38,177 nt of DNA from the IMG/VR virus record IMGVR_UViG_3300017917_001716, positions 1-38,177 of that record. One strand, given 5' to 3'. Source of the stretch: a virus. The notes under the pieces are model-generated. The model searched no databases and was not told the DNA's origin. It saw only the letters and a list, made by a program, of their open reading frames with translations. The translations under genes and the position numbers were made by a program. Each line of letters opens with the position of its first letter. The first letter of the stretch is position 1. Positions 1 through 38,177 of this stretch are shown here, in pieces.

Positions 1-1
1 A

Positions 2-352
2 ATTATCAATTCTGGAGAAAGAACATACGCAGATTGGATGCGGAGACAACAGAGTTTGACTTACTTGTTCAAAGAACAATCAACGGAATTGTTCTCAGAA
101 AACGAATTAGAAACTGTGTTCAACTGTTCCAAAGGTCATCCGATAGTTCTCAAAAGGTTTCTAAGCGGGAAATTATCGCCAGAAACATTCGTAATCTACG
201 ACAAAATATTTTCAATCGTAAAAGATTTTGATAAGAAACTTCTGGATCCTGTTTGGGAAACCGTCAGTTTGAAAATCAAAAAATATAATCCATTTCTAAA
301 TATTGATGTATTCCAGTATAAGAAGATTTTAAGGGAAATCATAAATGAGTAA
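2..352 (+). CDS. 59: gp59 helicase loader, C-terminal part
   Basis: The reading frame is already open at the first base and has no convincing start inside the window, so this is the 3' part of a gene that begins upstream; about 116 residues are visible, compared with roughly 217 in T4 gp59. The helical, basic C-terminal sequence and the order 59-33-32 fit the T4 gene 59 product, which loads the replicative helicase gp41 onto gp32-covered forks during recombination-dependent replication. It overlaps the next gene by 8 bases, suggesting coupled translation. The call rests on gene order plus a family-like sequence, since no catalytic motif exists to test it. Confidence 0.75.
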   Translation: MINSGERTYADWMRRQQSLTYLFKEQSTELFSENELETVFNCSKGHPIVLKRFLSGKLSPETFVIYDKIFSIVKDFDKKLLDPVWETVSLKIKKYNPFLNIDVFQYKKILREIINE

Positions 353-677
353 CTTTTTTGACTCCGACATTATTCAAGACGAACTGAAAGAAATCAATAA
401 GTTGCAAGAGGAGATATACGGAAGTATTCTCACTTTTGGTGGAATGTCCCGTGAAACAAAACTGGAACATATTGAAAAACTACAATTGCTCCTCGAAAAG
501 CAACGTGTAATGTACACACGTTTGTCTCTTTCAGATGACCCAGAAGCGGTTGAGATGAAAGAGAATCTTCGTAAGTCAGTTGCCCTGATGGGATTCCCAC
601 CAGAGACTGATATGGGTATTTTGTTTAGTAGTATGGATAAGACAATCGAATCTCTCAAGAAATACGTTGACCGTTGA
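345..677 (+). CDS. 33: gp33 late-transcription accessory protein
   Basis: A 110-residue protein, close in length to T4 gp33 (112 aa). In T4, gp33 bridges RNA polymerase (beta flap) and the sliding clamp so that the gp55 sigma factor can fire late promoters. The sequence is helical and acidic. The segment KLEHIEKLQLLLEKQ followed by YTRLSLSDDPEAVEMKEN (about residues 40-72) is of the kind I associate with cyanophage gp33. It sits between gp59 and gp32 as in other T4-like cyanophages. Its last bases carry the -35 box of the gp32 promoter. I am confident in the family from context and sequence, less so in the details of its partners in a cyanobacterium. Confidence 0.8.
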   Translation: MSNFFDSDIIQDELKEINKLQEEIYGSILTFGGMSRETKLEHIEKLQLLLEKQRVMYTRLSLSDDPEAVEMKENLRKSVALMGFPPETDMGILFSSMDKTIESLKKYVDR

Positions 678-695
678 GAGCATTTTTGCTATAAT
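667..695 (+). promoter_or_regulatory. sigma70-type promoter for gp32
   Basis: TTGACC, a 17-base spacer and TATAAT, with a TG one base upstream of the -10 box (extended -10). It overlaps the end of gp33 and leaves a leader of about 35-40 bases before the gp32 start, so gp32 can be expressed separately from gp59 and gp33. Confidence 0.8.
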
Positions 696-738
696 ATCCG
701 AGTAATCCCCCGAATCCAAACTATCCGAGGTAATCCAA

Positions 739-1665
739 ATGTCTTTTGCTGACCTTAAGAAGCAATCTAAACTTGGCAATCTTACTGCCAAACTGGTTAA
801 AGAAGTTGAAAAAATGAATACGAACAGCGGTTCTTCTGATGACCGTCTGTGGAAACTGGATGTAGATAAGAGCGGCAATGGTTATGCCGTGATCCGTTTC
901 CTCCCTGCTCCGAACGGTGAGGACCTTCCGTTCGTGAAACTCTACAGTCACGCATTCCAAGGTCCTGGTGGTTGGTATATTGAGAACTCTCTGACTACTC
1001 TGGGTCAGAAGGATCCTGTGTCTGAGTACAACTCCGAACTGTGGAACAACGGCACCGATGCTGGTAAAGAACTGGCACGTAAGCAGAAGCGCAAACTGAC
1101 TTATGTTTCCAACATCTATGTTGTGAAGGATCCTGCTAACCCTGCCAACGAAGGTAAAGTCTTCCTGTTCAAGTTTGGTAAGAAGATCTTTGATAAACTG
1201 ACTGCTGCAATGCAGCCTGAGTTTGAGGATGAAGAAGCAATCGATCCATTTGATTTCTGGCAAGGTGCTAACTTCAAACTGAAAGCGAAGAACGTCGCTG
1301 GTTATCGCAACTATGATTCCAGTGAGTTTGCTGCTCCTTCTCCTCTGCTGGACGATGATGATGCAATGGAAGCAATCTGGAAGAAGCAATATTCGCTTGC
1401 CGAACTCGTTGCTGCCGATCAGTTTAAGTCTTATGATGAACTGAAAAAGCGTCTTGACTATGTTCTGGGTTCCAAAGGCACTCCTCGTTATCAAGATCCT
1501 GAAGATCTGGATGAGGACAACACTCGTGGTTCTACTCGTGAACTGAGTGAGGATCTTCGTTCTGAACTCAACAATCTGCAACCCACTCGTCGTGCTTCCG
1601 CTCCTGTGGAAGAGGAAGAAGATGACGATGCACTCAGTTACTTCGCAAAACTTGCCGAAGACTGA
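739..1665 (+). CDS. 32: gp32 single-stranded DNA-binding protein
   Basis: 308 residues, against 301 in T4 gp32. It coats single-stranded DNA at the fork and organises replication, recombination and repair proteins. The N-terminal segment SFADLKKQSKLGNLTAKLVK matches the basic self-assembly region, the middle is the OB-fold core, and the C-terminus is strongly acidic (EEEEDDDALSYF), as expected for the protein-interaction tail. No cysteine occurs anywhere, so the T4 zinc site (one His, three Cys) cannot exist here. Codon use is rich in CTG, CGT and GGT compared with the AT-rich neighbours, as expected for an abundant protein. It has its own promoter and a strong terminator. Confidence 0.95.
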   Translation: MSFADLKKQSKLGNLTAKLVKEVEKMNTNSGSSDDRLWKLDVDKSGNGYAVIRFLPAPNGEDLPFVKLYSHAFQGPGGWYIENSLTTLGQKDPVSEYNSELWNNGTDAGKELARKQKRKLTYVSNIYVVKDPANPANEGKVFLFKFGKKIFDKLTAAMQPEFEDEEAIDPFDFWQGANFKLKAKNVAGYRNYDSSEFAAPSPLLDDDDAMEAIWKKQYSLAELVAADQFKSYDELKKRLDYVLGSKGTPRYQDPEDLDEDNTRGSTRELSEDLRSELNNLQPTRRASAPVEEEEDDDALSYFAKLAED

Positions 1666-1669
1666 TAAG

Positions 1670-1698
1670 AAGGGGGAGCATCGCTCCCCCCCTTTTTT
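1670..1698 (+). terminator. rho-independent terminator after gp32
   Basis: GGGGGAGC, loop ATC, GCTCCCCC, then CC and TTTTTT. It lies between the convergent gp32 and gp53 genes and its T-run touches the gp53 stop. The opposite strand has only a poor T tract, so it mainly serves gp32. Confidence 0.9.
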
Positions 1699-2446
1699 AT
1701 AATCCTGTTAATCTAGTGTTTTCTGTTTTTGCTAACTTATTATCAATATATTGTGAGTTTACATCATAAGTCATAATACTTCTCATATCATTTAAGAATA
1801 GTTGTAAGTAAATCGGATTTAAAATACTAATAGATCTTTTTTCGTTATTTTTCTTAGTCTCATAATCATAGTTTGTTATTGCTGTTACTGGATTAATAGT
1901 ATCCGTTGTATATCTGATTGTTTCTATAGGAGTTACTCCAACATATTGAGTATTACTTAGACTTGAACCATTTACTGTTGGTTCTGGTATTGGTGGTAAA
2001 ACAACTGGTTGATATGGATTTGGTATACGGAAGTTCGCATCTACAACCTGGTTTTTTGGTAAAATTAATCTTCCATTTAAATCTTTCACTTCTATCGTTT
2101 CATAATGATGTATTTCATATAAACCACTCAATCCATATTTTGAAACAGAAAATCTATAAACATCCTTATCGGATAAGGGCCACTCATCTTTTACATTTAT
2201 AATTCCAGCAGATAATAAAACAACCCAATCATATTCTGCTCTTCCATAAAATTCTTCTGCGACCAAATCTGGTCTAGAACCATCTGGAACCTGGTATTTT
2301 TGTAGAAGAACGAAGTTATCTTTTAAATCTTCTCTTAATTTCACTCTTCTAAAAAAGTTTTTAACTTCCAAATATTCATTGGAAGACTTTTTATCTGGTA
2401 AAAATGAAGGATACTGTAAGTTGGGTAACTCTCTGAAGTATGACAT
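1697..2446 (-). CDS. 53: gp53 baseplate wedge protein
   Basis: A 249-residue protein resembling T4 gp53 (196 aa), the last wedge component, which clamps neighbouring baseplate wedges around the hub. The N-terminus (SYFRELPNLQYPSF, then NFFRRVKL near residue 30) and the segment FYGRAEYDWVVLLSAGI near residue 70 are the recognisable gp53-type parts. The C-terminal half is longer than in T4 and rich in N, T and Y. It starts one base after the gp48 stop, so the two are in one late transcription unit. Confidence 0.85.
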   Translation of the reverse strand: MSYFRELPNLQYPSFLPDKKSSNEYLEVKNFFRRVKLREDLKDNFVLLQKYQVPDGSRPDLVAEEFYGRAEYDWVVLLSAGIINVKDEWPLSDKDVYRFSVSKYGLSGLYEIHHYETIEVKDLNGRLILPKNQVVDANFRIPNPYQPVVLPPIPEPTVNGSSLSNTQYVGVTPIETIRYTTDTINPVTAITNYDYETKKNNEKRSISILNPIYLQLFLNDMRSIMTYDVNSQYIDNKLAKTENTRLTGL

Positions 2447-2447
2447 T

Positions 2448-3458
2448 TTAGAAACCTACTCCATCTCTTCCTGCTGGTGTATCATAATCTCCAGCGTAAA
2501 TTGGATTTATCTCTTTAAAGGATAATATAACTTGCATATGAACTGGAGTTCCATCGGAGTATGTTGCATAAGTTCCAGAACCAGTATAATTGATCTGCAT
2601 ATCAGTCAAAGCACATGGTTTAAATACATTTAAAAATGGATGTGGTTGTCCACCACTCATATATTTAAGTTTAAATGTATTCGGTGCGGAAATAAACAAT
2701 CCACTTCCTGTTCCAGTGCTTGTTCCCGTTGGACTACCTGCACTTGGGGACATTGATTTTTTTAAAACTCTTATAATATTTTTAACTTCTGTGGCTTCGT
2801 TACTAAATCTTGGAGCAAAATCAAAAGAAAACTGAAAAGTTCTGAGATTTACACCCTGAAATAGAAGTTCAAGATTTGAGTTTAAAACCTGTCCAGTTGC
2901 TCTTGAAATCAAACCAGTAACACTAACATTACCACCTAATGCAGAAACTGCTTTACCAGAAATTGCATTTGTGATTACTTTTTGAGTTGCTGGATCTATT
3001 CCTTTTAACTGACCTAAAACTGCTTGTGTGGCATCTGTTGCCGCTTTTACGGGATCTATTTGTCCTTGTGTGGCAACACCAAGACCAAATGCTTCTAAAG
3101 GATTTATATTATCTTGATCCCAACTTACGGAGTTGGAGTCGGCAATTCCCTGTGGCATTGGTAGTTTTATACTATATTCAATTTGTTCTTGAGATTTATT
3201 CAATCTTTCAGTATAACTTTCTACTGTCAAGAATGGTGCAGATGCGCTTACAGAAAAAGAAGAAGAAGATGGCTTTACATATTTAAAAATCGTTATTAAT
3301 AGATAATCCGATTTATTATCCACCATTGCACTCGGATATCTAAAATGTTTTTTCTCAGGGGCAACTTTTGCACCACTACTCGCAGCATTTGATGCTGTAG
3401 AAGATAAATTTATTCCGTTTTGCGATAAAGTATATCCTAATAATGGATTTATGGACAT
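2448..3458 (-). CDS. 48: gp48-like tail tube/baseplate cap protein
   Basis: 336 residues, near the length of T4 gp48 (364 aa). T4 gp48 sits on the hub and forms the first ring below the tail tube with gp54. The C-terminal part (from about 205, LRTFQFSFDFAPRFSNEATEV to HPFLNVFKPCALTDMQINYT) has the tube-fold signature shared by gp48, gp54 and gp19-type proteins. The N-terminal half has a low-complexity Ser/Ala region. A late-promoter box lies about 19 bases before the ATG. It could in principle be swapped with gp54; I chose by length and by the shorter gp54 candidate on the other strand. Confidence 0.75.
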   Translation of the reverse strand: MSINPLLGYTLSQNGINLSSTASNAASSGAKVAPEKKHFRYPSAMVDNKSDYLLITIFKYVKPSSSSFSVSASAPFLTVESYTERLNKSQEQIEYSIKLPMPQGIADSNSVSWDQDNINPLEAFGLGVATQGQIDPVKAATDATQAVLGQLKGIDPATQKVITNAISGKAVSALGGNVSVTGLISRATGQVLNSNLELLFQGVNLRTFQFSFDFAPRFSNEATEVKNIIRVLKKSMSPSAGSPTGTSTGTGSGLFISAPNTFKLKYMSGGQPHPFLNVFKPCALTDMQINYTGSGTYATYSDGTPVHMQVILSFKEINPIYAGDYDTPAGRDGVGF

Positions 3459-3471
3459 TTATCCTATTTTT

Positions 3472-3879
3472 TTAAGTATTTATCCTAAAATTTGCAAAAG
3501 GTATCTCTTGCAAGTCTTTAATCTCCGATGGATATACTTCATATAAAGATCCTACTACTTCACTCCAAGTATATTGTCTAGTTTCTCCCCAATGTAGATT
3601 TAAACCACGAAATCCCCATTGAAAAACATCAGTTACAGCAACTAATGGATTTTGATCATATCTTAAACTTGTAGTTTTTGCATTGTATACAAAAATATAG
3701 AATCTACCTGCAGTGGGAACTTTTCCACTTTCATTTAAAATATCCAACAGTTCTAACATTAAGTCATCGGCAGTTTCTTTTCCAGTAATATTATCTAAAA
3801 TAGAACGAACTCTATTTTTATTACTATCCGTATCTGTAACTTCTTTTTCTTTTCTTTGTTTTAGAGTTTTTCTTGGCAT
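3472..3879 (-). CDS. conserved T4-like cyanophage protein, unknown function
   Basis: 135 residues. The N-terminus is very basic (MPRKTLKQRKEKEV), followed by an acidic helical part around 30-50 and an aromatic C-terminal half with YNAKTTSLRYDQNPLVAV and WGFRGLNLHWGETRQYTW. I do not recognise a named family. It lies between gp4 and gp48 in one minus-strand unit; its ATG overlaps the gp4 stop as TAATG, so translation is probably coupled. The location among head-completion and baseplate genes suggests a structural or assembly role, but that is inference only. Confidence 0.75.
   Translation of the reverse strand: MPRKTLKQRKEKEVTDTDSNKNRVRSILDNITGKETADDLMLELLDILNESGKVPTAGRFYIFVYNAKTTSLRYDQNPLVAVTDVFQWGFRGLNLHWGETRQYTWSEVVGSLYEVYPSEIKDLQEIPFANFRINT
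3477..3484 (-). promoter_or_regulatory. T4-type late promoter (GATAAATA)
   Basis: GATAAATA on the minus strand, about 18 bases upstream of the gp48 ATG and inside the end of the preceding gene. It matches the T4 late -10 form NATAAATA read by the gp55/gp33 system. Confidence 0.65.
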
Positions 3880-4316
3880 TATTCAATACCTAGGTCTTTC
3901 TCAGTAAAAACTTTGAACTCATATCCACGGTCGGCACACCATTCTTTTGCGGCTGCCCATTTTGCTTGGTTTTTAGCATATTCGTATGCTTCATACAAAT
4001 ATCCTTTTGTTTGTTTTTTTGGCTTTGGTGGAGGAACAGTTTGTTTTTTTGGTTTTATCTCTATCACATACTTTTTGATGGAACCATTTTCTTCTTTTAC
4101 CTTGATAATAAAATCTGGGAAATATCTATGAAGTTTCCCATCTATTGGAGATCTGTAAATGACGTATTTTTCTTCTGATGCCCACTCTAAAACATTCTCA
4201 TTTAAATCACAATAGACACAAAACTTTCTCTCCCATAAAGATCTGTATATGATATTTGTGGGATCTCCCTTATATTTTTGTGGGTAAGATGGTTTGTATT
4301 TTCCTTTATATGACAT
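3879..4316 (-). CDS. 4: gp4 (gp50/65) head completion protein
   Basis: 145 residues, close to T4 gp4 (150 aa), which finishes the DNA-filled head so that tails can join. The sequence carries a PD-(D/E)xK nuclease-like core: FPDFII near 68-73 and YVIEIKPKKQ near 84-93, with a Lys/Pro-rich linker after it. This is the TnsA-like arrangement known for the gp4 family, consistent with a role in trimming or holding the DNA end. It is the first gene of the minus-strand block and shares a divergent promoter region with gp54. Confidence 0.9.
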   Translation of the reverse strand: MSYKGKYKPSYPQKYKGDPTNIIYRSLWERKFCVYCDLNENVLEWASEEKYVIYRSPIDGKLHRYFPDFIIKVKEENGSIKKYVIEIKPKKQTVPPPKPKKQTKGYLYEAYEYAKNQAKWAAAKEWCADRGYEFKVFTEKDLGIE

Positions 4317-4356
4317 CTAAATAACTATACTAAAAATCTCATAATAGGTATTTAGA
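4316..4356. promoter_or_regulatory. divergent late promoter pair
   Basis: TCTAAATA at the left end and its exact inverse TATTTAGA at the right end, 25 bases apart. The left copy faces gp54 on the plus strand and the right copy faces gp4 on the minus strand; each CTAAATA box lies a little over 30 bases from the start codon it would serve. Confidence 0.6.
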
Positions 4357-5208
4357 GTGCCAGCGCCAATACCAAGAAGAATTTCTCAGTTTAAGCCATT
4401 AATAACAGATCTAGCACAAACTTCGCATTATCAGGTCATATTTGGATTTTTGCCATATCCACTTCGCAATCATTTATTGGCTCGTGGTATTGAATCTAGA
4501 TTTGTTGGAGAGTCTGTTGGTTTATTGTGTAGTTCAGCATCTTTACCTGGAAGTACTTTTGGGACAACAGATATTGTTGGAAACTTTACAGGAGTTTCTG
4601 AAAAATTTGCACACACTCGTATCTTTACACAAATTGATTTGGAGTTTTATGTTGATAATCAATATAGAACATTAAAGTTTTTGGAACATTGGATGGAGTT
4701 TATATCCAGTGGATCTAATGTTTCTCCATATGAAGATGGTTACTTTTTTAAAATGAGATATCCTCAAGATTATAAAACCAATCAAGTAAAAATCGTAAAG
4801 TTTGAAAGAGATTATCGTAGAAGTTTAGAATATACTTTTTATGGGTTATTTCCTCTAACTTTAAACTCAACGGCAGTTAGTTACAATAACTCTGAAATTT
4901 TAAAAGCGACCGCATCATTTAGCTATGAACGATATGTTTGTGGTAGAACTTTAAGCGTTGATGTTTATACTGGTCAGGATAATAATAAAGATGGAGTTTC
5001 TTACTTAAACTCTTATAGTAGAACTCCTCTTATCCCTAGAACTGGGCAATCTCTTGGAAACGAAAGTGGTGTAAGAATGACTTATACTCCCCCAGGAAGT
5101 GTAATACCTCAAGTTGTTGATCCATATTCCAGATCTGGACTATTGGGACAAAATTTAGATCCTAGTTATTCTTCTGGTGATGTAATAGGAACTAGAAGAA
5201 CAGTCTAA
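4357..5208 (+). CDS. 54: gp54-like tail tube initiator
   Basis: 283 residues starting at GTG; no better in-frame ATG precedes the conserved part. It resembles T4 gp54 (320 aa), the ring from which the gp19 tail tube polymerises. Residues 23-120 contain HYQVIFGFLPYPLRNHLLARG, the SSASLPGSTFGTTDI loop and FTQIDLEFYVDNQYRTLKFLEHWMEFI, typical of tube-fold proteins of the gp54/gp19 class. The C-terminus is a Pro/Ser/Gly tail. It stands alone on the plus strand, divergent from gp4, with its own late box. Confidence 0.8.
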   Translation: MPAPIPRRISQFKPLITDLAQTSHYQVIFGFLPYPLRNHLLARGIESRFVGESVGLLCSSASLPGSTFGTTDIVGNFTGVSEKFAHTRIFTQIDLEFYVDNQYRTLKFLEHWMEFISSGSNVSPYEDGYFFKMRYPQDYKTNQVKIVKFERDYRRSLEYTFYGLFPLTLNSTAVSYNNSEILKATASFSYERYVCGRTLSVDVYTGQDNNKDGVSYLNSYSRTPLIPRTGQSLGNESGVRMTYTPPGSVIPQVVDPYSRSGLLGQNLDPSYSSGDVIGTRRTV

Positions 5209-5212
5209 ATAT
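5205..5212 (+). promoter_or_regulatory. late promoter box (CTAAATAT) before gp26
   Basis: CTAAATAT overlapping the gp54 stop codon and ending 23 bases before the gp26 ATG, the same position relative to the gene as other late boxes in this window. Confidence 0.55.
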
Positions 5213-5235
5213 TTTTAACCAGGTTATTACATATT

Positions 5236-5955
5236 ATGCCTTTACCAAGAATAACAACACCAACATATGAGTTGGAAATTCCATCAAGCAAGAAAAAAAT
5301 AAAATATCGCCCATTTTTAGTTAAAGAAGAAAAAATCCTTATCATCGCCATGGAGAGTGAGGATGCGAGTCAAATTGCTTCTGCTGTTAAAGATGTGGTA
5401 TCTAACTGCATTTTAACAAAAGGAGTTAAAGTTGAAGAACTTGCAACATTTGATATAGAATATTTGTTTTTAAATATTCGTGGAAAATCTGTTGGCGAAG
5501 AAGTTGAGGTTCTTGTAACATGTCCAGATGATAATGTTACACAAGTTCCTCAAGTTATTAACCTAGATGATATTAAAGTTCAAGTTGACCCAGAACACAC
5601 TTCAGACATTAAACTTGATGATACTTTAATTATGAGAATGAAATATCCTTCAATGGAAGAATTTATCAAAAGTAACTTTTCTGTTGGTGGCGACTTAAGT
5701 GTTGAGGATACTTTTGATTTAATTTCATCTTGTATTGAACAAGTTTATTCGGAAGAAGAATCTTGGTCAGCTTCTGATTGCACAAAAAAAGAAATTGATG
5801 ATTTTCTAGAGCAGTTAAGTTCCAAGCAGTTTAAGGAAATTGAAAAATTTTTTGATACCATGCCTAAACTATCTCACAAAATCAAAGTAAAAAATCCAAA
5901 TACTGAAGTTGAAAGTGAGGTCGTGTTGGAGGGATTATCATCTTTTTTCGCATAA
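5236..5955 (+). CDS. 26: gp26 baseplate hub / tail assembly chaperone
   Basis: 239 residues, near T4 gp26 (208 aa). The N-terminus MPLPRITTPTYELEIPSSKK followed by KYRPFLVKEEKILIIAME is the signature of the T4 baseplate protein family. gp26 acts in hub assembly rather than being clearly part of the finished virion. Its position directly upstream of the tape-measure-like genes is that of the G-type tail assembly chaperones of lambda and P2. The last codons form a slippery heptamer with a hairpin behind it (separate entry), so a minor longer product of about 298 residues, gp26 fused to the next frame, is predicted. Confidence 0.85.
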   Translation: MPLPRITTPTYELEIPSSKKKIKYRPFLVKEEKILIIAMESEDASQIASAVKDVVSNCILTKGVKVEELATFDIEYLFLNIRGKSVGEEVEVLVTCPDDNVTQVPQVINLDDIKVQVDPEHTSDIKLDDTLIMRMKYPSMEEFIKSNFSVGGDLSVEDTFDLISSCIEQVYSEEESWSASDCTKKEIDDFLEQLSSKQFKEIEKFFDTMPKLSHKIKVKNPNTEVESEVVLEGLSSFFA

Positions 5956-5985
5956 GTATGGCGCATGAGGATCTTGCGTCATATT
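5943..5985 (+). promoter_or_regulatory. predicted -1 programmed ribosomal frameshift signal
   Basis: The gp26 codons before the stop read TCT TTT TTC GCA TAA. They contain the heptamer T TTT TTC in the correct phase for a -1 slip. Five bases later an 11-bp stem starts: AGTATGGCGCA pairs with TGCGTCATATT (two G-T pairs) around a 9-base loop. After a slip, translation reads CGC ATA AGT ATG and continues into the short gp51-like frame. The stem also buries the ATG of that frame, and no Shine-Dalgarno sequence precedes it. The three elements are visible in the sequence; use in vivo is inferred. Confidence 0.65.
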
Positions 5986-6131
5986 ATAAAGTTAATTTTT
6001 CTTTGATGCAACACCATAAATACTCTTTGACCGAGTTGGAAAATATGATTCCATGGGAGAGAGAAGTTTATTTATCTCTCCTTCATCAATATATTGAAGA
6101 AGAAAACCTAAAACACGGATCTAATGGCTGA
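5958..6131 (+). CDS. gp51-like short frame, probably a frameshift extension of gp26
   Basis: 57 residues from ATG (MAHEDLASYYKVNFSLMQHH onward), containing an aromatic/helical segment NMIPWEREVYLSLLHQYIEEE. It lies in the -1 frame relative to gp26 and overlaps the next gene by 8 bases. T4 has gene 51, a hub assembly factor, directly after gene 26, but T4 gp51 is 249 aa and I see no convincing similarity. The position, shortness, lack of a ribosome binding site and slippery site upstream fit a lambda T-like or P2 E'-like extension better. It could still be made independently at a low level. Confidence 0.7.
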   Translation: MAHEDLASYYKVNFSLMQHHKYSLTELENMIPWEREVYLSLLHQYIEEENLKHGSNG

Positions 6132-7641
6132 GTTTTCATCTCCTATATCTGGTGGTATTAGAGTTGCTAGAAATACTGTATCTTCTAGCGTATTTTCTGT
6201 ATCTCGTCCAGCAGCACCAACAGTTCAGCAACCAGATCCAACAACAATTAATCTTCTAACTCGAAATCAGTTAGCATTGACTTCCATGTCCACTCAACTG
6301 ACGGGCATGGCGCAGCAAATGAGAGATTTTGGAGAATCTTTACAGAGAGTATCAGTCTCTATTGCAAATGATAGTGCTTTAGAGCAACAGAGACAAATAC
6401 AAAAACAAAATCAAGAAAGACAACTTGCCGAGCAACAAATAAGAGAAGGTAAAGAAAGCCAGATAGAGAAAAAAATTCAGTCAGCACTGATTTCTCCAGT
6501 GCAAAAAGTTGCATCAAAAACTCAGGGAATATTATCCAGATTAATGTTATTTTTTACAACTATCCTTACTGGATGGTTGGCAAATCAAGGTATTGAAACT
6601 CTTAGAGCTTTATCGAAAAGTAATACAGAAAAGTTAGAAAATATTAAAAATAACGTTATCAAAAATGTTGCGATCATTGGTGGAGCTTATGCTGCAATAA
6701 GATTTGGATTATTTGGATTAATTTCAACTTCTGCCAGGGTAATCAGTAAAATTTCTGGAGCTCTTATTGGAGGTCTTTTTGTTAATCCAATTCGAGCACT
6801 CATCGATGCAGTAAAAAATGCAGCATCAAAAGTTAAAATACCAAGTTTAGGTACAGCAGCTAGAGCAGCTTCTTCAGGTGCTGGAGCAGTAACGACTGGA
6901 GCAGTTAGTACTGCATTAAATGTTATGAGTGGTAAACCAGTTGATGAAGCTGTTGCTGCAGGAACTGGAGCTGCAGTTGCCACTACAGGAACAGCAGCGG
7001 CAGTATCTAAGTTACCTTTACCTGGACCATTAAAAGTAGCTACCATGATTGGGGCGCCTCTATTAACTTATGGTCTTGGTGAAGAGTTTGGAGTTAAAGC
7101 ACTTAACTATGGTAAATCCTTATTTGGTGGAAACCCATCAGACAAAAATAAACAACAACTATCTAATGCTAAAACTGCGCCATCTACACCAAAGACTCCA
7201 CCAGCAAAAAGTCTAAAACTTGGGGATGGAGAGACTACACAAGATTTTTCAGAGAAACCAAAATATGGAGAAGTCTCCGTATCAATAACAGAAAATAAAG
7301 ATCAATCAAAATTAGAAAATAATAACGCTCAAAGTAATATTCAAACACCATCTACATCTGCATCTACAACATTTCCAGATTATTCTTCTATTTTTTCATC
7401 CACAACATCCGCAAAAGTTGAACCCGTGAAATCTGAAAGTGCAATAGAAAAAGCAAATGCGGTTGGTCCGTTACCAGAACCAAAACCAAATATTGTAGTG
7501 GCACCAACACCTCCAGCACAACAAAATGTTCCTATGACACAATATGGCAGAAGTGCAAATAATGTTCCATATATTTCGGCATCAAATCCAGATAATTTTT
7601 ATACTTTGTATTCTCAAATGAGTTATAATGTGGTGACATAA
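6124..7641 (+). CDS. tape-measure-like hub protein 1
   Basis: 505 residues, unnamed in families I can recognise by eye. Domains in order: a variable Ser/Pro N-terminus; a Gln/Arg/Glu-rich coiled coil at about 45-120; an amphipathic motif QGILSRLMLFFTTILTGWL at 134-152; hydrophobic helices at about 180-225; an Ala-rich region at 245-320; and a long Pro/Ser/Thr-rich disordered tail. Coiled coil plus membrane-like segments, and the site just after the chaperone-like gp26 frame, are what one expects of a tape measure protein (T4 gp29 role). A motif like 134-152 recurs in the next gene. T4 gp29 or gp28 equivalence is inferred from position only. Confidence 0.65.
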   Translation: MAEFSSPISGGIRVARNTVSSSVFSVSRPAAPTVQQPDPTTINLLTRNQLALTSMSTQLTGMAQQMRDFGESLQRVSVSIANDSALEQQRQIQKQNQERQLAEQQIREGKESQIEKKIQSALISPVQKVASKTQGILSRLMLFFTTILTGWLANQGIETLRALSKSNTEKLENIKNNVIKNVAIIGGAYAAIRFGLFGLISTSARVISKISGALIGGLFVNPIRALIDAVKNAASKVKIPSLGTAARAASSGAGAVTTGAVSTALNVMSGKPVDEAVAAGTGAAVATTGTAAAVSKLPLPGPLKVATMIGAPLLTYGLGEEFGVKALNYGKSLFGGNPSDKNKQQLSNAKTAPSTPKTPPAKSLKLGDGETTQDFSEKPKYGEVSVSITENKDQSKLENNNAQSNIQTPSTSASTTFPDYSSIFSSTTSAKVEPVKSESAIEKANAVGPLPEPKPNIVVAPTPPAQQNVPMTQYGRSANNVPYISASNPDNFYTLYSQMSYNVVT

Positions 7642-7642
7642 A

Positions 7643-9523
7643 ATGGCAACCTCTCCGATTTTAGTTAAGTCAACATTAAATATTTCCAATATTAATAAAT
7701 CAATTTCATCTTTGGGAAAAGGTATTGCCAAATCTCAAAAGTCTGTAGGTAGAATCAATCAAGTTCTTTTTAATAAGATTAGGATTAAGAGACAAGCAAT
7801 ATCTCAAGATCGGGTTTATTTTCAACGAAGAAGAGAAGCAGTTAGAAGAAGAGAACAGGAAGATATTGTTGAAGCTTCTGGTATTGGTGGTATTATAAAA
7901 AGGCAGGGAAAAGTTATTTCTAGTAGCACTAGAGGGTTTTTGGGAAGAATATTAGATTTTATAGGAACAGTTTTGGTAGGTTGGTTGATTCAGAATCTAC
8001 CAATTATTATAAAATTTTCTGAAGAACTTATAAAAAAAATACAAAAGTTAGTTGGTGTTCTTGGTGGATTTGTAACTGGTATAACACAAATTTTTTCTGG
8101 ATTTGGTTCTTTATTGTCAGGTTCTCTCTCCAACCTTATGAAATTTGATTTTTCAAGTCAATCTGATTTGATTAAAAACTCAATGGATCAAATGGGATTT
8201 GGATTTAAGGCGATAGAAAGATCGATAGATTCTGCGATATCAATATTAAAAGAACCCATGGATTTATCAATCGAAACTGAAGAAGAATCAGCGGGACTTG
8301 GGCAGCAAGAAAGCACATATCAAGGACCTGGTGGTCCAGAAACAACTAGTGGGGGTAAAGTCTTAAACGCTCAAGCAGGTTATTCTTACTTAAGACAACT
8401 TGGTGTACCCCATATACATGCGCTTGGAATTTTGGCAAATATAAAAGGTGAAAGTGGATTTAGAATTGATTCTAAACAACCAGATGGTCCTGGTGTTGGT
8501 TTATTTCAATATTCAAGTGCTGCAAGAAAACAGGCATTTTTGCAAAATGTTCCAGACTGGAAAACGAATTGGAAGGGGCAAATAAAATACGCCATCGATG
8601 AAGGTGTTGGCCCAACATATTTTAAAACACAATTTTCATCTCCAGAAGAAGCAGCAGAATGGTGGATGAATGAGTGGGAACGTCCCGCAGCATATGTAAA
8701 GGCAGAAAGAAGAAAAAAACATAATGATTTTATTAGATCTTTTAAACCTGGTGGAACAGAAAGACCAATGGCTCCACTTCCCCCAGCTTCTGTAAATCCA
8801 GATAAGAGATATGCAAGAGGGCAATCTGTTCAAGGAATAGGTATCATTACGAGTCAAAGAGGAACAAGAATAGATCCAGTTACTGGAAGATCAGGTTTAT
8901 GGCATGGTGGAATAGATATTGCCATGGATATTGGAGTCTTTATTTCATGCAAATATCCCTCTATTGTTGCTTATGCGGGAAATCAAAGTGGATATGGAAC
9001 TCTGATTGATATTAGAGTTCCTGCTTTAGGTGTAATGCTTAGATTTGCACACTTAAGTAAAATTTTAATACAATCTGGAACCATTCCTGCAGGAACTCCA
9101 TTTGCTCAAAGTGGGAATAGTGGTACGGCAACAACTGGTCCTCATGTTCATATGGAAGCTCACGGATTTAATGAAACTCCTCGTCAACTTGCATATGGTG
9201 GAGATAGAGATCCAGGTCCATATATTGAGTTTATTATGTTTACTAGATCTGCACCTAAAGGTTTTGTTGCTCCACCTCCTCCGTCCAAAAATCTAGCTAC
9301 AATTTCCCCACCAGATCAGACACGAATGCAGTATACTGCAGATACTATGACAAAATCTATGAATAGATCTGGTCCAACTATTGTTATTCAACAACCTGCG
9401 GCATCTCAAACTACATCTTCAAGTGGTGTTCGTGGTGGTAATATATCCATATCTGTTCCATCAGAAAGTTTGTTAAATAGGTCTACAACACAGTCTCTAT
9501 TATTAGCACTAGCATATACTTAA
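7643..9523 (+). CDS. tape-measure-like hub protein with tail lysozyme and M23 peptidase domains
   Basis: 626 residues. An Arg-rich coiled coil lies at about 35-80, then the amphipathic segment RGFLGRILDFIGTVLVGWL (97-115) matching that of the preceding protein, then hydrophobic Gly/Phe stretches to 165. Residues 238-367 resemble the phage tail lysozyme domain: GILANIKGESGF with Glu270 as likely catalytic acid, then GPGVGLFQYSS. Residues 400-510 are an M23 (LytM) endopeptidase with the zinc set His421 and Asp425 (HGGID) and HVHMEAH at 501. Together these would cut both glycan and peptide bonds of peptidoglycan during injection. It follows protein 1 by one base. Confidence 0.8.
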   Translation: MATSPILVKSTLNISNINKSISSLGKGIAKSQKSVGRINQVLFNKIRIKRQAISQDRVYFQRRREAVRRREQEDIVEASGIGGIIKRQGKVISSSTRGFLGRILDFIGTVLVGWLIQNLPIIIKFSEELIKKIQKLVGVLGGFVTGITQIFSGFGSLLSGSLSNLMKFDFSSQSDLIKNSMDQMGFGFKAIERSIDSAISILKEPMDLSIETEEESAGLGQQESTYQGPGGPETTSGGKVLNAQAGYSYLRQLGVPHIHALGILANIKGESGFRIDSKQPDGPGVGLFQYSSAARKQAFLQNVPDWKTNWKGQIKYAIDEGVGPTYFKTQFSSPEEAAEWWMNEWERPAAYVKAERRKKHNDFIRSFKPGGTERPMAPLPPASVNPDKRYARGQSVQGIGIITSQRGTRIDPVTGRSGLWHGGIDIAMDIGVFISCKYPSIVAYAGNQSGYGTLIDIRVPALGVMLRFAHLSKILIQSGTIPAGTPFAQSGNSGTATTGPHVHMEAHGFNETPRQLAYGGDRDPGPYIEFIMFTRSAPKGFVAPPPPSKNLATISPPDQTRMQYTADTMTKSMNRSGPTIVIQQPAASQTTSSSGVRGGNISISVPSESLLNRSTTQSLLLALAYT

Positions 9524-10834
9524 ATGTCAGCAAAAAAATCTTTATACGAAGAGTTACTCATAGAGACAAACGATCAAAAAAAGTCTGTTGATATAAGACT
9601 TGGGGCTGTTTCAATAGATTATTATGAAGATATTTTTTCACCATCAATCACAGCAAAAATAGTTGTAACAAATACTGGAGATACTGTTGAATCTTCAGAC
9701 GGATCTTTACAATCAATATATAATGGTCTCCCTCTTAGAGGTGGAGAAAGGGTATCTATGAAAATAGCAGGAAATTCTAGAACAAATCCTGGATTAGACT
9801 TTTCAAAAAATATAAATGATTATTTGTATGTTTCAAACATTTCAAACATCTTTAGTGAAAGTCAAAGAGAAATGTTTGTATTGAATCTGGTTTCACGAGA
9901 AGCCATTACAAATGAAACATCAAGGGTCGGTAAAAAATATCCAACATCTTCCCCAATTTCTGAATCAGTTGCAGATATTATTAGATCTCACTTAAAAACA
10001 AATAAAAAAGTTGAAATTGATAAAACTCAAAACAAATATGGATTTGTGGGAAATCTTAGAAAACCATTCACAGTTTTAGTTTGGTTAGCTTCAAAATCAG
10101 TTCCAGAAATATCATCAAAGGATGGAACTGCTGGATTTGTTTTTTATCAAACTAAAGATGGATTTCATTTTAAGTCCATTGATAATCTCATAAATCAAAG
10201 ACCAAAGGCAAAATATACATATACTAACGTTATAAAATCAGAAGATGAGGTTGATAATTCTTTTAATATTTTAAGTTATTCGATAGACAGAAATCAAAAT
10301 CTTTTGGAAAAGTTGAGATTGGGAACATATTCAAGTTATCGAATGTTTTATAATCCACTTACCTTTGAGTTTACTTCGCCAGAACAGGGAATATTTAAAT
10401 TAAAAGATTATGTTAATGTATCAAAAAATCTTGGAGGAGAAAAACTTAAACTACCAAAAATTTCTCCTGGTTCCGAACAAACTTTAGGCGACGCTCCATC
10501 AAGAATTATCACTCAAATTCTGGACATTGGAACTATGGAACAAGATGTTTCTATAGACAAAAATTCAGATCCATTTAAATATCAATCTCAATCTTTGATG
10601 AGATACAATATATTATTCACTCAAACTTTATCTATGACTATTCCGTCTAATACAAATCTTAGAGCTGGTGATTTGATTGAATGTGAGTTTCCAAAGATAA
10701 CAAGAGAATCTACCAAAGAATTTGACAGAGATCAAAGTGGTCTATATATGATTAAAGAGTTGTGTCATCATTTTGATGTTAATGGATCATATACATCTAT
10801 GACTTTAATTCGTGATACATTTGGAAGTCAATAG
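9524..10834 (+). CDS. 27: gp27 baseplate central hub protein
   Basis: 436 residues, against 391 in T4 gp27, which forms the trimeric ring holding gp5 under the tail tube. The N-terminus (SLYEELLIETNDQK, then LGAVSIDYYEDIFSPSITAK) and the VWLASKSVPEIS / GFVFYQTKDGFHFKSID segments near 185-225 are gp27-like. It is followed after nine bases by the gp5-like gene, as expected for partners. AAATGTC at the start gives the ATG with no strong ribosome binding site, suggesting translation coupled to the upstream gene. Confidence 0.85.
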   Translation: MSAKKSLYEELLIETNDQKKSVDIRLGAVSIDYYEDIFSPSITAKIVVTNTGDTVESSDGSLQSIYNGLPLRGGERVSMKIAGNSRTNPGLDFSKNINDYLYVSNISNIFSESQREMFVLNLVSREAITNETSRVGKKYPTSSPISESVADIIRSHLKTNKKVEIDKTQNKYGFVGNLRKPFTVLVWLASKSVPEISSKDGTAGFVFYQTKDGFHFKSIDNLINQRPKAKYTYTNVIKSEDEVDNSFNILSYSIDRNQNLLEKLRLGTYSSYRMFYNPLTFEFTSPEQGIFKLKDYVNVSKNLGGEKLKLPKISPGSEQTLGDAPSRIITQILDIGTMEQDVSIDKNSDPFKYQSQSLMRYNILFTQTLSMTIPSNTNLRAGDLIECEFPKITRESTKEFDRDQSGLYMIKELCHHFDVNGSYTSMTLIRDTFGSQ

Positions 10835-10843
10835 GAAAAAGAA

Positions 10844-12910
10844 ATGTTAGATACTGCTTTAGTTCAAAGTAAATTTGTAGGAAGAGATGGATTTCGTTGG
10901 TGGATAGGGCAAATTCCTCCAATCGAATCACAAGGTAAACAAGCAAATGGTAGCGGTTGGGGAAATAGGGTTAAAGTTAGAATTATGGGGTATCACCCAT
11001 ACAGTACGACAGAACTTCCTAATGAAGATTTACCTTGGGCACAAGTTTTATTACCAACAACCTCTGGAACTGGAGCGGCGAATAACGCAACAAATATAAA
11101 AATTTTACCAGGAGATGTTGTTTTTGGATTTTTTCTTGATGGTGATGATGCACAAATACCTGTTATAACTGGTTGTTTTGGAAGAACATCTCAGGTTCCA
11201 TCAAAAACTTTTACTGGTGCATTTCAACCATTTACTGGATATACTAATAATATTAAAAAACCTAATGGAACACTAAAGCCAGATCAATCTAATGAGCAAA
11301 ATGCATCCACACAAAAATCACCTAGATCAGTTTCTGTTCAGCAGGCAAGACAAATTGGATCTGACGAAGTATCATATTATTCTGCAATAGGAGATACTAT
11401 TAATTTTGCTTCTGGGAAATCAGACAGCACTGTTAGTAAAATAATAACAGAAGTTGATAATCTTCTTCGCAAAGTTCAGTCAATCACCGATGATATTAGA
11501 AATGCAACTGGAGAAGTAAAAAATATTATCAATGCCGAGATTGATAAAATAACTGCAAAAATTCAAAAAATTGCAACTGGAATGGTTGGATCCATGACAA
11601 ATGGATTATATAAAGAACTTGCTCCAAGATTAAATCAAGGTCTGAAACTACTATATCAAACTGTTTATGCTACTGTTTTCTCAGCAACAAAAAGTACACA
11701 AATAGCACATAGAGCTGGTGTTGCAGCACAAACAGCACTAGTTCCCCCAATCAAAGTAATACAAGATCTTCTACCTTGTGTTGCAAATGATGTAATAAAA
11801 GCCCTTGCAGATACTATTAAAAATATTTTAAAATCAGTTGTTGAAAATATTGCAAATTTTGTATCTTGTGTCGCAGAGCAAGTGATTGGATCTTTAGTTA
11901 ATAGTATTATTTCTGGAATTGTTGGAGGGTTATCTTCTGCGATTAATGGAGTTTCTTCTATTCTTGGTGGATTTGATATAGAGAACTTTTTAAGAACAAA
12001 TGCCGCAGGAATTTCTGGATTATCATCTATCATTTCGTGCAATGAAGTTGCCCCAGACTATAACTCACAAACTAATCTGTGGGTGATAGGAAAAGGTGCA
12101 AAACAATCGGCAGGTGTAAGTTTTACTACTATTATGGAAACTGCGGCAGCTGCAAATGTTATATCACAATCTGCAATTGCTGCTGGTGAGGTATTGGATA
12201 GTTTATCCTCATCCGTTGGTGCTTTTGATATCTTTAATCCTAATATTTCATCATTAGAATTCGATAGTTTATTGACATCTTGTTATGCTGGACCACCTGT
12301 AAGATGTTTCGGACCAAAAGTTAATATTTTTGGTGGTGGTGGAACGGGGGCAAAGGCTTTAGCTATTCTTGGCGGAATAGTTGGTGAAGAAGTCACAAAA
12401 ACTGCCAGTGTTATTGGAATAGATATTATTGAGGGTGGAACAGGTTATTCATTCCCGCCATTTGTTGAGATCGTTGATGACTGTAATCAAGGATATGGTG
12501 CGATTGCCAGATCTGTAATCGAAGATGGAAAAGTCGTTGCAATTTATGTTGTTTCTCCAGGAGAAAACTATCCTATCAGTTATCCAGAGGGAGATTTGAT
12601 TCCAAAATATGTCGCAGATCCATCACCAATCATAGTAGACCCAGGTCGTGGATACACAAATGAAGATGTTGTAACTGATAATACTGGTAACACATATAAA
12701 ATTACTACAAATGAAAATGGATCCATCACTTCTATCACATCAATAAATATTGATGCTAACGAAGGAAATCTTATAGAAATTGAGGAATATCCAATAATAA
12801 GTATAGAGAGTGAAACTGGATCTGGTGCCGTTCTTATTCCTAAACTAACCAGGGCACCAGAAGTCTTCCAGGGAGAAGTTAAGCAAAGAATCTATTGTAT
12901 TAAGAAATAA
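10844..12910 (+). CDS. 5: gp5-like hub protein, OB domain without lysozyme
   Basis: 688 residues, preceded by AGGAAAAAGAA as ribosome binding site. The N-terminal 120 residues form a gp5/VgrG-type OB fold (KFVGRDGFRWWIGQI; NRVKVRIMGYHPYS; LPWAQVLLP; GDVVFGFFLDGDDAQIPVI). The middle is helical, hydrophobic and Ile/Ala/Gly-rich (roughly 180-390), and the C-terminus has beta-type repeats (GGTGYSFPPFVEIV near 535; DPGRGYTNEDVV near 600). T4 gp5 is 575 aa and carries a T4 lysozyme domain; none is visible here, and the trimeric spike part is encoded in the next gene. Its stop overlaps the next ATG as TAATG. Confidence 0.8.
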   Translation: MLDTALVQSKFVGRDGFRWWIGQIPPIESQGKQANGSGWGNRVKVRIMGYHPYSTTELPNEDLPWAQVLLPTTSGTGAANNATNIKILPGDVVFGFFLDGDDAQIPVITGCFGRTSQVPSKTFTGAFQPFTGYTNNIKKPNGTLKPDQSNEQNASTQKSPRSVSVQQARQIGSDEVSYYSAIGDTINFASGKSDSTVSKIITEVDNLLRKVQSITDDIRNATGEVKNIINAEIDKITAKIQKIATGMVGSMTNGLYKELAPRLNQGLKLLYQTVYATVFSATKSTQIAHRAGVAAQTALVPPIKVIQDLLPCVANDVIKALADTIKNILKSVVENIANFVSCVAEQVIGSLVNSIISGIVGGLSSAINGVSSILGGFDIENFLRTNAAGISGLSSIISCNEVAPDYNSQTNLWVIGKGAKQSAGVSFTTIMETAAAANVISQSAIAAGEVLDSLSSSVGAFDIFNPNISSLEFDSLLTSCYAGPPVRCFGPKVNIFGGGGTGAKALAILGGIVGEEVTKTASVIGIDIIEGGTGYSFPPFVEIVDDCNQGYGAIARSVIEDGKVVAIYVVSPGENYPISYPEGDLIPKYVADPSPIIVDPGRGYTNEDVVTDNTGNTYKITTNENGSITSITSINIDANEGNLIEIEEYPIISIESETGSGAVLIPKLTRAPEVFQGEVKQRIYCIKK

Positions 12911-13452
12911 TGGCACAAAGATCTAATCAAAACTGGCAAGGTAGAAATTTTACTAGTTTTGGTCCTAAGTTTCGTCTTGATATTGCAAACCCACAAATGG
13001 GTCTGAATGGAAGTGAAGTATATGATCTTTATGGAGTTTCTGATTTTGGAGATGTATGTTTAACTGGACTATCTGAGGGTGGTATTTTACACATTTATAA
13101 TGACCAATCAATTGAAATTATCGGGGGACAAAAATCAAAATCAACTGGAGTCGATATTATTATTACTGGAAAAAATGGAGATATTACAATAACTGCAGAA
13201 AAAAATGGGCAAATCAAGATTAGGGGAGCAAGTGTAATAGTTAATGCGGATGAAAATTTAGAATTACATGCAGGAAAAAATATTCATATGAAAGCTGGAA
13301 ATGCCATAAATCTTAAGTCTAATATTGCACAATGTGATGCTTTAGAGGGAAATCTAGCACCTTTACAACAGACATTTGGGTTCAAAGTATTTGATGGAAC
13401 TTATGTTGGTCAAGATTTAGTTGCCAGAGTATTTGGCGGAGGAGCTGTTTAA
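12910..13452 (+). CDS. tail spike (gp5 C-terminal-like beta-helix)
   Basis: 180 residues. From about residue 70 to 140 the sequence alternates hydrophobic and polar residues in short strands: SIEIIGGQK, VDIIITGKNGDITITAEKNG, IKIRGASVIVNADENLELHAG, NIHMKAGNAINLKSN. This is the pattern of the intertwined triple beta-helix in T4 gp5C and VgrG spikes, which pierces the outer membrane. It follows the gp5-like protein directly with coupled translation, so I read it as the spike that in T4 is the C-terminal part of gp5. Whether a PAAR-type tip protein exists elsewhere cannot be seen. Confidence 0.75.
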   Translation: MAQRSNQNWQGRNFTSFGPKFRLDIANPQMGLNGSEVYDLYGVSDFGDVCLTGLSEGGILHIYNDQSIEIIGGQKSKSTGVDIIITGKNGDITITAEKNGQIKIRGASVIVNADENLELHAGKNIHMKAGNAINLKSNIAQCDALEGNLAPLQQTFGFKVFDGTYVGQDLVARVFGGGAV

Positions 13453-13454
13453 TC

Positions 13455-14072
13455 ATGACGGATCTCAATGTATTTGGTGATGAGACATATTTTAATAAAA
13501 AGGTAACATTTTTTGGCGGTGTTGAGGGAATTGATACTGATAGAATTTTTAAAAACAATTCAAGTGTTGCGGTAGGAAGTTCCGAAACAATAACCGTAAC
13601 AACTAACTCTATAGGTATTGTAACTTTTACTCAGGAAAATATTGGAATAGCAAATACAATCACTTTGGAAGGCAGTGGATTTGTTCAACAGTTATTTGAA
13701 AGGATTAACATATCTTCAACTGCTTTAAGTGGAATTGCCAATTTAGATATTTTAAATGGTTCTTTATATTACTACACGGCAAATGCCGCAGATAACTGGG
13801 CATTTAATGTAAGAGGAAACTCAACGACTACATTAAACAGTGTGATGCCTGTTGGTAAAAGCTTAACAGTCACTATTTTAGCAACTCAAGGTAGTGCTGC
13901 ATATTATGCCAATGCTTTTCAAGTTGATGGAACCTCTTTGACACCAAAATGGATGAATGGTGTTACTCCTTCGGCAGGATATACTAATAGTATTAATGTA
14001 TATACATTTGTTATCATTAAAACTGCGAACAATACTTATACTGTTATAGGGTCTTTAAATAGGACTACTTGA
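13455..14072 (+). CDS. virion appendage/structural protein
   Basis: 205 residues, Thr/Ser/Asn-rich and beta-type throughout, with almost no charged residues after position 45. The C-terminal 110 residues (AADNWAFNVRGNSTTTLNSV, GKSLTVTILATQGSAAYYAN, FQVDGTSLTPKWMNG, YTFVIIKTANNTYTVIGSLN) form a module I recognise as recurrent in cyanophage structural proteins. No enzymatic motif. It lies between the spike and the Ig-domain protein in the same orientation with a 2-base gap, so a baseplate- or fibre-associated role is likely. The exact place in the virion is unknown. Confidence 0.7.
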   Translation: MTDLNVFGDETYFNKKVTFFGGVEGIDTDRIFKNNSSVAVGSSETITVTTNSIGIVTFTQENIGIANTITLEGSGFVQQLFERINISSTALSGIANLDILNGSLYYYTANAADNWAFNVRGNSTTTLNSVMPVGKSLTVTILATQGSAAYYANAFQVDGTSLTPKWMNGVTPSAGYTNSINVYTFVIIKTANNTYTVIGSLNRTT

Positions 14073-14074
14073 TT

Positions 14075-15898
14075 ATGTCTCCAATTTTAGGAACTTCATC
14101 ATCATTAAGTGCAATAGGTTATGGTTTTTTGGGTAGAAGAGCACTGATTACCATAATTTCACATCCAACTTCTGCCGCATATGCAGAGGGATCTACAGCA
14201 ACTTTCACAGTTGTTGCTGGTATTACTGATGGTACAATCACATACCAATGGCAAAGGTCAGATAACTCTGGAGTAACCTGGAATAATGTGGGGACAAATA
14301 GCAATACTTATACAACTCCAGTTTTATCTGTGGCAAATGATAACGGAGACAGATATCGTTGTATTTTGAGTTCTGCCATTGCAGATAGTGTAACAAGCAA
14401 TGAGGCAGTGATCACTGTTGCCAGCGCAGATCTTTCGGTTACACCAGCGGTAAGTGGAAAGACCACGTGGGTTTTTGCCGTCGATGGTCCTTTAATCTTA
14501 GATGGGGGAGCAAGTACAACATATACACTTTCCCCATCCAGGAACTTTGATAAAATCACAAAGATGTGGGGACAAGGAAGAACTGGTGGGACTGGTGGAT
14601 ATTCGACTGGACAAGTTGCATTTGGATCGGGATCAACATATACGGTTAAGTTAAACTATGGTGGAGGAAATGCTGGAACTGGATTTGGATCCAGAATAAA
14701 CTCGGCACAATCTGGAGGTGGACTGGCTGGAATGTTTGCAGGAACGGGAATAAATCAGGGTTCTGCAATGATGATTGCTGGAGGTGCTGGCGGTGGTGGC
14801 GATGGAACTTCTGGAGGTGGAGGCGGAGGTTCATCTGCAAGTGCTGGACAAAATTCATCAAATACAGAAATAGGATCAACAGGAGGAGGTGGAGGAACAT
14901 CTGGTTCTGGTGGTAGTGGAGGAGCACCAACGGATACCAATGTTTATTATCGTCTTGATAGTTCTCAAAACGTATCGTTTTATGTAACAGAAAATTCTGG
15001 TTATTTTAACCGCTTAAATATTCAAGGTATTAAAAACTTTCCAGAAAATAACACACCAAATCCAGAAACAATATTTGTAAGTGCTGGAACATACTTAGTT
15101 ACTGCAACAAATGATACAACAGGATTTAGTGCCGTAAGAGTTGATCCAACAAATCCTCAAAGAGTTCAGGCAAATGATGGTGGTGGATCTTGGGATGATA
15201 TTGAAGTTCTTGTCTCTGCTGGTGCTTTTACCACAAATGTTCCAGCAACGGCAGGTAGCGCACTTCAGGGAGGAACTGGTGGAGCTGGAGTAATCACACA
15301 GTACACTAACGCTGCAGGTGGCGGCGGGGGCGGAGGAGGATATTACGGTGGCGGTGGCGGTGGTGGCGGAAATGACTTTGGTAATACCACACGATCTTCT
15401 TCTGGAGGAGGTGGCGGATCTGGATATATTAATGGGTCATATGTAACCAGCGGATCCACAAGTTCATTTGCTGACGCTAGCGATCCATATAGAGGATCTG
15501 CAGGTGATCAAAATAATAACTCTAGAGTGGTAATATACCCAGTTATTTCACCAACATCTTTCCAAACTTCTACATCTATTAACTACAACCCAGCAACACA
15601 ATCAACACCATTATACGGATGGTATACCAGATCAGGTGGTGCTCAGAGTACACCTAATACTGATATTAGACAACTTGTTATAAAATGGGCAGGATCTGTT
15701 ATTTTAAATACAACTTCAATCGTTCCTTATTTTGATGGTACATATTATTATGTTGTAGTTGGTGGATATGCGTATTTTGCTGGTACACATCGTGGATCTC
15801 AATATGGATGGCCTGTCAATGGAACTGATGTTGGTCCAGCATCTTCACCAAATGGTGATTTTGGTAATGCTTTTGATGTGGCAAGAACTTCATATTAA
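14075..15898 (+). CDS. Ig-domain, glycine-rich virion surface protein
   Basis: 607 residues from the ATG two codons after the overlapping TTG. Residues about 25-118 form an immunoglobulin-like domain (STATFTVVAGITDGTITYQWQR, GDRYRCIL with the typical W and C). The rest has long glycine-rich runs (about 235-290 and 405-450) separated by a beta module with VDPTNPQRVQANDGG and SWDDIEVLVSAGAF. Ig-like domains on phage surfaces commonly promote weak adhesion, and glycine-rich runs recall adhesin loops. The same VDPTN...SWDD module appears in the subtilase fibre protein. Probably a tail fibre or baseplate appendage; the gene precedes the tRNA/accessory island. Confidence 0.75.
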   Translation: MSPILGTSSSLSAIGYGFLGRRALITIISHPTSAAYAEGSTATFTVVAGITDGTITYQWQRSDNSGVTWNNVGTNSNTYTTPVLSVANDNGDRYRCILSSAIADSVTSNEAVITVASADLSVTPAVSGKTTWVFAVDGPLILDGGASTTYTLSPSRNFDKITKMWGQGRTGGTGGYSTGQVAFGSGSTYTVKLNYGGGNAGTGFGSRINSAQSGGGLAGMFAGTGINQGSAMMIAGGAGGGGDGTSGGGGGGSSASAGQNSSNTEIGSTGGGGGTSGSGGSGGAPTDTNVYYRLDSSQNVSFYVTENSGYFNRLNIQGIKNFPENNTPNPETIFVSAGTYLVTATNDTTGFSAVRVDPTNPQRVQANDGGGSWDDIEVLVSAGAFTTNVPATAGSALQGGTGGAGVITQYTNAAGGGGGGGGYYGGGGGGGGNDFGNTTRSSSGGGGGSGYINGSYVTSGSTSSFADASDPYRGSAGDQNNNSRVVIYPVISPTSFQTSTSINYNPATQSTPLYGWYTRSGGAQSTPNTDIRQLVIKWAGSVILNTTSIVPYFDGTYYYVVVGGYAYFAGTHRGSQYGWPVNGTDVGPASSPNGDFGNAFDVARTSY

Positions 15899-15904
15899 AA
15901 GGGG

Positions 15905-15933
15905 TTGACACCCGCCCCCACCTGCCCTATAAT
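15905..15933 (+). promoter_or_regulatory. consensus early sigma70 promoter
   Basis: TTGACA, exactly 17 bases, TATAAT: a full consensus match in the 60-base gap after the Ig-domain gene. It drives the 69-residue gene and probably the Phd-like gene behind it. Confidence 0.9.
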
Positions 15934-15958
15934 ACTCAGGTAATCAACGGAACACCAA

Positions 15959-16168
15959 ATGAGCACCGCACAAGAAACCATACAGGGCATTGTGATTGAT
16001 GTATGCACCCGCACCTTCCTTCTTCTTAGCGATCAGGGCAGCGAGCGCCTGGTTGAGTGTGAGACTGTTGAAGAGTTTATGAACGTGTTGGAAGTTGTCA
16101 CTGCTCAACTGGATCCTGAGCAGATTGAGTATGCTGATCTTGCTATCAAAGGTCAAGAAGTTAACTAA
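15959..16168 (+). CDS. small conserved cyanophage protein, unknown function
   Basis: 69 residues, acidic. The first half alternates as short strands (IQGIVIDVCTRTFLLLSDQG), the second half is helical (VEEFMNVLEVVTAQLDPEQI). No family recognised. It is under a consensus early promoter and its codons are GC-rich, unlike the structural genes on either side, which marks it as part of the accessory island. It ends 11 bases before the Phd-like gene and is likely co-transcribed with it. It does not look like a known toxin, so it is not an obvious partner of that gene. Confidence 0.75.
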   Translation: MSTAQETIQGIVIDVCTRTFLLLSDQGSERLVECETVEEFMNVLEVVTAQLDPEQIEYADLAIKGQEVN

Positions 16169-16179
16169 ATATTAACCAA

Positions 16180-16350
16180 ATGGAAGTTTTCACTGTGGCA
16201 AAGTTTCAAGAACAGTTTAATGAACTGATTGAAAGAGTTGAAAATGGAGAACATCTGGGAATCATCAATGAGAACGGGCAGGCAGCAGTGATGATGCCCG
16301 CAGATGATGACTTTGTTCGAATACACACCGATCACGACGAAGCATCTTGA
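16180..16350 (+). CDS. Phd/YefM antitoxin-like small protein
   Basis: 56 residues. The pattern EVFTVAKFQEQFNELIERV followed by ENGEHLGIINENGQAAVMM matches the N-terminal fold of Phd/YefM antitoxins: strand, helix with Phe/Leu spacing, then a strand pair around the NG turn. It stops soon after, so the C-terminal toxin-neutralising tail of typical antitoxins (about 70-90 aa) is absent or very short. No toxin-like gene is next to it. It might serve as a DNA-binding autoregulator or as a decoy against a host toxin; neither can be shown here. The stop codon TGA lies inside the -35 box of the tRNA promoter. Confidence 0.65.
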   Translation: MEVFTVAKFQEQFNELIERVENGEHLGIINENGQAAVMMPADDDFVRIHTDHDEAS

Positions 16351-16375
16351 CAGAGAGCACCAGATCCTCTACAAT
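16347..16375 (+). promoter_or_regulatory. sigma70 promoter for the tRNA cluster
   Basis: TTGACA, 17 bases, TACAAT. The -35 box contains the TGA stop of the Phd-like gene. The first tRNA-like gene starts 13 bases after the -10 box. Confidence 0.85.
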
Positions 16376-16388
16376 TGATCTGGTTCTA

Positions 16389-16476
16389 GCGAGTGAGACT
16401 TGGTAGTCAGAGGAGTCTTATAAACTCTTTCCGCCAGATTAGCGGCTTTGACCTGGTTCGAATCCAGGCACTCGTA
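16389..16476 (+). tRNA. class II tRNA-like gene, anticodon read as TAT
   Basis: 88 bases. Acceptor GCGAGTG pairs with CACTCGT (first pair G-T), with discriminator A. The T arm CCTGG-TTCGAAT-CCAGG is perfect. The anticodon stem GGAGT/ACTCT encloses loop CTTATAA, giving TAT at 16419-16421. The variable region is 23 bases with a CCGC/GCGG stem, so it is class II (Leu, Ser or Tyr type). A TAT anticodon would read ATA (Ile), which does not fit class II; a single change of the last base would give Leu TAA. The D arm is very short (GAC-TTGGTA-GTC), so it may be degenerate. Confidence 0.6.
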
Positions 16477-16478
16477 TT

Positions 16479-16501
16479 GCTATTTGCTGTTTGCGAATAG
16501 C
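16479..16501 (+). other. hairpin between tRNA genes
   Basis: GCTATTTGC, loop TGTTT, GCGAATAGC: a 9-bp stem with one G-T pair, three bases after the first tRNA and five before the second. There is no T-run, so it is not a classical terminator; it could guide tRNA processing or stabilise the transcript. Confidence 0.5.
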
Positions 16502-16505
16502 GAAT

Positions 16506-16578
16506 GCTGGTTTAGCAATCTGGCGAATGCAATCGACTCATAATCGATGGGAGGCGAGTTCGATCCTCGCAACCAGCA
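16506..16578 (+). tRNA. tRNA with CAT anticodon (elongator Met or Ile2)
   Basis: 73 bases, all arms sound: acceptor GCTGGTT/AACCAGC with discriminator A, D stem GCA/TGC, anticodon stem ATCGA/TCGAT with loop CTCATAA (anticodon at 16540-16542), T arm GCGAG-TTCGATC-CTCGC. The closed G1-C72 pair excludes an initiator tRNA. Met and lysidine-modified Ile2 cannot be told apart with certainty from sequence; an Ile2 reading ATA would suit an AT-rich phage. Confidence 0.9.
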
Positions 16579-16579
16579 C

Positions 16580-16608
16580 TTGACCACTACAACTCTTTGA
16601 GTTATAAT
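16580..16608 (+). promoter_or_regulatory. sigma70 promoter for the third tRNA
   Basis: TTGACC, 17 bases, TATAAT, fitted exactly between the second and third tRNA genes. Confidence 0.85.
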
Positions 16609-16622
16609 GGTCCTATACACAA

Positions 16623-16695
16623 GGGCGTGTAGTCCAGCGGAAGAGACAGGGACCTTAAAAGTCCTCCAGCGGTGGTTCGAATCCACTCACGCCTA
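16623..16695 (+). tRNA. class I tRNA with TAA anticodon (nominally Leu)
   Basis: 73 bases. Acceptor GGGCGTG/CACGCCT (first pair G-T), discriminator A, D stem GTC/GAC, anticodon stem GGGAC/GTCCT with loop CTTAAAA, giving TAA at 16656-16658, variable loop of 5 bases, T arm GGTGG-TTCGAAT-CCACT. TAA should read leucine UUA, yet bacterial leucine tRNAs have a long variable arm and this one does not. The fold itself is well supported; the amino acid it carries is uncertain. Confidence 0.85.
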
Positions 16696-16699
16696 TTAA

Positions 16700-16707
16700 A
16701 AATAAAT
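16700..16707 (+). promoter_or_regulatory. late promoter box (AATAAATA)
   Basis: AATAAATA, five bases after the last tRNA and about 20 bases before the start of the 100-residue gene, the usual distance for late boxes here. Confidence 0.55.
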
Positions 16708-16727
16708 ATAAGATATGGGAAAACCCT

Positions 16728-17030
16728 ATGTCTTATCGTATCGATCACGCATACTGCTGGTACAATAATGGCAGTATGATCGTGAAGATGTACTTTATCA
16801 ATCACGTTCCTTTCACGTTTGACGAACTTCCAGACGGACACTTATACGATCAAGATCTTTGTAGAGAGGCGGATAAGAATCGTACATTTGAACCAGAAGA
16901 CTTATACAGAAACTCTTTCTATCTGATAGATGAAGAAGCACATCCTTGCTTCTTTCCAGTTGAGTTAGAGAATCCAGAAGATATGCCAGACGATGTGATT
17001 GAGTATGATGAGGAAGATTTAATGGGTTGA
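16728..17030 (+). CDS. conserved cyanophage protein, unknown function
   Basis: 100 residues, acidic and aromatic: SYRIDHAYCWYNNGSMIVKM at the N-terminus, many Asp/Glu in the C-terminal half (ENPEDMPDDVIEYDEEDLMG). No recognised domain or membrane segment. It starts 21 bases after a late-promoter box, and its own end overlaps the late box for the giant fibre gene. It may be an adaptor made with the structural genes, but that is inference from regulation alone. Confidence 0.7.
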   Translation: MSYRIDHAYCWYNNGSMIVKMYFINHVPFTFDELPDGHLYDQDLCREADKNRTFEPEDLYRNSFYLIDEEAHPCFFPVELENPEDMPDDVIEYDEEDLMG

Positions 17031-17036
17031 TAAATA
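17029..17036 (+). promoter_or_regulatory. late promoter box (GATAAATA) for giant fibre gene
   Basis: GATAAATA overlapping the stop codon of the preceding gene and 32 bases before the giant fibre ATG. Confidence 0.7.
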
Positions 17037-17068
17037 AAACATAGAAATATCTTGGCGAATATAATCCG

Positions 17069-20000
17069 ATGCCTCTTAATAAGCTAGAGAATTTTATCAA
17101 GAATACAGAAGGACGTATTCTTTATGTTAACCCCAATGATCTTGATGCTACTGACGGTATTGAGAATCAGGGAAACTCATTAACAAAACCATTCAGGTCT
17201 TTACAAAGAGCACTTCTTGAGTCTGCTAGATTTTCATATTTAAGAGGAAGTGATAATGATATTACAGAAAAAACAACCATTCTTTTATTTCCTGGCGAGC
17301 ACTTAATCGACAATAGACCAGGATATTCAATTAGAGATGAGAGTGGTAGTGCAATTGCATATACTCCTGCAGGGTCCCCAGTATCCGCACAGAGCTCACT
17401 TACTTTAACTCTAGATTCTAATTTTGATCTTACGCAGAATGATAACATTCTTCATAGATTTAATAGTAGAAATGGTGGTGTCATAGTCCCAAGAGGAACT
17501 TCGATTGTTGGTTTAGATCTTAGAAAAACTAAAATTAGACCAAAGTATGTTCCCAATCCAACAGATCCAAATGCACCAAACAGTGCTATTTTTAGAATTA
17601 CTGGTGCGTGTTATTTCTGGCAGTTTAGTATTTTTGATGGAAGTGAATCCAATCTAGTTTATACAGACCCTGTTGATTTTTCAATATCAAATCAATCCAA
17701 ACCAACATTTTCTCACCATAAACTAACAGTTTTTGAATATGCCGATGGTGTGAATGTCCCCACTGGATATTCATTAACTGATCTTGACATGTATTATGCC
17801 AAGCTTTCAAATGCGTTTAATGTGGCATCTGGAAGAAACATTGATCAAAAATATCCTTCCGAACCATTAGGTTTTGCTAAGCAAAGACCTGAATGGGAAA
17901 TCGTTGGTGCATTTGCATCCGACCCAATCAACATTGCTAGTATTATTTCTGGAGATGGTGCTACTCCAGGATCTGTGGTAACAGTTCAGACAACAGTTCC
18001 ACACTTACTAAATTCAGAAACCCCAATCAAAATTCGTGCCGTTAATGTTGATGACTATAATATTTCAACTAAAGTACAGAATGTTATAAACGATACAACA
18101 TTTACATATTTACTACCATTTGTCAGAGATAATCTCCCCGCAGGTCCTGCAGCGGGACTAAGCGGTTCTTCTGCAACCGTAACTATTGAAACGGACACTG
18201 TTTCTGGTGCATCTCCTTATGTGTTCAATATTTCTTTGCGTTCTGTATGGGGAATGCAAGGTATGCACGCAGACGGAAGCAAAGCATCTGGTTTCCGTTC
18301 AATGGTTGTCGCACAGTTTACTGCTGTTTCGATTCAAAAAGATGACCGTGCATTTGTAAAGTATAATCCATTAAGTAGATCTTACGATGGTATTAACATT
18401 ATTAAGGTTACTGGTGCAGCTCTTGCTTCTGGGTCTTCCTCAACAAGTTTAAACCAAGTTTATCACTTAGATCCAAATGCAATATATCGAACTGGGTGGA
18501 AGTCAAGTCATATTAAAATAACAAATGACTCTTTCATTCAAATTGTATCGGTTTTTGCGATTGGTTTTAATAAACACTTTGATGTACAATCTGGTGGTGA
18601 TGCTTCAATTACAAACTCAAACTCAAACTTTGGTCAAATTTCTCTTTCTTCCGATGGATTTAAGAGAGAAACTTTTGACAAAGATAATAAAGCGTATATT
18701 ACCTCAATTATTACACCCAGATCTATTGTTACTGCTGAAGATAATATTGAGTGGGTGCAAATTGATGTTGCAAAAACTGTATCATCTGCTAAAAATAATC
18801 ACTTGTATCTTGCTGGTTATTCAAGTCAAGACCAAGTTCCACCATCAGTTTCTCAAGGATATAGAATTGGGGCTAAACTTGGAGATAAACTATTTGTAAC
18901 GAGTTATAGTGCAGATATTTACATGCTTGATAATGTGGTTAGTACCACTACTCTACAAGCATCTGGTACATCTTCTTCAGAGAAAAAGTTTGTAGTCACA
19001 ACAGCACCATTAAGTGGTAATAGTTCAATCTTCACGTTGGCATCAAATCATAATATCATGAATGGTGAAACGATTAGATTGATCAGTGATACTGGAGATC
19101 TTTCAGAAAATGTTGAGTCTAATAAAGTTTACTACGCAATTACATCAGAAAAAAACAGTTCAAGATCAGATAGTATCTCACTCGGTGCAAATCAAATACA
19201 ACTCGCATCATCGAGAACAAATGCAGATGCTTCAACTCCAGTTTTTATTAGAGCATATGGCGGAACTCAATTAAGTATCGTAAGCCGTGTTTCGGATAAA
19301 GAATGTGGTGATCTTGGGCATCCAGTTCAGTGGGATCCAAATAATAATGGTTGGTTTATTCATGTAAAATCAGGGAATGATATTTACACGAACATATCTT
19401 CACTCGAAGTAGATGGTTCTGGAAAAACTGATATTTCATATGTTAAAAGAGTAGAAGATAACAGAAGTTTAGATGAAAGACTTTATAAAGTTAGAATTGT
19501 AGTTCCTAAAGAGTTAGATAATGGGAGAGATCCAGTAGAAGGATTTATTATTCAAGAGTCTAGTTCTACAAATGTGAGAAGTAACTCAGACTTTGGTTTG
19601 AATACAATTGGTACAAATGATTACTTATACAATAGAAATACAAGATTTATTTCAACTTGTACATATGATTCTGTAAATGCAGTTGTTACGATTACCGCAG
19701 AAAAACCTCATAATCTGCAAGTAAATGACAGGATTATATTAAAAAATATTGTTAGCACCACAAACACAAATGCTGTTAATAATATTGGATTCAACGGTGA
19801 CTTTAGAGTTTCCGAAATTGTAAATGAAAAAGTTTTTAAATATACAACAACAGATAGTTTTGGTATAGTACATTCACCAGGTACTTTTACTGGCAATGCA
19901 AATGTAAGGACGACTGCTTTACCTAGATTTGAGAGAAATGACATTCAATCTAATCTTTATATTTACCGAACTGAAGTCATTTCACCATATATCTTTGGCA

Positions 20001-22732
20001 TTCAGGACGGAATATATCATGCATATGTTTTAAATGCATCAAATAGTGTTCAAGGAGAATTTTCAGATCTAAAATATAATCAAAATGTTGTCGATCTCTA
20101 TCCACAGTTAGATAAAGACAATCCAAATGCCAATCCTCCTGCCGCTAAAACGTATGCTAAACAATCTCCTTTGGGGGACGTCAACACAAATGATTTAAAA
20201 AATAGCTTAACTAGAGAAACAGTTGATAAGATTTATACTGCTTTTGGATGTGCAAATAAAATTATTTCCGTAACTTATACACCAACAGAAGCAACTTTAA
20301 CTTTTGATAGAGAACACGGTTTATCTGGTATTGCTACTTATACAAGCTTAGACGGCGGATCTGGTCATACGAATGGAACATATTATAACGTAAAACTTTA
20401 TAATACAAATGGAGCACCAAATGATGCTAACTGGGATGGTGCAACTGCTACAGTTAGAGTTTCTGGCGGCTCTGTTGTTTCTGCAGACATAACATCTGGT
20501 GGATCCGCATATGCGGAAGGTAAAACTACAGGAAATCGTCTATATTTTGATAGTAATAGAATTGGTGGTACTCCAAGTGCAAACATAGTCATTTCAACAT
20601 CTGGAATTTCAACGGCAACCGAGAATACTTTACAGATTACTGGTATCGGAACCGCTTCTGGTGGATACTATAGAATTACAAATACATCAATAAAAAATCG
20701 AGTTTCTATTGCCAGAACTGTAGCAGATCCTTTACCAATACCAGGTCAATATGCAATTAATCTTGAACCATCTATAACCTGTGAACTTACTAGTTACAAT
20801 AGTACTACTGGTATAGCAGTAATAACAAGTTATAGACCACATGGATTACTTGCAGGAAACTCCTTTAGATTATTAGATGGTAATCACAACAATAAAGGTG
20901 ACTATGTTGTTCTTTCTGTCAACAACTTAACTACATTTACATCAAAAACAAATGCAAATATATCTGGGTCTAGGTACATATTAAAACATGGATTGTCAGC
21001 AAATGAAGCGACATCTGATGATAGTGGTGAGAATCTGGGAATCAGAGGAACAATGTTCTATGATAACGAGACCATAGAACTAATAGAAAATATCACAACA
21101 GAATCTTCTTTTGCCGTTCGTTTAAGAAGCTCTGGCATTGGAACTTTTTCTAGATTCCCACTAGGTTCTTACATCCAGATAGATAATGAAATCATGAGGA
21201 TTGCATCCAACTCATTTACTGGAGTGAGTAACAATAAGATAACCGTCATCAGAGGTTCTATGGGAACCTTGAGAGAAAATCACTCTTTAGGTGCAATCAT
21301 TAAGAAAATAAAGTTATTGCCAGTTGAATTCCGTAGACCTTCAATATTAAGAGCTTCTGGACATACATTTGAATATCTTGGTTATGGTCCTGGTAACTAT
21401 TCAACAGGTTTACCACAAGTACAGTTAAAAACCTTAACCGAAAGAGAAGACTTCTTGGCTCAATCACAAGAAACTTCTTGTGGAAATGTTATTTACACTG
21501 GTATGAACAGTAATGGTGATGTTTTTTCTGGAAACACAAAGACGTCAGCATCCAGTGGAAAAGTAATTTCTTATGACATTCCAACACCAACTGTTACTGG
21601 AGAAAATCCAAATCGCCTAAGCGTTGTATTTGATGAAGTAACTGTTAAAGAGAGACTTCTTGTTGAAGGTGGAAACTCTGGAACTATTTTATCTCAGTTT
21701 GATGGACCTGTAACATTTAATAAAGAACTCCGTTTCAATGGAGCTATATCGATTAGATCAGATATTAGAACTTCTGGAACAATCAGAAGCACAAATACAA
21801 CAGAATCTACGAGTTGCACAACTGGTGCTCTGGCAGTTGCTGGTGGTGTTGGTATTTCTAAAAACCTGAACGTTTGTGGAAATGTAGGAATTTCTGGTGG
21901 TGCTGGTGCCACCCAATCAACTAGCACTACAACTGGTGCTTTAGTTGTTTCTGGTGGTGTTGGTATTGTTAAGAGATTAAATGTTGGAGAAGCTACTAAC
22001 CTAGGTTCAACCTTAGACGTTACTGGCGCTACATCATTCTTGGATAATGTATCATTGAGAACTAATAAGTATTTAAATGTTGGTAATTCTAATGAACTTA
22101 AGGTTTATTATAATGGATCTAGTTCTTTCATTAATCACAATGGAACTGGAGGTGGAGATAATAGACTCAAACTTCAGGCAAACTGGATACAACTAACAAA
22201 CCAGGCAGATACAGAAACATTAGCACATTTTGTTGCTGACGGAAGATGCCAGTTATTCTATGATAATAACTCAAGACTCGAAACTACTTCTTCTGGAGTA
22301 AGTATTGCTGGAGCAATGGCTGCATCTGGAGCAATCACTGGAACAAGTCTTGCGGTGAGTGGAACAATCACTGGATCAAGTCTCAGTGTTAGTGGGAGTG
22401 TAAGTGCTGGTGGAGATATTACTGCATTCGCTTCAGATATGAGATTGAAAGAAAATATTAAACCGATTGATAATGCTTTGGACAAAGTTTTATCACTTAG
22501 AGGATTTACTTATAACTTCAATGATGTTGGACAATCTCTTGGATATGATCCCTCTATTTCTCACGCTGGTGTTTCTGCACAAGAAGTTCAACAAGTTCTT
22601 CCAGAAGCTGTTGTTCCAGCTCCAATTGACTCAAACTATTTGAGTGTTAAATATGATAAGTTAGTTCCATTGTTGATCGAAGCAATCAAGGAACTTAAGC
22701 AAGAAATCGAAGATCTTAAAAACAGTAAGTGA
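17069..22732 (+). CDS. giant tail fibre/structural protein with S74 chaperone domain
   Basis: 1887 residues, the largest gene in the window. The N-terminus (PLNKLENFIKNTEGRILYVN, then SLTKPFRSLQRALLESARFS) is a type I know from large cyanophage structural proteins. The bulk is Ser/Thr/Asn-rich beta structure, with two TTGALxVxGGVGI repeats near 1585-1640. The last ~110 residues are an intramolecular chaperone/autoprotease of the peptidase S74 type: ASDMRLKENI provides the Ser and, five residues on, the Lys of the dyad, followed by a C-terminal coiled coil (LIEAIKELKQEIEDLKNSK). The domain helps fibre trimers fold and then cuts itself off. Late-expressed; the next gene overlaps the stop. Confidence 0.85.
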   Translation: MPLNKLENFIKNTEGRILYVNPNDLDATDGIENQGNSLTKPFRSLQRALLESARFSYLRGSDNDITEKTTILLFPGEHLIDNRPGYSIRDESGSAIAYTPAGSPVSAQSSLTLTLDSNFDLTQNDNILHRFNSRNGGVIVPRGTSIVGLDLRKTKIRPKYVPNPTDPNAPNSAIFRITGACYFWQFSIFDGSESNLVYTDPVDFSISNQSKPTFSHHKLTVFEYADGVNVPTGYSLTDLDMYYAKLSNAFNVASGRNIDQKYPSEPLGFAKQRPEWEIVGAFASDPINIASIISGDGATPGSVVTVQTTVPHLLNSETPIKIRAVNVDDYNISTKVQNVINDTTFTYLLPFVRDNLPAGPAAGLSGSSATVTIETDTVSGASPYVFNISLRSVWGMQGMHADGSKASGFRSMVVAQFTAVSIQKDDRAFVKYNPLSRSYDGINIIKVTGAALASGSSSTSLNQVYHLDPNAIYRTGWKSSHIKITNDSFIQIVSVFAIGFNKHFDVQSGGDASITNSNSNFGQISLSSDGFKRETFDKDNKAYITSIITPRSIVTAEDNIEWVQIDVAKTVSSAKNNHLYLAGYSSQDQVPPSVSQGYRIGAKLGDKLFVTSYSADIYMLDNVVSTTTLQASGTSSSEKKFVVTTAPLSGNSSIFTLASNHNIMNGETIRLISDTGDLSENVESNKVYYAITSEKNSSRSDSISLGANQIQLASSRTNADASTPVFIRAYGGTQLSIVSRVSDKECGDLGHPVQWDPNNNGWFIHVKSGNDIYTNISSLEVDGSGKTDISYVKRVEDNRSLDERLYKVRIVVPKELDNGRDPVEGFIIQESSSTNVRSNSDFGLNTIGTNDYLYNRNTRFISTCTYDSVNAVVTITAEKPHNLQVNDRIILKNIVSTTNTNAVNNIGFNGDFRVSEIVNEKVFKYTTTDSFGIVHSPGTFTGNANVRTTALPRFERNDIQSNLYIYRTEVISPYIFGIQDGIYHAYVLNASNSVQGEFSDLKYNQNVVDLYPQLDKDNPNANPPAAKTYAKQSPLGDVNTNDLKNSLTRETVDKIYTAFGCANKIISVTYTPTEATLTFDREHGLSGIATYTSLDGGSGHTNGTYYNVKLYNTNGAPNDANWDGATATVRVSGGSVVSADITSGGSAYAEGKTTGNRLYFDSNRIGGTPSANIVISTSGISTATENTLQITGIGTASGGYYRITNTSIKNRVSIARTVADPLPIPGQYAINLEPSITCELTSYNSTTGIAVITSYRPHGLLAGNSFRLLDGNHNNKGDYVVLSVNNLTTFTSKTNANISGSRYILKHGLSANEATSDDSGENLGIRGTMFYDNETIELIENITTESSFAVRLRSSGIGTFSRFPLGSYIQIDNEIMRIASNSFTGVSNNKITVIRGSMGTLRENHSLGAIIKKIKLLPVEFRRPSILRASGHTFEYLGYGPGNYSTGLPQVQLKTLTEREDFLAQSQETSCGNVIYTGMNSNGDVFSGNTKTSASSGKVISYDIPTPTVTGENPNRLSVVFDEVTVKERLLVEGGNSGTILSQFDGPVTFNKELRFNGAISIRSDIRTSGTIRSTNTTESTSCTTGALAVAGGVGISKNLNVCGNVGISGGAGATQSTSTTTGALVVSGGVGIVKRLNVGEATNLGSTLDVTGATSFLDNVSLRTNKYLNVGNSNELKVYYNGSSSFINHNGTGGGDNRLKLQANWIQLTNQADTETLAHFVADGRCQLFYDNNSRLETTSSGVSIAGAMAASGAITGTSLAVSGTITGSSLSVSGSVSAGGDITAFASDMRLKENIKPIDNALDKVLSLRGFTYNFNDVGQSLGYDPSISHAGVSAQEVQQVLPEAVVPAPIDSNYLSVKYDKLVPLLIEAIKELKQEIEDLKNSK
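21813..21985 (+). repeat. two copies of a TTGALxVxGGVGIxKxLNV-coding repeat
   Basis: Two diverged copies about 111 bases apart, each beginning with ACAACTGGTGCT and containing the identical stretch CTGGTGGTGTTGGTATT; they encode structural repeats in the fibre shaft near the C-terminal chaperone domain. Confidence 0.7.
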
Positions 22733-25626
22733 TGGATATGGAAAAAAAGTATTACCAGATTGGAACTCAAACTCCAGAAGATTGGCCTATTGTTCATGAG
22801 TTATTGATGAAAGATGGTACGTTAGAAGATAACATTCCATCTAGATCGGTAGAGTGTGCTAATGAGATTTTACATAGTCCAACTAGAAGCACATACTTAA
22901 TGACCGATGATGAGGCAGAAACTTTAAGAAATAATTCTAGAATTTTGTGTGTAGATTTAGATTATACTTATCATCCAGAAGCAGCCCCAAAGGCCAAATA
23001 TGCAACTTTTAAATATGGAAGAAATGTAAAAAACTATCGAGCATTACAAGATTCTACCACAACCCCTGGCACACTTACACAAAAACCTCCAGTTGGTGAA
23101 TATGATGGAAGATCTTCCGATGAATTTTATAGAACTGGATATCAAATTCGTAGATGTGCTCAAAAAGATAATCCTTGGCCATCAACTCCTAGTTCTATTC
23201 TTTATCAAGATGTTGATTATCTCTATGATGGTAGAGATGTTGATTTAATAGTTGTGGATGATGGATTATTTATTGGACACCCAGAATTTGTGTGGGATGA
23301 ATATTCACCACCAAATTATATTAGAGGAAATGTCTTAAGTAGAAGTGGTTTATGCGGAGTTTTAGATCTAGCACTAGATGCCCCCTATTATCTAGATCCA
23401 GAATGGTTTGATGCTAATCCATCAGCACGTTTAACCAGAAGATGGGATGGAACTTTAGTTCCTGTTGAAAGTGTTGCTAGATCTTGGTGGGCTGGACCAA
23501 GTGGTAGATCAGCATCATTTCCAAACTTTGGTTCAATCATCGTTCCAGTTACATATACTCGTTCAGCTCATTGTGGTCCTAATAGAACTACTCCACCAAC
23601 TAATGAAGCAAAAGGTTCGCATGGAACGTCTTGCGCTGGATTGGCATATGGAAAAAACTTTGGATGGGCTTTCAATGCAAATAAATGGACATTAGCAATA
23701 AACGCAGGTTCAAATCGATCGGGATTTGTGCCTGACACCTCTTCAGACATTCAAAAAATATTTCATGCTTATAAACCACTGAATCCAAAATTTGGGACAA
23801 AGGATCCAACAGTGTCTTCAAATAGCTGGGTCTTAGGCGAAACTAATGTTCCAAATGATCCTGGTTATTATTCATATCAAAATGGAGATGTGGTTTCTAC
23901 TGGAACAAATTCTTTACAAACAGTTGCATTTTTAAAAAAAACTCAATCAGACATAAAATCTTTCTTTCATGAATCTTTTATAACCAGCGATAATCCTGGT
24001 CTTATTGCTGGAAGAGAACTTATTGATTCTGGAGTTATATTTTGTGTTGCTGCTAATAATAATGGTAGATACTTAGCAAGTCCAACGGATCCAAATTGGT
24101 ATAATTATTATACGACAAGGACTAGTTCAGATACAAAATATGTAAATAGACCTGGATCTCCACTTCAGTGGGGATATCGTAGTGGAGAAACGACATTAAA
24201 AACTTTTTCTATTGGTGCAATTGATGATGAATATACTGGAGATATTTACGTAGAAACAAGATTTCTTTCCACAACTGTACGTGAACTTTTGGAAACATCA
24301 CCCGAGTATAGATCTGCTGGAAGTGGTAAAGAAAGACTAGCCTCTTCAAGATATAATACCAAAGCAACCACAGCCGATTATTCGAATAAAGGGTCAGGAA
24401 TAGATTTTTATGCCCCAGCAGATGGAGTTCTTACATCTTCATCTGATATTAGTCTATCATCATCAAGTACTGAGATTTATAATAATCCTTATCAAATCTC
24501 AACGACAATGAGATATCATGATGAAAGATTTAGTGGAACAAGTGCTGCTTGTCCAGTTTTTGCTGGATTAGCAGCTTGTTTTATGCAAAACAATCGTGCA
24601 TTATCGCCAGCAGATTTAAAAACATATTTAAAAAATAACATTCAAAATCAAACAAACTTTTTTCTTGGACCAACACCAACCAGTGCAACTGATGACAGAT
24701 GGTGGAATGTTCCATATTCAACGATGGGAACACCAGTAAAACTAATATATCAATTTGCAGCAACAACTATAACTCCAAATCCAACATTTACACCGACTTA
24801 TGGAATTTCTAGTAGTGATAGAGTAAATGAAAGATTTACAATAACTCATAACACTAGTCTAAGAAATACTTTGGGAATCTATGGCATTCAGATGTTTAGT
24901 AGTACCATAAGTTCTGGAACTTCTATTACTCTAGAAATACGTAATGGGTACTATTTGGTTGGATCTGCAAATCGTGTAGACGCTGCTACTGGAAGTCCAG
25001 CTAGAGACTCGGACGGAACAACCTTTGGGAACCTCAATGAACTATTAATCCGAGTTGATCCCACAAATAATAAAAGAGTCCAGCTAAGTGATAGTGCTGG
25101 TAGAGATAGTTGGGATGATATGGAAATCACCGTATTAAATGGTACTTTCCAAAAAGTAGGAACTCAAGTTTATTATGTTTATAACAGTTCAACTGCACCA
25201 GTATCCTCACCAACAATTTCTACTCCACCATTTACAGGATCATCTGGTGCTCCTGGATCCATTACTGGTGCTAGTTTGTCTGTAAGTGGATCTATTACTG
25301 CTGGTGGAGATGTCTTTGGATTGTTATCTGATGATAGAGTCAAAACAAATCAAAATCAAATAGATAATGCTTTGGGCAAAGTTGAACAACTAAATGGATT
25401 TACCTATAACTTCAATGAAACTGGAGAAAAGTTAGGATTTGATCCAAATCAAAGATATTCTGGTGTTTCGGCACAAGATGTTCAAAATGTATTACCCGAA
25501 GCAGTTGCTCCAGCTCCTGCAGATAATAATTATCTAACGGTTAAATATGACAAACTTATACCATTACTGATTGAATCGATTAAAGACTTAAAAAATGATT
25601 TAGATGATCTAAAGGACTCTAAATAA
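22732..25626 (+). CDS. subtilisin-like protease fused to fibre modules and an S74 chaperone domain
   Basis: 964 residues from the ATG that overlaps the previous stop (TGATG). Residues about 165-630 form a subtilase (S8) with the full catalytic set: Asp near 176 (DLIVVDDGLFIGHPEF), His near 297 (GSHGTSCAG), oxyanion Asn near 443 (CVAANNNG), Ser near 604 (FSGTSAACPVFAG). A beta module follows (VDPTNNKRVQLSD, SWDDMEITV, about 800-835), then a C-terminal S74-type domain (SDDRVKTNQNQIDNALGKVE) with the Ser and Lys of the dyad five apart and a coiled-coil end. No signal peptide. It lies among fibre genes, so a virion-borne protease acting on host surface proteins or on phage fibres is likely. Confidence 0.88.
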   Translation: MDMEKKYYQIGTQTPEDWPIVHELLMKDGTLEDNIPSRSVECANEILHSPTRSTYLMTDDEAETLRNNSRILCVDLDYTYHPEAAPKAKYATFKYGRNVKNYRALQDSTTTPGTLTQKPPVGEYDGRSSDEFYRTGYQIRRCAQKDNPWPSTPSSILYQDVDYLYDGRDVDLIVVDDGLFIGHPEFVWDEYSPPNYIRGNVLSRSGLCGVLDLALDAPYYLDPEWFDANPSARLTRRWDGTLVPVESVARSWWAGPSGRSASFPNFGSIIVPVTYTRSAHCGPNRTTPPTNEAKGSHGTSCAGLAYGKNFGWAFNANKWTLAINAGSNRSGFVPDTSSDIQKIFHAYKPLNPKFGTKDPTVSSNSWVLGETNVPNDPGYYSYQNGDVVSTGTNSLQTVAFLKKTQSDIKSFFHESFITSDNPGLIAGRELIDSGVIFCVAANNNGRYLASPTDPNWYNYYTTRTSSDTKYVNRPGSPLQWGYRSGETTLKTFSIGAIDDEYTGDIYVETRFLSTTVRELLETSPEYRSAGSGKERLASSRYNTKATTADYSNKGSGIDFYAPADGVLTSSSDISLSSSSTEIYNNPYQISTTMRYHDERFSGTSAACPVFAGLAACFMQNNRALSPADLKTYLKNNIQNQTNFFLGPTPTSATDDRWWNVPYSTMGTPVKLIYQFAATTITPNPTFTPTYGISSSDRVNERFTITHNTSLRNTLGIYGIQMFSSTISSGTSITLEIRNGYYLVGSANRVDAATGSPARDSDGTTFGNLNELLIRVDPTNNKRVQLSDSAGRDSWDDMEITVLNGTFQKVGTQVYYVYNSSTAPVSSPTISTPPFTGSSGAPGSITGASLSVSGSITAGGDVFGLLSDDRVKTNQNQIDNALGKVEQLNGFTYNFNETGEKLGFDPNQRYSGVSAQDVQNVLPEAVAPAPADNNYLTVKYDKLIPLLIESIKDLKNDLDDLKDSK
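25619..25626 (+). promoter_or_regulatory. possible late promoter box (CTAAATAA)
   Basis: CTAAATAA overlapping the protease stop, ending only 15 bases before the next ATG, closer than other late boxes, so moderately likely at best. Confidence 0.35.
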
Positions 25627-25641
25627 AAATAAAGAAGAAGT

Positions 25642-27207
25642 ATGGCTCTACAAGGTTCTGGATCTATAAGTCTTTCACAAATATCTAATGAGTTTGGTCT
25701 TCCACCTTCAAAAAATTTAGGTGCATACCGAGTTAGGGAAACCTATGGAGCATTGAGCAATATTTCATTAGACACTGGAGTTCCACAATCTGGACCGATT
25801 AAGTTTAGTGATTTTTATAATAAAAAATTAAATATCATAGTTGACTGTTATAGTGCAACTGCAACTACTCCTCCAACATCATTTCATTTTGATTCTATGG
25901 ATTCGAGGAGTAGAGCATCAATACCTCTATATACATTTAAAACGGATCCATTTTCTTATCCAGAAAATGCTCCGATTACTTCTTCTGACTTTGTATCTAG
26001 ATATGGAGTTACTCCATTCAATCTTGCAGATTCAGGTGTAATAAACAATCCAAATCCAGAAGGAAATTATACCTGGACCTATTCTTCAGTAAGTTTTCCA
26101 GAAGATGGAAGTTACCGAATAAAGGCAGTTGTGGATGACACTGCAACCATAGCAATTGGTTCTTTACTTATAAATGCAGGTTTTGCTGGTAGTGCAGTCG
26201 ATACAACAGTCTTCATAAGAGCAGGAACTTATAATATTGCAGTTTCTTACAATCAGTCCCCTTCTGGTTCTATTGCAGCAGGAAATTTTAGTTATTTTGC
26301 ACTTACAATAGATAGAATATTACCATCTTCCACTCCAGCTTCATCGTTAGAAAAAGTTGGAATAAAAAATAGATTTGTAAACAACTTTGTGTATATGGTT
26401 GGAGGTTTTAGAGGAAAACCATCATCAACTTCTGGGCATAAAGTTATTGCTCACGTAAACACACTAATCTACAATTCAACAAAAGGAAATATTATTAGTG
26501 TGGCATTAAGAAGTGGATATTGGGATTCTGATACAGAGTTAATTATTGATATAGGCCCAAATGGAAGAGTTATAGGATCTGGAGGTGACGGTGGACAAGG
26601 TGGATCACCTGGTTCCTCTTCATCTAGAGGACAAAATGGTACTTCTGCAATAGCAATTCTTCATCCATGCACGGTTAGAAACCGTGGTTATATTCAGAGA
26701 GGTCATGGTGGTGGTGGAGGAGGAGATGCTGCCGTATTTAATTATCTTGAAGCATATGATGTAACTGTAGGTGGTGGGAAAAAAGGAGGAAGCAGAGTTG
26801 AAACTAGAACTAGAGAAGTTCCGTCTGGATCTACTGGAGGTGGTGGAGGTGGTGGTGCTGGATATCCTATAGGATATGGTGGAAACGCTGGATATGGATC
26901 TTATGGTTATGGATCATCTGGGTCCAGAGGTCAAGATGCAACTCAGGCCACTTCTTCACCTTTTACAGTTGGTGGTACTGTTAGTGGAGGTGTTGGAGGT
27001 GCTGGAGGTGATAGAGCTGGATCTGGCGGAAATGGCGGACCACCAAGCAGATCTGGTGGAAGTCCTGGATCCCCTCCTGGAGATAATGGATATGCTTTTG
27101 TGATTTGGAATGATGGAACTGGAGTAACAATTACCAATATCGATGGTGGTACTATATCTTCTGGAGATTTTCCGTATCTATATAATACCGTTGGAGAAGT
27201 ATTATGA
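25642..27207 (+). CDS. glycine-rich adhesin-like fibre protein
   Basis: 521 residues; AAAGAAGAAG provides the ribosome binding site. The N-terminus (ALQGSGSISLSQISNEFGLP) is an attachment-type peptide common in phage fibre proteins. Residues 70-300 are beta-rich, with a carbohydrate-binding-like look (SYRIKAVVDDTATIAIG). From about 310 there are repeated glycine blocks (GSGGDGGQGGSPGSSSSRG; GGGGGGAGYPIGYGG; GGVGGAGGDRAGSGGNGG). Glycine-rich loops of this kind form the receptor-binding face of T-even gp38 adhesins. The final 45 residues form an ordered cap. Its stop is coupled by ATGA to a four-gene cassette. Confidence 0.75.
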   Translation: MALQGSGSISLSQISNEFGLPPSKNLGAYRVRETYGALSNISLDTGVPQSGPIKFSDFYNKKLNIIVDCYSATATTPPTSFHFDSMDSRSRASIPLYTFKTDPFSYPENAPITSSDFVSRYGVTPFNLADSGVINNPNPEGNYTWTYSSVSFPEDGSYRIKAVVDDTATIAIGSLLINAGFAGSAVDTTVFIRAGTYNIAVSYNQSPSGSIAAGNFSYFALTIDRILPSSTPASSLEKVGIKNRFVNNFVYMVGGFRGKPSSTSGHKVIAHVNTLIYNSTKGNIISVALRSGYWDSDTELIIDIGPNGRVIGSGGDGGQGGSPGSSSSRGQNGTSAIAILHPCTVRNRGYIQRGHGGGGGGDAAVFNYLEAYDVTVGGGKKGGSRVETRTREVPSGSTGGGGGGGAGYPIGYGGNAGYGSYGYGSSGSRGQDATQATSSPFTVGGTVSGGVGGAGGDRAGSGGNGGPPSRSGGSPGSPPGDNGYAFVIWNDGTGVTITNIDGGTISSGDFPYLYNTVGEVL

Positions 27208-27593
27208 CCCAATCTGTCGCTCCTATACCAAGTTTTCGTATTATTTTCAAAATAATAAAAGATATTCCAGAAAATGAACAGGTAATAGTCAAATATTGTC
27301 GCCAAAATGGACCATATTCAATAGATGAAATTGATCCTGTCGCAGTTGACTATGGATTTTTAGATTTTAGTAGTCCAAAAAAGTTATTTTCGAGTATTTC
27401 AAAAGTCGGAATGTTCATTGTTGAACATCAACTAAGAAATGAACCCATCTTGCCAGAAAATGCTGCATCATGTGTGATGGAAACTACAAATCTTAATGAT
27501 TATATTGATAAGATTGTTTCTATTGATTATGATGAATTTATTTCCGATCTCCATAAAAATGAGTACATTCAAAAAATTAATCTAGACTTATGA
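27204..27593 (+). CDS. unknown cassette protein 1
   Basis: 129 residues, no family recognised. Mixed alpha/beta: SFRIIFKIIKDIPENEQVIV at the N-terminus, helical acidic C-terminus (DYIDKIVSIDYDEFISDLHK). It overlaps both the adhesin stop and the next start as ATGA, so its synthesis should depend on its neighbours. Being sandwiched between an adhesin-like gene and a sulfotransferase suggests a linked job such as an assembly or modification helper; that is inference. Confidence 0.7.
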   Translation: MTQSVAPIPSFRIIFKIIKDIPENEQVIVKYCRQNGPYSIDEIDPVAVDYGFLDFSSPKKLFSSISKVGMFIVEHQLRNEPILPENAASCVMETTNLNDYIDKIVSIDYDEFISDLHKNEYIQKINLDL

Positions 27594-28345
27594 TCAAGTT
27601 TAAAACGGGAAAAATTTTTATTCACATTCCTAAAACTTCTGGTACTAACTTTAGAAAGAATGTTCATCTTTCTAGAAAACCACATAGATATCGTGATTAT
27701 GATATGTGTGAAGATTATATAAATGAAATAATGACTCCTGAAGGAAAGGAACTTATTGATATTTTGTTTGAAAACAGAATTAATCAGGATCATATGAAAA
27801 AATATGATCTTCGATTAGTGAGGCATTTGCCGATTGGAGTTTGGGAAAAATATGGCATTTATACTGACGAAAGAGTATATACAATCGTAAGAAATCCCTA
27901 TACACGCTTAGTTTCAATATATGAAGAAACTATTGCCAAAATGAACATGCTATTCAATTTTGAAAAACCAGATTTAGAAAAGTTTATCTTTAGTGAAAAA
28001 ATAAACATACTAACAGACTGTTATATTATAAACCATAAAAAATCACAAACAAGTTATTTAAAAAACTTAAATGGTGATATTATATGTGAAAAATATTATA
28101 AAATGGAAGAAGATCAGGAGATTATTAAAAAAGATTTTTTACTTAAAGATGAGGAAGAACTAGAAACATCTGAGATTAGTTCGATTTTATTAGAAAATAT
28201 AGAAAATCGCTTCTCCAATAATACGAGAGAATATAATAAAGATTATGCCTCTATTTTTACAGATCGTTTGATTGAATGGACTCAAGAAACTTTTAAAGAA
28301 GATTTTGAATATTTTTCTTATAATAAAGAGCCTTTTTGGAAATGA
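27590..28345 (+). CDS. sulfotransferase-like protein
   Basis: 251 residues. The N-terminal IFIHIPKTSGTNFRKN (9-24) is the 5'-phosphosulfate loop of PAPS-dependent sulfotransferases, in the IPKTxGT form of the carbohydrate (HS2ST-like) branch. YTIVRNPYTRLVSIY (97-111) is the 3'-phosphate-binding motif with its Arg and Ser. Such enzymes move sulfate from PAPS to a sugar hydroxyl or tyrosine. The C-terminal half is Lys/Glu-rich and less conserved. Position in an ATGA-coupled chain behind the adhesin-like gene suggests a target on the fibre or host surface polysaccharide. The substrate is unknown. Confidence 0.8.
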   Translation: MIKFKTGKIFIHIPKTSGTNFRKNVHLSRKPHRYRDYDMCEDYINEIMTPEGKELIDILFENRINQDHMKKYDLRLVRHLPIGVWEKYGIYTDERVYTIVRNPYTRLVSIYEETIAKMNMLFNFEKPDLEKFIFSEKINILTDCYIINHKKSQTSYLKNLNGDIICEKYYKMEEDQEIIKKDFLLKDEEELETSEISSILLENIENRFSNNTREYNKDYASIFTDRLIEWTQETFKEDFEYFSYNKEPFWK

Positions 28346-28842
28346 GTCTAAAAGATCCAAAATGCAAGCGATTTATTCGCCAATATGAAGACTTTAGTAT
28401 CTGTGTAAATATTGGTGAAAAAGATTATGTTTTAGCAGAACATCCTAATGAAAGATTTACAACACATTATTACAGTGTATATGGTAGTGGAAAATTTGGA
28501 GAAATATTTAGTTCAGAACATCTACTAATACAATCGGGAAAGTTGTATGATGTTGAAAAATATGTAAGAGAAAAAGTTATTTTTGAGGCTCTTGAGGACT
28601 TCTATTTAATTGGATTCAATACAAATAATAAAGATGAAAAATGGGATGGAAAAATAATAAAAAATCTAGATTCTCAAACAATATCTGTTGAAAAAAAATC
28701 TATCATTATTAATTTTAGTGGATTATTTCAAATAAGTGGTAAAGAGTTTAAAAAATATGATTATACTGAATTAATCCCAGAAAAAGATTATTCAATAACA
28801 ACCAAAGAAAATACTGTGATTGCATTATTTTGGAAAATATGA
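28342..28842 (+). CDS. unknown cassette protein 2, beta-rich
   Basis: 166 residues from the ATG that overlaps the sulfotransferase stop (ATGA). Mainly strands: FSICVNIGEKDYVLAEH, HYYSVYGSGKFGEIFS, KSIIINFSGLFQISG, ending in TVIALFWKI. The layout (HPNERFTTHYYSVYGSG and later a strand pair) is loosely cupin-like, but I cannot see a clear metal site and do not assign one. It ends in an ATGA overlap with the hydroxylase-like gene and must be part of the same translated chain. Confidence 0.7.
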   Translation: MSLKDPKCKRFIRQYEDFSICVNIGEKDYVLAEHPNERFTTHYYSVYGSGKFGEIFSSEHLLIQSGKLYDVEKYVREKVIFEALEDFYLIGFNTNNKDEKWDGKIIKNLDSQTISVEKKSIIINFSGLFQISGKEFKKYDYTELIPEKDYSITTKENTVIALFWKI

Positions 28843-29327
28843 TTACTAAAAAAAATCTAGATGATCTTTATGACTGGGCATTAAATGCAGATGTTCCTTT
28901 AAGAGTTGGACCAACGGCAAAAGGATACTCTAATAATCCAATATTTTTTTGTTGGTTAAAAAAAGTAATAAAAACTTCTATTATTAGACAAAGTGTTATT
29001 AAAAATGAAAAAATCATAGACATTCTTAGCAATGACAATATTTTATTTTCAATGATAGTTGAGTTTACTCCACATACATTATTGGGTAAACATAAAGATC
29101 CTAACGTATATCAATACCCGTATAAAAGAATACAAATACCTTTAAATATTCCAGATAAAGAAAAGTGTTATATGATCTGGAATGGTGAAAAAGTTCGATG
29201 GCATGAAGGTATTCCTCAAGTATATGAAGTTATGGATCATATTCACGAAGGATATAATAAATCTGATTTTCCAATGAAATTTTTGTTTGTTGATGTTAAG
29301 AAAGATGCTGTTGTTGAAATAGAATAA
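28839..29327 (+). CDS. aspartyl/asparaginyl beta-hydroxylase-like 2OG oxygenase
   Basis: 162 residues. The double-stranded beta-helix pattern of the AspH family is visible: HTLLGKHKDPN supplies the HxD iron ligands (His85, Asp87), then YKRIQIPLNIP with Arg97, W-x-x-G (WNGEKVRWHEG, 114-124), and DHIHEGYN (133-140) with the distal His; Lys147 in FPMKFLFVDV is in the place for 2-oxoglutarate binding. The family hydroxylates Asp or Asn side chains using iron, oxygen and 2-oxoglutarate. It closes the ATGA-coupled chain, and a late box for the next fibre gene overlaps its end. Substrate unknown; a fibre protein is one candidate. Confidence 0.75.
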   Translation: MITKKNLDDLYDWALNADVPLRVGPTAKGYSNNPIFFCWLKKVIKTSIIRQSVIKNEKIIDILSNDNILFSMIVEFTPHTLLGKHKDPNVYQYPYKRIQIPLNIPDKEKCYMIWNGEKVRWHEGIPQVYEVMDHIHEGYNKSDFPMKFLFVDVKKDAVVEIE

Positions 29328-29330
29328 ATA
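29323..29330 (+). promoter_or_regulatory. late promoter box (AATAAATA)
   Basis: AATAAATA overlapping the hydroxylase stop, 19 bases before the next fibre gene. Confidence 0.65.
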
Positions 29331-29349
29331 ACTAAAAATCCCATATAAA

Positions 29350-31317
29350 ATGGCGAATATAAGAAAGACTTTTAACTTTCGTAATGGTGTTCAGGTTGAT
29401 GATGATAATCTAATCGTAAATCCGCTGGGACTAGTTGGCATAGGCACAACAGTTCCAACAGAAATTCTGGACGTTCGAGGAACTGTAAAAGTCGTTGGTC
29501 TTGTTACGGCATCGGAGATTTATACACCAACAATGAATGTTGGTGTTGCAACAATCACCAACTTAGTTCTTTCATCATCATCATCAAGATTTGTTGGAGG
29601 TGGAGTCAGCATTTCTAGTGGAATTATAACTTCTCCTTCAACATCTGGAGTTGTAACTTATTATGGTGATGGCGGCAGACTTCTCAATCTACCAACTTCT
29701 CAATGGCAAGATGTTGATGTAGGTCTTGGATTTACCAGCATATATGCACAAGGTTATGTTGGTGTTGGAACATATGACCCAAGATTTATGTTCCAAGTTA
29801 GTGGAACACTTGGAAGTGGAACATTTGCAAGTGGTGTTGGCATAGATTCGAGAGGTAACGTACTAGCCACTGGAATTATTACTGCAAGTCAGTTCTCTGG
29901 AATCGGATTAAGTCTAACTCAGTTAAATGCAGACAATATCAGTTCTGGAACAATCGGAACCGATCGAATTCCAGTTCTCAGAACGAATCAACTTCCAAGA
30001 GATATTAATGCCGCAGGTATTATCACCTCATCTGGAGGATTTATTGGAACTGTAAGGGGTGATGTTTACGGAAATGGTATTGGAATCTATACTGGATCTT
30101 TCTTTGGCGGTGTTGTTGGAATTGCATCAACAGCAAGAGATTTAACATCAGATGCTAGAGTTGCAATAACTTTTATTAGTTCAAATGAGAGCATAGTCTC
30201 TGGATCATCAACGATATATAGCAGATTAAATGTAATCGGATCAGTTGGAATTGGAACAACGTTAACACCATCCCCAAGTAATTTTTATGTCAAGCAATCT
30301 GGAATATCTTCTATTCAAGTAATTTCTGATAATGCAGAATCTTATATAACTTTAAGTAGAAGAAATGATCAAACTTCTAATTCGGCATCTATTTTGTATG
30401 GAAATACAAATGGATATTATCTTTATAGTAATTCGAGATCTTTTGATATTATAAACTATGATTTAGGAAATGTAAACACTTACATTCACAATGGAACAAT
30501 AACTGGTATAAACACAGGATCTTTTAACTGGATTTATGGAAAGGATCCAACTAATCCATTAATGTCTCTAACGTATACTGGTAACTTAGGATTAGGAAAC
30601 ACAAATCCATCAATCAAACTTGACGTTGTTGGTAGTGCTTCTATAAGTAGTAATCTAAATGTTATTGGTAACGTTTCTGTTGGTCAAAGTGTAACTGTTC
30701 CCAATCTTTATGTTACCAATATTGCGGATATTCCTGGTTTAAATCTCAACAGTCAAACTTCAAATCTCAATATTACGAGTGGAGTTTCAACATTTAATGA
30801 TATACAGGCAAATCGTCTTGTATATGTTATAGGATCTGGATCCATTGGTATTGGAACAACACAACCAAAAGCTCCATTTCAAATCGGTTTGGATTCAAGT
30901 CCGTTGACATTATCAAATAGTGCAATAGGAATAGGAACAACAGCACCTGCACCTGGTCTTGGACTAGACGCTAGATCTAGTATTGCATCTTTCCAAGGAG
31001 TTGGAATAGGAACCACAAATCCACGTTCTTATGTCGATTTTGCAGATGCTGGAAGAGGATTAAGTTCTGGTGCTGGTAGTTTTGTATTACTTCCAAATGT
31101 TTCATCGGCAGGAAGAACTGCAATTGATATTGGAAGTCCAACTGGTAGAACAGGTGGAGTCATTTATAATAACACTTCGAATCAGTTCCAAGGATATAAT
31201 GGATCTAGTTGGCTTAATCTTGGAATTACAACAGAGTCAATCACAATCTCAACTTTTGGCAACAGACTTATATTTACTGTTGCTGGAATTGGATCAACTT
31301 CCTTTATATTATCTTGA
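29350..31317 (+). CDS. tail fibre-like structural protein with GIGTT repeats
   Basis: 655 residues. The N-terminus ANIRKTFNFRNGVQVDDDNL is a conserved start of cyanophage fibre-like structural proteins. The shaft carries many short VGIGTT/SIGIGTTQP repeats spaced through the protein (for example near 30, 290, 495, 525, 560), each likely marking one turn of a trimeric beta shaft. The C-terminus (YNNTSNQFQGYNGSSWLNLG, then a beta end) resembles a fibre knob. No S74 domain is present, unlike the two proteins upstream. Late promoter in front; an early promoter follows. Confidence 0.8.
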   Translation: MANIRKTFNFRNGVQVDDDNLIVNPLGLVGIGTTVPTEILDVRGTVKVVGLVTASEIYTPTMNVGVATITNLVLSSSSSRFVGGGVSISSGIITSPSTSGVVTYYGDGGRLLNLPTSQWQDVDVGLGFTSIYAQGYVGVGTYDPRFMFQVSGTLGSGTFASGVGIDSRGNVLATGIITASQFSGIGLSLTQLNADNISSGTIGTDRIPVLRTNQLPRDINAAGIITSSGGFIGTVRGDVYGNGIGIYTGSFFGGVVGIASTARDLTSDARVAITFISSNESIVSGSSTIYSRLNVIGSVGIGTTLTPSPSNFYVKQSGISSIQVISDNAESYITLSRRNDQTSNSASILYGNTNGYYLYSNSRSFDIINYDLGNVNTYIHNGTITGINTGSFNWIYGKDPTNPLMSLTYTGNLGLGNTNPSIKLDVVGSASISSNLNVIGNVSVGQSVTVPNLYVTNIADIPGLNLNSQTSNLNITSGVSTFNDIQANRLVYVIGSGSIGIGTTQPKAPFQIGLDSSPLTLSNSAIGIGTTAPAPGLGLDARSSIASFQGVGIGTTNPRSYVDFADAGRGLSSGAGSFVLLPNVSSAGRTAIDIGSPTGRTGGVIYNNTSNQFQGYNGSSWLNLGITTESITISTFGNRLIFTVAGIGSTSFILS

Positions 31318-31323
31318 TTGGAC

Positions 31324-31353
31324 TTGACAACACCCACATAATACGACTAAAAT
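31324..31353 (+). promoter_or_regulatory. sigma70-type promoter before methyltransferase genes
   Basis: TTGACA, 18 bases, TAAAAT, in the short gap after the fibre gene. It marks the return from late structural to early-type accessory genes. Confidence 0.7.
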
Positions 31354-31376
31354 ACCTTTGTGGTCGTTAAAGAAAA

Positions 31377-31961
31377 GTGAAGTTTACATTAGCTATAGGA
31401 AACCCACCATATGGTGTTGGAGGAAATCTTGCTATAAAGTTCTTGAACAAAACCGCAGAGATTACTAATGACATAAGGTTTGTGTTACCAACTTCAGTAC
31501 GCAAACCTTCTTGTTTGAATAAGATCAAAGGACATCTTCACTGTGTTGTGGATGATGATCTGGATCCATCTACATTTCCTGGTGGTATCAGTGCCGTTAA
31601 ACAATACTGGGAAGTCAGAAATACATCAAGATTTCAGATAGGAGTTGGTGAAATTCCGATGATGAAAGAGCATCCAGACTTTGAATTTCTTCCTTATGAG
31701 AGAAGATTTGAGGCAGATGTATTTGTGGGTGAATATGGTTCAGGACCTAGTGGTAGAGTCAAAACAGAGAACTTTACACACTATGCAAAAGGACATCATT
31801 TTCTTAAAGTTCGCTCACCAGAGGTAATTCAAAATCTCGTCGAGTTTGCGCCTAGATTTAGGGAAGTTGCTTCTAGTTGTAATGGAAGAAGACATTTCGG
31901 CAAGAATGACTTAATCTCGACGTATATGAAGTGTTTGGAAGAACGAGATGGCAAAGAATAA
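31377..31961 (+). CDS. adenine methyltransferase, catalytic NPPY half
   Basis: 194 residues starting at GTG. The protein begins almost directly with the catalytic motif IV (FTLAIGNPPYGVGG, residues 3-16); no SAM-binding motif I precedes it. The remainder (FVLPTSVRKPS near 36-46, RRFEADVFVGEYGSGPSGRV, HHFLKVRSPEV) fits the later motifs and target-recognition part of an N6-adenine methyltransferase. The missing N-terminal half (motifs X, I and III) is encoded by the next gene, with a 14-base overlap. The two proteins probably act as a complex methylating phage DNA. No restriction enzyme gene is nearby, so defence evasion is the likely use. Confidence 0.8.
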   Translation: MKFTLAIGNPPYGVGGNLAIKFLNKTAEITNDIRFVLPTSVRKPSCLNKIKGHLHCVVDDDLDPSTFPGGISAVKQYWEVRNTSRFQIGVGEIPMMKEHPDFEFLPYERRFEADVFVGEYGSGPSGRVKTENFTHYAKGHHFLKVRSPEVIQNLVEFAPRFREVASSCNGRRHFGKNDLISTYMKCLEERDGKE

Positions 31962-32349
31962 ACATAATCTAGAAGTTGGATCGAGTATTGAAAGATCTGA
32001 CAAGAGAATCAAAGAAACACAAGAAGTTTTCACACCGATGGAACTTGTGGAAAAAATGATTGACGATATTCCAGAACATCTTTTGAAAGATTCTGAGAGT
32101 ACATTTATCGATAACTCTGCTGGATGTGGAAACTTTCTTTTTGGATTAAAGAATCGATTACTTCAATATCATTCGGAAGAACATATCCTCAATCATATGT
32201 TATATGCTGTGGAGTTGATGGAAGATAACCATAAAGAGTTGTGTCAAAGACTCGGTGTTTCAGTAAATCATCCCCACTATGTTTGCGCTGATGCGTTAGA
32301 ATATGATTATTCATTTGGGGAACCAGTGGGGTTGTACCAGTTTTTCTAG
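31948..32349 (+). CDS. adenine methyltransferase, SAM-binding half
   Basis: 133 residues. ETQEVFTPMELVEKMID (23-39) is motif X and FIDNSAGCGNFLFGL (53-67) is motif I, the SAM-binding loop of amino-methyltransferases; HYVCADALEYDYSF (about 109-122) fits motif III. The protein then ends just where NPPY would follow in an intact gamma-class enzyme, and exactly that segment starts the preceding gene. It is therefore the complementary half of a split enzyme, not a complete one. A strong terminator follows at once. Confidence 0.8.
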   Translation: MAKNKHNLEVGSSIERSDKRIKETQEVFTPMELVEKMIDDIPEHLLKDSESTFIDNSAGCGNFLFGLKNRLLQYHSEEHILNHMLYAVELMEDNHKELCQRLGVSVNHPHYVCADALEYDYSFGEPVGLYQFF

Positions 32350-32354
32350 TGTCA

Positions 32355-32382
32355 CAAGGGGTCTCCCGTCCCCTTGTTTTTT
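32355..32382 (+). terminator. rho-independent terminator
   Basis: CAAGGGG, 8-base loop, CCCCTTG, then TTTTTT, just after the methyltransferase pair. Confidence 0.9.
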
Positions 32383-32386
32383 GCTG

Positions 32387-32392
32387 TATAAT
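32387..32392 (+). promoter_or_regulatory. -10 element (TATAAT) before helicase
   Basis: TATAAT five bases after the terminator and 17 before the helicase ATG; no -35 match at the usual spacing, so it may need an activator. Confidence 0.45.
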
Positions 32393-32408
32393 AACTGTAT
32401 TGAAACGC

Positions 32409-33641
32409 ATGATGATGATTCAACTTCGCCCCCATCAGCAACGTGCTCTGGATGCCCTGCTGCAGTATCCTAAGGGTCAGGTGATTATGCCGACTGCTTC
32501 TGGCAAGACCAACGTTGCAATCTTTGATGCTCTGCGTGAGTTTCAAACTGATGCTCCTAAGACTATTGTTGTTGTTGCTCCTCGCATTCTGCTTGCTGAG
32601 CAACTGTCTTCTGAGTTTCTGGAGTTTATCACCAATGCTTCCGTTGCACATTTGCACTCGGGGGAGACTCATCACTTCAGCACGACTCGCCCCAGTGAGA
32701 TCTACAACTGGATGCATCAAACTTCTGGTCACAAACTGATCTTCACCACTTACAACTCTCTGCAACGTTTGCAACAGGCAGATATTCACGTTGATACCAT
32801 TTACTTTGATGAGGCACACAACAGCGTTCAGCGTCACTTTTTCCCTGCTACGGAACACTTCGCTGCTAATGCTGACCGCTGCTATTTCTTTACTGCGACT
32901 CCGAAGCATTCTGCTACTATTTCCAAACCTGGTATGAATGACGCTGCCGTTTATGGCAATGTAATCTGCAATGTTCCCGCTCCCGAACTGGTTCAGGGTG
33001 GTTTCATTGTTCCTCCTAAGGTTGTGGTGCAGCAGTTTGAGATGCTGGGTAAAGGTCAGATTGTTGCTGATGTTGACTGTGAGAATCTGATTCAGACTAT
33101 CGATGCTCAGGATGTAAGCAAGGTTCTGATTTGCTCTAAGGCAACCAAACAGATTGTTTCTCTGGTTTCTCAGACTGATTTCTGCACTCAACTGGAAGAG
33201 CGTGGTTTCTCTTGGATGTATATCACGTCCAAGACTGGTGCCGTGATTGATGGTCAGAAGGTCAATCGTGAGGTGTTCTTTGACACTCTGAGTGCTTGGG
33301 GTAAGGATAACGACAAGAAGTTTGTGGTTCTGCATCACAGCATTCTGAGCGAGGGCATCAATGTGTCTGGTCTTGAGGCAGTGCTGTTCATGCGCTCTAT
33401 GGATTACATTGGTATCTCCCAGACCATCGGGCGGGTCATTCGCCTGCACAAGGACGATGCAGAGGGTCTCAGCAGCGGCAGGATCGCCCCTGGTGCCCTT
33501 GCAGACTACACCAAGTCCTTTGGGTTGGTCTGCATCCCTGTCTACTCTTCTGTGGGCATTAGCACCGCTAAAAAGGTGCAAGCGGTGGTCGATACCGTGT
33601 TTCAGCAGGGTCTGCCTGCCATCAGCGTTGTCAAACGCTGA
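32409..33641 (+). CDS. SF2 DNA/RNA helicase (UvsW/A18-like)
   Basis: 410 residues. I chose the ATG run at MMMIQLRPHQ because the reading frame before it crosses the terminator. Motifs in order: Q-like LRPHQQRALDAL, Walker A MPTASGKT (27-34), Ia VVVAPRILLAEQL, Ib FTTYNSLQR, II DEAH (134-137), III FFTATP (near 160), V EGINVSGLEAVLF, VI QTIGRVIR. The set and size match the vaccinia A18-like / T4 UvsW-like ATPases of cyanophages that remodel recombination intermediates and R-loops. Codon use is GC-rich (CTG, CGT), quite unlike the methyltransferase genes just before. Confidence 0.85.
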   Translation: MMMIQLRPHQQRALDALLQYPKGQVIMPTASGKTNVAIFDALREFQTDAPKTIVVVAPRILLAEQLSSEFLEFITNASVAHLHSGETHHFSTTRPSEIYNWMHQTSGHKLIFTTYNSLQRLQQADIHVDTIYFDEAHNSVQRHFFPATEHFAANADRCYFFTATPKHSATISKPGMNDAAVYGNVICNVPAPELVQGGFIVPPKVVVQQFEMLGKGQIVADVDCENLIQTIDAQDVSKVLICSKATKQIVSLVSQTDFCTQLEERGFSWMYITSKTGAVIDGQKVNREVFFDTLSAWGKDNDKKFVVLHHSILSEGINVSGLEAVLFMRSMDYIGISQTIGRVIRLHKDDAEGLSSGRIAPGALADYTKSFGLVCIPVYSSVGISTAKKVQAVVDTVFQQGLPAISVVKR

Positions 33642-33656
33642 TTTTTCTGCTAAACT
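33628..33656 (+). promoter_or_regulatory. sigma70-type promoter
   Basis: TTGTCA, 17 bases, TAAACT, overlapping the end of the helicase gene and 27 bases before the next ATG. Confidence 0.65.
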
Positions 33657-33683
33657 ACCTACACATCAGGAGGAATCCCCCCA

Positions 33684-33827
33684 ATGCGATGCAAAGTCCA
33701 ACTCTACGTTGCTGGTAAGGTCTTTGATGAGATCGTCGAAGCAAAAGACTATAATGATGCAAAGAAAACTGCTCTGGCACGTAACCCCAGTGCTAAAGTG
33801 ATTAGTGTAACTGCAATATTCGGATGA
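33684..33827 (+). CDS. small conserved cyanophage protein (47 aa)
   Basis: 47 residues, with a strong ribosome binding site AGGAGGA nine bases before the ATG. The sequence CKVQLYVAGKVFDEIVEAKD then YNDAKKTALARNPSAKVISV shows strand-strand-helix-strand, a compact fold of the kind recurrent in cyanophages. Function unknown. It has its own early-type promoter and codons that are GC-rich like the helicase, so it is probably made early and in quantity. Its stop overlaps the next start as ATGA. Confidence 0.75.
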   Translation: MRCKVQLYVAGKVFDEIVEAKDYNDAKKTALARNPSAKVISVTAIFG

Positions 33828-34075
33828 CTGAAAAGTTTTTAAAACCATTTATTGATCGTCCTGGTATTCTTGATGCAAAACTAGGGGATCCTAACGGTTA
33901 TGTGACCAAAGATGGTATGTGGGCAGCAGTTCCTTTCGGTAAAAAGTTTATTATTATACATAATGGGCAGCAGATCCATTTGGCAAACACTTACAAGGCA
34001 GCAAGAACTTATATCTCAAAAGAAATCAAACTAGCGAAAAAATCTGCCACATCTGTTGAACAATTTTTTAGTTGA
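33824..34075 (+). CDS. hypothetical protein
   Basis: 83 residues, ATGA-coupled to the preceding gene. KFLKPFIDRPGILDAKLGDP is followed by GYVTKDGMWAAVPFGKKFIII and a basic helical C-terminus (KAARTYISKEIKLAKKSATS). No family recognised, no membrane segment. Probably an early accessory protein by operon membership. Confidence 0.7.
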   Translation: MTEKFLKPFIDRPGILDAKLGDPNGYVTKDGMWAAVPFGKKFIIIHNGQQIHLANTYKAARTYISKEIKLAKKSATSVEQFFS

Positions 34076-34079
34076 GAAG

Positions 34080-34322
34080 ATGACAGTACAATATGTTTAT
34101 CTTATAATATTTGCATGTGTTTTATACCTCATCATTACTGATGAAAGTATTGCAAAAGCATTCTATTTGATGATAAAAATCGTACAAAATAAGTTTACAA
34201 TCTTTTGGTGGTGGTTAGTCCATAATCCAACAACACCTTGGGTAAAATATTCAATGTGGAGACGCTCAAATCGGATTGCAAAAGAACTAATGAAAGAACT
34301 GGAGAAGAACAATGATCTTTGA
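34080..34322 (+). CDS. small membrane protein
   Basis: 80 residues from the ATG just after the preceding stop; an upstream in-frame ATG would add eight residues but overlaps the previous gene. Residues 4-20 (QYVYLIIFACVLYLIIT) are a clear transmembrane segment, and IFWWWLV around 40-47 may associate with the membrane. The C-terminus is charged (RRSNRIAKELMKELEKN). No signal-peptidase site is evident. It overlaps the phosphoesterase gene by 11 bases, which may place the two at the same membrane, but this is inference. Confidence 0.7.
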   Translation: MTVQYVYLIIFACVLYLIITDESIAKAFYLMIKIVQNKFTIFWWWLVHNPTTPWVKYSMWRRSNRIAKELMKELEKNNDL

Positions 34323-35013
34323 TGCAGTATTTGTAAGTGATGTGCATTTGGGTACAACGCGGTGCAATGTAAAGAAGTTTTATAAGTTTCTCAAAGAAAT
34401 CAAAACCAAAAAACTGGTGTTAGTTGGTGATATTATTGATGTGTATTGTATGGAAAAGTACAACACACATTGGAGAAAAGAACACACTGAATGTGTGCAT
34501 CAAATCCTGAATCTTGCAAAGAAGGGTGTAGAAGTCATTTATATTCCTGGAAATCACGAAGGAATGTTGAGACGATACTGTCCTTTTGAACACGAAAACT
34601 TCAAGATGGTTGAAGAGTATGTGTATAAAACCAAAGATGGTGATAAGTATTTCTGCACACACGGAGATCAACACTCTGAGTTCTCATCTGGTTCTTGGAA
34701 ACAACTGGTTTTTAACTGGGGATATGAACTGATTACTCCAATGAGTTTGTTTCTAGAAAAGATCTTTAGATTTTCATTGGTTTATGCATTAAAAAATACC
34801 ATTCGTGGTAAAAATTACATCAATCAATATGAAACTGATCTAGCAAACTATTGCAGACAGAAAGGTGATTATAAAGGTATTATTGTAGGACATATTCATC
34901 ACAACAACATGAGAAAGTTTGATAAGATTGAATACATGTGCTGTGGAGATTTTGTAGATACATGTTCTGCGATTGTGGAAAAGAACGGTTTTTTTCAATC
35001 AGTTAAGTATTAA
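34312..35013 (+). CDS. metallophosphoesterase, LpxH-like
   Basis: 233 residues with all five calcineurin-type metal motifs: SDVHLG (9-14), VGDIID (38-43), GNHE (80-83), THGD (116-119), GHIHH (193-197). The SDVHLGTTRCN start, VIYIPGNHEGMLRR and THGDQHSEF closely follow the UDP-2,3-diacylglucosamine pyrophosphatase (LpxH, COG2908) branch, which makes lipid X for lipid A. A related role in altering host lipopolysaccharide is therefore possible; another phosphodiester substrate cannot be excluded. GGAGAAG before the ATG is a good ribosome binding site. Confidence 0.8.
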   Translation: MIFDAVFVSDVHLGTTRCNVKKFYKFLKEIKTKKLVLVGDIIDVYCMEKYNTHWRKEHTECVHQILNLAKKGVEVIYIPGNHEGMLRRYCPFEHENFKMVEEYVYKTKDGDKYFCTHGDQHSEFSSGSWKQLVFNWGYELITPMSLFLEKIFRFSLVYALKNTIRGKNYINQYETDLANYCRQKGDYKGIIVGHIHHNNMRKFDKIEYMCCGDFVDTCSAIVEKNGFFQSVKY

Positions 35014-35016
35014 ACT

Positions 35017-35024
35017 CTAAATAA
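35017..35024 (+). promoter_or_regulatory. late promoter box (CTAAATAA)
   Basis: CTAAATAA just after the phosphoesterase stop and 22 bases before the next ATG, the common late spacing. Confidence 0.55.
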
Positions 35025-35046
35025 CCCTATATCTGGTATTGCATTT

Positions 35047-35373
35047 ATGTTATCAACTCAATATCGCCTGCGTCTTGAAGCAATTTGTCAGAAAATTGCT
35101 CAACATGAAGAGGTGAGTTTGGAAGATATGATTTGGGCAGAGAAACTTGCGAAAGCAAATCGCACTGCTGCTACAATACTCCGTCAGGCAAGAAGGACAG
35201 CAGAGAATCCTACAATGCAAGAAGGAGATATGGATGATTTTTTGAATCAACTTGACATTGGTGGATTGGGTCACGAACGCTTTGGCAAGCGTGGTTTTGA
35301 TAGTGTAGATGATATGGTTGATTGGTGGACTGAGGACAGGGATAAGCCAGATGATTGGCGTCAACGTGATTGA
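35047..35373 (+). CDS. conserved cyanophage protein, unknown function
   Basis: 108 residues. Helical N-terminal half (RLRLEAICQKIAQHEEVSLE, IWAEKLAKANRTAATILRQA) and an acidic Trp-containing C-terminal half (DSVDDMVDWWTEDRDKPDDW). No domain recognised. It has a late-type box in front, while its TGA stop sits inside the -35 box of the next gene's early promoter. The amphipathic helix plus acidic tail could suit a protein-binding or DNA-mimic role, which is speculation. Confidence 0.7.
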   Translation: MLSTQYRLRLEAICQKIAQHEEVSLEDMIWAEKLAKANRTAATILRQARRTAENPTMQEGDMDDFLNQLDIGGLGHERFGKRGFDSVDDMVDWWTEDRDKPDDWRQRD

Positions 35374-35398
35374 CAAAAGACTCTGAATACTCTATAAT
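35370..35398 (+). promoter_or_regulatory. consensus early sigma70 promoter
   Basis: TTGACA, 17 bases, TATAAT. The -35 box includes the stop codon of the preceding gene. It serves the 67-residue gene and probably the Dam gene behind it. Confidence 0.9.
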
Positions 35399-35420
35399 AC
35401 ACCCATATACACCCGTTATT

Positions 35421-35624
35421 ATGGACTACAAACCTTATAGTGTGGAATGGAGTCGGCGGCGGTATCTTGCCGAAGCAATCCAAAAATACTTTGATACTGA
35501 TGCATCTGTGGATGTTGTTCTCGATGATATTGTGAGCGTTCTTGAAGAGAATGTAGATCACCATAAGAGTCGTGCCGAACGCTTTCAGGAAGTTTTGAAT
35601 GGTCTGAAATCTTTACCTTATTGA
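35421..35624 (+). CDS. hypothetical protein
   Basis: 67 residues from the first ATG after the early promoter. DYKPYSVEWSRRRYLAEAIQ then an acidic helical part (VDVVLDDIVSVLEENVDHHK) and AERFQEVLNGLKSLP. Entirely helical, no named family. It ends two bases before the Dam start (TGATAATG), so the two are translated together. Confidence 0.7.
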   Translation: MDYKPYSVEWSRRRYLAEAIQKYFDTDASVDVVLDDIVSVLEENVDHHKSRAERFQEVLNGLKSLPY

Positions 35625-35626
35625 TA

Positions 35627-36469
35627 ATGAAACTACCTAAACCTCTGTTTATTTGGGCAGGTGGAAAGACTAAAGTACTTAAATATCACACTCCATATTT
35701 GCCAAGCAATGTAACTGAATATAGCGAACCATTTTTTGGTGGTGGTGCTATGTTCATCTATGTGATGAAGCGTTATAATCCAAAAAAAGCATACATCAAT
35801 GATGTTAATGAGAGTATCATCAACATCTATAAAAATGTAAAAGATAATGTGGAAGATTTTATAAAAGTAGTAGATCAGTATCAAGACGTATATTTGCCAT
35901 TATCAAAGGAAGACAGAAAAAAATACTTTTTTGAAGTTCGACATCAACACGCTTATGATTATGAAAACTGGGATAAGGTATTTGAGGCAGGAACTCTTTA
36001 TTTCCTAATGAAAACAGGATTTAATGGCATTTGGCAAATCAATCAAAATACCAATGGACGGTATGGTACTCCTGCTGGACTGTTAAGCCAAAAAGATAAA
36101 GTTTATGATAAAACAATGGTATATGAATGGAATCATATGTTGAAAAACGTTGATATTCATTGTGGCGACTACTCTCAGTGTCCACCTGGAGATTTAAACT
36201 ATCTTGATCCACCTTATCGGGATAGTTTTGCCGATTATGGCACTGGATGGAACGACCAAAAAACAGAAAAACTGCTAGAATATACAAAAAATTTGCCAGG
36301 AACTGTTTTATTTTGTAATCGTTGTGATGGATCAGATTTTTTTGAAACGCGCAAAGGTGATATGAATCTAATCACATTCCCAATCACTTATACCGCAGGA
36401 AGAAGAAAGAAAACTGAAGATGGATATGAGGCTAAAAAAGCAATCGAAATTTTATTGTGGAAAACATGA
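35627..36469 (+). CDS. dam: Dam-type DNA adenine methyltransferase
   Basis: 280 residues, close to T4 Dam (259 aa). FIWAGGKTKVL (8-18) is the motif I-like start of the D12/Dam class; YSEPFFGGGAMF (32-43) is motif I proper, AYINDVNESIINIYKNV (55-71) motif II, and DPPYRDS (194-200) the catalytic motif IV; GFNGIWQINQNTNGRYGTP (131-149) is typical of Dam enzymes. It transfers a methyl group to N6 of adenine, probably in GATC-like sites, protecting phage DNA. It is complete and clearly separate from the split methyltransferase 4 kb upstream. Its stop overlaps the next ATG as ATGA. Confidence 0.9.
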   Translation: MKLPKPLFIWAGGKTKVLKYHTPYLPSNVTEYSEPFFGGGAMFIYVMKRYNPKKAYINDVNESIINIYKNVKDNVEDFIKVVDQYQDVYLPLSKEDRKKYFFEVRHQHAYDYENWDKVFEAGTLYFLMKTGFNGIWQINQNTNGRYGTPAGLLSQKDKVYDKTMVYEWNHMLKNVDIHCGDYSQCPPGDLNYLDPPYRDSFADYGTGWNDQKTEKLLEYTKNLPGTVLFCNRCDGSDFFETRKGDMNLITFPITYTAGRRKKTEDGYEAKKAIEILLWKT

Positions 36470-37035
36470 TGGACGGACAATATTTGCCGATGTTTATTTC
36501 TCCTATTTTTATAGGGTCAGTTTCTCAAGACCTTTCACCATTGTTGGATGAATGTAAGAGGCAGCAAATCTTAGATAACAGGGGTAGAATCAAATCAAAT
36601 CGGGGTGGTTGGCAGAGTAATGATCTTTTTTCTAAACTTCTTGATGAATATGTTTTAGATCAAGTCAACAAAGTATCAACTACATGGGGATTTAAAAATA
36701 AACTTAAAATTTATAATTTTTGGTTTAATATTAATAAATCTGGTGACTATAATATATCACATTTTCATGCAAACTCTCTTTTGTCTGGAGTTTTGTATTT
36801 GAAATGCCCAGAAGGAAGTGGGAATATTTTTTTTGAAAATCCAATATTTCCGCTTTTGGAAAGTTATACTGAAACTCTAGAAAAACTTGAAAAAAATCCA
36901 TTTAATTCATATCATTTTTCTTATACTCCTAAAAAATCTTCATTATTAATTTTTCCATCTTGGATTAGACATCATGTTGATCCTGGAACATTTGGTGGTG
37001 AAAGAATTTCTATTTCTTTTAATGCTTTTATATAA
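36466..37035 (+). CDS. 2OG-Fe(II) oxygenase-like protein (TIGR02466-like)
   Basis: 189 residues from the ATG coupled to the Dam stop. The core ISHFHANSLLSGVLYLKCPE (97-116), GNIFFENP (119-126) and FPSWIRHHVDP then GERISISFN (163-187) is the pattern of the 2-oxoglutarate/iron oxygenase family TIGR02466 that is common in marine T4-like phages. Histidines near 99-101 and 169-170 and the Arg at 180 are the likely iron and 2-oxoglutarate ligands. The substrate is unknown. Codons are AT-rich, like the hydroxylase-like gene at 29 kb. Confidence 0.75.
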   Translation: MMDGQYLPMFISPIFIGSVSQDLSPLLDECKRQQILDNRGRIKSNRGGWQSNDLFSKLLDEYVLDQVNKVSTTWGFKNKLKIYNFWFNINKSGDYNISHFHANSLLSGVLYLKCPEGSGNIFFENPIFPLLESYTETLEKLEKNPFNSYHFSYTPKKSSLLIFPSWIRHHVDPGTFGGERISISFNAFI

Positions 37036-37040
37036 AAACT

Positions 37041-37226
37041 ATGAAACCCAACTTTCATAAAGTATTGGAAATGGCACTGGAAGAAGGTGTCCGTTATGGA
37101 TACAACCGTGCCCATAAACACGTAGAGAATCCACATCAGGATGCTGTGGTTGATTGTGTAGTTGAGAGTGCAATGAACTCTTTGTATGAATGGTTTGACT
37201 TTGAGGACAATAATGAATCTGATTAA
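37041..37226 (+). CDS. hypothetical protein
   Basis: 61 residues, helical, acidic: FHKVLEMALEEGVRYGYNRA, then VDCVVESAMNSLYEWFDFED. No clear ribosome binding site. No family recognised. It overlaps the next gene by 14 bases. Together with the following small genes it forms a chain of overlapping short frames of the kind seen in accessory regions of large phages. Confidence 0.65.
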   Translation: MKPNFHKVLEMALEEGVRYGYNRAHKHVENPHQDAVVDCVVESAMNSLYEWFDFEDNNESD

Positions 37227-37512
37227 CTTTAAACACCGCAAATTTTTGATTAAGTATAATCATCGTGAAGATTTTGGACACGAATGGTACGTTCAAATCT
37301 TAAACATCAAGCGTTGGAGTTTGCTTCAACTCTCAGTAAGTTGGAACGACTATCCTTCTTGGCCTTATCTACAAATCAAGTCTGGAAGTGGAAGCACCTT
37401 GAGTATTCTCTTCTGGGCATATAAGTTTGGATTTGATGTTGATTTTATGGGTCGAACTTGGAACTGGAATCATTTGGAGGAACTAGATGAAGACGAAACT
37501 GAACTGGTTTGA
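37213..37512 (+). CDS. hypothetical protein, aromatic-rich
   Basis: 99 residues from the ATG preceded by GAGG; a longer upstream start is possible but lies deep in the previous gene. Basic N-terminus (NLINFKHRKFLIKYNHREDF) and an unusual number of Trp and Tyr (WSLLQLSVSWNDYPSWPYLQ). Probably a small beta protein. No family recognised. It overlaps its neighbours on both sides. Confidence 0.65.
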   Translation: MNLINFKHRKFLIKYNHREDFGHEWYVQILNIKRWSLLQLSVSWNDYPSWPYLQIKSGSGSTLSILFWAYKFGFDVDFMGRTWNWNHLEELDEDETELV

Positions 37513-37834
37513 GTATTATTTCGGACATTGTTTCCAGACTGGTTGGAGAGAAATGTGGAACAACTTCAAAATGTGGAGAGACCTCATCAGTGGAAACTAT
37601 GCTGATTATGCTCTGCTGAAAAACGACGATCCATATGAAGAATGTTACCAGTGGTTTTGGACTTCTATTAATCTTGATGAAACATATCCCAAAGAGTTTC
37701 TAGAATATCTGATGGAAATGTGTGATAGAATAGATCGTGGTGAAGAAAAGGTCTATCCACTTGATGAAGATTTCTTTGATAGGATTAAAGAACTTACTGA
37801 TGATATAGAGTTGAATGATGAAGAATCTACCTGA
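37487..37834 (+). CDS. hypothetical acidic protein
   Basis: 115 residues; GGAGG before the ATG is a good ribosome binding site. Trp-rich N-terminus (WFEYYFGHCFQTGWREMWNN, KMWRDLISG) and an acidic helical C-terminus (LEYLMEMCDRIDRGEEKVYP, IKELTDDIELNDEEST). No domain recognised. It overlaps the preceding gene by 26 bases and the next by 20. Confidence 0.65.
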   Translation: MKTKLNWFEYYFGHCFQTGWREMWNNFKMWRDLISGNYADYALLKNDDPYEECYQWFWTSINLDETYPKEFLEYLMEMCDRIDRGEEKVYPLDEDFFDRIKELTDDIELNDEEST

Positions 37835-38009
37835 TAAGAAAACACTGGATATTATGTGGACAGTTGCCACATCGACCAGTATTGAGACTGGCACAAGACC
37901 CCACTACGGGTTTGCTCAGATGCTGTATGATTACCTCATAGACAAAAAACCCCTTGTTGAACTGCGTTATGAACCTCAAAGAAAAGAAAGCACTACTCAA
38001 GAAACTTGA
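37815..38009 (+). CDS. hypothetical protein
   Basis: 64 residues from the first of two adjacent ATG codons. NLPDKKTLDIMWTVATSTSI, then GFAQMLYDYLIDKKPLVELR. No family recognised. It overlaps the gene before it and its end lies inside the zinc-ribbon gene that follows, in another frame, so the start or end of one of the three could be different. Confidence 0.55.
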   Translation: MMKNLPDKKTLDIMWTVATSTSIETGTRPHYGFAQMLYDYLIDKKPLVELRYEPQRKESTTQET

Positions 38010-38177
38010 GACTGCTGCTAATACCTGTTTTGATTGTGGAAAGAAGTATGGAGTGTATTCTGTAGGGTGCTCCTCCGTTTATGAGTCTAAGTGTGGTGTG
38101 TGTGGAGAAATCAAACCTATCACCGAAACCCGTGACTTTGCTTACTTTATTACTGGTATTCGCAAACTGAAACTGGA
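37969..38177 (+). CDS. zinc-ribbon protein, 3' end cut by the window
   Basis: At least 69 residues, open to the window edge. A basic helix (NLKEKKALLKKLETAAN) precedes CFDC (20-23) and CGVC (42-45), two CxxC knuckles 18 residues apart, the layout of a zinc ribbon; Cys34 is an extra cysteine between them. Such folds bind nucleic acid or serve as protein adaptors. Codon use is more GC-rich than in the overlapping gene, which supports that this frame is real. The full length cannot be seen. Confidence 0.65.
   Translation, partial: MNLKEKKALLKKLETAANTCFDCGKKYGVYSVGCSSVYESKCGVCGEIKPITETRDFAYFITGIRKLKL

Follow-up and report, generated by a model that had tools for sequence, protein, structure and literature searches.

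Whether the gp26-like gene of this virus and the short gp51-like frame behind it are two neighbouring genes or one gene read in two ways is the question raised by this locus, and with it the broader one of whether gp26 and gp51 of T4-like phages constitute a single system of the G/GT type. The window, which is the whole virus record of 38,177 bases, carries the following features around the junction.

4357–5208, plus strand: tail tube protein gene, upstream (PF23849, E 5.4e-19; phrog_45, E 3.2e-40)
5236–5955, plus strand: gp26-like gene, candidate short chaperone form (TAC-N or 'G'), 239 aa (PF12322, phrog_150)
5943–5949, plus strand: slippery heptamer T TTT TTC in phase, read T(5943) TTT(5944–5946) TTC(5947–5949)
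5950–5954, plus strand: 5-nt spacer GCATA, whose last two bases open the gp26 stop codon TAA (5953–5955)
5955–5985, plus strand: putative stimulatory hairpin of 11 bp (5955–5965 with 5975–5985) and a 9-nt loop, covering the ATG at 5958
5943–6131, plus strand: -1 frame extension, giving the predicted long form (TAC-NC or 'GT', 298 aa) and containing the ORF 5958–6131
6124–7641, plus strand: next gene, candidate tape-measure-like protein of 505 aa, by position and a weak phrog_35029 match
7643–9523, plus strand: candidate tape measure; tail protein containing a lysozyme and an M23 peptidase domain (PF18013, PF01551, phrog_4070)

Junction signal and predicted products

The gp26-like ORF terminates in the codons TCA TCT TTT TTC GCA TAA, and the in-phase heptamer, the 5-base spacer, the 11-bp hairpin and the open -1 frame of 60 codons described by the sequence-only reading are all located at this junction. 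The stem strands AGTATGGCGCA (5955–5965) and TGCGTCATATT (5975–5985) include two G-U pairs among their 11 bp, and the hairpin has an MFE of -14.6 kcal/mol (z -4.0), with none of 200 shuffles equally stable; with 100 nt of context the z drops to only -1.0. T TTT TTN in phase is rare in the genes of the window (4 occurrences in 10,366 codons). Another in-phase copy, T TTT TTT at 34989–34995 close to where a metallophosphoesterase-like gene ends, is probably due to chance, as the -1 frame there is open for only five codons.

Translation of the -1 frame starts with FFRISMAHEDLASYYKVNF and ends with KHGSNG at the stop codon 6129–6131, with the full reading being FFRISMAHEDLASYYKVNFSLMQHHKYSLTELENMIPWEREVYLSLLHQYIEEENLKHGSNG, so that a fusion of 238 + 60 = 298 aa is predicted, the junction peptide of which would span SSFF-RISMAHEDLASYYK. 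In profile searches, the gp26-like protein matches PF12322 T4_baseplate (E 5.4e-74) and phrog_150 (E 1.2e-80), while the -1 ORF, which is what annotations of relatives call gp51, matches phrog_634 'baseplate hub assembly catalyst' (gp51; E 4.8e-26) and also the C-terminal positions 239–278 of phrog_150, the gp26 family (E 2.1e-6), which indicates that gp26 and gp51 are fused in some phages.

The AlphaFold model of gp26 (pLDDT 86.5) suggests a tail assembly chaperone fold. Its best-probability Foldseek matches are the tail assembly chaperone HK97 gp13 (PDB 2OB9, probability 0.72 and 0.51) and RBSTP2171 (PDB 3FGX, 0.75), at E values of about 1 and over a core of 54–72 columns, and all other listed matches are below 0.1 probability. 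The 2OB9/3FGX chains are listed again for the fusion model (0.41–0.60), in which the extension is drawn, at low confidence, as helices; a sequence-profile search against solved structures gave no matches.

The tail tube gene lies directly 5' of gp26, and a tape measure on the 3' side is a candidate by position and a weak profile match; in Cr30 and RHph_I1_18 the annotated tape measure is found two genes downstream. The -1 frame and the gene 6124–7641 share 8 nt. The protein encoded at 7643–9523 contains the domains PF18013 (E 2.7e-16) and PF01551 (E 6e-12) and matches the phrog_4070 tail length tape measure protein across its peptidase part (E 2.6e-8). Both proteins have a hydrophobic segment of 64 residues in common (33% identity, E 1e-6), which would fit a duplication of tape-measure-like proteins.

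Very probably, a -1 frameshift cassette joins gp26 to the gp51-like frame, the shift itself being read from the sequence. Most ribosomes would stop at the gp26 TAA to give the 239-aa short tail assembly chaperone, while a minority would slip by -1 on U UUU UUC and produce the 298-aa form, whose C-terminal domain of 60 residues is probably helical; in this lineage the hairpin that follows after 5 nt would aid the slip. As in lambda G/GT, the short form would coat the tape measure protein, and the C-terminal domain of the long form would recruit tail tube subunits; the efficiency of the shift and these molecular roles are what we infer from the locus.

The heptamer and the hairpin across relatives

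Relatives were sampled as 80 close IMG/VR sequences, a further 80 found by querying with a Methylophilales phage, loci obtained with Aeromonas and Caulobacter queries and annotated phages, with gp26 queries of phiAS5, Cr30 and T4 retrieving 4, 2 and 6 loci, respectively. The scored set comprises 177 gp26 junctions forming 27 clusters under 65% identity; phiM9 and ME01 were read in addition, and the in-frame fusion L018 was left out of the scoring. T TTT TTN stands in phase at the gp26 end in 176 of the 177 scored junctions and in 26 of the 27 clusters, and, with phiM9 and ME01 included, in 178 of 179, which bears out the conservation expected of a functional signal. Among the 176 carriers the last base is C in 122, A in 29, T in 24 and G in 1, and the distance from the start of the heptamer to the stop codon is 7 or 10 nt, with two exceptions among the heptamer-bearing junctions. 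The carriers belong to Kyanoviridae, to phages of Methylophilales, Caulobacter, Stenotrophomonas, Acidovorax, Rhizobium/Sinorhizobium and Aeromonas, and to KVP40-type Vibrio phages. In all 27 cluster representatives the -1 frame is free of stop codons from the heptamer to +33. A chance heptamer is ruled out by this conservation together with codon choice, as the joint probability of the needed synonymous choices, given the proteins, is about 10^-8 for 26 clusters that are independent only approximately. The sole scored junction that lacks the heptamer is that of Vibrio phage D531 (L088:2090–2110), where stop and start overlap as TAATG; this lineage may have switched to translational coupling.

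The hairpin has a narrower distribution. Within the window clade (80 sequences) 94.7% of the stem cells are paired, as compared to 27–44% when the partner is slid by 1–3 columns. One pair changes from U-A (57 sequences) to G-C (21) and another from C-G (78) to U-A (2), counts that refer to sequences and not to independent events; stem cells with double changes amount to 24 as compared to 6.3 in shuffles, with none of 500 shuffles reaching as high. The first covarying pair connects a synonymous site (the third base of an Ala codon) to a non-synonymous site (Glu/Ala) of the -1 frame, a U-A to G-C coupling that protein constraint would not predict. Beyond the window clade the stem is not conserved, and unrelated hairpins are found 5–7 nt away in P-HM2, Cr30, S-CAM1 and Rhizobium phage IG49, while other representatives show none; z is below -2 in 12 of 28 representatives as compared to 26% of control segments (p 0.05). 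A universal stimulatory hairpin is therefore rejected, as a hairpin is present only in some lineages, and of the compensatory evolution proposed for the stem, two covarying pairs in the window clade stand, whereas general conservation across relatives does not. P-HM2 (L181:2187–2216) carries an entirely different hairpin, GCCCTC...GAGGGC, at the equal spacing of 5 nt from the heptamer, apparently a replacement of the stimulator. Judged by these comparisons, the general signal is the slippery heptamer, near-universal in the predicted frameshifting lineages, with the hairpin as a lineage-specific aid.

In the 236-kb contig L018 the junction (2701–2760) reads TCTTTTTGGTTAGGAATGGC, as compared to TCTTTTTTCGGTTAGGTATGGC in its closest relative L009; two bases of the slippery run have been lost, and gp26 reads straight through into gp51 as one protein of 297 aa. 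No second gp26 copy was found across the 236 kb, and none of the other viral contigs carries this fusion junction, which may be real or an assembly error. One frame forward, a UAG follows immediately, and a forward slip would bring back the short form.

Start codons in the -1 frame and other routes to the products

In 44 of the 177 junctions no start codon (ATG, GTG or TTG) occurs in the -1 frame between the heptamer and a point 33 nt beyond the stop codon, both inside the window clade (L015, L016, L027 and L070) and elsewhere (Melnitz-2 and relatives, phiAS5, CC2, IG49 and S-CAM8). Independent initiation is thereby ruled out as a general explanation, and gp51 as a gene with its own start is rejected as the general account. 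In published annotations of several relatives gp51 is missing or begins far downstream; thus it is unannotated, despite an open -1 frame, in Acidovorax phage ACP17, Aeromonas phage CC2, S-CAM8 and S-CAM1 (L085, L180, L182, L184), absences that, with frameshifting, are to be seen as annotation errors.

In the window itself, the ATG of the short frame is hidden as had been proposed, with position 5958 falling inside the stem strand 5955–5965. The proposed lack of a ribosome binding site also holds, with a pairing to the anti-Shine-Dalgarno sequence of +1.9 kcal/mol, the weakest among 20 starts tested; as the window genes at 9524, 27590 and 29350 likewise have no such pairing, this is a weak argument on its own. 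The methionine aligns with leucine in other clades (FFRISMAHEDL vs FFLIALSHNSL) and is most simply an internal residue.

Of the alternatives, the one that survives best adds to the frameshift rather than competing with it: the long form would be made by frameshifting while reinitiation at 5958 releases, in the window clade, the free C-terminal domain as a third product. The ATG is invariant in all 80 sequences of the clade, where other clades have leucine, which is in favour of a start; yet methionine to leucine is a conservative exchange, and as part of the conserved stem the bases of the ATG would stay constant even if no initiation took place there. This combination is unlikely, but within reason. 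Quite unlikely, and speculative, is its extension, in which the hairpin of the window clade acts as a three-way switch (terminate, slip or reinitiate) that sets the ratio of three products, and L018 represents the inverted logic with the short form arising by a forward slip into the immediate stop.

Reinitiation without any frameshift, that is, termination at TAA (5953–5955) followed by a start at 5958 to give a free gp51 of 57 aa from two genes, could draw on the same invariant ATG and on the entry of gp51 as its own ORF in databases. It would, however, leave the start-less junctions without a gp51, would need neither the heptamer nor the open frame 5' of the ATG to be conserved, and would have to begin at a codon without Shine-Dalgarno pairing and buried by the stem, while T4 gp51 and the product of L018 are single fused proteins; we consider it very improbable. 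The same low probability is given to transcriptional slippage, by which the polymerase rather than the ribosome would produce mixed products on the T run: such a run of 6–8 T is present in all frameshifting lineages, but many members have only six T (TTTTTTC/A/G), which is short for such slippage, the phase of the run against the codons is strict, and a covarying hairpin at a spacing of 5 nt suits ribosomal frameshifting.

T4 and known chaperone systems

In T4, genes 26 (minus strand) and 51 (plus strand) lie head to head, and the same opposite-strand layout is found in Melville, Metamorpho, Aes012, PspYZU05 and Ursula. Both T4 proteins are homologous: gp26 matches full-length PF12322 (E 8.8e-64), residues 1–201 of gp51 cover the same full-length profile (E 3.9e-52), and the two align with each other (E 2e-6, in a single comparison). 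Residues 200–246 of T4 gp51 match the -1 product of the window (E 1.6e-5, in a small comparison), and the whole protein aligns to positions 13–280 of the 282 of phrog_150. T4 gp51 thus consists of a gp26-family domain followed by the -1 domain of the window, and T4 has the short and the long form as two genes. On these alignments T4 gp51 is the equivalent of the predicted frameshift product and T4 gp26 that of the short form, while the 'gp51' of cyanophages would be the C-terminal domain alone of T4 gp51.

The heptamer T TTT TTN was sought in the split-gene loci examined, namely T4 with its close relatives L188–L190 and L193, L192, Melville, Metamorpho, Aes012, PspYZU05 and Ursula, and is absent from all of them. 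At their gp26 ends Phe-Phe is mostly kept, coded as TTC TTT or as TTT TTT behind a codon not ending in T, and is gone in Aes012. Retention of Phe-Phe in most split-gene phages (T4 KEFFELL) could suggest that the heptamer simply reflects a conserved Ser/Asp-Phe-Phe motif and has no translational role. This is hardly credible, given that those phages use these other codings, and that invariance of the first Phe codon and of the T before it is restricted to junctions whose -1 frame is used, at the joint probability given above.

As judged from the loci compared, the signal is found where the -1 frame is needed and missing where the long form comes from a gene of its own. Frameshifting in T4 itself is ruled out, with genes 26 and 51 on opposite strands and no heptamer. 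Of the proposal that gp26 and gp51 of T4-like phages are one G/GT system, the part on the frameshifting lineages is supported by the conservation, the start-less relatives and the stem covariation, while the part on T4 itself falls with the opposite orientation of its genes. In the T4 branch, a duplication and then, presumably, an inversion would have produced genes 26 (short) and 51 (long), with loss of the slippery site. The conserved signal spans much of the T4-like world, marine cyanophages included, and the two-gene state of T4 is most readily understood as a derived exception.

The layout of gp26 and its -1 frame has been likened to the G/GT-style arrangement of lambda gpG/gpGT and P2 E/E+E', the slippery heptamer of which differs from T TTT TTC; as compared to these, the gp26 of the window has 239 aa with an extension of 60 aa. 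The canonical -1 signal, a stem 5–9 nt downstream with covariation, is present in the window clade but is not general in relatives.

G/GT frameshifting has been described as widely conserved among long-tailed phages, T4 excepted (Atkins 2016, PMC5009743), and gp26 and gp51 of T4 are listed as hub assembly chaperones, with gp51 required yet absent from the particle (Leiman 2010, PMC3004832). The sequence-only reading knew of no report for gp26/gp51, which does not hold, as the chaperones of T4-like phages were identified in 2022: Vladimirov, Gautam and Davidson 2022 (Virology, doi 10.1016/j.virol.2021.11.003) are cited in PRFect (PMC10885494) for T4-like phages that do without frameshifting by having a short gene alongside a longer fused one, and in the Adele paper (PMC12846349) for slippery poly-T stretches within the TAC-N genes of such T4-like phages as have them. 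On the strength of these citing papers, the chaperone identity of gp26/gp51 and the occurrence of frameshifting in some T4-like phages count here as already reported, which reduces the weight of the finding. In the Pakpunavirus/Vandenendeviridae chaperone locus (PMC12846349), a conserved -1 poly-T frameshift likewise lies at the end of the short form and before the tape measure gene, although in another phage family and with the motif GTTTTT as compared to T TTT TTN. With a gp26 that matches the T4 gp26/gp51 family (PF12322) and two frames that together correspond to T4 gp51, the cassette of the window is, as read from its sequence, a well-supported example of a known mechanism.
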